Shown here: piece after piece, positions 1-42,165 of the stretch
Numbering within the stretch: the stretch's first letter is position 1
Layout of the letters: the number at the start of each line of letters is the position of its first letter
From: Planctomycetota bacterium
GTDB lineage: Bacteria; Planctomycetota; Planctomycetia; JALXBF01
Assembly: GCA_026991575.1 (NCBI GenBank)
Contig: JALXBF010000151.1
Coordinates: 1-42,165 of the forward strand
Length of the DNA: 42,165 bases
Direction of reading: 5' to 3'
The notes under the pieces: model-generated
Told to the model about the DNA's origin: nothing
What the model saw: only the letters and a program-made list of their open reading frames with translations
Database searches by the model: none
Made by a program: the position numbers and the translations under genes

Positions 1-2
1 GG

Positions 3-341
3 CTGCCTGGGCTAGAGGGGTACGAGTGTCTGTGCGTGGTGGCGTTGTTGCCTGGTCGTGATCCGCTGTATGTGCTGGTTTCTCCGGCGGCGCGTGGTAG
101 GGGTCGTACACCGCAGTGGTGGGTGAACCGCTACAGGAAGCGTTGGGTGGCGGAGCAGTTGAATCGCGGTCTGAAGCAGCTGTTCGATTTGGAGAAGTTT
201 CTGGTCCGCACGTGGGTGGCGATTGAGCGGCTGATCTGGCTGTGTGCGATGGTGTTGTTCTGGATCAGTTGGTTCGCGGCCGAGCACAAGGCGGTCGTGA
301 TGTCGGAGCTGCGAAAGAAGGGGTACCTGAGCGAGGCCTGA
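3..341 (+). CDS. IS4-type transposase, C-terminal fragment cut by window edge
   Basis: The frame is open from the first bases of the window to the stop at 339-341, so this is the C-terminal end of a longer protein whose start lies outside. It contains YRKRWVAEQLNRGLK, which fits the Y-x2-R-x3-E-x6-K (YREK) signature around the third catalytic residue (Glu) of IS4-family DDE transposases. A hydrophobic helix rich in Trp, Leu and Ile follows, as is usual after that motif. The enzyme would cut and join the ends of its own insertion sequence. The DDE aspartates are outside the window, so activity cannot be judged. I could not define the terminal inverted repeat because the other end is missing. 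Confidence 0.75.
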   Translation: MPGLEGYECLCVVALLPGRDPLYVLVSPAARGRGRTPQWWVNRYRKRWVAEQLNRGLKQLFDLEKFLVRTWVAIERLIWLCAMVLFWISWFAAEHKAVVMSELRKKGYLSEA

Positions 342-704
342 GTGCCTGTTCTACGCGTTCTGCCAGTCGATTCTGCGTGAGGATCGACCGTCGGCGGGGT
401 ACATGCCAGGGGGGCCCTGAGGGGGCGCCCGCGGAAACTCACCTCTGTCTGCTCACGGACCAGGTGCACACTGGCCGTAGGACGTGGTCGCGACGCACCG
501 TGTGCACGCCAGGGGGCTATCGCGCGCCGGTGTCGCCCACGGTCCGAGAGTGTCCCCTTCGGCACCGGAGCCTACGGAGCGCACCCCGCCTACACGCTGG
601 CATCCCGATGAGCGCTGTCTCGCGCGTACTCGCTCCCCGCGTCGCCGGGTCCAAGCTCGCTCCTGCCGCCTCCGTCAGCGACAAGCTCCAGCAGGGAAAA
701 ACGC
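342..704. other. Gene-free stretch after the transposase
   Basis: No reading frame here looks like protein: the open frames on both strands are rich in Arg, Pro, Ser and Thr without recognisable motifs. There is a short inverted repeat (GTCGAT at 366-371 with ATCGAC at 383-388). The right end of the insertion sequence probably lies in this stretch but cannot be fixed from one side. Confidence 0.5.
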
Positions 705-735
705 TTGACAGTCTCTCTCTCTCTTTCTCTAGACT
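705..735 (+). promoter_or_regulatory. Sigma70-type promoter of the MauE-Trx/DUF1573 cluster
   Basis: A perfect -35 TTGACA (705-710) is followed after 19 bp by TAGACT (730-735) as the -10; TCTAGA at 728-733 (17-bp spacing) is a weaker alternative. The ATG at 792 lies about 50 bp beyond the expected start of transcription. The spacer consists mostly of a TC repeat. The TANACT form of the -10 recurs in two other likely promoters in this window. Confidence 0.55.
712..724 (+). repeat. (TC)6 dinucleotide tract in promoter spacer
   Basis: Six TC units plus one T lie between the -35 and -10 boxes of the promoter at 705-735. Gain or loss of one unit would change the box spacing by 2 bp. Whether the tract varies in length in the population cannot be seen from one sequence. 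Confidence 0.8.
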
Positions 736-791
736 ATGCGCAAACGCTGGCTCTGTCGTTCAGAAGCGCAAGCGGGCGCGGAGGACCCCAC

Positions 792-1772
792 ATGTGGCGT
801 GAGGGGCGTTTGAGCCGGCAGGCTAGCCGTAATTGGGTACGAGCGCGGCTGCCCGGTGTGCTAGTCGGAGTCGTCCTCGCAACGGCCGCAGCCGGCAAGC
901 TCGGAGCCCTTGTCCGCGAGCCCGTGGCTGCCTGGGCATTCGTCTTGGGACCGGTGGGCTACATCGCTTTATGCGCGTGGGAGGGCTTCCTGGGAACCCA
1001 GCTAGTGCTTCATCCCACTCGCTATGCCGTCGCAGCGGCTGTCGCCACTTTCGGTCTCTTTGTTGGATACCACATATGGGTTCGCGCCGGCGGTGGCGCA
1101 GCGTGCGGCTGTTTTGGCATATTGGAGGTCAGCGACGACTGGGCTCTCGCGGTCGCCGTGCTCAGCCTAGGTGCTTCGTGCGCGGCCTGGATTGGCCTCA
1201 GCCCGCATGCTAGCTACCGTCAACAACGCCTCTATTGGCCGTTGGCCATCGGCGCTGGCATTGGTTGCGCGCTGCTACTTGCGGCTAGCGTTGTCGTAGC
1301 TCAGCAGGGTGCGACAGACGGCATCCGCGTTGGCAAGAGAATCATCTGGGTCGAACCCCAGCAGTGGCTCGGTCGCCCCTTTCCGCTAAGGAGGTTCGTG
1401 ACGAGCTGGCGTCTAGAGGAGAAGGACTACGTCGCCGCGGTGATCCGCGAGGGGTGTTCGCGCTGCGACCAATTCTTGGAGCACCTAAACTCCCTACGCT
1501 GGTCCGGTAGTCCCCGGTTGGTTGTGCTGGTGGCCGACGCCAGAGATAGCTCGCCGGGCCGCATCGACTTACCAGGACCGGTATACGTCTGGAACTTGGA
1601 TTCCCGTTGGCAGTGGAGCATACCAACGCCTTCGGTGGTTCTGATTCGCGATGGCCTCGTGGTGAAGGTAGGTGATGAAAACCTGCTTCTGCAGCTTGCG
1701 CGCTGGTTTGGCATTCGTAACAGGGCAGCGGAGCCACGGGGCAGCGCTGCCGCGGTCGTCGAGGCACGGTGA
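792..1772 (+). CDS. MauE/DoxX-type membrane protein fused to a thioredoxin-like CxxC domain
   Basis: A 326-residue predicted disulfide-handling membrane protein. Residues 20-170 hold about four to five hydrophobic segments; the first has the MauE/DoxX-like pattern TAAAGKLGAL and a later loop carries CGCFG (Cys105, Cys107), typical of MauE, which works with MauD in making methylamine dehydrogenase. Residues 185-305 look thioredoxin-like: a redoxin-like entry (WLGRPFPL), an active-site type GCSRC (Cys222, Cys225) and, about 55 residues later, IPTPSVVLIRDG, which matches the cis-proline strand. MauE and MauD functions thus appear joined in one chain. Start chosen at ATG 792, with GGAGG at 780-784; the open frame extends upstream to 705 but that part overlaps the promoter. 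It heads a four-gene cluster that includes a 12-cysteine secreted protein, a plausible substrate. Direction (oxidation or reduction) is unknown. Confidence 0.75.
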   Translation: MWREGRLSRQASRNWVRARLPGVLVGVVLATAAAGKLGALVREPVAAWAFVLGPVGYIALCAWEGFLGTQLVLHPTRYAVAAAVATFGLFVGYHIWVRAGGGAACGCFGILEVSDDWALAVAVLSLGASCAAWIGLSPHASYRQQRLYWPLAIGAGIGCALLLAASVVVAQQGATDGIRVGKRIIWVEPQQWLGRPFPLRRFVTSWRLEEKDYVAAVIREGCSRCDQFLEHLNSLRWSGSPRLVVLVADARDSSPGRIDLPGPVYVWNLDSRWQWSIPTPSVVLIRDGLVVKVGDENLLLQLARWFGIRNRAAEPRGSAAAVVEAR

Positions 1773-1811
1773 CGTGGCGCGCAACACGCCACCAGTTCCT
1801 GGAGGCAGCAG

Positions 1812-2822
1812 ATGCGCGCGTGGCTGGTGATTGCTAACGCGGCCGCCTTTGTTACACTCACCATCGGCTGCGCTCCGCGACGGGACGCGGTGGTCGTTGC
1901 AGAAACCGGACCGGTTTTCGTTAACATAGATTCCCCGAAACCGATCCGCCACACGTTCCGAGTTAAGAATGACAGCGATCACGCCGTAGCAGTGGTTAGG
2001 CTACGGACCTCTTGCAATTGCGCCCAGGCGCGCTTGACGACACACCGCCTGCCACCTGACAGCGCGACCGATCTAACCTTGTCGTACATACCCGATGGAG
2101 CATGGGGTGTGGACTCCGTCCACGCGGACGTGTTCTTCAGCGACGGAACCGTTACGCGCTATGTCTTGCGCGTGGCCTGGTTCCCCCGCCTGTACTTGTC
2201 GCCGCGACCGGTTCAGCTTTCGGTACCGCTTGGCCAACCAAAGTGGACATCGATCCGCTGCCAGCTGTTTGCACCGTCACGGCAGGCTCTTCCCGTGTAT
2301 GAGTCGCTTAACTGCACTGATGGTTTGACCTGCGAGCTAACCTCCCAGGAGGAGCAGCAGATTGGACCGCGCGTGTGGGAGAGGGCTTACGTATTTCGTG
2401 TGACCGCCGAGCCCACGGCTTCGCCAGGCCGCTATCGCGGCAGGGTACTGATGACGTTTCGTACTAACGATGGGCAAGTCCTCAATGCCTCGGCAGATGT
2501 CCACTGGACAGTGCTCCCGGTCCTGCGCTGCCGTCCACCCGTGGCAAGCCTCGGCCTAGAGGGTACCGCCACGGTCCAAGTGGTTGCGGAGGACGGCGCC
2601 GCGTTCGAAATCGTTGATGTGGCTCTTGATCCCCCCGAAGCTGCTCGGTGGCTGGCAGCAGACATCAACCCAGATGGCCGGTCCATTCGGCTGACCGCCA
2701 CTACCGCCTCCGAGCCTCAAGACACGCCCATGACCCGGCGGTGCACGGTGCGTATTCGGACAACGCATCGCAAACAGGCTGAGGTAACCTTGACGGTGCT
2801 GTCTTACGTGGTGCCCCGCTAA
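1812..2822 (+). CDS. DUF1573-type exported lipoprotein
   Basis: A 336-residue envelope protein. The N-terminus is a hydrophobic signal ending in LTIGC, with Cys20 a likely lipidated residue, though the lipobox is not perfect. Residues 35-115 show the DUF1573 pattern: the strand HTFRVKNDSD, then VVRLRTSCNCA (the usual sCGCt motif with Asn in place of Gly), then a proline-rich turn and a strand ending in LSYIPDG. Further beta-rich segments follow to about residue 330, probably Ig-like folds (ASH-type). DUF1573 proteins are common in Planctomycetes and Bacteroidetes and have no proven biochemical role. GGAGG at 1801-1805 precedes the ATG by 6 bp. It sits 39 bp after the MauE-thioredoxin gene and 14 bp before the Cys-rich gene, so co-transcription is likely. 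Confidence 0.75.
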   Translation: MRAWLVIANAAAFVTLTIGCAPRRDAVVVAETGPVFVNIDSPKPIRHTFRVKNDSDHAVAVVRLRTSCNCAQARLTTHRLPPDSATDLTLSYIPDGAWGVDSVHADVFFSDGTVTRYVLRVAWFPRLYLSPRPVQLSVPLGQPKWTSIRCQLFAPSRQALPVYESLNCTDGLTCELTSQEEQQIGPRVWERAYVFRVTAEPTASPGRYRGRVLMTFRTNDGQVLNASADVHWTVLPVLRCRPPVASLGLEGTATVQVVAEDGAAFEIVDVALDPPEAARWLAADINPDGRSIRLTATTASEPQDTPMTRRCTVRIRTTHRKQAEVTLTVLSYVVPR

Positions 2823-2836
2823 CCTGGAGGTATGCC

Positions 2837-3295
2837 ATGCGCACGAGTACTTCCGTGACCACATTCGCCACGGTAGCGGTCTTGATCGCAGGTCTAGCTC
2901 CTGGCCTAGTTTTGGGGGTGGGTGACGACCAATTGTGCTACCCGGGACCACCCGTTGTAGGGGACTGCGTCACGGAGGAAGGCGACGACGAGTTTTGCCA
3001 TCTACATTTCCTCTTGGTCAGCGACACCGAGTGCGACCGGTCGCGACCCGTTCGTATGTGCACGTACAAATGGACGTGCCGGTGGGACTCAAAACGGAAG
3101 CTCTGGAGGAAAACCGAAGCCACCCTCAAAGTCTACGCTCAATGCAAGGATCCCCAAGACGTTGACGAGCCTCAAGGTTGCTGGCATTGCCCCGCGTCCC
3201 TGATTTGTAGAGTGGATCGTTTTTACCAGGATCCGTACTGCACGCGTCAGACTTCGCTGTACCGATGGTTCCGAATGCGCGAGGCCTGCTACTGA
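2837..3295 (+). CDS. Small secreted protein with 12 cysteines, unknown family
   Basis: I do not recognise the family. The 152-residue product has a signal peptide (residues 1 to about 27, hydrophobic core TVAVLIAGLAPGLVLG). The mature part holds 12 cysteines at 34, 44, 54, 66, 75, 81, 103, 115, 118, 124, 135 and 151, and none lies in the signal, so all could pair as six disulfides. It is also rich in Trp, Tyr and charged residues, including GCWHC at 114-118. GGAGG (2826-2830) lies 6 bp before the ATG. It is encoded two genes after a MauE-thioredoxin fusion. Methylamine dehydrogenase small subunit is likewise a small six-disulfide protein matured by MauD/MauE; I see no sequence similarity to it, so this is only an analogy. 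Confidence 0.7.
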   Translation: MRTSTSVTTFATVAVLIAGLAPGLVLGVGDDQLCYPGPPVVGDCVTEEGDDEFCHLHFLLVSDTECDRSRPVRMCTYKWTCRWDSKRKLWRKTEATLKVYAQCKDPQDVDEPQGCWHCPASLICRVDRFYQDPYCTRQTSLYRWFRMREACY

Positions 3296-3403
3296 CGCAG
3301 GGCTCGGGCCGCCCTGCATACCGCATCCTTGCCTACTCGCCGAACGCAGCGGGCGAATGGGTCAGCGGTGAAAGGCGCAGCACATCCCTTCTGGAGGTTG
3401 GAA

Positions 3404-4807
3404 ATGCTCGGGCGAATTGCAGTCGCCGCATGTATCGCCGCACTGGGCGCTTCTGGCGGGGCCGGACTGGACCAGTCTGGGCCAGAAGCGCCACAGACAG
3501 GAGCGTTGGGCAGGGAGGAAGTGCGTGCTCTGATGGAAGCTGTGCGTGCGAATGCTGAGTCGGTCACGTCGTACTACATCCGCTATGAGAACCGTGCTTA
3601 CGCCGTGGAAGGAGAGCACGATCTCGGGCAAGCACCAGCTGAAGAGAATCTCGAATACGTAGAAACGTTCGAATGGTGGCGGTCAGACCGTCTGTGGTGC
3701 TTGCGGCACGTTCATCGCACGGTTCGTACAAGACCGTTCCGGATCGTGGATAAGGAACGTGTGAGGGATGAGGGAGAGGATCGGGAATCAGAGTTACTGG
3801 TTGAAACGGGCACAGGGGGCCCGCCGCACACAACGATCAGTGAGTGTATCGGGTACATTGGTGGAGAACTGTTCTGGTGGAGCCGACAAGGCGGTCGTGG
3901 AAACCGGATTCTACAGGGGGATATGTGGTTCACGTCAAAGAGCGACGCATGGAAATTCATCCCGTCGGGCGGAGATACTCCGGTCGTGCTCTTGCCAGGA
4001 GGAAGCCAGCCGAGCGGTCCGTACGCAGCGGTGGAGCACGCCCTCCAGGAAGGAACCGCGTTGTGGCGCCGGGGTGTCGAGCTGCTAGGCCACGAATGCG
4101 TTGTCGTTGAGGGTCCATGGCGGGAAGTTGCAGGGCAAGTGGAAGCTGGAATCGGTAACGATCAGCGCCAAACGGACAACGATGGCGCAAGCCCGCCCGA
4201 TGTCGAGATGCGCGGGTCGTGCCGCGTCTATCTCGACGTATGTTGCCCCGGACTCATTCGCGGCGCCGACGTCGTGCTGTCGGTCACCGACGAAACTGGA
4301 AACTCCGTACTCTTCGAGTCCTTTGTGCGGACAGCAGAGGCACGCAAGGTCGACGGACGGGCGTGGGTTGCTTGGGAGCTCCGGACCTGGCAAAGATTGC
4401 AAAGCACGGACGAGTCGCAGGACGCTGGTCGCGCTACTGTGATCATCGGCCGCGTGAAGAGTTGCGAGTTCAGAGAGCTACGAGACGACGAGCCGGGTAT
4501 CGAGCTTCCTGCACGCACACGTGTTTATTCGTACGACCGAGAGGATGCCGTGTACGAGCAGCTACGGCCCATCCGCCTGACCACTACAAACTTCGCCTCC
4601 TGGCACAAGCGTGTGCTGAACAGGCTCGGACCGCCCGAGCTCGTGCTGGGTGGTGTCCCTCCGGGAGCAGCATACCGCGACAAGACCGGGGCGCTCGACG
4701 TGCCGGGCTTCGTGCTCGTGGCCCTGCTTCTGGCAGCTCCAGCTGCACTGTTGCTCCTGGTGCACTGGTGGCGCCGCCGTAGCGACACGGCACCTGGAGA
4801 GAATTGA
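3404..4807 (+). CDS. Exported protein with C-terminal membrane anchor (LolA-like fold possible)
   Basis: A 467-residue protein with an N-terminal signal (MLGRIAVAACIAALGASGG) and one C-terminal membrane segment (about residues 434-456) followed by a basic tail WWRRR. The body would sit outside the cytoplasm. Residues 36-60 (EEVRALMEAVRANAESV, then a Tyr-rich strand) followed by repeated strands, the pattern VELLGHECVVVEG and then CRVYLDVC resemble LolA/outer-membrane-lipoprotein-carrier-like beta sheets, but this is a weak resemblance and no function is assigned. The start at 3404 is preferred over upstream in-frame codons because of GGAGG at 3392-3396 and the signal peptide. It is the last gene of the four-gene cluster, after a 108-bp gap. 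Confidence 0.6.
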   Translation: MLGRIAVAACIAALGASGGAGLDQSGPEAPQTGALGREEVRALMEAVRANAESVTSYYIRYENRAYAVEGEHDLGQAPAEENLEYVETFEWWRSDRLWCLRHVHRTVRTRPFRIVDKERVRDEGEDRESELLVETGTGGPPHTTISECIGYIGGELFWWSRQGGRGNRILQGDMWFTSKSDAWKFIPSGGDTPVVLLPGGSQPSGPYAAVEHALQEGTALWRRGVELLGHECVVVEGPWREVAGQVEAGIGNDQRQTDNDGASPPDVEMRGSCRVYLDVCCPGLIRGADVVLSVTDETGNSVLFESFVRTAEARKVDGRAWVAWELRTWQRLQSTDESQDAGRATVIIGRVKSCEFRELRDDEPGIELPARTRVYSYDREDAVYEQLRPIRLTTTNFASWHKRVLNRLGPPELVLGGVPPGAAYRDKTGALDVPGFVLVALLLAAPAALLLLVHWWRRRSDTAPGEN

Positions 4808-5736
4808 ACACCGGCACTGCACCCGGGCGCTGGCGGATAGGTCCGTGTCGCGAGACAGATGGTTCGCCTCCAACCGCGGAACAAAACAGGCCAAATAGTG
4901 CGCCGAAGGTCCTCTGTGGCCGGTCACAGTGCAGGCGTACGTCTGCAATCGGCATGGTCATCAATACGCGCATTGGCCAGGAGGAGCGGGGCTCAGCCGA
5001 AGGGGGAGCCTGTGGCAAAGCCGGGACGGCCGCTGACCTGGGTTCATGATGTTGTTACACCAGTTCGTACTCTATCGGGCAGACCGATGCTCATCGGCGG
5101 GCTCGACATAGCAGAGGCTTCGGCAATTGACCGCGACCTGTCCGAGGAACTCCCGCGGGCCCACCCGCTGCACAGGCGAGGGCTGCAGCGTGCGCCTCGC
5201 TCCCCGGATGTCCGGTCCCGCAGCAGGTGCGGCCAGTATGTCTACCGGCTACAACCAAGGAGCTGCGTCACCGGCTCATCGACAGTCGGCACGGGACTAA
5301 CACTGGCAATACAGCGATATTCGGAGGCACCGCCGGTTGCATCACACGGTGCGCGTCGTATGATTGCGACGCACTGTCCGGCTAGAGCACACCGGCCCGT
5401 CGCAGCCCCTACCGGGCTTTGGCGCGGGGGCCTTGCCAGCTCATGGTCGGCGCATGCAACCACGGGCTGCGAGTCACAATCCGCGGCACCGTCGCTTCGG
5501 CAAGCGGAGCACGGAACGCATGAGTGGTTCCAGCCGTCCCGGAGCGCAACGCTTGGCCTGCTCGCAACGACAGCATGCATCTGGAAGCACCTGGATACGG
5601 CGGAGCCAGTCGAGGATGCCGGCATCGTTCAGATCCCCGGTGTGAGCAGCGCGATACGGATAGGGTGCAGACTTTCGGATTGCCTCAGCCGCAACTGGCT
5701 GACACCGAGCTGTCCATAACGCGGTGAGCACTTGCC
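4808..5736. other. About 930 bp without a convincing gene
   Basis: Open frames exist on both strands (for example 4859-5719 on the plus strand), but their translations are Arg/Ser/Pro-rich, lack hydrophobic cores or family motifs, and have no good ribosome binding site. I saw no tRNA-like cloverleaf and no strong terminator. It may hold a decayed gene or regulatory RNA; nothing in the sequence decides this. Confidence 0.45.
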
Positions 5737-7563
5737 ATGGATCGTACAACCTGGCGCTGGGTGTTCGTCACGGCCGTTACGCTGGTGACCGCTGCCTGTG
5801 CCGGCGCGCAGCTTATCAGGCAAGATTCGTACTTCTCAATGGAGCTGCGACTGTTCCTGGCAGGATTGCACCGATGGTGTGGTGACGCAGAGGATCCCGT
5901 GATCCTTCCCCAAGGGATACGGCTGGCTCCAATGGCCGTCGCTGCTCCCGCGGTATTCGGCGCGCTTCCTGCATGGACGCTGGATCGACGGAACTTATCG
6001 GGGCAAGCCGCCGGCCCGCCCCCGTGGCTGACAATGGACACACTGGTCGACACCGCTGGCCCAGGCCCGGTGCTAGCTGCGCTGCGTCTGGGAAGAATCG
6101 TCGTCTTAAGTCTCTGGATTGCAAGCATCTGGCTACTCTGGTTGGTCCTGCGGCGATACGGGCACGCCGCAGCCACCACCGCTATCGTCTTCTATGCTTT
6201 CAGCCCTAGTTTCTTGTCGTTTGGCCACTTGTTATCTAGCGACACACTGGCCTGTGTCGCTGCCATTGCGGCGTGCGCTGCAATGAGCTGGTACGTTGTT
6301 CGTCCGGGACCAGCGCGGGCCGGAGTCGCTGGCGCAGCTATCGCCGCCGGAATCAGTACAAAACTCTCGCTGATTGTCCTGGTCCCGTCATGGGTATTCG
6401 CCACCTATGCAGCGGGAGCGACGCTGTATCAGGGATCAGCAGCTAGGGTGCTGGGTAGACTGCTGTGGCATACCGTGGTCGCGCTCGTAGTTGCCTGGGC
6501 GGTGCTAGGGGCCATTCACGGCTTCTCGTACGGGTATCCGCCCCCGTACGAACGCCCGATGAGCGCTACCGTTGCCCGATACTTGTCGGGCCAATCAGCC
6601 TTGGGCATGTGGGGACCGACGATTGCACGGATCATCCCGGCAGAACTTCTCCGCGCGGTAGACGCACAGTGCCGCTCTCACGAGACGTACATCGCTCCCG
6701 TGCGCGTGCTCGGGCAGTGGTTCACAACAGGCACGCCGCTGTATTACATCGGAACAGCAGTTGCCAAAGAACCGGTCGGCTTTGTGGTGGTCCTTGCGGC
6801 AGCATTGCTCGTTGCGGTGTGCATCGTCTGTTGGCCGTTCTCCCAGGAGGCTCGATATGTGGTCCCATTTGCAGCCTTCAGCCTGCTCTTGCTTGTGGTA
6901 GCGTCAACGATGCCAGGTTACCAGGACTACCGCTACGTCCTCCCCGCGCTTGCAGTGTTGCCGGCCTGTACAGCGTACTGCCTGAGCACTGCGCCGCGAC
7001 CCGTGTGCACAGTACTGTACCTCGCCACCTGGCTCGGCGCCATAGAGGGGCTGGGTGCCTGGCCGCATTACACGGCGTTCGTAAACGTGGTGGGCCACTA
7101 TGCTGCCGGGGATGGGCACCGATTGGTGGATCCCAAAACCGTGTACCGGACACAGGACCTATTCCGTCTGCGTGAATGGCTGAGCAGACATCCGCAGGTG
7201 GAGATTGTCGCCTTAGACATCGATACAGGAGAAGCACCGCTGGCCCTTTATGGCCTGCCCAAGCCACCTGCTGCAGCGCGACTGGCCCATTCGCAAGGGA
7301 CCGTCAGCTCCAACAGCACCCATCGGTTCGTGCAACCCGGCTGGTACGTCATGCACAAGAGCCTTGTGGCTGACGATCCGCTCGCAGTTGTGACCACGGA
7401 CGGTGGGTGGCCTGGCTCGAGATCCGTGTATGACTACCTCCGGGGAAAGCGCCCTGACATCACTGTGGGTACCACCATCTACGCCTATCAGCTGACACGT
7501 GACGATTGTCGACGTATCACCCAGACGGTTCCCGCCGCTCTGAGCTATCCACGCCAGCAGTGA
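5737..7563 (+). CDS. GT39/PMT-type membrane glycosyltransferase
   Basis: A 608-residue polytopic membrane protein with about ten hydrophobic segments. It has the layout of the dolichyl/polyprenyl-phosphate-mannose protein mannosyltransferase-like family (GT39, PMT_2). A first membrane segment is followed by a large extracytoplasmic loop with acidic residues (RQDSYFSMEL). Near residue 155 comes the segment FSPSFLSFGHLLSSDT, which matches the sP..l.h..l..sD pattern of this family. The C-terminal 120 residues are soluble (PQVEIVALDIDTGEAP onward). It would transfer a sugar from a lipid carrier to a protein or glycan at the outer face of the membrane; donor and acceptor are unknown. Only a weak GGTGAG ribosome binding site precedes the ATG. 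The preceding 930 bp is empty, so it is probably its own transcription unit. Confidence 0.7.
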   Translation: MDRTTWRWVFVTAVTLVTAACAGAQLIRQDSYFSMELRLFLAGLHRWCGDAEDPVILPQGIRLAPMAVAAPAVFGALPAWTLDRRNLSGQAAGPPPWLTMDTLVDTAGPGPVLAALRLGRIVVLSLWIASIWLLWLVLRRYGHAAATTAIVFYAFSPSFLSFGHLLSSDTLACVAAIAACAAMSWYVVRPGPARAGVAGAAIAAGISTKLSLIVLVPSWVFATYAAGATLYQGSAARVLGRLLWHTVVALVVAWAVLGAIHGFSYGYPPPYERPMSATVARYLSGQSALGMWGPTIARIIPAELLRAVDAQCRSHETYIAPVRVLGQWFTTGTPLYYIGTAVAKEPVGFVVVLAAALLVAVCIVCWPFSQEARYVVPFAAFSLLLLVVASTMPGYQDYRYVLPALAVLPACTAYCLSTAPRPVCTVLYLATWLGAIEGLGAWPHYTAFVNVVGHYAAGDGHRLVDPKTVYRTQDLFRLREWLSRHPQVEIVALDIDTGEAPLALYGLPKPPAAARLAHSQGTVSSNSTHRFVQPGWYVMHKSLVADDPLAVVTTDGGWPGSRSVYDYLRGKRPDITVGTTIYAYQLTRDDCRRITQTVPAALSYPRQQ

Positions 7564-7570
7564 AGAAGCT

Positions 7571-7634
7571 CAGGTTCGTACCTGGATGGTCGGGTTTCCT
7601 GAGGAGGACATCCCCGGGTTGCGACCAGGAACCC
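7571..7634 (+). terminator. Possible terminator hairpins after the glycosyltransferase gene
   Basis: Two inverted repeats lie directly after the stop codon: a 5-bp stem with a TCGT loop at 7571-7584 and a 9-bp stem with one bulge and a 24-nt loop at 7592-7634. Neither is followed by a T-run, so intrinsic termination is uncertain. Confidence 0.3.
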
Positions 7635-7881
7635 TGGGCTTGCAAGTTGATGGCAGACTAGCCGTGACACCTGGTCGAAACAGGCTCATCAGCACGCACA
7701 TCGCCCGCTCGCCTACAGTTCCTTTTTCCCATTAGGCACACAGTCTTCTCGGCAAGAGCGGGCTTGCACGGGCGATCGTGTCCATCGGCCAATGGCATCT
7801 TCGCGACGGTCCTGCACGCACCGATCGTCCCAGTGGGGCGTGCGGCCGCGTGATCTGTGTTGCAAAAAGGGCGACGGCACG

Positions 7882-7912
7882 TTGTCCGAGCGCATCGGCG
7901 GTCTGCTACACT
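7882..7912 (+). promoter_or_regulatory. Probable promoter of the Gfo/Idh gene
   Basis: TTGTCC (7882-7887) is followed after 19 bp by TACACT (7907-7912), with an extended -10 TG at 7904-7905. The ATG at 7956 is 43 bp downstream of the -10 box. Confidence 0.45.
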
Positions 7913-7955
7913 AGTGGGGCGCGCGGTGTCCGTGCCGGTCTGGAGGTCGAGAACG

Positions 7956-9149
7956 ATGGGCGCAACCGTCAACCGCCGCGAATTCCTGGAAGCATTCGCC
8001 GTCACTGCCGGCCTCGCCGCCAACAACGCAGGCGCGCAGCAGCGGCCGCGGATCCCGGGATTCGAAGAAGAAAAGCCAAATCCTGAAGACGCTCAACGCT
8101 ATGTCCCCATCTCCGACAGGAAACTGCGCGTTGGCATCGTCGGCTACGGCTTCTGCCGCTTCGGCGCCGCCTTCGGCTTCCAAGACCACCCAAACGTCGA
8201 AGTGGTCGCCGTCAGCGACCTGTTCCCCGACCGCTGCGCCGCGCTGGCCCGAGCATGCCGCTGCGAGAAGACCTACCCGTCGCTTGAGGAACTGGTAAGA
8301 GACGACTCCATCGAGGCCGTTTTCGTTGCCACCGACGCACCCAGCCACGCGCAACACGCCATCGAAGTGCTCCGGCACGGCAAGCACGTGGCCGTCGCCG
8401 TCCCGGCCGTATGGGGAAGCCTTGAGGACGCCGAAAGGCTGCTGGAGACGGTCAAACGAACCGGTCTCAAGTACGCGATGTTCGAGACCTCGACCTTCCG
8501 CGCCGATTGCTACGCGATGCGCAAGATCTACGAAGCCGGTGGCTTCGGCCGCATCGTCTACGCCGAAGGCGAGTACTTCCACCACGTGCCCAAGCCCCTG
8601 CCTTCCTACAAAGGCTGGCGGATCGGCTGCCCACCGCTGTGGTACCCGACCCACTCAACGGCCTACTACGTCAGCGTCACAGGTGGCTCCTTCACGTCAG
8701 TCTCCTGCATCGGGTTCAAGGCCGGTTTCCCTGCCTACCGGCCCGGGGCCAACCGGTACGGCAACGAGTTCACGGATGAGATCGGGCTGTTCGAGACCAG
8801 CGAAGGTGGCACCGCCCGAATGCTGATGTGCAAGGGCGTGGTGGGTTACCATGCCGAGACGGGCCGCGTCTACGGCGAAAAGGGCAGTTTCTACAACGGC
8901 AAATACCACGGCACGCTGAAGAAGCTGCCCGACACGCGCCGTCCTCCTCTTCCGCCAGGCGTTCGTCCCGGTGGCCACGGTGGTTCCCACGGCCACCTGA
9001 CACACGACTTCGTAGCCGCCGTGCTGCTGGATCGCAAACCGGCCGTCGACATCATCGCAGCGCTGAACATGACCGTGCCGGGCATCGTTGCGCACGAGTC
9101 GGCGCTGCGCGACGGCGAGCGACTACCGATCCCTCAGTACTCGATGTAG
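7956..9149 (+). CDS. Tat-exported Gfo/Idh/MocA-family oxidoreductase lacking the EKP lysine
   Basis: A 397-residue protein. The N-terminus has a twin-arginine motif (NRREFLE, residues 6-12) before a hydrophobic stretch, so export in folded form with bound cofactor is likely. The Rossmann fold begins at about 57 with GIVGYGFCRFG (60-70), followed by VVAVSDLFPDR, the usual NAD(P)-binding layout. The motif normally reading EKP, which supplies the catalytic lysine, is here AVP (148-150, in GKHVAVAVPAVWG). GH109-type members of the superfamily also deviate at this site, so simple sugar dehydrogenation cannot be assumed. The C-terminal domain ends in a Gly/His-rich segment (GGHGGSHGH). Start ATG 7956 was chosen over the upstream open frame because GGAGG lies at 7942-7946 and the Tat signal begins there. 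It precedes the large glycosidase-like gene by 134 bp. Confidence 0.8.
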   Translation: MGATVNRREFLEAFAVTAGLAANNAGAQQRPRIPGFEEEKPNPEDAQRYVPISDRKLRVGIVGYGFCRFGAAFGFQDHPNVEVVAVSDLFPDRCAALARACRCEKTYPSLEELVRDDSIEAVFVATDAPSHAQHAIEVLRHGKHVAVAVPAVWGSLEDAERLLETVKRTGLKYAMFETSTFRADCYAMRKIYEAGGFGRIVYAEGEYFHHVPKPLPSYKGWRIGCPPLWYPTHSTAYYVSVTGGSFTSVSCIGFKAGFPAYRPGANRYGNEFTDEIGLFETSEGGTARMLMCKGVVGYHAETGRVYGEKGSFYNGKYHGTLKKLPDTRRPPLPPGVRPGGHGGSHGHLTHDFVAAVLLDRKPAVDIIAALNMTVPGIVAHESALRDGERLPIPQYSM

Positions 9150-9283
9150 CCGCTCCCTCCGATCCGGCGCCCGTGGCATCAGCAGCGGCCACGTTCGAAA
9201 AGATTGCACCACCAGCGACTGCAACGGTCGCACGTACGTGATGCCCACCGCAGCCGTTCCACAGGCGAAAGGACAGTTGCACG

Positions 9284-12200
9284 ATGGTCCGAACCGCTAC
9301 ACTCTGTGCCCTGCTGTTGACGTTGCCGCTGAGAACACCGGCCGATAGCCGTGGTCAGCCGCCGTCGTTCACGATCCAAGACGTCCCGCAGGCGGCAAAC
9401 CGCTACGGCCGTCACGCTCCCCCGCCGACACTAACCCCCGACGCCGCCACTGTCCTTGAGGCCGAGGAGTTCCAGCCTCAGCAAGGCGCATGGCGACCAG
9501 AAGCCTACGGCAGCAACTACTACGTCTCCACCTTTGCCAACACCTTTCTGAGTCGCTGGGCATACCTGAGTGCCGACGCCGGGCAGAACGGCGTCGCACG
9601 CCGTCAGGTCCGCATTGCTGCCGCAGGCCGCTATCTTGTGCTTGCCCGCTACGAGGCCGCCTACCGGTTCCACACCCCGTTTGAGATCCGCATTCGGCAG
9701 CGGGGCAAACTCGTCTTCCGCCGCATCTACGGCCGCCGCGACCAACGGCGCATCTGGCCGTTCCGCCGCGGACTGGCAACGGACATCGCATGGCCCTGGG
9801 GAGCAAACGAGCAGATCGTCTGGGAAGGCCACGACGCCATCGCCACACTGGCTGAGGGTGACGCAATCTTCGAACTGGTTGCCGTTGGGGAGCCAACGCC
9901 TCAAGCCGACCGCCACGTCGACTGCATCCTGGTCACCACCGATGAACGGGACGTTCAGGACCGGATCAAGCGGGCCTTCTACCTGCCACTGGACGGACTG
10001 CTTACCCAGGCCGGTGACCTCTGGTGTCAGGTCATCAATCACAGCATCGGCGCCCTGCAAGTTACCCTGCCACCGTGCATCGAGCACTCCCCCTACTGGG
10101 TCCACCCGCGCCGCTGGAAAGCCAAGGGCTTCACGCTCAAAGCCGGCGAGCGCTCCGAGTGGATCGAGGTCGGCAGCTTGCTGGATACGCTGAACCATTC
10201 TGTCTGGCGTCCCCGGTTCCGAGCGGTGAACGGTCCGCGAGACTACACACTTCGGCTGGCTGTGCCGGCAGGCAGTGAGAAGCGTGTCGTCTATGAGCTG
10301 CGGACCAACCGCGACCAGCTCGCACTCTACATGAGCCCGGCCTTTCGCTACGTGCCTATGGTCTATCCATGCGAACGTGCCTTACCCGATCTGCTTGGCT
10401 ACCTGCAACGTCGCATGCAACGCGAACCGCTTCCGAAGGGCCGACCGCAGCGGTTCGTGCTGTACGCACTGAGCTTTGCCGAGCTGGAACACCGGCCTGC
10501 GTACAACGAGATGGTCCGCCGCTGGCACCGGCTATTCCCGATTGTCCCGCCTCGTGCGGATGCCCCCGCCGGCTACATCGACGTCCGACACGTGCGAACC
10601 GACCGGCTCGCGGCATACTGCGAACAGCTAGCCAAAGACGGACTGGCCGAACGGATCCGCGTCGTCAGCCTGGGCGACGAGATCAGTCTACCGGCGCCGT
10701 CGGGTGACCACGACGACTCGTTTCGCCAGTGGCTACGACGCCAGGGACTGAGGCCCGCCGACGTGGTCCCCGGGGCGTCCGACTGGCAGGCCATACGGTA
10801 CTTGCCTTCGCCTGACCCGAAGCAGGAACCACGTCGCTACTACTACGTGCAGCGCTACCGTCAGCGGTACGGCATCCGGACTATCAAGCAGCGGACTGAC
10901 ATTCTGCGCCGCCACCTACCGAAGGCACTGATCGGTGCTAACTACTCACCGCATCAGGGGGCGCCGTACCTGGGTGAAGTCTACAAGTGGATCGAAGTGT
11001 TTCGGGAAGAGGGAATGACGCTGCCGTGGAGTGAGGACTATATCTGGCAGATACCGGTCGTTTCTCCGCAGGTCAACGAGTTGTGCCTGGCCATGTTCCG
11101 GGCGGCGCTACGCGGCAAGCCGCAACGCGACATCCACTACTACGTCATGCCTCATTGGCCGGGGAACTCCCCCAGAATGTGGCGCCGGCTGTTCTACTCC
11201 TCGCTTGGCCACGGCATGACCATCGGCAACCTGTTCGAGTTCCGCCCGCTGCCGGTAGCCTACACGGAGAACTACTGCAACCTGCCGGAGACCTACTGGC
11301 AGGTGCTGCGGGCGTGCCGTGAGCTGAGCCGTTTCGAAGACATCATCCTGGACGGCCACCCCGTGCCCGGCGACGTCGGGCTCTGGTTCAGTACGACGGC
11401 TGACATCTGGCATGACGCCGCGCCGCCCTACGCTGCAGAGAAGCGCAGCCTGTACGTCGCCCTCCGCCACCTGCAAGTCCCCGTGGAGGTCTTCACCGAC
11501 CTGGACAGTCGCGCGCAGTTGCAGCAATGCCGTGTGCTGTTCGTGGTCGACCGCCACGTGCACAGGCAAGATGCCGAACGGCTGCTGGACTGGGTCCGCG
11601 AAGGAGGTACGCTGGTGCTTGGCGCCGGCGCGGCGATGCGCGACCAGTTTGACCGCCCCTTGGACCTCCTGTACCGGCCCCTGGGGCAACTCCCGAAGCT
11701 AACCGTGGACGACAGCGTGCCAATTCGGTACGTGAAGCAGGACCTGGCGTGGGCTCGGCCAGTCGCCACGGTGCAGCCCCAGGGCCAAGGACGCTCGTTC
11801 CCGGTTTACGGTGTGGTGGCCGAGCTGCCGGCAGGGGACGCGGGGCAAACGGCAGCAACTTTCGTCGATCGCCGCGACCACGCCGCCGTCTGTAACGTGC
11901 CGCTTGGCAAGGGCGAGATCTGGTACTTCGGCTTTTTGCCCGGCCTGGCCTCCGTACGACCGTCGGCTCGCCGCGAGCCGCTGACCCGGGGAGGCGATGA
12001 GCACAGTGTCGCGCACCGGATGCCAACCGCCTATCAGGCATCGGCTCTCCAGCTCCTAGCGGCCCCCCTGAAAAACGTCCGCCGCCTGGTCGAAGTCGAC
12101 CCGCCCGTCGTCGAGCCTTGCCTGGTCCGTTCCAAGAACGGCGCGGTCCTGATCCTCATCGCCTGGCAGCCCGACCCGGCCGACGCCGTCGTGACCGTGC

Positions 12201-12331
12201 GGATGCCGCTGCCGCGCGGGCGAGTTGAAACGGCCACCGGGCAGCGCGTCGAACTCCACCAAAAGGGAAGCAATGCGCTTGAACTCCGCCTGACCGTGGA
12301 CGCAGCCGACGCGATCATCTTCCGTCCGTAG
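9284..12331 (+). CDS. Large secreted glycoside-hydrolase-like protein (GH42/GATase-like C-terminal part)
   Basis: A 1015-residue product with a short signal peptide (MVRTATLCALLLTLPLRTPA). Residues 50-210 resemble a carbohydrate-binding beta-sandwich: EAEEFQ, a Tyr-rich strand, then VRIAAAGRYLVLARYEA. Residues 330-690 have a TIM-barrel look, with acidic candidates in SLGDEISLP (Glu466) and LPWSEDYIW (Glu584) as possible acid/base and nucleophile; this is inferred from position only. Residues 730-800 (LYVALRHLQVPVEVFTDLD, then LLDWVREGGTLVLGAGAAM) fit the GATase-like second domain of GH42-type beta-galactosidases. The last 90 residues form a small beta domain. It would act on a polysaccharide outside the cytoplasm; the substrate is unknown. 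AAAGGA at 9268-9273 is a modest ribosome binding site. Confidence 0.6.
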   Translation: MVRTATLCALLLTLPLRTPADSRGQPPSFTIQDVPQAANRYGRHAPPPTLTPDAATVLEAEEFQPQQGAWRPEAYGSNYYVSTFANTFLSRWAYLSADAGQNGVARRQVRIAAAGRYLVLARYEAAYRFHTPFEIRIRQRGKLVFRRIYGRRDQRRIWPFRRGLATDIAWPWGANEQIVWEGHDAIATLAEGDAIFELVAVGEPTPQADRHVDCILVTTDERDVQDRIKRAFYLPLDGLLTQAGDLWCQVINHSIGALQVTLPPCIEHSPYWVHPRRWKAKGFTLKAGERSEWIEVGSLLDTLNHSVWRPRFRAVNGPRDYTLRLAVPAGSEKRVVYELRTNRDQLALYMSPAFRYVPMVYPCERALPDLLGYLQRRMQREPLPKGRPQRFVLYALSFAELEHRPAYNEMVRRWHRLFPIVPPRADAPAGYIDVRHVRTDRLAAYCEQLAKDGLAERIRVVSLGDEISLPAPSGDHDDSFRQWLRRQGLRPADVVPGASDWQAIRYLPSPDPKQEPRRYYYVQRYRQRYGIRTIKQRTDILRRHLPKALIGANYSPHQGAPYLGEVYKWIEVFREEGMTLPWSEDYIWQIPVVSPQVNELCLAMFRAALRGKPQRDIHYYVMPHWPGNSPRMWRRLFYSSLGHGMTIGNLFEFRPLPVAYTENYCNLPETYWQVLRACRELSRFEDIILDGHPVPGDVGLWFSTTADIWHDAAPPYAAEKRSLYVALRHLQVPVEVFTDLDSRAQLQQCRVLFVVDRHVHRQDAERLLDWVREGGTLVLGAGAAMRDQFDRPLDLLYRPLGQLPKLTVDDSVPIRYVKQDLAWARPVATVQPQGQGRSFPVYGVVAELPAGDAGQTAATFVDRRDHAAVCNVPLGKGEIWYFGFLPGLASVRPSARREPLTRGGDEHSVAHRMPTAYQASALQLLAAPLKNVRRLVEVDPPVVEPCLVRSKNGAVLILIAWQPDPADAVVTVRMPLPRGRVETATGQRVELHQKGSNALELRLTVDAADAIIFRP

Positions 12332-12855
12332 CAGGCGGCACCAACGCTCCCTCAGCGGTCCGCTCGGCCGTCAGCGGCCGGGATCATCCAGATTCAGTGG
12401 CAGCAGGCCGCGTGCGTCGTGGCACCCAAAGGGGGCAAGCCACCCTGACCGGACTCTGGATGGCCTACCGCAGCAGCGTAAGCGCTTGGCCGCTATCGAA
12501 ACATGCACATCCGGTCGTCGTGGTGATCGGTCAAACGCTGTACCTCCTCGAGCACTCGCCCCCCATCGATCCGTGGCACGTGCCGCCCAGCTTCGTGCAC
12601 TGACCGGTTCTGGGAGCCGGCATGCGGCCCGTGGCCGGCTTTGACTGAAGCCCTGCCGGGCGACGGCTCTGTCCGGTCAGGATGACCGACGGAACCGATG
12701 GGGCGCGAGCGGGACTATGGACCGAATTGAACGGCCGCTAGTGGTGAACTGCCCCCCATTGGTCTGGCACGGTCCCAGGCTGCGGCACAATCTGCTAAGC
12801 TGTCTACTCACCGCCAGGCGATGGTAGGCGGACCGAGGACCGTGCGGAGGTAGCG
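12332..12855. other. Intergenic stretch, no convincing gene
   Basis: A 68-codon frame at 12397-12603 has no family features and no ribosome binding site, and I do not call it. The stretch contains a 7-bp inverted repeat at 12615-12640. An extended -10-like TGCTAAGCT lies at 12793-12801, but without a matching -35 box. Confidence 0.45.
12615..12640 (+). terminator. Weak candidate terminator hairpin
   Basis: AGCCGGC (12615-12621) pairs perfectly with GCCGGCT (12634-12640) across a 12-nt loop. Only two more T follow the stem, so this could be structural rather than a terminator. It lies about 280 bp after the glycosidase-like gene. Confidence 0.25.
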
Positions 12856-13848
12856 ATGGCAAAGCCGAAAGTGTTTGTCACACGACCGTTCCCGGACGTG
12901 GGGCTCAAGCGCGTGCTTGCTGAGTGTGATGCGGAGGTATGGCCCGGGCCGTTGCCGCCGCCACGCGAGGTGTTGCTGGAGAAGGTGCGCGACATCGAAG
13001 GCCTGCTGAGCATGCTGACCGAGCAGATCGACGCGGAGCTGATGGACGCGGCCCCTCGGCTAAAGGTGATCAGCAACTACGCCGTTGGCTTCAACAACAT
13101 TGACGTGGCAGCGGCTACAGAACGTGGCATCGCGGTGGGCAACACCCCGGGGGTTCTGACCGACGCTACCGCGGACATGGCATTCTGCCTGTTGATTGCG
13201 GCAGCACGCCGACTCCTGGAGTCGTACCATGACATCCTGGCCGGAAAGTGGCGGACCTGGGAACCGATGGGCTGGATCGGTCAGGACCTGGTTGGCCGGA
13301 CGCTTGGCGTTGTGGGGATGGGGCGTATCGGAACTGCTCTTGCCCGCCGCTGTCATGGTGGCTGGGGGATGCGGGTGCTCTACTACGATGTGCGCGCGAA
13401 CGAAGAAGCGGAACGCACGCTGGGAGCCCAGCGTGTGGATTTCGACACGCTGCTGGCCGAGAGCGATTTCGTCAGCATCCACACCGTGCTAAACGAGGAA
13501 ACGCGGGGCATGTTTGGCCGCGACGCGTTCCGCAAGATGAAGCGTACGGCGGTGCTGGTGAACACGGCGCGCGGCCCGATCGTCGATACGGACGCTCTGG
13601 TCGAGGCGCTCCGCTCCGGTGAGATCTTCGCCGCCGGACTGGACGTCACCGACCCGGAGCCGCTGCCACCGGACCATCCGCTGCTTGAACTACCCAACGC
13701 CGTTGTCGCCCCCCATATTGCCAGCGCCACGGTGACGTCGCGAAACGCGATGGCTGAGATCGCTGCGGACAACCTGCTTCTGGGGCTGCAGAACAAGCCC
13801 CTGCGTGCCTGGGTCAATCCCGAGGTGGAACCACGATGGCGACGGTGA
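12856..13848 (+). CDS. D-2-hydroxyacid dehydrogenase (glyoxylate/hydroxypyruvate reductase type)
   Basis: A 330-residue cytoplasmic NAD(P)H-dependent enzyme, full length for the family. The nucleotide-binding motif is GVVGMGRIGTA (151-161). The catalytic triad of D-2-hydroxyacid dehydrogenases is present: Arg239 in NTARGPIVD, Glu268 in DVTDPEPLP and His287 in APHIASAT. The segment SNYAVGFNNIDV (73-84) is typical of the glyoxylate reductase (GyaR-like) branch. The likely reaction is reduction of glyoxylate or hydroxypyruvate to glycolate or glycerate. GGAGG at 12845-12849 precedes the ATG by 6 bp. The stop codon overlaps the next gene's first possible ATG by 13 bp, suggesting translational coupling. 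The substrate is inferred from family only. Confidence 0.85.
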   Translation: MAKPKVFVTRPFPDVGLKRVLAECDAEVWPGPLPPPREVLLEKVRDIEGLLSMLTEQIDAELMDAAPRLKVISNYAVGFNNIDVAAATERGIAVGNTPGVLTDATADMAFCLLIAAARRLLESYHDILAGKWRTWEPMGWIGQDLVGRTLGVVGMGRIGTALARRCHGGWGMRVLYYDVRANEEAERTLGAQRVDFDTLLAESDFVSIHTVLNEETRGMFGRDAFRKMKRTAVLVNTARGPIVDTDALVEALRSGEIFAAGLDVTDPEPLPPDHPLLELPNAVVAPHIASATVTSRNAMAEIAADNLLLGLQNKPLRAWVNPEVEPRWRR

Positions 13849-15275
13849 CCGAACCAGCCGTAGCACCAGTGAGGATGACAACAATGTGGCGGGTGCCGAC
13901 GAGCATTCTTGCCGGGCTGTTGCTTCTGCTGACTGTCCCAGCATGGCCCCGAGTTCACGGGGAAGATCATCCGGCACCACGTGCGACGGACTACTTGATC
14001 CTGGTCTCGGTGGACGGCTTCGCCAACAGCATGTTGTGGGACACACGCGCGCCGATGCCCTTCCTGCGCGACCAGCTGAAGCAGGGAGCGTACGCACGGG
14101 ATGGCCAGGTCTGCACGTTTCCCACCGTCACGTGGCCGAACCACACGACCCTGGTCACAGGCGTTTCGCCGGCAAAGCACGGCGTACTGGCAAACAACGT
14201 CTACGACCGCAAACAGAAGAAGCGGCTCCAGCTGATCATCGACCCGCTCTTTGACAAGGATGAGCTCGTCCGGACCCCGACGCTGTACGACGTGGCCCAC
14301 GAAGCAGGGCTGAGCACGGCGGCTCTGGCCTGGCCGGCGACCCGACGCGCAGCCAGCCTGGACTGGACTGTCCCTGACATGCATGTGCGCGACGGGTTCG
14401 CTCGCTATGCGACCCCTGGGTTGCTTGAGCGGTTCCGGCGGCTCGGTCTCCCGGTGGACCGGTACGGGCCGTGGCTGAGCGACCCGACTGGGGGGGCGAA
14501 ACGCGACTGGCTCTGGATCGAGGCGGCCATCGCGCTGTATCGGACGGAAAAACCGAATCTGCTGCTAATCCACTTCGTCGAAATGGACCATGTACTCCAT
14601 CGCTACGGCCCCGGCAGCGGCGACGACCTCTGGGTCGCCACCTACACCGACCACTGCCTCCGACGCCTCTGGTACGGTGCCCGCCAAGCGCTTGGCCCGG
14701 ACGCCCGCGTGACGATGATCGTCTCCAGCGACCATGGTTTCTTCGCCGTGGATCGCTCGATTCACCTGGGCGTCTTCTTCAAGCAGCAGTTCGGCGGCAA
14801 GCTACGGCCGGTGATCGTCCCTCAGGGCGGGTCGGCCGCCGTGTATCTGCCGGAGGGGACGTCGCCGCAGACGCGCCGGGAAGTGGCCGAGGCACTGCGG
14901 CGCGTGGAGGGGGTGCAGCGAGTGTTTGAACCGGAGCAGTTCGCGCAACTCGGGCAGCCGACGCCGGCCGAAAGCCCCTGGGCACCGGACCTATGGCTTG
15001 CCGCCGAAGAGGGCTACAGTTTCTCCGCAAGCGGCACCGCAGCCCAGCTGATCACGACCGGCAAGCGGCGTGGGACACACGGCTTCCTGCCCGACCAGGA
15101 TCGGATGCGCGGCGTGTTCGTCGCGTTCGGCGCGGGAGTTGCAAGGGACGTAAATTTGGGTAAGGTAGATAACAGGCAGGTTGCGCCCACGGCGGCAGCC
15201 CTGCTGGGTTTGTCCCTCGAACACGCCGAACTTCCCCCCCTGAATCGGGCGCTGGCGCCCGTGCCTGCCCGGTAA
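13836..15275 (+). CDS. Exported type I phosphodiesterase/nucleotide pyrophosphatase (alkaline-phosphatase fold)
   Basis: A 479-residue exported phosphodiesterase of the NPP family (PF01663). Metal ligands and nucleophile are visible: ILVSVDGF (Asp60), then FPTVTWPNHTTLVTG with Thr99 as nucleophile, FVEMDHVLHRYGP (second metal site), IVSSDHGF, and GTHGFLPDQDRMRGVF near the C-terminus. These correspond to the full two-zinc site. The enzyme would split phosphodiester or pyrophosphate bonds outside the cytoplasm; its true substrate is unknown. The ATG at 13836 has GAGGTGG 7 bp upstream inside the preceding gene. ATG 13884, with GAGG 9 bp upstream, gives a more typical signal peptide (WRVPTSILAGLLLLLTVPAW), so the true start may be 48 bp further in. 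Confidence 0.82.
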   Translation: MATVTEPAVAPVRMTTMWRVPTSILAGLLLLLTVPAWPRVHGEDHPAPRATDYLILVSVDGFANSMLWDTRAPMPFLRDQLKQGAYARDGQVCTFPTVTWPNHTTLVTGVSPAKHGVLANNVYDRKQKKRLQLIIDPLFDKDELVRTPTLYDVAHEAGLSTAALAWPATRRAASLDWTVPDMHVRDGFARYATPGLLERFRRLGLPVDRYGPWLSDPTGGAKRDWLWIEAAIALYRTEKPNLLLIHFVEMDHVLHRYGPGSGDDLWVATYTDHCLRRLWYGARQALGPDARVTMIVSSDHGFFAVDRSIHLGVFFKQQFGGKLRPVIVPQGGSAAVYLPEGTSPQTRREVAEALRRVEGVQRVFEPEQFAQLGQPTPAESPWAPDLWLAAEEGYSFSASGTAAQLITTGKRRGTHGFLPDQDRMRGVFVAFGAGVARDVNLGKVDNRQVAPTAAALLGLSLEHAELPPLNRALAPVPAR

Positions 15276-15309
15276 ACGATCAACCACCCAGGAGAAAGGA
15301 CCGTCTGCC

Positions 15310-15984
15310 ATGAACCTACTGCTCGCATGCCTGCTACTGCTGTGCGGTCCGCCCGCCGATGAGAAAGCTCTGCCCGGAGACAACGTCCCACCTCCAGGTT
15401 TTCGGGCCCTGTTCAACGGCCGCGACCTCAGCGGCTGGCAGGGTGTGGTGCCGCTGCCGGTGCGTGAGAAGCTGAAGAACGATCCGCAACGGCTGGCGCA
15501 GGTGCAGAAGGAGGCCAACCGCAGGGTGCTGCCACACTGGAACGTGCGAAATGGCATCCTGTGCTATGACGGAAAGGGAAACAGCCTCCAGACCATCGAG
15601 GAGTTCGGCGACTTTGAGCTGCGTGTCGACTACAAGATCCTCCCCGGTGGTGACAGCGGCATCTACATCCGCGGCGTACCCCAGGTTCAGATCTGGGATC
15701 CGGCTCAGCACCCGGAAGGCTCCGGCGGGCTGTTCAACAACAAGAAGTACCCAAGCAAACCGTTGAAGCGAGCGGACAAGCCGGCAGGCCAGTGGAACCG
15801 GCTGCGGATCATTGTGCGTGGTGATCGAGTTACCGTGTACCTGAACGGCGTGCTGGTGGTCGACAACACGCCGCTAGAAAACTACTGGGACCGCTCCAAG
15901 CCATTGCCCAGGCGCGGTCCAATCGAATTGCAGCACCACGGTAACCCGCTGTTCTTCAAGAACATCTTCATCAAAGAGCTCTAG
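15310..15984 (+). CDS. DUF1080 family protein (3-keto-disaccharide hydrolase type), copy 1
   Basis: A 224-residue exported protein with a short signal (MNLLLACLLLLCGPPA). The DUF1080 (PF06439) beta-jelly-roll pattern runs from FRALFNGRDLSGWQG (about residue 31) through FGDFELRVDYKI, GGDSGIYIRG and VQIWD to GPIELQHHGNPLFFKNI at the end. Known members act on 3-keto-glycosides, whose keto group is made by Gfo/Idh-type oxidoreductases. Genes of both types occur in this window, but the pairing is inferred. AGGAGA at 15291-15296 precedes the ATG. The 60-bp gap to the next DUF1080 gene suggests a shared transcript. Confidence 0.88.
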   Translation: MNLLLACLLLLCGPPADEKALPGDNVPPPGFRALFNGRDLSGWQGVVPLPVREKLKNDPQRLAQVQKEANRRVLPHWNVRNGILCYDGKGNSLQTIEEFGDFELRVDYKILPGGDSGIYIRGVPQVQIWDPAQHPEGSGGLFNNKKYPSKPLKRADKPAGQWNRLRIIVRGDRVTVYLNGVLVVDNTPLENYWDRSKPLPRRGPIELQHHGNPLFFKNIFIKEL

Positions 15985-16044
15985 GAACAGGCCGCTTTAG
16001 CGTGCCATCCGGTAGTGACGCAGTGCAGCCAGAGGAGGAGCAAC

Positions 16045-16734
16045 ATGAGCTTGCAGCGTACTGTGCTGAGTGCCCTGGTCAGCGTGGTCGTGTTTGCAGC
16101 CCTGGTCGCCGTGCTCGGCCAACGCCATCCTGGCGTGGCAGACGAAGAGAAGTGGATCCCATTGTTCAATGGCAAGGACCTCAGCGGCTGGGACACCTTC
16201 ATCGATCCCCGCGCCGAGGGCGTGAAACCCGAGGACATCTGGTCTGTGAAGGACGGCGTGATCATCTGCCAGGGACAGGTGAACGGCTACTTGATCACGC
16301 AGAAGGAGTACGACAACTATGTTCTGAAGCTGCAGTGGCGCTGGGGTGAGAAGATCCACCGCGGCCGCAACAGTGGTGTGTTCGTACACGTGGTGGGGCC
16401 GAACCGGATCTGGCCGAAAGGGATTGAGGCGCAGCTCATGTCGGGCCATGCCGGAGACTTCTGGCTGGTCGGCGGAGCCACGCTGAAGATCGATCCTCGT
16501 CGCCGGGATCCGCGCATCTCGCGACACTATTTCCGGATCAAGGACGGCGTGGAGAAGCCGATCGGGCACTGGAACCAGTACGAGATCATCTGCAAGGGCG
16601 ACACGATCCGGTTGATCATTAACGGCCAGCTCGTCAACGAAGGGACCGATGCCGATCCTTGCCGCGGCAAGATTCTGCTGCAGTCGGAAGGGGCCGAGAT
16701 TCACTTTCGCGATATCAAGCTGAAGAAGCTCTAG
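16045..16734 (+). CDS. DUF1080 family protein (3-keto-disaccharide hydrolase type), copy 2
   Basis: A 229-residue exported DUF1080 protein. A membrane-type signal (residues 4-26, VLSALVSVVVFAALVAVLG) is followed by WIPLFNGKDLSGWDTF, then GYLITQKEYDNYVLKLQWRW, RNSGVFVHV, WPKGIEAQLMSG and GAEIHFRDIKLKKL. The order and spacing match copy 1, but sequence identity outside the motifs looks low, so this is an old paralogue rather than a recent duplication. ATG 16045 was chosen because GAGGAGG lies at 16032-16038; the open frame runs 30 bp further upstream. It is the last plus-strand gene before the convergent YidC gene. Confidence 0.88.
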   Translation: MSLQRTVLSALVSVVVFAALVAVLGQRHPGVADEEKWIPLFNGKDLSGWDTFIDPRAEGVKPEDIWSVKDGVIICQGQVNGYLITQKEYDNYVLKLQWRWGEKIHRGRNSGVFVHVVGPNRIWPKGIEAQLMSGHAGDFWLVGGATLKIDPRRRDPRISRHYFRIKDGVEKPIGHWNQYEIICKGDTIRLIINGQLVNEGTDADPCRGKILLQSEGAEIHFRDIKLKKL

Positions 16735-16780
16735 CAGCCGGCCCCTACGCTAGTTGGTCGGCAATGATCCCGACAGGACA

Positions 16781-16814
16781 GCGTCCCGACTGCTGAGCAC
16801 GGCGGTCGGGACGC
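16781..16814. terminator. Strong hairpin between convergent genes, probable bidirectional terminator
   Basis: GCGTCCCGAC (16781-16790) and GTCGGGACGC (16805-16814) form a perfect 10-bp stem with a 14-nt loop. It lies between the stops of the second DUF1080 gene (16734) and YidC (16863), which converge. There is no long T-run on either side. Confidence 0.55.
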
Positions 16815-16862
16815 ATACTTCTGCCCGAGTTTCGTTGCCGGGCGGCAGAGGCACGAACGGCT

Positions 16863-19118
16863 TCACTTCTTTTCGGCCTGTTCCAGGATTTCGATGAGCT
16901 TGCGGCCCAGCGAGCTTTGCTTCAACTTGTCCATCAGGCCGGTCGTTTCGGCCGGCTCGGCGGCTCGGCCCCGCGCCCTGCCCCTGCGCCGGCGACGCTT
17001 TGCAGGCTCCGAACCAACCGCTTGCTTCTGCTCGGCCGCCGACTCGTCGATATGCTCGATCTTTGGGATCAGCTTCCGCTCGGCAAGCCCCCACGCCGTG
17101 GAGGCCAGGAAATACAGGCAGAGGCCGGAGGGGAGCTTGTAGAAGATGAGCAGCGTGAAGATGGTCATCATGACCATGGTCATTCGCTGTTGTGCCTGGA
17201 TCTCGGGATCCGGCGATGGTGGCGTCAGCCATTTCTGCTGATAGTACATCAGAACCAGCGACAGGACAGGCAGCAGATTGAAGTATGGGCCAAGGATCGG
17301 CAACGAGACCCCGAACGGGAAGAGCATGTCGGGGGCGGCAAGGTTATCGATCCAGAGCACGAACGGAGCCTGTCTGAGTTCGACGGCGCTGGACAAAGCA
17401 CGCCAGAGGCCGACGAAGATAGGCATTTGGACCAGCAGTGGCAAGCAGCCCTGAAGGGGAGCCAGGGGGTTCACGCCATGCTTGCGGTACAGCTCCAGTG
17501 TGGCCCGGCCGAGTGCTTCGCGGTCGCCCTTGTACTTCTCCTTTAGCTTGTCCAGTTCCGGCTTCAGCGCCGCCATCTTCTTCTGCATCCGCTGGCTCAT
17601 GATGATCTGCCGCCTCGTCAGCGGGTGCATGGCCAGCCGGACGACCACCGTTAGCAGGATGATTGCCACGCCCCAGTTGGGAACGATCCGATGGAAGAGC
17701 TTCAGAATGCTCAGCATCAGCCGGGCAATGCCGCTGAACATGCCGTAGTTCGTAACGTAGCCGGCCAGATCGCTCCGCCCCACTGCGGCAACGAACGTGG
17801 CTTCATCCCTGGGACCAACATACAGTCGGTACCGATGGCTGACGCGTGCTCCCGGCTTCAGCTCCACCGGCTTGCTGCGGATCAATACACCCGGATCGCT
17901 CAGGTCGGGATGGTCCACGTAGATCGTGTTCAGCACCGGCCAGACCTCTGCGATGGCCGATGCAGCCTGCTTCCCGGGCAACAACAACGCACAGAAGTAC
18001 TGATTCTCGGTACCGGCAAAGTCGACTCGATCCAGAAGGTCCCAGCGGTCGTCACGGCCCGCGGTCACGTGCACATAAAGTAGTGCCTCGGAGGGTGACA
18101 GCTTGTTGTCTCCGTTGAGATCGAACTCGTCAGGCCAGGGCTCAACGGTTGCCTCCGTCCACTCTGACCGCTCGATCGTGCCGTCTCTGTTGCCGTCCAG
18201 CTCCCCGAGCCTTTCGGCAAGCCGCCGGCAGGACTTCGCCAGCGACGCGGCATAGTGCGTTCCCCGCTTCGCAGCCCCGTCGCGGACCAGCGCCAGAGCC
18301 ACCTCGCGCTTGGTCCAGGCATACCACCAGCCCTCCAACACCGTGCCACGCGGTCCGTAGAGCCAGTACGCAAGGCTCTGCTCCTGTTGACCCGGGTTCT
18401 CCAGGGCAATCTCCACGTCGATCGCGTACTTACCCTTCCACACCGTGTACGTCTTGGTGACCTTGATCCCTGAGCGAGGCAGCGACCGCCAGAAACGGAC
18501 ACGTACGCCGGCTTCGCTTCCATCCTTGCCGGTCACGGGCGTCGGCCCCTCCACGTGCCAGGGCCGTCGGGCAAGATCGGCATGTTCGGACGGCACATCC
18601 AGTGCTGCAGTACCGAACGGAATGCCGTTCACCGTACGCCACGGGCCGGACGGCTCGGTCATCGCCAACAGGGTCAATGGCCCGGTCTGCTGCTCGTTCT
18701 TGAACCGGTTCAGCACGACCTCTTCAATGCATGCTCCAACGTTCCGGAAGCGAACCTGAATGAGGTAATCCGAATCGGGCCGATCGGATCCAACGGTCAC
18801 AGGGGGCTGGACGGCGACCCGTTCCACGGCCTCGTTCTCGTTCTGGCCGTCACCGTCGCGCTGCTTGGCTCCTACGTCCGGCTTGCCAGCATCCCCCGCA
18901 GCCACTGCAGGCGGTTCAGCCGTGTTGCTCCCGGCTGCCGGTTTCTCTTCAGCCAGATCTGTTCGTCGTTCTTGGCGTTGCTCTTCCTGCTTGTCGCGGG
19001 CAACCTGTTTGCGGGCTGGTTGCGGTGGCACAGGCCAGATCCAGCGCACGACGGTCGGCGTGACCAAGATGATGGCCGTGGACAGGATTAGGAAAAGGAA
19101 GTACCGCCTCTCGATCAT
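16863..19118 (-). CDS. yidC: Membrane protein insertase YidC with EF-hand insertion
   Basis: A 751-residue YidC, which inserts and folds inner-membrane proteins. TM1 is at residues 6-28 (FLFLILSTAIILV). A charged Ala/Pro-rich linker and the periplasmic beta domain (about 110-440) follow. The conserved insertase core of four further TMs (about 455-680) includes LTVVVRLAMHPL, whose Arg494 corresponds to the groove arginine, and GCLPLLVQMPIFVGLW. The C-terminus is very basic (KRRRRRGRARGR). An insertion of about 90 residues in the periplasmic domain, between EGWWYAW and GTENQYFCALL, carries two canonical EF-hand loops: DGNRDGTIERSE (308-319) and DLNGDNKLSPSE (333-344). The start at 19118 places TM1 at the N-terminus as in other YidC; the open frame extends 55 codons upstream. 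It follows mnmE on the same strand after 240 bp. Confidence 0.93.
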   Translation of the reverse strand: MIERRYFLFLILSTAIILVTPTVVRWIWPVPPQPARKQVARDKQEEQRQERRTDLAEEKPAAGSNTAEPPAVAAGDAGKPDVGAKQRDGDGQNENEAVERVAVQPPVTVGSDRPDSDYLIQVRFRNVGACIEEVVLNRFKNEQQTGPLTLLAMTEPSGPWRTVNGIPFGTAALDVPSEHADLARRPWHVEGPTPVTGKDGSEAGVRVRFWRSLPRSGIKVTKTYTVWKGKYAIDVEIALENPGQQEQSLAYWLYGPRGTVLEGWWYAWTKREVALALVRDGAAKRGTHYAASLAKSCRRLAERLGELDGNRDGTIERSEWTEATVEPWPDEFDLNGDNKLSPSEALLYVHVTAGRDDRWDLLDRVDFAGTENQYFCALLLPGKQAASAIAEVWPVLNTIYVDHPDLSDPGVLIRSKPVELKPGARVSHRYRLYVGPRDEATFVAAVGRSDLAGYVTNYGMFSGIARLMLSILKLFHRIVPNWGVAIILLTVVVRLAMHPLTRRQIIMSQRMQKKMAALKPELDKLKEKYKGDREALGRATLELYRKHGVNPLAPLQGCLPLLVQMPIFVGLWRALSSAVELRQAPFVLWIDNLAAPDMLFPFGVSLPILGPYFNLLPVLSLVLMYYQQKWLTPPSPDPEIQAQQRMTMVMMTIFTLLIFYKLPSGLCLYFLASTAWGLAERKLIPKIEHIDESAAEQKQAVGSEPAKRRRRRGRARGRAAEPAETTGLMDKLKQSSLGRKLIEILEQAEKK

Positions 19119-19358
19119 GTCCCTGGTTCCCGGAGGACGAAGCGCACGCCGTGCGGAAAGTTGCTCAATTCTATCCGGTGGCTCACGCGCAACCGCTTCG
19201 ATGGCCGAATGCGACGTCGGGAGCGGGTCCCAACAGGCGCCTCCGGAGCTTCGGGCTAGCTTGGCTGGAGCGGGCCGTGGCACGAGCGAGCCGTGGGCGG
19301 CGCGTCGTTGCCGTGATCGAGACCGTGGTTGGGTGTTGTTTCAGGCTGCTGCCCAGGG

Positions 19359-20774
19359 CTACTTGCCAATGCAGAATCGCCGGAATATTGCGTCGAGGAT
19401 TTCCTCGACATGGACCTCGCCGGTGACGAGCCCGATTTCGTGTAACGCCGCGCGCAGGGCGCTGGCGACCAGCTCATCCGGCAGCCCTTCGGCCGCGGCA
19501 CGTCGTGCGTGCCGGAGTTCGGTGAGGGCAGTGGCAATGGAGCGGCGGCACCTGGCCGCCGTTTCCGGGACGACGCCCGCAGCAGCCTGAGCTGCCGTGC
19601 TTCCGGCCCAGCTGCTCAGCGCGGCCAAGAGCGCGTCGATGCCGGGAGGGCCGACCGTGCTGACGGCCACGACCGGTCGTCCGGGCCGACAGGCCCGCAG
19701 CTGCTCGCACAGCCCGGCAAGCACCTCAGGACTGACCAGATCCGCCTTCGTAACGACCAGCCACTCCCTGGGGTCGTCGGGCGGAAGTGGCAGCCCGGTA
19801 GCTGGGGCTGCCGTGTTGTCGCTAGCGGCTAGCCGGTCACAGGGCAAGCACCAGAGTCGGACGGCGGCTTCGCTGTGCAACGTGCGGGCCAGCTGCTGAG
19901 CCTGGCGGTCGGCCGTCGTCGCCGGTTGCTCGTCAATCCCCGGGGTATCCACGAGGCGGATGGTCACCGCGCTATCGAGACTTAGCCGTGCCGACAGGTA
20001 GTCTCGGGTGGTGCCGGCCAGGGGGGCCACGATTGCCAGCTCGCCCTGGCACAGCGCGTTAAACAAGCTGCTCTTGCCGGCGTTCGGCTCGCCGGCAAGC
20101 ACCACCACCGGCTCGACCGGCGCCTGCTCCCGTTCGTGCATCTGACGTTGAACCTCTTCGAGCAAGGCAATGCCACGGTCGATGCCCTCGATCAGCTGCT
20201 CCGGCGTGATGAACTGGATGTCTTCCTCGGCGAAATCCAACGCTGCTTCCAGCTCGACCAGGAGGTCCACCAGCAGTGCGCGCAGTCGTGTCAGCGGCTC
20301 GGCCAGGCCACCGTCCAGTTGCTTGAGTGCGGTGCGTAGCGTGGCTACATCGCCAGCCTGCGTTACGGCAAGCACTGCTTCCGCTTCGGTCAGATCCAGT
20401 TTGCCGTGCAGGAAGGCGCGCAGCGTGAACTCGCCAGGCTCGGCCGCTCTGGCGCCAGCCAGCAGGCACCGCTCCAGCACCCATCGGGCCAGAGCAGGGG
20501 GGCCGGGCAGGTGAATCTCGGCCATCGATTCGCCGGTGTATGAGGCGGGTCGCTGCCAGAGCCAGAGGTCGGCCGGCACTGAGGCCGTCCCCGCGCCGGT
20601 GAGGTGACCGTCGACGGCCGCCGGAAACGTCTCGGGCCATCGTGGTACGGCCACCAGAATGCGAGCGATCCGGTGGGCATCGGGACCACTGATCCGCACG
20701 ATGGCCCGATGCGCCGGTTGCAACCCGGTGGCAATCGCGGCGATTGTGTCGTCGGTTGCGTAACGGAGAGGCAT
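19359..20774 (-). CDS. mnmE: tRNA uridine-5-carboxymethylaminomethyl modification GTPase MnmE
   Basis: A 471-residue protein of normal family length. With MnmG, MnmE modifies the wobble uridine (U34) of certain tRNAs in the cytoplasm. The N-terminal tetrahydrofolate-binding domain covers residues 1-120 (AIVRISGPDA, SYTGESMAEIHLPG). The inserted G domain has GEPNAGKS (228-235, G1), GTTRD (254-258, G2), DTPG (276-279, G3) and TKAD (G4). The C-terminus ends in FCIGK, the hallmark with the essential cysteine. It starts 21 bp after the RNase R stop, so the two genes are probably co-transcribed. No mnmG was found in the window. Confidence 0.95.
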   Translation of the reverse strand: MPLRYATDDTIAAIATGLQPAHRAIVRISGPDAHRIARILVAVPRWPETFPAAVDGHLTGAGTASVPADLWLWQRPASYTGESMAEIHLPGPPALARWVLERCLLAGARAAEPGEFTLRAFLHGKLDLTEAEAVLAVTQAGDVATLRTALKQLDGGLAEPLTRLRALLVDLLVELEAALDFAEEDIQFITPEQLIEGIDRGIALLEEVQRQMHEREQAPVEPVVVLAGEPNAGKSSLFNALCQGELAIVAPLAGTTRDYLSARLSLDSAVTIRLVDTPGIDEQPATTADRQAQQLARTLHSEAAVRLWCLPCDRLAASDNTAAPATGLPLPPDDPREWLVVTKADLVSPEVLAGLCEQLRACRPGRPVVAVSTVGPPGIDALLAALSSWAGSTAAQAAAGVVPETAARCRRSIATALTELRHARRAAAEGLPDELVASALRAALHEIGLVTGEVHVEEILDAIFRRFCIGK

Positions 20775-20795
20775 GGTGGCGAAAAGCCGCGCCGG

Positions 20796-23045
20796 CTAGC
20801 GCTTCTTTTTCTTGCCCCGGCTCGACGAAGCCTCGTATCGCTGCGCCCGCTTGGTAGCGCTTGCGCCTGCAACGGGCCTTCCGGCCTCCATGTCCGGCTT
20901 GTCGTCGACGACGCGCAGGTCAACCTCCCGCTTGTCCATGTCCACGTGCACGACCTGCACGGTCAGCCGATCGCCCAGCCGGAAGACACGGCCGGTGCGG
21001 ACACCGGTCAGCGTGCGTGACTTATGATCGTAGCGGTAATAATCGTCCGCCAGAGAGCTGATGTGCACGAAGCCGTCGACCGGGATCTCTTCCGTCTCCA
21101 CAAAGAAGCCCACCTCCTCGATCGCACGGATGTAGGCATGGAGTATCATGCCGAGGTTCTCGTTCAGATGGCGGAGGATCTTCAACTTCACAAGCTCCCG
21201 TTCAGCCGACTCCGCACGTCGCTCGGTGAACGTGGAGTGTTCACCGATGGTTCTCAGCTCAGCGACGTCCGGATGCCAGTTCGGTCGCCGCCAGATTCGA
21301 TCAAGGATGCGGTGGATGACCAGGTCCGGGTAGCGGCGAATGGGCGAGGTGAAATGGCAGTAGGCATCGGAGGCAATCCCATAGTGCCCCTCGTCCTCTG
21401 GGCTGTAGACGGCTTGCTTCATGCTTCGCAGCAACATGTAATGCACGGGTCGTTCGAACGGGGTACCGCGCGTCCTGTCCAGCAGTCTCTGAAGCTCGAA
21501 GCGATCCTGTGGGTTGCGGATCTTGAAGCCCAGGGCGCGGACGAAGGTGGCGAACTGCCGAAGCTTGTACTCGTCCGGGTTCGGGTGGATCCGGCGCAGG
21601 AAGACGACGCCGCGGTCGTCCAGATAGCGGGCCACCGCCTCATTGGCCGACAGCATGAACTCCTCAATGCACTGGTGGCTCTCGTCCTGCCGGCGGACGT
21701 GGGCGGCCACGAACTGTCCGTGCTCGTCCAGTTCCAGCTCGATCTCGGGCAGCTCTAGCTCCAGGAATCCTCTCTCCCGCCGCCGCTTCCGCAGCAGCGC
21801 GGCCAGTTCACGCATGTCCATCAGCATCTTGCGCACCTCGGGCGGGATCGTCTCTTCGTACCGTTCCGGATGGTGCCAGAAGTCGAGGACAGTGTCGTAG
21901 TCGAGCCGTTTGGTGACCTTGATCAGTCCGGGCGTGATTTCGGTCTCCAGTGGCGTACCGGTCTTGCTGAACCTCATGATCACGCTCTTCGTGTAGCGGA
22001 GCACGCCCTCCTGAAGACTGGCTACGCCGTTGGAGATGACCTCCGGCAGCATCGGCAGCACGGTACCGGGCAGGTACACGGACGTGCCGCGCTTGCGTGC
22101 CTCGCGGTCCAGCGGCGAGCCCTCCTTGACGAAGTAGGCTACGTCGGCAATGTGTACTTGAAGGATCCAACTGCCGTCTGGCTCGCGATGCACATGCACA
22201 GCATCGTCGAAGTCCTTGGCATCGCGGGGATCGATCGTGACGATCACCTCGTTGGTAAAGTCGCGTCGTTTACCCCGGCGCGATGGTCGGTACGATTGGG
22301 CCACCGCGCGTGCTGCCTCCAGCGCGTCCTCCGGAAACTCCTCGTCCAACTCGAACTCACGGATCACGGTCTTCAGATCGACATCCGGATCACTCTTACG
22401 GCCGAGTACCTCCAGGATGACGCCTTCGCCTTCGACCCCGGGCTGCGGGAAGCGGACCAGTTCGACGACGACTTTATCATCAGGTTTGGCTCCTTTTACA
22501 CCCGGATCACCCACGTAGACCGGCTCACCGAAGACCGTGCCGTCGATGCGTACGTAGCCGACGCCATCGACTTCGAAATACGTGCCCACGAACTGGGTCC
22601 TGGCCCGCTCGATGACATCGACAATCCGACCCTCCGGGTACTTGCCCGGTCGGTGCGGAATGCGCGTGATCTGGACCAGGACCTCGTCACCGCGATTAGC
22701 GTCTTTGACGAATTGTGCCGGGATGAAGATCTCCTCCCAGGGCACCTCCTCGCTCGGGTTCGGCTTGACGAAGCCGTAGCCGGCGCGGGCGGGCCGGAAG
22801 ACACCGACCACGAGCCGTTTGACATCTGGCGGGCGGATCTTGCCGCCCTTGCCCAACTTGAGCCTGCCCTGGCTGATAAGCATCTTCACCATGTTGCGAA
22901 AATCGGCGTACTGCTCGTCCGGAACGCGCAGCTTGCGAGCAAGTGCCCGGACGGTCAACGGTGTGTACTCGGGCGACTTGACAAACTTGACGACTTCCGA
23001 CGCGCTGACTGGCATATGTAGCTCGTGATCCTGCTTTGGGTTCAT
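20796..23045 (-). CDS. rnr: Ribonuclease R (RNB-domain 3'-5' exoribonuclease)
   Basis: A 749-residue cytoplasmic exoribonuclease that degrades structured RNA. An N-terminal winged-helix part (residues 12-75) is followed by cold-shock-type OB domains (about 78-215, GYGFVKPN). The RNB catalytic domain starts near 255 and contains IDPRDAKDFDDAV (271-283), with Asp272, 278, 280 and 281 in the positions that bind the two metal ions. A C-terminal S1 domain (about 640-715, GFFVETEEIPVDGFVHISSL) and a lysine-rich tail (GKKKKR) follow. The ATG at 23045 lacks a clear ribosome binding site; ATG 23015 is a possible alternative. A TACACT -10-like box at 23198-23203 on this strand, just past the YhaM-like gene, could serve it, but no -35 box is evident. 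Confidence 0.95.
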   Translation of the reverse strand: MNPKQDHELHMPVSASEVVKFVKSPEYTPLTVRALARKLRVPDEQYADFRNMVKMLISQGRLKLGKGGKIRPPDVKRLVVGVFRPARAGYGFVKPNPSEEVPWEEIFIPAQFVKDANRGDEVLVQITRIPHRPGKYPEGRIVDVIERARTQFVGTYFEVDGVGYVRIDGTVFGEPVYVGDPGVKGAKPDDKVVVELVRFPQPGVEGEGVILEVLGRKSDPDVDLKTVIREFELDEEFPEDALEAARAVAQSYRPSRRGKRRDFTNEVIVTIDPRDAKDFDDAVHVHREPDGSWILQVHIADVAYFVKEGSPLDREARKRGTSVYLPGTVLPMLPEVISNGVASLQEGVLRYTKSVIMRFSKTGTPLETEITPGLIKVTKRLDYDTVLDFWHHPERYEETIPPEVRKMLMDMRELAALLRKRRRERGFLELELPEIELELDEHGQFVAAHVRRQDESHQCIEEFMLSANEAVARYLDDRGVVFLRRIHPNPDEYKLRQFATFVRALGFKIRNPQDRFELQRLLDRTRGTPFERPVHYMLLRSMKQAVYSPEDEGHYGIASDAYCHFTSPIRRYPDLVIHRILDRIWRRPNWHPDVAELRTIGEHSTFTERRAESAERELVKLKILRHLNENLGMILHAYIRAIEEVGFFVETEEIPVDGFVHISSLADDYYRYDHKSRTLTGVRTGRVFRLGDRLTVQVVHVDMDKREVDLRVVDDKPDMEAGRPVAGASATKRAQRYEASSSRGKKKKR

Positions 23046-23209
23046 GGCCGGGCGTTGGTTCTCCGGCGATCGATGCCACTACTCACCCTGGTGCACATCC
23101 CACACGGAAAAACCGTCGACCCAACGCGGGAAGCGGAAATGCGCCCGGCCGGGGGCAAAGAGGCCTGCGGGTGGAGGTGCCGAGTCCGTGGTCTACTAGT
23201 GTATACGTG

Positions 23210-24244
23210 CTATTCCTCCTTGGGACGACCGCGATACAGACGCCGCCGGAACATGGCACTTGGCTCCGTCCAACTGCCCCGGCCCTCGCCGCGAAGCTCT
23301 TCCTGGAACGCAGCCAGCTTGGCATCCAGGTTGTCGATCAAGTGTAGCGCGAGCGCTTCCATCGTACGCGGCACCTTCGGACTGCCGAACTCCAGCGATC
23401 CATGGTGGCTGATGATCATGTGCTTCAGCCTCATGGCCAGTTCCTTGGGAAACGTCCGCCTTGTTTGCTCCTCCACCTCACGAATCTTCTCGTTCAGCAA
23501 CTCTACCCCCTGGACCAGGTGCCCGACCAGCTCCCCTTCGTCTGTGTACTGAAAGGCACCATGATAACTCAATTCGTCCAACTTGCCAATATCATGCAAG
23601 AGGATACCGGCAAAGAGCAGGTCGGCGTCAAGCTGGGGGTACAGTGGCGCGATCCGCTCGGCGATCTCCAGCATGGTGACGATATGCTCGAGCAGCCCGC
23701 CGCGGTAGGCATGGTGGTACCGAACGGCTGCAGGTGCGGCGGCCAACTTGGCCATCAACGTCTCATCCACCAGGATCGCCTCAACCAGATGCGCCAGGTC
23801 CTGGTCCTCGATCCGGCTCATCAGCTCACGGAGCCGCAGCATGAGCCGGTCGATCGACTGGGTGGTCTGTGGCAGGAAGTCGGCCAGGTCGACCTGTTCT
23901 TGAGGGACTCGCTGGATCTCTGAGACAATCAGCTGCAGCTCGCCCTGGTAGATCTGCGTACGGCCGCGCACGCGGAGGAAGTCATTAACGTCGAACGAAT
24001 CAAATAGCCGCTCGGTGGCATTCCACATTCGGGAGCTGATCACGCCGGTGCGATCGCGTAGCTCGATCTGCAGGTAGAGCCCTCCCGAGCGGTTCGCTCT
24101 CAAGTGCTTCTCCGCCACCATGTACACCTCGTCCACCGTCTCGCCACTCGACAGGTCGCGCACGTAGCGACGACGTGCGGCGGGTTGAGGCTCGGATTGT
24201 GTGGCCTTCTCGCGGGCGGGTTCACTCACAGCTTCCGGCTCCAT
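23210..24244 (-). CDS. YhaM-type OB-fold/HD-domain 3'-5' exoribonuclease
   Basis: A 344-residue cytoplasmic protein combining an OB-fold nucleic-acid-binding domain (about residues 35-110: YLQIELRDRTGVISSRMW, then FLRVRGRTQIYQGELQLIV) with an HD domain (about 150-320). The HD metal ligands are visible in GGLLEHIVTMLEIAE, ILLHDIGKLDEL, IISHHGSLEFGSP and LHLIDNLDAK. This is the YhaM/CBF1 layout of single-strand 3'-5' exoribonucleases. Start ATG 24244 is preferred to the upstream GTG 24283, though neither has a strong ribosome binding site. It lies 164 bp upstream of RNase R on the same strand and 95 bp after the metallophosphoesterase gene. Exact substrate (RNA or DNA) is inferred. Confidence 0.85.
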   Translation of the reverse strand: MEPEAVSEPAREKATQSEPQPAARRRYVRDLSSGETVDEVYMVAEKHLRANRSGGLYLQIELRDRTGVISSRMWNATERLFDSFDVNDFLRVRGRTQIYQGELQLIVSEIQRVPQEQVDLADFLPQTTQSIDRLMLRLRELMSRIEDQDLAHLVEAILVDETLMAKLAAAPAAVRYHHAYRGGLLEHIVTMLEIAERIAPLYPQLDADLLFAGILLHDIGKLDELSYHGAFQYTDEGELVGHLVQGVELLNEKIREVEEQTRRTFPKELAMRLKHMIISHHGSLEFGSPKVPRTMEALALHLIDNLDAKLAAFQEELRGEGRGSWTEPSAMFRRRLYRGRPKEE

Positions 24245-24339
24245 GTGTGGGGTGCAGCCCGAGCCGTGCGCGGGCAGGACCACGTTCAGGACCAGGACGG
24301 GCAGGCACGTGAAGCCCGATCAGGGGTGGCACGCAGCCA

Positions 24340-25092
24340 CTAGCGTCCCTGTCGGAGTCGATCCCCCAGGAAGTTATCCAGTGCTGGTACGCGGTAGATC
24401 TTCTCGATCGTCTTCTCTACATCGTACGGCACCCGGCAAAACGTGATCGCACTGTCGTCCAGGATGACGTAGCACGCCCGCGGATCCCCGTCGCGGGGCT
24501 GACCGACCGACCCGACATTCACCACCACCTTCTGATCCGGCAACTGGTACGCGCCTCCCGACAGATCCGCCGGCTCAATAAACTCACCGCTCTCCAAGAA
24601 AATCCCGGGCACATGCGTATGCCCGACGAAACAGTAGCGGTCCACCAGCTGGAAGATCCGTTCCATCTTGCGGCGGTTGTAGATGTCCTCAGGGAAGATG
24701 TACTCGTTCAGCGGGATTCGCGGCGAGCCGTGCACGAAGAGAAACTCTCCCTCCTGGTGCCTTCGGGGCAGCTCTCCGAGGAACTCCCACCGCTTTTCGT
24801 TCTGGCGCGGATTGCCCCGCGATTCCAACTGCTCCCTGGTCCAGAAAATCGCCGACTCGGCGCTTGAGTTGAATCCCTCCGGGTCAAACAAGGCCGCCTG
24901 ATCATGGTTTCCCATGATCGTGACTTTGAAGTGCCTCATCGCCAGGTCAATGCATTCCCGAGGGTTAGGGCCGTAACCGATCAGGTCGCCCAGGCAGTAA
25001 ATCTCCCGGATACCCCGATTGCGGATGTCTTCCAGAACTGCTTCGAGCGCTTCCAGGTTGGCGTGGATGTCACTTACAATGGCGCAGCGCAA
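24340..25092 (-). CDS. Calcineurin-like metallophosphoesterase
   Basis: A 250-residue protein with all five metallophosphoesterase signatures in order: DIHAN (8-12), [21 protein letters not shown] and GHTHVPG. These supply the Asp, His and Asn ligands of a two-metal site. The start at residue 1 ([12 protein letters not shown]) is typical of the YfcE/MJ0936-like group of small cytoplasmic phosphodiesterases or serine/threonine-type phosphatases. The substrate cannot be told from sequence. A promoter on the same strand at 25314-25343 would give a leader of about 215 nt. It is upstream of the YhaM-like gene. Confidence 0.88.
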
Positions 25093-25413
25093 CGATACTC
25101 CTCGGCCTTCGCTCGGGGCAGCCCAACTGCGACAGCAACCTGGCCGCTGCTAGAGAGCCGCTGCCAGGCAACGCCCGCCGAGGAGCCGCGTGGGGCTACC
25201 GTCCGTAACAACCGGTCCGGTACCGCGTTCCGGACACGATGCGATGAGCTCACTTGTCCGGCCCACTCCGCGCGCGCCAACCCGGCGAACGAATCACCGG
25301 CAGCGCCCGTACAAGTGTAGTTTTGCGAGGAACACTCCGTCAACAGAGCGGCTCACGCCAGCATCACGGCTGTCGGACGCGCACGAGAGCCGCTTGCCGA
25401 AGACGCCGCACCA
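25093..25413. other. Divergent intergenic region between metallophosphoesterase and TsaB genes
   Basis: No protein-like frame. It carries the minus-strand promoter at 25314-25343 and about 215 nt of leader for the metallophosphoesterase gene. I saw no recognisable riboswitch fold in that leader by eye. Confidence 0.45.
25314..25343 (-). promoter_or_regulatory. Minus-strand promoter for the metallophosphoesterase gene
   Basis: Read on the minus strand, TTGACG (25343-25338) is followed after 18 bp by TACACT (25319-25314). Five of six -35 bases and four of six -10 bases match the sigma70 consensus. The -10 is identical to the one at 7907-7912. Confidence 0.5.
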
Positions 25414-25425
25414 TTGGGTAAGCCC

Positions 25426-26142
25426 GTGCGACTGATCGCGTTGGAAACTGCCACACGCCGCGCTGAACTGGCCGCAGCCGACGCCGACCGGCTGCTACAG
25501 CGGCTGACCGTCCGTCCGGACCTCCGGCTGACCTCAGCGCTGGTACCCGCTCTGGACGAACTGCTCCGCAGCCTCTCCTGGCAACGCGGTGACATCGAGC
25601 TGGTCGCCATCGACCTCGGCCCGGGATCCTTCACCGGCACCCGCATCGGGCTCACCTGCGCCAAGACACTGGCCTACGCCTGCTCCGCCGAGCTGGTCGG
25701 CATCTGCTCGGTGGACATCGTCGCGGAGGCGGTGCCGACGGCAGCAGCCCGGAAGCTGGCGGTCGGTTTCGATGCGGCCCGCAGAGAAGTCTTCTGCGGG
25801 CGGTTCGAACGCGGCCCCAACGGCTGGCACCGGACTACCCTTTCCATCGAACCGTATCGCCGCTGGCTTGCCCTCGGCACGGAAGGCTACCTCCTGGTAG
25901 GCCCGGCACTGGAACGATACGCTCAGGAGTTGCCCCCCGGAGCAGCCGTGGCGGACCGGGAGCTGTGGTTCCCTTCCGCCGCCGCGCTGGCAAGACTGGC
26001 TCTTCGGAAGGCGAACGCCGGGGAAACGATTGCTGATTTCTGGACCGTAGAACCGATCTACATGCGACCAAGTGCTGCGGAGGAAAAGGCTGCTCTGCGC
26101 ACCCGCGCCTCCAACCCGCCGCCGTCGTCGTCGGCCTGCTGA
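25426..26142 (+). CDS. tsaB: tRNA threonylcarbamoyladenosine biosynthesis protein TsaB
   Basis: A 238-residue member of the ASKHA-fold family. TsaB pairs with TsaD and TsaE to make the t6A37 modification of ANN-reading tRNAs. The N-terminal strand RLIALETATRRAELA matches the usual phosphate-1 strand, with Glu-Thr in place of Asp-Thr. The family hallmark AIDLGPGSFTGTRIGL lies at about 63-78. The C-terminal third is variable and ends in a Pro/Ser-rich tail. The GTG at 25426 gives the standard short N-terminus; TTG 25414 would add four residues. No clear ribosome binding site was seen for either. TsaD and TsaE are not in the window. The gene converges on the sulfatase gene with a 58-bp gap. Confidence 0.9.
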   Translation: MRLIALETATRRAELAAADADRLLQRLTVRPDLRLTSALVPALDELLRSLSWQRGDIELVAIDLGPGSFTGTRIGLTCAKTLAYACSAELVGICSVDIVAEAVPTAAARKLAVGFDAARREVFCGRFERGPNGWHRTTLSIEPYRRWLALGTEGYLLVGPALERYAQELPPGAAVADRELWFPSAAALARLALRKANAGETIADFWTVEPIYMRPSAAEEKAALRTRASNPPPSSSAC

Positions 26143-26200
26143 GTGCAACCACGACCGCCCCTGAAATGACTCGGCGTCGCAAATGCAACCGAGCTGAGCG

Positions 26201-27646
26201 TCACTTCAAGAGCCGGCTCTGACTGGAGCCACCGTGCCACAGGTCGTACCGCGGTTCGGCGTACCGGGCGAAGAACCGTAGCAGTTGCTCGTGCAACGCC
26301 TGCCGTTTCTTCGGCAGGCGGTCCCAGAGGTTTTGCGACTCGTCCGGATCGCGGCTCACGTCATACAGCTCATGTGGTCCGGAAGGGTACCGGTAGACGT
26401 ACTTCCACCGCCTGGTCCGCACCGCCCGCACGTGCTGGTACTCCATATAGACTGCGTCGTGACCTCCCGCATCGGCTCGCCCCTCCAGTAGCGACCGCAG
26501 GCTCCGGCCCGGACGAGCCCGGTTGTCGCGCCAGGCCTGCCCCAGCCCGCAGTAGTCCAGGATCGTGACCGGCACGTCGTAAATCGAGACCAGCTCGCCG
26601 CAGCGGCGTGCAGGCGGGATCCTGCCGGGCTGCGACCAGATCATAGGAATGCGCAACATGCCATCGCGCAGCGTGAACGGCCGGGTGTGGTCGCCCATCC
26701 CCCAAAACCCCCCTTGCCCTCCGACCCAACCCTGGTCCGCCAGATAGACAACAACCGTCCGGTCGCGCAGACGGAGCTCCTCAAGCGTCGCCAGCACCCG
26801 CCCCACGCCATCATCCACACCGCTGGTCTCGGCAGCCACCCGCCGGATTGCCTGGATGTTGTTCAAGTACTCGCGGTTGTTGTAGAGCCACGGATGCGGC
26901 GGGCGCCTGGGAAACGACAGCAGCCGTTTGTCCGCGTAGTAGCGGGCATGGCGGTTTCGTGCGGGGCGCAAAAGATGACGGCCCAGACCATACGGACCGT
27001 TGTACGCCAGCAGCAAGAAGAACGGGCGGCCCCCGCCTGCAACTTGCTTCAGGAACCGCACCGCGTGATCCGTCCAGAAGTCGGTCAGATAACCGGGCTC
27101 ACGCCGGATCTTGCCCCCTTCGATGACCTCCGCCCCGTAAAAGGTCGACGTGTGGCCGTGCGGCATCGTCACCCAGTAGTCGTCGAAGCCTTCCTGGGGC
27201 GTCAGGTTCGCACCCAGGTGCCATTTTCCCACCAGGCCACAGACGTAGCCGTGCTCCTTGAGGATTTCGCCCAGTGAGCGGAACGCCGCCAACGTGCTCC
27301 TGGCCTGGGGCCCGATCTGAAGCCTGCCGCTGACCAGGTAGGAGTGCACGCCGTGCTGGGACGGCATCAGCCCGGTCAGGAGCGTTGCTCGGTTGGGCGA
27401 GCAGACGGGGTTACAGGCGTAGGCCTGCTCGAAGAGGATCCCTTCGGCCGCCAGCCGATCGATGTTCGGGGTGCGAATGTCAGGATTGCCGTAACAGCCC
27501 AGTGTCCAAGCCCCCTGGTTATCGGTGAGGATGACCAGCACGTTGGGCATTCGCTGCAAGCGGTCCGCCGCCTGGGCCAGACCGCCGAGGACCAGTAGCG
27601 TAAGCGCCCCCAGGAGGCGGGCAGCAACGAGGCGAACGGCACACAA
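26201..27646 (-). CDS. Exported type I sulfatase
   Basis: A secreted sulfatase (about 481 residues from this start) hydrolysing sulfate esters, probably of polysaccharides. The formylglycine site is CNPVCSPNRATLLTG: the second Cys fits C-x-P-x-R, with Asn in the place often held by Ser or Ala. The metal-binding start reads PNVLVILTDNQGAWTLGCYGN, so the usual second Asp is Asn. GKWHLG and the C-terminal segment RRWKYVYRYPSGPHELYD are also typical. The start is uncertain. TTG 27646 gives a clean signal peptide (CAVRLVAARLLGALTLLVLGGLAQA) and avoids overlap; ATG 27778 would overlap hemL by 59 bp and add 44 unlikely residues. An anaerobic- or FGE-type maturase would be needed and is not in the window. 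Confidence 0.85.
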   Translation of the reverse strand: MCAVRLVAARLLGALTLLVLGGLAQAADRLQRMPNVLVILTDNQGAWTLGCYGNPDIRTPNIDRLAAEGILFEQAYACNPVCSPNRATLLTGLMPSQHGVHSYLVSGRLQIGPQARSTLAAFRSLGEILKEHGYVCGLVGKWHLGANLTPQEGFDDYWVTMPHGHTSTFYGAEVIEGGKIRREPGYLTDFWTDHAVRFLKQVAGGGRPFFLLLAYNGPYGLGRHLLRPARNRHARYYADKRLLSFPRRPPHPWLYNNREYLNNIQAIRRVAAETSGVDDGVGRVLATLEELRLRDRTVVVYLADQGWVGGQGGFWGMGDHTRPFTLRDGMLRIPMIWSQPGRIPPARRCGELVSIYDVPVTILDYCGLGQAWRDNRARPGRSLRSLLEGRADAGGHDAVYMEYQHVRAVRTRRWKYVYRYPSGPHELYDVSRDPDESQNLWDRLPKKRQALHEQLLRFFARYAEPRYDLWHGGSSQSRLLK

Positions 27647-27719
27647 GCTGAGCGTCGATCGGCCATGGAATACGGCTGCGGCAACAGCGGCGGTGGCGTC
27701 AGCTACTGGATGGGCCGGC

Positions 27720-29018
27720 TCACGGCAGTGCGGCAAACACAGCGCGGGCCGCCTCGATGGTGGCGTCGATGTCTGCATCCTCGTGCGCCGTGCTCACGAA
27801 GTTCGCCTCAAACTGGCTGCAGGGCAGGTAGACGCCGCGCTCGAGCATCCCCCGGAAATACGCGGCAAACCGGTCCGTGTTCGCTTCGAGCGCATCGGCG
27901 TAGTTGCGTACGGGTCCGGAGCGGAAAAAGAGGGTGAACATGCTGCCGACTCGCTGGATCACGTGTTCCACGCCTGCTTCTTCAGCGGCGGCCTGCAGCC
28001 CGGCGCAGAGCCGTTCGGTCTTGCGGTCCAGGGCTGCGTAGGGGTTTGTGTCGCGCAGGACACGCAGGGTCGCGGCCCCGGCAGCCATCGCGAGCGGATT
28101 GCCCGACAGGGTGCCGGCCTGGAAGACCTTTCCTTCCGGCAGCAGCTTGCTCATGATTTCGCGTCGACCACCGAACGCGCCGACCGGAAGCCCACCTCCG
28201 ACGATCTTGCCCAGCACGGTCAGATCGGGCTGGATGCCGAGCAGGCTCTGAGCACCACCATAGGCCACTCGAAAACCGGTGATCACCTCATCAAAGATCA
28301 GGACCGAGCCGTATTGGGCAGTCAGGGAACGGACCGCCTGGAGGAACTCCCGGTCGGCCGGGACCACGCCCATGTTGCCCGCAATCGGCTCCAGAATCAC
28401 CGCAGCGATCTGGCTGCCGTACTGCTTGAACGCTTGGCGTAACGCGTCGCTGTCGTTGTACGGTAGCAGAAGCGTGTCGCGTGTGCAGCCCTCGGGCACC
28501 CCCGGACTGGAAGGGGCACCGAGCGTCGTGGCGCTGGAACCGGCCTGAACCAGCAGCGCGTCCACGTGACCGTGGTAGCACCCGGCGAACTTCACGATCT
28601 TGTCCCGGCCCGTGTAGCCGCGGGCCAGGCGGATCGCGCTCATCGAGGCTTCGGTCCCGGAGTTCACAAACCGGACCTGTTCGATCGAAGGCACGGCCTC
28701 GACCACCAGCTCGGCCAGCTCGTTCTCCCATCGGGTCGGAGCCCCGAAGGTGGTGCCGTGCCGGAGCACTTCCTCGATGGCAGCGATGACGGCAGGATGA
28801 CGGTGGCCGAGGATAAGTGGTCCCCACGAGGCAACGTAGTCGATGTACCGGTTGCCGTCGACGTCCCACAGGTAGCAACCGTCGCCGCGGTCCACCACCA
28901 CGGGCTGGCCACCGACCGCACCGAAGGCCCGGGCGGGGCTGTTGACCCCCCCAGGCATCAGGGTGCATGCACGAGCAAAGATCCGCCGGCTGCCCTCACG
29001 GCTACGCTCTGGCATCAC
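27720..29018 (-). CDS. hemL: Glutamate-1-semialdehyde 2,1-aminomutase
   Basis: A 432-residue PLP enzyme converting glutamate-1-semialdehyde to 5-aminolevulinate in the C5 route to heme. Family marks are MPGGVNSPARAFGAVGG (21-37), the loop FVNSGTEASMSAIRLARG, FAGCYHGHVDALL, LIFDEVITGFR (240-250, Asp243 binding the PLP pyridine nitrogen) and VLGKIVGGGLPVGAFGG, with Lys271 forming the Schiff base. Length is standard. It starts 39 bp after the Gfo/Idh gene and is followed closely by the sulfatase, so the block is probably one transcript, though the functions look unrelated. Confidence 0.95.
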   Translation of the reverse strand: MMPERSREGSRRIFARACTLMPGGVNSPARAFGAVGGQPVVVDRGDGCYLWDVDGNRYIDYVASWGPLILGHRHPAVIAAIEEVLRHGTTFGAPTRWENELAELVVEAVPSIEQVRFVNSGTEASMSAIRLARGYTGRDKIVKFAGCYHGHVDALLVQAGSSATTLGAPSSPGVPEGCTRDTLLLPYNDSDALRQAFKQYGSQIAAVILEPIAGNMGVVPADREFLQAVRSLTAQYGSVLIFDEVITGFRVAYGGAQSLLGIQPDLTVLGKIVGGGLPVGAFGGRREIMSKLLPEGKVFQAGTLSGNPLAMAAGAATLRVLRDTNPYAALDRKTERLCAGLQAAAEEAGVEHVIQRVGSMFTLFFRSGPVRNYADALEANTDRFAAYFRGMLERGVYLPCSQFEANFVSTAHEDADIDATIEAARAVFAALP

Positions 29019-29057
29019 TTGCCGCTCACCTCCGTACCACGACTAGCCCCCCGGATC

Positions 29058-30644
29058 CTACCGCTTGGCCACCTGCGGGCCGTTCTCCGGCGGCAGCTCT
29101 TCGGAGAGCGGATCGAACCACTCCTTCTTGAACTCGATCCGCGACTCGGTGTCCATTGCCAGGTTCCCCACCAGAGCAATCACGGCATCGGCCAGGCCGA
29201 CGTCCCCGTTGCAGCGGTGGGCACGGTAGAGCTCATCGAAGCTGGCATCGTTGTAGGAACGAATGAGGTAAGCGAGGTGCTCGAGTTCTTCGCGGTAGCC
29301 CCGGCTGAGCCGGCCCTGGGCCACGGCAGCCCGAGCCGCGGCGACGTCGACCGTGCCGGGCTGAGTGGCGGTCGAATCGAGTACCGGCTCATTGGCCGGC
29401 CCTCGGCTGACCGTCACGTACGTACTCCGCGGCGGTGTGCCGCCGGGACGTCGTTCAGGGAACAGGTAGACCTCTTGCTCCTGGGCCAGGATCAGCGTGC
29501 CGCGCGTGCCGTAGATCGTCTCACCATAAGGCTCGAACGCGTTGGTGTTGATGGACGAGTAGGTGACGACGCGCACGTCATCGCGATTGCGGACGGAGCC
29601 GTCTTCGCCGAAATACTCTTCGCCCGGGAACTCATAGATCAAGAACACATGGTCGTCCACTTCGCGGTCGTCCTTGTAGAACGACTTCACCCCCACACCA
29701 CTGACGGCCACCGGGTGCACGCCGCCCAGGAAGATGCTGCAGGCGTCCAGCTGATGGCTGCCCAGCTCCACCAGCAGGCCACCGCCCGTACGGCGGTATA
29801 GCCGCCATCGAACCAGCTCCTCTAAGCTGCGGTAGCCCCACTTCTTGGGATCGATCTGGCGGTCCTCTTCCGGAATCGGCCGCCGCCAGCTGTCGCGCAG
29901 CACCGGAATGCCGTTCTCCATCTTCGGAACCAGCTTGCCCGTCTTTGGATCCTTCACGTAGACGGGCCATGTGTTGTTGCGGTGCCAGAGCGCGCGGATG
30001 TGCCGGATGTCGCCGAGCACGCCGCTGCGTAGCACGCTGACCGCGTGGTCGTACAACAAGCTGTAATGGCGCTGGTGTCCGACGGCCAACAACCGCTTCT
30101 CCTGCCGGGCAACACGGCACATCTCCTTGGCCTGGCTGACCCGACGGGCCATCAGTTTCTCGGTGAAGACATGCTTGCCGGCCTTCATCGCGTCGATGGC
30201 CACCGGGGCGTGCAGGTGGAGCGGCAGCGCGATGACGACCAACTCAATGTCCGGATCGGCCAGCAGCCGGCGGTAGTCTTCGTGGTAGTCCTTGGAGCGT
30301 TCCTCGATCTTCTTAGCGGTTTCAACCCCGTACTTTCGCTTGAAACCGATCCTGGCGTTGTTCCCCTCGCCCTCCATCGTGCGGCGTCGGTTGGACGGGC
30401 GGATATCACAGTAGGCGATGAATTCCAGGTACTCAGGGTTACTTTCCGTGATCAGGATGTTGCCCTGGTCGCCCGTGCCGATGATGCCTGCCCGTACCGG
30501 CCGGTTCGGTTTCTCATAGCCAAAGTAAAATGCCCCGGCTGCGGGCAAGGCGAGCGCAGCCTTGAGGAAGTCGCGTCGGGTAAAGCCGACGACAGTTTCA
30601 AAGTTGCGCTGACCACGGAGTTTTTCTTCAGGCGTCAATACCAT
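29058..30644 (-). CDS. Tat-exported Gfo/Idh/MocA-family oxidoreductase
   Basis: A 528-residue exported NAD(P)-dependent oxidoreductase. The Tat signal is FTRRDFLKAALALPAAGAFY (21-40). The Rossmann motif is GIIGTGDQG (53-61), and the catalytic-lysine motif is GKHVFTEKLMARR, reading EKL rather than EKP but keeping the Lys. The C-terminal domain has GGGLLVELGSHQLDACSIF, the usual GG-x-x-x-D/E-x-G-x-H-x-x-D signature. The start at 30644 was chosen because AGAGGTGAT lies just upstream at proper spacing; the open frame extends 12 codons more. Likely role: oxidation or reduction of a sugar or its keto form in the periplasm; the substrate is unknown. Unlike the Gfo/Idh protein at 7956, it has the lysine. 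Confidence 0.88.
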   Translation of the reverse strand: MVLTPEEKLRGQRNFETVVGFTRRDFLKAALALPAAGAFYFGYEKPNRPVRAGIIGTGDQGNILITESNPEYLEFIAYCDIRPSNRRRTMEGEGNNARIGFKRKYGVETAKKIEERSKDYHEDYRRLLADPDIELVVIALPLHLHAPVAIDAMKAGKHVFTEKLMARRVSQAKEMCRVARQEKRLLAVGHQRHYSLLYDHAVSVLRSGVLGDIRHIRALWHRNNTWPVYVKDPKTGKLVPKMENGIPVLRDSWRRPIPEEDRQIDPKKWGYRSLEELVRWRLYRRTGGGLLVELGSHQLDACSIFLGGVHPVAVSGVGVKSFYKDDREVDDHVFLIYEFPGEEYFGEDGSVRNRDDVRVVTYSSINTNAFEPYGETIYGTRGTLILAQEQEVYLFPERRPGGTPPRSTYVTVSRGPANEPVLDSTATQPGTVDVAAARAAVAQGRLSRGYREELEHLAYLIRSYNDASFDELYRAHRCNGDVGLADAVIALVGNLAMDTESRIEFKKEWFDPLSEELPPENGPQVAKR

Positions 30645-30765
30645 CGCGATCACCTCTTTGCGTGCCAGAGCCTTGCTCACTCACCCTCGCGGCGCACTTG
30701 GGCGCCGCCCGCATCGGGCCGGGGAACTAACCCATCCATGGCATTCTAGTTGCGATTGTCGATCG

Positions 30766-31800
30766 CTACCCGGGCCGCCTCACCGGCTCCGGCCTCGGAC
30801 GCACGACCGCATCGTCCACTTTGCCGAAGATCCGATAGGCCAGCCGGCGCGTGATCAGACCACGGATGAGGGCATCGAGTCCGATCCAGCGGCCCGTGGG
30901 GGTTGTGGCCAGGACCAGTGCCGCCAGGGCCTCGATCAGCTCTTTGTTCACGATCATGTAGCTGCCGCCGTCTGGCGAAATCACCGGCAGGCCAGGCCAG
31001 GGCGGATGCGCCAGGTAGACGCTCAACAGAAACGCCGCCGCCCCCAGCGACGCCAGCCGACTGAACAAACCGACCAGCATGCATGCGCCGATGACGGTCA
31101 GCCCGTACATGACGGCGAGGTTGATGCGGCCAAGGGGATCGTCCGGCAGCGGCCAGACCACCAGCCAGAACGCCCACCAGGGCTTCTGCTGAGCCGCCTG
31201 CCGCTGCTGGTCCGTGACCAGGCTCTCCAGATGCCGCTCCAGCTGCTCTGTCCAACCGTCCACCCACTTGAACAGCTGCTCCCCTTTCTCGCGCGCCGCC
31301 TGTCGCAGCTGCTGCAGCTGCGTAGCGCCCCATTCGACCCACTTCCCCTGCTCCAGCTGGCGCTGCTCGTGTTCACGGATCCGGTCCACCAGCGCGCGGT
31401 AGTCCTCAATTTCCTGTTGCACCGCCTCGTCCGCAAAGAACTCCTCGACCTTCGCACGCAACTGCTCAAGCTTTGCCTCTGCCTGCCCGACCTGTTCGGG
31501 CGAGAACCCGTACCGGCGGGCATAGCGGTCGATCATCTCCCGCCAGGATGCCAGCAGCGACTCCTTCTCCAGCTTTCTCAGACCATATGGGTCAGGCACA
31601 AACTGCACGTAGTACTGACGGAACGGGCCGGTGGCAGAAGCCAGGAACGGTTCGGCGGTGAATGGCCGGCGGGCATCGGACGGGTTGCGGTACGAGTCGA
31701 GCTTGGTGAGGCCTTCATAGAGGAAATGCCAGCCAATCGCAACGCGCAGCAGGATCAGGAAGAACGCAGCCAGAATCCCAATCCGAATGCCCTTGGTCAC
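30766..31800 (-). CDS. DoxX-like membrane protein with long coiled-coil insert
   Basis: A 344-residue membrane protein. The first segment (ILAAFFLILLRVAIGWHFLYEGLTKL, written here in part) matches TM1 of the DoxX family, and the C-terminal third (VMYGLTVIGACMLVGL, LGAAAFLLSVYLAHPP, ELIEALAALVLATTP) gives the remaining helices. Between them, about residues 50-215 form a soluble insert rich in Glu, Gln, Arg and Leu with heptad-like spacing (AEAKLEQLRAKVEEFF, QLQQLRQAAREKGEQLF), likely a coiled coil outside the membrane. GTG 31800 was chosen because GGAGG lies about 9 bp upstream and TM1 then begins at once; the open frame runs on to ATG 31854. DoxX relatives are linked to quinone or thiol redox, but a role here is not proven. 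It lies between apbE and the Gfo/Idh gene. Confidence 0.7.
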   Translation of the reverse strand: MTKGIRIGILAAFFLILLRVAIGWHFLYEGLTKLDSYRNPSDARRPFTAEPFLASATGPFRQYYVQFVPDPYGLRKLEKESLLASWREMIDRYARRYGFSPEQVGQAEAKLEQLRAKVEEFFADEAVQQEIEDYRALVDRIREHEQRQLEQGKWVEWGATQLQQLRQAAREKGEQLFKWVDGWTEQLERHLESLVTDQQRQAAQQKPWWAFWLVVWPLPDDPLGRINLAVMYGLTVIGACMLVGLFSRLASLGAAAFLLSVYLAHPPWPGLPVISPDGGSYMIVNKELIEALAALVLATTPTGRWIGLDALIRGLITRRLAYRIFGKVDDAVVRPRPEPVRRPG

Positions 31801-31879
31801 GGAAGCAACCCTCCGAGGAGCGTTCGCCAGGCCGGGTGGGATGTCGGCGGGCACGAGGCGGACTGGCCCAAACCACGAT

Positions 31880-32968
31880 TCAACAGTTAAAGTCTAACGA
31901 CTCGCGGCTGACTGGGCCAAGAGCGCATAGCTCCAGCCGCTCACTCCCAGTGGTGACCTCGCCGTCGGACCAGACCAGAATAGCACTCAGCTCAGGATGC
32001 CGGGCGCAGAAAGCCTCAGCAGCTTCACGTCCCATGACCAGCAAGGCCGTCGCCAGAGCATCCGCCGTAGCGGCATCCGGCGCGATAACCGACGCCTGCA
32101 ACAGCCCTTCGGCGGGCCAGCCCGTTCGCGGGTCAAGCACGTGCCCGTACCGCCGACCGCGATCGTCGACGAAACGGATCAGGTTGGAAGCGGTTCCGAG
32201 CGCCTCGTTGCGGAGCGACACAGTGACCAACCGACGCTTCGGGTCAAGCGGGTTGGCAATCCCGACACGCCAGCCGTCCGCAGCAGGGCTGCCAACGGCC
32301 AACACGCTGCTGGCACCACCTTGAAGCAACACCGGCAACTCTCCCGCCAGGGTCCGTATTCGCCACGCCGCCCGGTCCAGTGCGTAGCCCTTCCCGATGC
32401 TGCCAAAGTTCAACTGGACCCCGTCCTTAAGGAAACGCACCGTGCGCCGCTCTCGGTCCAACGCCACCCAGCGGCTGCCCGATCGGCTCATGGCATCGGC
32501 AAGCTCCCCGGCATCGGGCACACGGCGCGGCCCGTGCACGAAGCCCCAGGCGTGGATTACGCTGCCGATTGCCACGTCAAACGCCCCATCCGTCTGTCGG
32601 TAAAGCGCCAAGCTCTGCTCCAGCAGCTCGTACAATTCGGCTGACACGGGCACAGCCTGCCCTGCAGCCGCTCGATTCACGCGGGCAACCTCGCTGCGAT
32701 CGTGGTAGACCGTGAGGCGGTTTTCCAGTTCTTCGATCAGGTCCAGTGCCGCGGTGGCTACGTCGACGGCGCCGCCGGCGGCCGCGGGCATACAGATACT
32801 GAATGTCGTTCCCATTGCGTACCGGCTGACGCGCAGCAATTCCAGTTCGGGCTCTGCTCCAGTTGCTCCCGAACCGATTGCCTCGTTCACTGCACCGCGT
32901 ACGGCTTCGAGCAGAGCCTTGCCGCGGAGAAAGTCCCGCCGGGTTGGTCGACGTGTCGAGTCGCTCAT
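31880..32968 (-). CDS. apbE: FAD:protein FMN transferase (ApbE family)
   Basis: A 362-residue ApbE-type enzyme that attaches FMN covalently to a Ser/Thr of target flavoproteins, usually outside the cytoplasm. The pattern YAMGTTFSICMPA opens the domain, followed by ENRLTVYHDRSEVARVNRAA, FDVAIGSVIHAWGF, VQLNFGSIGKGYALDRAA (FAD/Mg site) and GHVLDPRTGWPAEG. The C-terminal metal-binding region ATADALATALLVMG is present. The start at 32968 follows a CAGGT ribosome-binding-type sequence; the longer frame begins with TTG. The N-terminus carries RRDFLRG like a Tat motif, but the following residues are charged rather than hydrophobic, so export is unclear. No target flavoprotein is obvious in the window. 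Confidence 0.9.
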   Translation of the reverse strand: MSDSTRRPTRRDFLRGKALLEAVRGAVNEAIGSGATGAEPELELLRVSRYAMGTTFSICMPAAAGGAVDVATAALDLIEELENRLTVYHDRSEVARVNRAAAGQAVPVSAELYELLEQSLALYRQTDGAFDVAIGSVIHAWGFVHGPRRVPDAGELADAMSRSGSRWVALDRERRTVRFLKDGVQLNFGSIGKGYALDRAAWRIRTLAGELPVLLQGGASSVLAVGSPAADGWRVGIANPLDPKRRLVTVSLRNEALGTASNLIRFVDDRGRRYGHVLDPRTGWPAEGLLQASVIAPDAATADALATALLVMGREAAEAFCARHPELSAILVWSDGEVTTGSERLELCALGPVSRESLDFNC

Positions 32969-33244
32969 CGGACCTGCCACATTCAAGTTGTCCCTATTGC
33001 CAAATTATCCGATCCACCTCCGCAGCAGGTCCTCCCCGCAATCCTCGCACGGCACGGCCCACCGCCGCGTTCGGCCGAGCCGCGCCGGCTTTCGGTCCAG
33101 TCCCACCGCCGACGTCGAGGTCCGGAAGCAACGGGCTGCAGCTCGCCATGCCAGAGGCTGCCTCGCCGGCGGTCGAACGCTCGCAAGTGGCAGGGGCTGG
33201 CAAGGTGCGTCCTTCGGTCGCGCAAGGGCCGAATCTGACACTGG
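32969..33244. other. Divergent intergenic region between apbE and the efflux locus
   Basis: I see no gene here. Overlapping open frames on both strands are Arg/Pro/Ala-rich shadows. A GATAAT box on the minus strand (33009-33004) could be a -10 for apbE, but no -35 partner is visible. Confidence 0.4.
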
Positions 33245-33278
33245 TTGACATTGACAGGGACGGCCCGTGGAGTAAGAT
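33245..33278 (+). promoter_or_regulatory. Promoter of the metal-efflux locus with doubled TTGACA
   Basis: TTGACA occurs twice in tandem (33245-33250 and 33251-33256). The second is 16 bp from TAAGAT (33273-33278), a good -10. A further TGACA sits just upstream. The GTG of the Cys-rich gene at 33307 lies 28 bp beyond the -10 box. Confidence 0.6.
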
Positions 33279-33306
33279 TCAGTGAACGCTACGAGAGGTT
33301 CCGCTC

Positions 33307-33708
33307 GTGATACGCACCTGGCTGCGTTGTGCACTGGTTGCTCTGTTGGCCTTCGCGCCGGTCCCCTGCAGTGGGGAGTGCAGCTGCTGTGCGCAGCGCG
33401 ATCCGGGAGCCGGCCTTCCCGAACTGTCCGGCACGTCTGGTTGTTGCCGCCCCGACTATGGCGTCCAGCTCCAGCGGCAGCATTGCGAATGCGACAACTT
33501 CAGGGTGCGTGACCGTGCCCGCGTTGAGCGGAATGACACGCTGACCATTTGCCACCAGCTCTCTGCGATGACGGCTGTGTGGTCTTGCTCTACGCCTGGC
33601 GCGTGCACCGAAGATGGCTGCGGCCAAGCCAGGCATGATGGCCCGAACCAACTCGCGCAGCTCGGTCACACTGAGATCCGCTTGGTCATCTCCTCGCTAC
33701 TGCTCTAA
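33307..33708 (+). CDS. Cys-rich secreted protein, probable metal-binding, first gene of efflux locus
   Basis: I do not recognise the family. The 133-residue product has a signal peptide (MIRTWLRCALVALLAFAPVP) and 13 cysteines at 8, 21, 25, 27, 28, 46, 47, 60, 62, 82, 94, 100 and 105, arranged in clusters ECSCC, GCC and CEC that suit binding of soft metals such as Cu, Ag, Zn or Cd. Several His residues (59, 83, 110, 121) add to this. GTG start with AGAGG 8 bp upstream. It lies directly behind the TTGACA/TAAGAT promoter and 104 bp before the CusB gene, so a role as metal sponge, sensor or chaperone for the pump is reasonable, but inferred. Confidence 0.65.
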   Translation: MIRTWLRCALVALLAFAPVPCSGECSCCAQRDPGAGLPELSGTSGCCRPDYGVQLQRQHCECDNFRVRDRARVERNDTLTICHQLSAMTAVWSCSTPGACTEDGCGQARHDGPNQLAQLGHTEIRLVISSLLL

Positions 33709-33812
33709 CCTTCTCCTGCGCACTGTCGGCACGACGGTCGGTGCCCCTGCGCACCGTAGCATGGTTCGTTGAGCATTTCGCTAGCCGGTCATCGATACCC
33801 CGGAGCAGCGCC

Positions 33813-36296
33813 ATGCCGTGGGCAAAGCGACTTGTGTCATCCTCAGCCATCTGGATCATCCTCGTTCTGGTTGCCCTCTATAGCGGCTACAAGTTGGGCA
33901 GCGGCAGGCAAGCTACGTCACCGGAGCCATCGGCAACCCCTGCTGCGGCGACGAAAAAAGAGGGGGCCGAAGGGCAGGGCAGCCAGATCTGGTCGTGCTC
34001 GATGCATCCCAATGTGCAGCTGCCGGGTCCGGGCAAGTGTCCCATCTGCGGCATGGACCTGATCCCGGTTACAACCGAAGCCCATCCATGGCGGATCACG
34101 TTTTCGGTGGAGCAGGCTGCTCTTGCCGGCATCGAGGTCAGCCCTGCGGTGCGTATGCCCGTTTACCACACGGTGTTTATGACTGGCAAGATTGTGCCTG
34201 ACGAGCGCAAGATCGCCTACGTGACCGCCTGGATTCCAGGTCGACTGGACCGACTGTACGTTGACTTCACTGGTACGCAGGTTCGAAAGGGCGATCACCT
34301 GGTTTACATCTACAGCCCGGAGTTGGTCCAGGCACAGCAGCAGTATCTCTCGGCGCTGCGGTCGCTGCGGGCGAACATTCCCGGGGCACGGGAGACGTAC
34401 GAAGCGGTGCGCGATCAGCTGTTGCTGCTCGGCTTGACAGAGCAACAGATCGAAGAACTTGAGAAAACCGGCAAGCCGAGTGACCATGTGACGATCTATT
34501 CGCCGATTGGTGGCGTCGTGCTTGAGAAACTGGCCAATGAAGGCGAGTACGTACAGGAAGGCTCCAAGATCTACACGATTGCCGATCTGTCGACCGTATG
34601 GGTCATCTTGGACGCCTACGAGAGCGACCTACCGTGGGTACACCTGTGGCAGACGGTTGAGTTCACCACGGAGGCTTTTCCGGGGGAGGTTTTTGAAGGG
34701 CAAGTGGCATTTGTTGACCCGGTGCTGACCGAGCGGACGCGCACCGTACGGGTTCGGTTGAACGTGCCCAATGAGTCGGGGCGCCTGCGGCCGGGGATGT
34801 TCGTGCGTGCGTTGCTGAAGGTTCGGTTGGACAAGCGTGGCTGGGCCGTTCGCCCTGACCTGTCCGGCAAGTGGATGTGTCCGATGCATCCGGAGGTGGT
34901 CGAGGCGAAGCCAGGGCGGTGCTCGATCTGTGACATGGAGCTGGTGCGTGCCGAGGAACTCGGCTACCGACGGCCCAAGGAAATCGAGGATCCGTTGGTC
35001 ATCCCCGCCTCGGCCGTGCTCTGGACCGGTCGCCGTGCTGTGGTCTACGTGCAGGTGGCCAGCAAACCGAGTCCGGTGTTCGAGGGCCGTGAGGTCATCC
35101 TGGGACCGCAGGCCGGGGACTATTGGGTTGTGCTCTACGGGCTGAAAGAAGGGGATCTCGTGGTGACCGAGGGGAACTTCAAGATCGACGCGAGCCTGCA
35201 AATCAAGGCAAAGCGGAGCATGATGACTCCTGAGGGAGGGACGGCACCAGCGGGTCACGCACACGGCCACGGTGGCGGTGAGCAGGCCGGCAGCAGCACC
35301 GCACCGGCCGGCGAGCACCCGTCGATCGAGCCGGCCCAGGTACCTGACCGGTTTCGCCTGGCTCTGACGCCACTGTACCAGCAGTACCTGCAGGCAGCTC
35401 GTGCGCTGGCCGACGATCGGCTCGGTGCCGCCTTCAGTGCGCTGCGCAATCTGGAACGGGCCATGCAGCGCCTGCCGCTGGCGGAGATGCCTGAACAGGT
35501 ACGTGACGCGTGGGGGCCGATCCAGGATAAGCTTTACCCCGCTCTGGTCGAAGCCCTGGACGCCAAGACCCTGAACCATGTCCGCGTGCCGTTCCGGCAG
35601 ATCAGCGCGGCCATGGTGCAGGTGGTCAAGTCCTTCGGCCACGCTCTTTCGAGCAAGCTGTACCAGTTCCACTGCCCCATGGTCGAGGGCGGCGGCGCAG
35701 TGTGGCTTCAAACAGACCGAGAGGTGCGCAACCCGTACTTCGGCGCACGCATGCTCCGTTGCGGCGAACTGCGTGCCACGTACGAACCGATCGTGCCGCT
35801 GATCGTCTCCGACGAGTTCCGCCAGCAGCTTTCGACCGTGTATACCACATACCTGAAACTGACCGACGCCATGCGGGCTGAGGACCTGAAGACGGCCCAA
35901 CGTCTTGCGCAACAGCTTGCAACTGCGGTCCGCCAGATCGATGCGCAGGCGCTGAACGAACCGGCGGCCATGCGCTGGAGCGTGGTTGTGCAGAAGGTTG
36001 TCGACGCTGCACAAGAAGGCAGCAAAGCCAAGGACATCCGCTCGTTTCGCAGCGCCTTCCGCGAAATCTCGGCAGCCATGGTCGAGCTGGCAACACGCTT
36101 CGGACACGCCCTGGATCAGCCGCTCTACGTCGACCATTGCCCGATGGTCTTCCGGGGCAAAGGGGCTTTCTGGCTGCAAACCGAACGAAAGATCTTCAAC
36201 CCGTATGCCCCCAAGACCATGGACACCTGTGGCACGATCACGCAGGTTGTCCCGCCAACACGTACTGGTAGGCAACCGGACAACGGCCAGAAGTAG
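33813..36296 (+). CDS. CusB-type RND efflux adaptor with two HMBD and two DUF3347 domains
   Basis: An 827-residue periplasmic adaptor, about twice the length of E. coli CusB. After an N-terminal membrane anchor (10-27) comes a heavy-metal-binding domain (60-86, CSMHPNVQLPGPGKCPICGM). The barrel-sandwich and beta-barrel parts of CusB follow (95-345, VTAWIPGRLDRLYVDFTG). A second HMBD sits at 354-378 (CPMHPEVVEAKPGRCSICDM), then the membrane-proximal domain (395-465). A His/Gly linker (GHAHGHGGG, 481-489) leads to two tandem DUF3347 repeats (518-652 and 668-806), each with CPM, WLQ, NPY and C-G marks. The adaptor would deliver metal to CusA and help gate it. ATG 33813 is chosen over GTG 33741 because the anchor then begins properly and CGGAG lies upstream. 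No outer-membrane CusC is present. Confidence 0.88.
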   Translation: MPWAKRLVSSSAIWIILVLVALYSGYKLGSGRQATSPEPSATPAAATKKEGAEGQGSQIWSCSMHPNVQLPGPGKCPICGMDLIPVTTEAHPWRITFSVEQAALAGIEVSPAVRMPVYHTVFMTGKIVPDERKIAYVTAWIPGRLDRLYVDFTGTQVRKGDHLVYIYSPELVQAQQQYLSALRSLRANIPGARETYEAVRDQLLLLGLTEQQIEELEKTGKPSDHVTIYSPIGGVVLEKLANEGEYVQEGSKIYTIADLSTVWVILDAYESDLPWVHLWQTVEFTTEAFPGEVFEGQVAFVDPVLTERTRTVRVRLNVPNESGRLRPGMFVRALLKVRLDKRGWAVRPDLSGKWMCPMHPEVVEAKPGRCSICDMELVRAEELGYRRPKEIEDPLVIPASAVLWTGRRAVVYVQVASKPSPVFEGREVILGPQAGDYWVVLYGLKEGDLVVTEGNFKIDASLQIKAKRSMMTPEGGTAPAGHAHGHGGGEQAGSSTAPAGEHPSIEPAQVPDRFRLALTPLYQQYLQAARALADDRLGAAFSALRNLERAMQRLPLAEMPEQVRDAWGPIQDKLYPALVEALDAKTLNHVRVPFRQISAAMVQVVKSFGHALSSKLYQFHCPMVEGGGAVWLQTDREVRNPYFGARMLRCGELRATYEPIVPLIVSDEFRQQLSTVYTTYLKLTDAMRAEDLKTAQRLAQQLATAVRQIDAQALNEPAAMRWSVVVQKVVDAAQEGSKAKDIRSFRSAFREISAAMVELATRFGHALDQPLYVDHCPMVFRGKGAFWLQTERKIFNPYAPKTMDTCGTITQVVPPTRTGRQPDNGQK

Positions 36297-36349
36297 CGCC
36301 CAGCGATCACGACCGCAGACGACCTTATGCAACCGATCGGACAAGAGCC

Positions 36350-39300
36350 ATGGACCGCGACGCCGGCTTCCTTGCCAAGCTCATACGTGCTTGCCTTGAA
36401 AACAAACTGATTGTCTGGATCCTTGTGCTGGTTTTCCTGGGCTGGGGCATCATCGTCAGTCCATTCGACTGGCAGATCGAGTGGCTGCCGCGCTACCCCG
36501 TCCCCGTAGATGCAATCCCGGACATCGGAGAGAACCAGCAGATCGTGTTCACCGAGTGGCCCGGGCGGTCGCCTCAAGACGTCGAGGACCAGGTAACGTA
36601 CCCCCTCACCGTCTCATTGCTTGGCGTCCCGGGGGTGAAGACAATCCGCAGCCTGTCGATGTTCGGGTATTCGTTCATTTACATCATCTTCGACGAGGAC
36701 GTTGAGTTTTACTGGTCGCGTAGCCGGATTCTGGAGAAGCTGAACAGCCTGCCACCCGGCACGTTGCCAGAAGACGCCCAGCCAGCCCTGGGACCGGACG
36801 CCACCGGGTTGGGTCAGGTCTACTGGTACACGCTGGAGGGGCGTGATCCGGATGGCCGGCCGGTTGGCGGCTGGGATCTCGATGAACTGCGCACCATCCA
36901 GGACTGGTACGTCCGCTACGCGCTGATGTCAGCCGAAGGGGTCTCCGAGGTCGCTTCTGTGGGCGGATTTGTCCGCGAGTACCAGGTTGACGTGGACCCG
37001 GCCGCACTCTGGGGTCACGGAGTCACGATCAACGATGTCTTCGAGGCAGTCCGCCGCTCGAACATCGACGTCGGTGCGGCGAACATCGAGCTGAACAGCG
37101 TCGAGTATCTCGTGCGGAGCCTGGGATTCATTCGAAGGCTCGAGGATCTGAAGAACACCGTCGTACGCGTCGTCGATGGGGTACCGCTGTTGATCAAGGA
37201 CGTGGCGCACGTGACGTTGGGCCCGGCGCTCCGCCGCGGAGCATTGGACAAGGACGGGGCCGAGGCAGTTGGCGGATGCGTCGTCGTTCGCTATGGCTAT
37301 AACCCCCTTCAGGCCATCAACAACGTGAAGGAAAAGATCGCGGAGATTGCGCCGGGGCTCCCAGAAAAGGTCTGGATCGACTACAGCAAAGTTACCCGCG
37401 AGGAGGTGGAGAAGTTCGCCGCCGAGCATGGCTTCGTGGCTTATGTTGGCGGTAGGCTGAACCATGAAAGCTGGCTCGAATGGATGCGCCGCGTCGGTCG
37501 GGAAAACTGGCCAGAGTGGGCCACGATCAGCAAGGTCACGATCGTCCCGTTCTACGACCGGACCAAGCTGATCTACGAAACCCTCGGCACGCTCAACCGG
37601 GCCCTCGTGCAAGAGATTCTGGTCACCAGCATCGTGATCCTCGTAATGGTCGGCCATCTGCGCAGCTCAATCCTCATCAGCCTTACACTGCCGCTGGCCG
37701 TCCTGATGTGCTTCATATCGATGAAGATCTTCGGCGTCGACGCCAACATCGTGGCCTTGTCCGGTATTGCGATCGCCATCGGCACCATGGTCGACATGGG
37801 AATCGTGCTGTCGGAGAACATCCTCAACTACCTGGAGCGGCGCAAGGAAGGCGAATCGAGCCTGGACGCCGTGTACAAGGCCACCACCGAAGTGGCCAGC
37901 GCGGTGCTCACCGCGGTGGCCACAACCGTGATCAGCTTCCTGCCCGTCTTCACGATGATCGGCCCCGAAGGAAAGCTGTTTCGGCCACTGGCGTTTACCA
38001 AGACGTTTGCTCTCATCGCGTCCGTAATCGTCGCCGTGATGATCCTGCCGGCTGCCGCCCATATGCTGTTCCCCGTCACCGTGCGCGGCAAGCTGCGTCT
38101 GTTCCTGTACCTGCTCTTCGCAACGCTAGCCTTTCCTGCGTGGAAGTTCCTCGGCTGGTGGGCGGCAGCCATTGTGCTGGTAGTCGCGGCGGCACGTTGT
38201 GCCGAGCAGCTGGTGCCCGGCTTCGCCCGCAAGCTTGCCCCGATCGTGGCCAACGGTGCCGCCGTGCTCTTCGTCGCCGTGCTGCTGACCCAAGACTGGC
38301 TACCGCTTGGCCCTGAGCTGGGACTAGCGCGTAACCTGCTCTTTGTCATAGGCGTCCTCGGAGCGCTGCTGCTGTCGTTCACGGTCTTCCGGTTGTACCT
38401 GTACGAGCCGATGCTGCGGTGGGCACTGCGCCACAAGCTCATCTTCCTGAGCATCCCGACGGCAATCGCTCTGGCCGGTTTCTCCGTGTGGCTTGGCTTT
38501 GAGACCATGTTCGGCTTCATACCCAGGCTGCTGGCTGCGGCCGGAGGCAAAGCGGAGTGGATCACAGAGAATACCGTCTGGTCCACCCTGGCCCAGGCGT
38601 TCCCGGGACTGGGCCGCGAATTCATGCCATCGCTGGACGAAGGATCTTTCCTTTACATGCCCACCACCATGCCTCACGCTTCGATCGGCGAGGCGATGGA
38701 CGCGCTGCGGAAAGAAGACCTCGCCATCCGCTCCATTCCCGAAATCGAAACCGTGGTCGGGAAGATCGGTCGAGTCGAGAGTGCGCTCGATCCGGCACCA
38801 ATCGGCATGGTTGAAACGATCATCCAGTATCGCCCCGAGTACATCGTGGACAAGAACGGCCGGCTGAAGCTATTCAAGTACGATGAGGAAAAGGGGGAGT
38901 TCGTCCGGGACGAGAACGGCCAGCTCATCGAAGACCCCAACGGACGTCCCTATCGGCAATGGCGGCCGCATATCAAGTCCCCCCAGGACATCTGGCAGGA
39001 AATTGTCAAGGTAGCAGAAATCCCCGGCTCGACCTCAGCCCCCCCGCTCCAGCCCATTGAAACCCGACTCGTCATGCTCCAGACCGGCATGCGAGCAGCC
39101 ATGGGCGTGAAGGTACTCGGACCAGATCTGGAATCGATCGAAAAAGCTGGCATCGCCATCGAACGGTTCTTGAAAGAGGTTCCGTCCGTTGAGCCAGCCA
39201 CGGTCGTGGCCGACCGCGTGATTGGCAAGCCGTACATCGAAATCAAATTGGACCGCGGCGCTATCGCCCGTTACGGGCTCACGGTCGAAGAGGTCCAACG

Positions 39301-40306
39301 CATCATTGAGGTCGCCATCGGAGGACGGCGCCTGACAATGACCGTCGAGGGACGGGAACGCTACCCGGTGCGGGTGCGCTATGTGCGTGAACTGCGCGAC
39401 AACCCGGAAGCACTAAAGAGGATCCTGGTCCCGACCAAAGAGGGCACCCAGGTGCCTCTGGGACTGCTGGCCGACATACAGTTCGTGCGCGGTCCGCAGG
39501 TCATCAAGAGCGAAGACACCTTCCTGGTTAGCTACGTCACGTTCGGCAAGAAGCCGGGCTACGCTGAGGTGGACGTCATCGAGGAATGTCGCCGCTATCT
39601 GGAGCAGAAGCGCGCGAGCGGCGAGTTCGTGCTTCCACCCGGTGTCTCATACCGGTTCGCCGGCACGTACGAGAACCAGATTCGCGCCCAGAAGACACTG
39701 GCCGTCGTGCTGCCCCTGGCACTGCTGCTCATCTTCCTGATCCTCTACCTCCAATTCCGCTCCGTCATCACCAGCTCACTCGTGTTCAGCGGAATCATCG
39801 TCGCCTGGTCTGGCGGGTTCCTGATGATCTGGCTCTACGGTCAGGAGTGGTTCATGGATTTCGAACTTTGGGGCAAGAACTTCCGTGAGCTGTTCCAGGT
39901 CCATCCGATCAACCTGAGCGTGGCCATCTGGGTGGGCTTCCTGGCCCTGTTCGGAATAGCCACCGATGACGGCGTCGTGATCGCAACGTATCTCGACCAG
40001 AGTTTCGCCGAAGCCAAGATCGATACGGTCGAGGCGGCACGGGAAGCCACGGTGAAAGCCGGCCTACGCCGTGTTCGCCCCTGCTTGATGACGACAGCAA
40101 CCACGGTCCTTGCGCTTCTGCCCGTGTTGACCTCGACCGGCCGAGGCTCGGACATCATGGTGCCCATGGCGATTCCAAGCTTTGGCGGGATGGTGATCGA
40201 AGTAATGACGATGTTGGTGGTGCCGGTTCTCTACTGCGCGATCAAAGAGTTCAAGATCCGGCACGGCATCGCAGATCGTCTGTTTGCCGAAGGTGCCCGC
40301 CGGTAG
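36350..40306 (+). CDS. cusA: CusA-type heavy-metal RND efflux pump, enlarged
   Basis: A 1318-residue proton-driven RND transporter; E. coli CusA has about 1047. Family marks: TM1 (IVWILVLVFLGWGIIV), VDAIPDIGENQQIV, PGRSPQDVEDQVTYPLT, TM4 GTMVDMGIVLSENIL (Asp482, the proton-relay aspartate), then LYMPTTMPHASIGEA, DPAPIGMVETIIQ and FLALFGIATDDGVV. Extra pieces: about 120 residues (574-690) with four hydrophobic segments between TM6 and the VYRPLL-type strand (here RLYLYEPMLRWALRHK); about 50 residues in the periplasmic pore region before VPFYDRTKL; and about 50 residues after ETIIQYRPEY. Likely exports Cu(I)/Ag(I) or other soft metals from periplasm or cytoplasm; substrate is inferred. It follows the adaptor after 53 bp. 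Confidence 0.9.
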   Translation: MDRDAGFLAKLIRACLENKLIVWILVLVFLGWGIIVSPFDWQIEWLPRYPVPVDAIPDIGENQQIVFTEWPGRSPQDVEDQVTYPLTVSLLGVPGVKTIRSLSMFGYSFIYIIFDEDVEFYWSRSRILEKLNSLPPGTLPEDAQPALGPDATGLGQVYWYTLEGRDPDGRPVGGWDLDELRTIQDWYVRYALMSAEGVSEVASVGGFVREYQVDVDPAALWGHGVTINDVFEAVRRSNIDVGAANIELNSVEYLVRSLGFIRRLEDLKNTVVRVVDGVPLLIKDVAHVTLGPALRRGALDKDGAEAVGGCVVVRYGYNPLQAINNVKEKIAEIAPGLPEKVWIDYSKVTREEVEKFAAEHGFVAYVGGRLNHESWLEWMRRVGRENWPEWATISKVTIVPFYDRTKLIYETLGTLNRALVQEILVTSIVILVMVGHLRSSILISLTLPLAVLMCFISMKIFGVDANIVALSGIAIAIGTMVDMGIVLSENILNYLERRKEGESSLDAVYKATTEVASAVLTAVATTVISFLPVFTMIGPEGKLFRPLAFTKTFALIASVIVAVMILPAAAHMLFPVTVRGKLRLFLYLLFATLAFPAWKFLGWWAAAIVLVVAAARCAEQLVPGFARKLAPIVANGAAVLFVAVLLTQDWLPLGPELGLARNLLFVIGVLGALLLSFTVFRLYLYEPMLRWALRHKLIFLSIPTAIALAGFSVWLGFETMFGFIPRLLAAAGGKAEWITENTVWSTLAQAFPGLGREFMPSLDEGSFLYMPTTMPHASIGEAMDALRKEDLAIRSIPEIETVVGKIGRVESALDPAPIGMVETIIQYRPEYIVDKNGRLKLFKYDEEKGEFVRDENGQLIEDPNGRPYRQWRPHIKSPQDIWQEIVKVAEIPGSTSAPPLQPIETRLVMLQTGMRAAMGVKVLGPDLESIEKAGIAIERFLKEVPSVEPATVVADRVIGKPYIEIKLDRGAIARYGLTVEEVQRIIEVAIGGRRLTMTVEGRERYPVRVRYVRELRDNPEALKRILVPTKEGTQVPLGLLADIQFVRGPQVIKSEDTFLVSYVTFGKKPGYAEVDVIEECRRYLEQKRASGEFVLPPGVSYRFAGTYENQIRAQKTLAVVLPLALLLIFLILYLQFRSVITSSLVFSGIIVAWSGGFLMIWLYGQEWFMDFELWGKNFRELFQVHPINLSVAIWVGFLALFGIATDDGVVIATYLDQSFAEAKIDTVEAAREATVKAGLRRVRPCLMTTATTVLALLPVLTSTGRGSDIMVPMAIPSFGGMVIEVMTMLVVPVLYCAIKEFKIRHGIADRLFAEGARR

Positions 40307-40636
40307 TCGGACGGTTGCGCAGGAATCGACTGGGTAGCGTCCCGAGCGGCACATTTGAGGTCGGGCGGCGCGGCTAGCGCGCTCCGGTCTGGTCGTCGCG
40401 ATCCCTTCCGCGTAAGCCATTTGCAACCGTGGCTCCGCTGTGCGTGCCCGCGGTCGGACTTGCCGCTGAGCCGGGCCGTGCTATGTTGCAGTGGATGCCC
40501 GCATGAAGTGCTCGGACGTCTCACCTACCAGGACGTGCACCCCTGCACGGCCTTCCAACCGTTGAATAGGGTCCGTCATTCCGCCGTCACGAAGCATCAG
40601 GATTTGTTCCGCTTGGTCGAACAGCGAGGTGTCAGT
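40307..40636. other. Intergenic region before the chemoreceptor-like gene
   Basis: No separate gene is supported, but the frame of the next gene is open upstream through this region to at least 40508, so a longer N-terminus is possible. A promoter candidate lies at 40460-40487. Confidence 0.4.
40460..40487 (+). promoter_or_regulatory. Candidate promoter of the DUF3365 receptor gene
   Basis: TTGCCG (40460-40465) is followed after 16 bp by TATGTT (40482-40487) with an extended TG at 40479-40480. It lies about 150 bp before the ATG at 40637. Confidence 0.35.
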
Positions 40637-42165
40637 ATGTCTACCGGACTCGAAGCTACTAGCTACGCTCCGGCCGCCTCAATGGCAGCTGGTGCTCAGC
40701 CCGGCGACACCATTAACGCTCATCGTGAACCGCCCTCTACCAGCGGACCGCCTGCCGGGCGTGGCGGGGAAGGTACACGGCGTGCCGAGGCCTACGGTGC
40801 CGTCAGATCTGGCTGGTCGTTGAGCACTAAGCTGTTGTTACTTCTCTGTCCACTGTGCCTCTGTGGCGCCGGCGTGCTCGCCCTGACACTCATCAGCCAT
40901 CGCTCCTCTGCGGAGGCGAGCGCTCGCATTGAGCTCGCCGCACGCCAGCAGACCTTATTGGAGCGGTTCCGGGGCGCTTGTTTGGCTCATGAGAACCTGC
41001 GGCAGATTCTGTCTTCGACCGAGGAGTTTTGCCGGGCCGTATCGACTTACGCCGCCGCCATGCGGAAGTATTACACCGAGCACACCGTGATGAAGCTGCG
41101 CAATGACGGGGTCGACATCCAGGCGATTCAGGACTATCGCACCACGAAACGCGCGATTCCGAACCCGGCAACGTTTCTACGTGAGGTAAACAAGCTCGCG
41201 GCAGCCAATTCGAGCACCGTGGTGGATCTTCTCAGCAAGTGGCCGGTGAACCCCGAGGCCGGTCTTACGAAGCCGGTGCTTCGCAAAGCGTGGGAGCGGC
41301 TCAGCGCAGACCCGAGCAAGCCCGTCCGGGACATCGTGAGAGAAGAGGACGGCTATCGGTACTACTACATCACCGCAGACGTCGCGACCAAGAAGGGCTG
41401 CGTGGACTGTCACAATTCGTTGCCCAACAGTCCACGCACGGACTGGAAGGTGGGCGACCTGATGGGGATCCTTGTCGTATCCGCTCCGATGCGGATCGAC
41501 GACGTCGAGGAGACCCGAGAGCTCCTGGAAGACCAGACGGCATGGAGCGCGGAAATGAGGAAGGCGGCCGAGCGGTTCGAGCAGATTCTTAACGCACTGC
41601 AGCATGGTGGCACGGTCGCACTGAGGGACGGCGCAAGCGATACGGTGCGGCTAGCGCCCGAGAAGGACGACGCGTTACAGGCTCAATGGGCTGAGATCCG
41701 GCGCGCGTGGGATGCCGTCAAGCAGGCAGCAAACCAGCTGATCCAAACGCCGATTACGGCCAAGGATTACAACCAAAAGCTCGCTGCGTTCGATCAGGCC
41801 GTTAACGCATGTCGTGAGCGTACGCTTACCGGAGTCGCGCTCACGAAGGCCGAGGCTGCGGGCATCACTGCCGGACTCACCAAGTGGCAGCTGGCAACCA
41901 CGTTCCTGGGCGCGATTGTCATCGTAGGGTTGATCGGCTACATGAGGCGTCGCGTCACGGCGCCGTTGCAGGCGGCAGCCATGTTCGCACGTGGTGTCGC
42001 GGACGGTGATCTTACCGGCGACCTGGAGGTCGGCAGTCGCGACGAAGTCGGACAATTGGCCGCGGCCTTGAGCAACATGGGCCATCAGCTTCGCTCGATC
42101 GTGGGACGCATCCACGAATTAGCCGACGAGGTCACCGCGTCGGTTGACCTGCTGGCCGGCACGGC
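40637..42165 (+). CDS. DUF3365 heme-binding sensor with HAMP domain, chemoreceptor-like, 3' end outside window
   Basis: The gene runs off the window; 509 codons are visible. A 60-residue disordered N-terminus is followed by TM1 (about 64-87, LLLLLCPLCLCGAGVLALTL). The extracytoplasmic part (about 90-415) contains the DUF3365/Tll0287-like domain with a c-type heme motif CVDCH (Cys255, Cys258, His259). TM2 (419-437) leads into a HAMP domain (RRRVTAPLQAAAMFARG, GDLTGDLEVGSRDEVGQLA). The last residues (GHQLRSIVGRIHELADEV) have the coiled-coil pattern of methyl-accepting chemotaxis proteins, so an MCP signalling domain is expected beyond the edge; a kinase is possible. Start ATG 40637 has GAGGT 6 bp upstream. 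It could sense redox state or a gas through the heme. It is 330 bp after cusA. Confidence 0.75.
   Translation, partial: MSTGLEATSYAPAASMAAGAQPGDTINAHREPPSTSGPPAGRGGEGTRRAEAYGAVRSGWSLSTKLLLLLCPLCLCGAGVLALTLISHRSSAEASARIELAARQQTLLERFRGACLAHENLRQILSSTEEFCRAVSTYAAAMRKYYTEHTVMKLRNDGVDIQAIQDYRTTKRAIPNPATFLREVNKLAAANSSTVVDLLSKWPVNPEAGLTKPVLRKAWERLSADPSKPVRDIVREEDGYRYYYITADVATKKGCVDCHNSLPNSPRTDWKVGDLMGILVVSAPMRIDDVEETRELLEDQTAWSAEMRKAAERFEQILNALQHGGTVALRDGASDTVRLAPEKDDALQAQWAEIRRAWDAVKQAANQLIQTPITAKDYNQKLAAFDQAVNACRERTLTGVALTKAEAAGITAGLTKWQLATTFLGAIVIVGLIGYMRRRVTAPLQAAAMFARGVADGDLTGDLEVGSRDEVGQLAAALSNMGHQLRSIVGRIHELADEVTASVDLLAGT

Follow-up and report, generated by a model that had tools for sequence, protein, structure and literature searches.

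The five-gene set near the start of the 42,165-nucleotide stretch of planctomycete DNA analysed here (the window) belongs to a family of eight or more related cassettes within a single planctomycete genome (4.96 Mb, 97.8% complete, known from one assembly). In most of these cassettes a small cysteine-rich protein is probably exported, often with its disulfides formed by a membrane protein in which a MauE domain is fused to a thioredoxin-like domain, and the expression of six of them may be switched by slippage of a repeat. Gene context across planctomycetes lends strong support to a link between such fusions and cysteine-rich secreted proteins.

The window cassette (Table 1) had been presented in a preliminary description as a possible oxidative-folding unit of four genes, and the individual genes were borne out. 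The first has the MauE marks fused to a CxxC domain, with a PF07291 match and the CGCFG and CSRC motifs; the DUF1573 lipoprotein scores 36.6 bits and carries the lipobox LTIGC; the small secreted protein contains exactly 12 cysteines, all of them in the mature part following the signal peptide; and the exported partner ends in a transmembrane segment with a basic tail. All four lie on one strand, with GGAGG sites preceding each start. The limits of the unit had to be redrawn on both sides, since position 705, given as its beginning, opens the -35 box and the fusion gene starts only at 792, and since the unit also takes in a GT-C glycosyltransferase gene located 930 bp past the fourth gene and lacking a GGAGG site, whose counterpart is the fifth gene of a second cassette on contig C104. 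The PMT_2 match of this enzyme, 25 bits, falls slightly short of the 26.1-bit cut-off. The interval preceding it (4808-5736, about 930 bp) is without a convincing gene; its C104 counterpart measures 300 bp. Pfam and PDB yielded no relative of the anchored protein, whose predicted structure is poor (pLDDT 43); a LolA-like strand pattern is an impression only. Models of defence systems gave no match. Elsewhere in the window (33307-33708) there is a secreted 11-Cys ORF, overlapped by an ORF predicted on the opposite strand and located upstream of two genes (33813-40306) resembling a membrane-fusion protein and an RND-type efflux pump.

Table 1. Features of the window cassette and its upstream region
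Feature	Position	Strand	Remarks
IS4-type transposase tail (3-341) and about 350 bp	95-694	+	Pfam DDE_Tnp_1; blastn
Proposed switchable promoter	705-735	+	TTGACA 705-710; spacer mostly TC repeats (712-730); TAGACT 730-735
MauE-thioredoxin fusion, 326 aa	792-1772	+	CGCFG residues 105-109; CSRC 222-225
DUF1573 lipoprotein, 336 aa	1812-2822	+	conserved CxC; aligned with C104 copy
Secreted 12-Cys protein, 152 aa, proposed cargo	2837-3295	+	no Pfam, NCBIfam or PADLOC match
Exported protein, 467 aa	3404-4807	+	TM at the C terminus, then basic tail; matches no known family
GT-C glycosyltransferase, PMT_2-like, 608 aa	5737-7563	+	fifth gene of C104 cassette

The fusion is a borderline member of the MauE family when judged by score, with 24 bits in hmmscan and 27.1 bits in the genome search against a PF07291 cut-off of 27; the profile is nonetheless matched at E <= 0.01 by all 24 fusions compared. 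Among these, which share about 20% identity, the only invariant residues besides the start methionine are the CG-C-G of the MauE motif (CGCxG) and the two CxxC cysteines. The C-terminal domain resembles thioredoxin domains of PDI by profile (E 1e-5), and its fold is similar to that of thiol-disulfide oxidoreductases (Z about 9-10), while the similarity of the helical part to NACHO/TMEM35A (Z 9.7) is within the chance range for helical bundles. Neither VKOR (PF07884) nor DsbB (PF02600) was matched anywhere in the genome, with positive-control genomes giving matches, and the fusions themselves matched neither profile. Reducing proteins such as ResA and CcmG are found among the structural matches of the thioredoxin domain, and it is conceivable that the fusion, like these or DsbC, reduces or isomerises disulfides instead of forming them. 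The presence of ResA-, TlpA- and CcmG-like chains among the best matches speaks for this; nevertheless, the fold is common to all such domains, the client-type genes are rich in even cysteine numbers, and the genome search for VKOR and DsbB brought up no other oxidase, which together make a reductase or isomerase quite unlikely.

With oxidation as the preferred reading, a scheme for the cassette can be proposed. The cysteine-rich protein would be exported through Sec, and its disulfides would be formed by the membrane-bound fusion, the thioredoxin CxxC acting on the client and the MauE CGC re-oxidising the thioredoxin domain, from which electrons would pass to the membrane pool. Holding, presenting or chaperoning the product could be the task of the lipoprotein (DUF1573) and of the partner with the C-terminal anchor, glycosylation may be carried out by the PMT-like enzyme, and slippage of a dinucleotide repeat between the -35 and -10 boxes would switch expression. 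The product itself may be a surface-layer protein, an adhesin, a toxin-like peptide or a signal. We infer in which direction electrons flow, that the cysteine-rich protein is the client, what the DUF1573, anchored and glycosyltransferase proteins do, and that expression is phase-variable. The earlier suggestion that the fusion may mature the 12-Cys protein is favoured by gene context, by the invariant redox cysteines, by cysteine parity and by the lack of a detected VKOR or DsbB.

Several sister cassettes occur in the same genome. The C104 set is a diverged second five-gene set in the order of the window, its cysteine-rich protein being 37% identical to the 12-Cys protein in the local match and its glycosyltransferase 28% identical (E 6e-46), whereas the likeness of the anchored proteins is limited to architecture and a DVCCPG motif. 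That the order is kept in two copies whose cysteine-rich and glycosyltransferase genes share 28-37% identity indicates more than chance. The cassettes on C118 and C28 each combine a fusion with a small cysteine-rich protein (10 Cys), an anchored protein and a PMT gene, and their cysteine-rich proteins are related to each other and unrelated to that of the window. Upstream of the C118 MauE gene (L012 8575), its N-terminal part appears in another frame, pointing to a frameshift or an assembly error. The fifth fusion, on C63, is accompanied by a DUF1573 gene and by four tandem pairs of a small cysteine-rich protein (6 Cys) and an anchored protein, located upstream of the fusion (L060 7365-13167); these cysteine-rich proteins, too, are unrelated to that of the window. 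All five fusions are inside cassettes with a cysteine-rich gene. No fusion was seen adjoining the C6 set, which comprises cysteine-rich, DUF1573, anchored and PMT genes, or two further sets on C33 (C33a and C33b); a cysteine-rich gene was looked for in the C33a set and not found. Since C6 and C33b have a cysteine-rich gene without a nearby fusion, service in trans is possible.

Homologues of the 12-Cys protein itself are confined to this genome in the searches made: in 149 relatives only weak matches with internal stops were found beyond it, and nothing beyond it in 392 genomes of the phylum or, with two short patterns, in the GTDB 220 contigs. The only detected homologue, that of C104, adjoins a fusion. 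The word "dedicated" in the preliminary description is less well supported, as the cysteine-rich genes of C6 and C33 have no fusion nearby.

The association of fusion and cargo extends to other planctomycetes. The fusion profile matches 48 of the 298 genomes of the class, and a scripted search was made for a small exported cysteine-rich ORF on the same strand, at most 1.5 kb downstream of the fusion. The class set comprised 44 loci, 40 in addition to the four cassettes first recognised in this genome; such an ORF was present in 21, within 184 bp in 18 of them. A second set, of 61 named loci, nearly all from Planctomycetota, was obtained from a contig scan with a narrow MauE alignment; 51 were kept once duplicates and loci short of downstream sequence had been taken out, and 13 of these had the ORF. 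Control DNA, made up of 20 random regions of the same genomes and the rest of the window and so not matched for operons, contained two such ORFs in 410 kb, giving Poisson P values of 2e-37 (class set) and 4e-22 (second set). By these criteria about half of the class loci and about three quarters of the phylum loci have no cysteine-rich neighbour. In addition, an anchored gene with a C-terminal transmembrane segment lies within 4 kb in 31/44 class loci, compared with 1/20 control places. These distributions bear on whether the fusion might be a general periplasmic thiol oxidase serving the whole cell, its position in cassettes being incidental or regulatory. Such a role would agree with the undetected VKOR and DsbB and with the C6 and C33 cysteine-rich genes that lack a nearby fusion; it is hard to reconcile with five fusions in one genome, each in a cassette with a cysteine-rich gene, with the strong association in other genera, or with the presence of the fusion in so few genomes of the class, and we consider it unlikely.

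The composition of the cargos is also informative. An even number of cysteines is found in 42 of 54 cysteine-rich proteins (P 3e-5), the remaining 12 being odd, and in 23/30 when one protein per sequence cluster is counted (P 0.003). This bias favours complete pairing into disulfides. The proteins could instead bind metal through free thiols kept reduced by the fusion, as their high cysteine content might suggest for exported proteins; however, only 27/57 control exported proteins have an even count, export itself argues against this function, and no metal-protein family was matched, so that metal binding appears very unlikely. Indeed, Pfam and NCBIfam scans of 36 cargo proteins gave no match at all, be it to PF02975, to YTV repeats or to any other family; these 36 are therefore an undescribed set of secreted proteins. 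A pattern of the LSxxELxxxxG type, considered as a possible RiPP-like leader, follows the signal in 10/54 cargos and in 0/261 other exported proteins, although in two of the ten the fit falls within the signal region and is probably due to chance; it is absent from the 12-Cys protein of the window. LSxxE(L/M)xxxxG-like motifs, which resemble double-glycine leaders, follow the signal peptide of unrelated cysteine-rich proteins at L053, L054, L058, L059, L071, L086, L132, L138 and L146.

The promoter proposed for the window cassette has a 19-bp spacer, and a sigma-70 scan at 16-18 bp spacing accordingly found no promoter, as would be expected. Tracts of at least six TC/GA or TG/CA units, grouped by place, are only ten in the whole genome, and six of them follow a TTGAC box before cassettes: those of the window, C104, C28 and C6 and the two on C33 (window 705-735; L004 6629; L013 7467; L194 5934, minus; L197 5281 and 13547, minus). 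Similarly, the pattern TTGAC(WS)7 has exactly five matches genome-wide, 5/5 in front of cassettes, and its reversed control none. The repeat unit may be TC, AG, TG or AC, and this difference between cassettes argues against simple copying. The segment of about 600 bp directly upstream of the window cassette, which includes the IS4-type transposase tail, is 90% identical by blastn to one upstream of the C6 cassette (L194 6547-5945), the match breaking off 10 bp short of the -35 box. A TAnnnT box follows the repeat at spacings of 19 (window), 15 (C28), 15 (C6) and 27 (C33b); none of that form was found after the repeat at C104 and C33a, and the C118 promoter is repeat-free with a spacing of 17.

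When a wider repeat pattern was applied to 40 other genomes, true dinucleotide repeats were recovered in family f8 only, the other matches being of mixed sequence and similar in number to the reversed control. Three sites of the f8 genome G045 have a spacing of 11, and a spacing of 19 also occurs there. Sites of this family are located upstream of a MauE-thioredoxin/cysteine-rich pair (L077), a DUF1573-like/MauE pair (L078), a pilin-like gene (L209) and anchored-type genes (L213, L219); others reach contig ends. Two G045 contigs, C19 and C24 (L210, L211), end in near-identical repeat promoters, as if the loci were repeated or variable. The repeats after the TTGAC box are apparently promoter spacers, and their arrangement suggests phase variation of six cassettes. 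We know of no earlier description of phase variation in planctomycetes. In Haemophilus, a dinucleotide repeat between the -35 and -10 boxes governs phase variation of the hifA/hifB promoters (PMC3899988). The cassettes apparently share this placement of a repeat, ahead of genes whose products are exported or located at the surface, and differ in using TC, AG, TG and AC repeats at several cassettes.

Related systems have been described for the enzyme and its clients. MauE and MauD of Paracoccus mature the small subunit of methylamine dehydrogenase, an exported protein with 12 cysteines. The window cassette likewise sets a MauE membrane domain and a thioredoxin-like partner beside an exported 12-Cys protein; unlike the mau system, both domains are fused in one chain, the cargo has no PF02975 or other Pfam match and belongs to varying families, and no other mau gene was recognised among the cassette genes. 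The proposed oxidase role would place the fusion alongside the VKOR-thioredoxin fusion of Synechococcus (PDB 3kp9, 4nv5), in which a four-helix membrane thiol oxidase is joined to a periplasmic thioredoxin domain, although the bundle is here of the MauE/DoxX type with CGC and no VKOR profile match, and structural similarity is weak. The nearest report is that of MauE-containing candidate RiPP clusters of Streptomyces found by decRiPPter, where mauE, once with mauD, is beside a predicted precursor with at least eight cysteines (PMC7794033). A mauE homologue beside a protein with at least eight cysteines is also seen at the window, C104, C118, C28 and other loci, the C63 cargos having six; in contrast to those actinobacterial predictions, the cassettes have the fusion, a Sec signal, DUF1573, an anchored protein, a PMT-like enzyme and a repeat promoter. 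The YTV-domain cell-wall proteins are cysteine-rich exported proteins of planctomycetes (PMC8567305), from which the cassette cargos differ in being small and without a Pfam family match.

The cassettes point to candidates for the enzyme, the clients and the switch by which planctomycetes might make disulfide-rich envelope proteins, in a genome that yielded neither DsbB nor VKOR. More tentatively, MauE-thioredoxin fusions may in this lineage replace DsbB and VKOR for diverse disulfide-rich exports, and slippage-switched cassettes might then provide a phase-variable surface or secretome.
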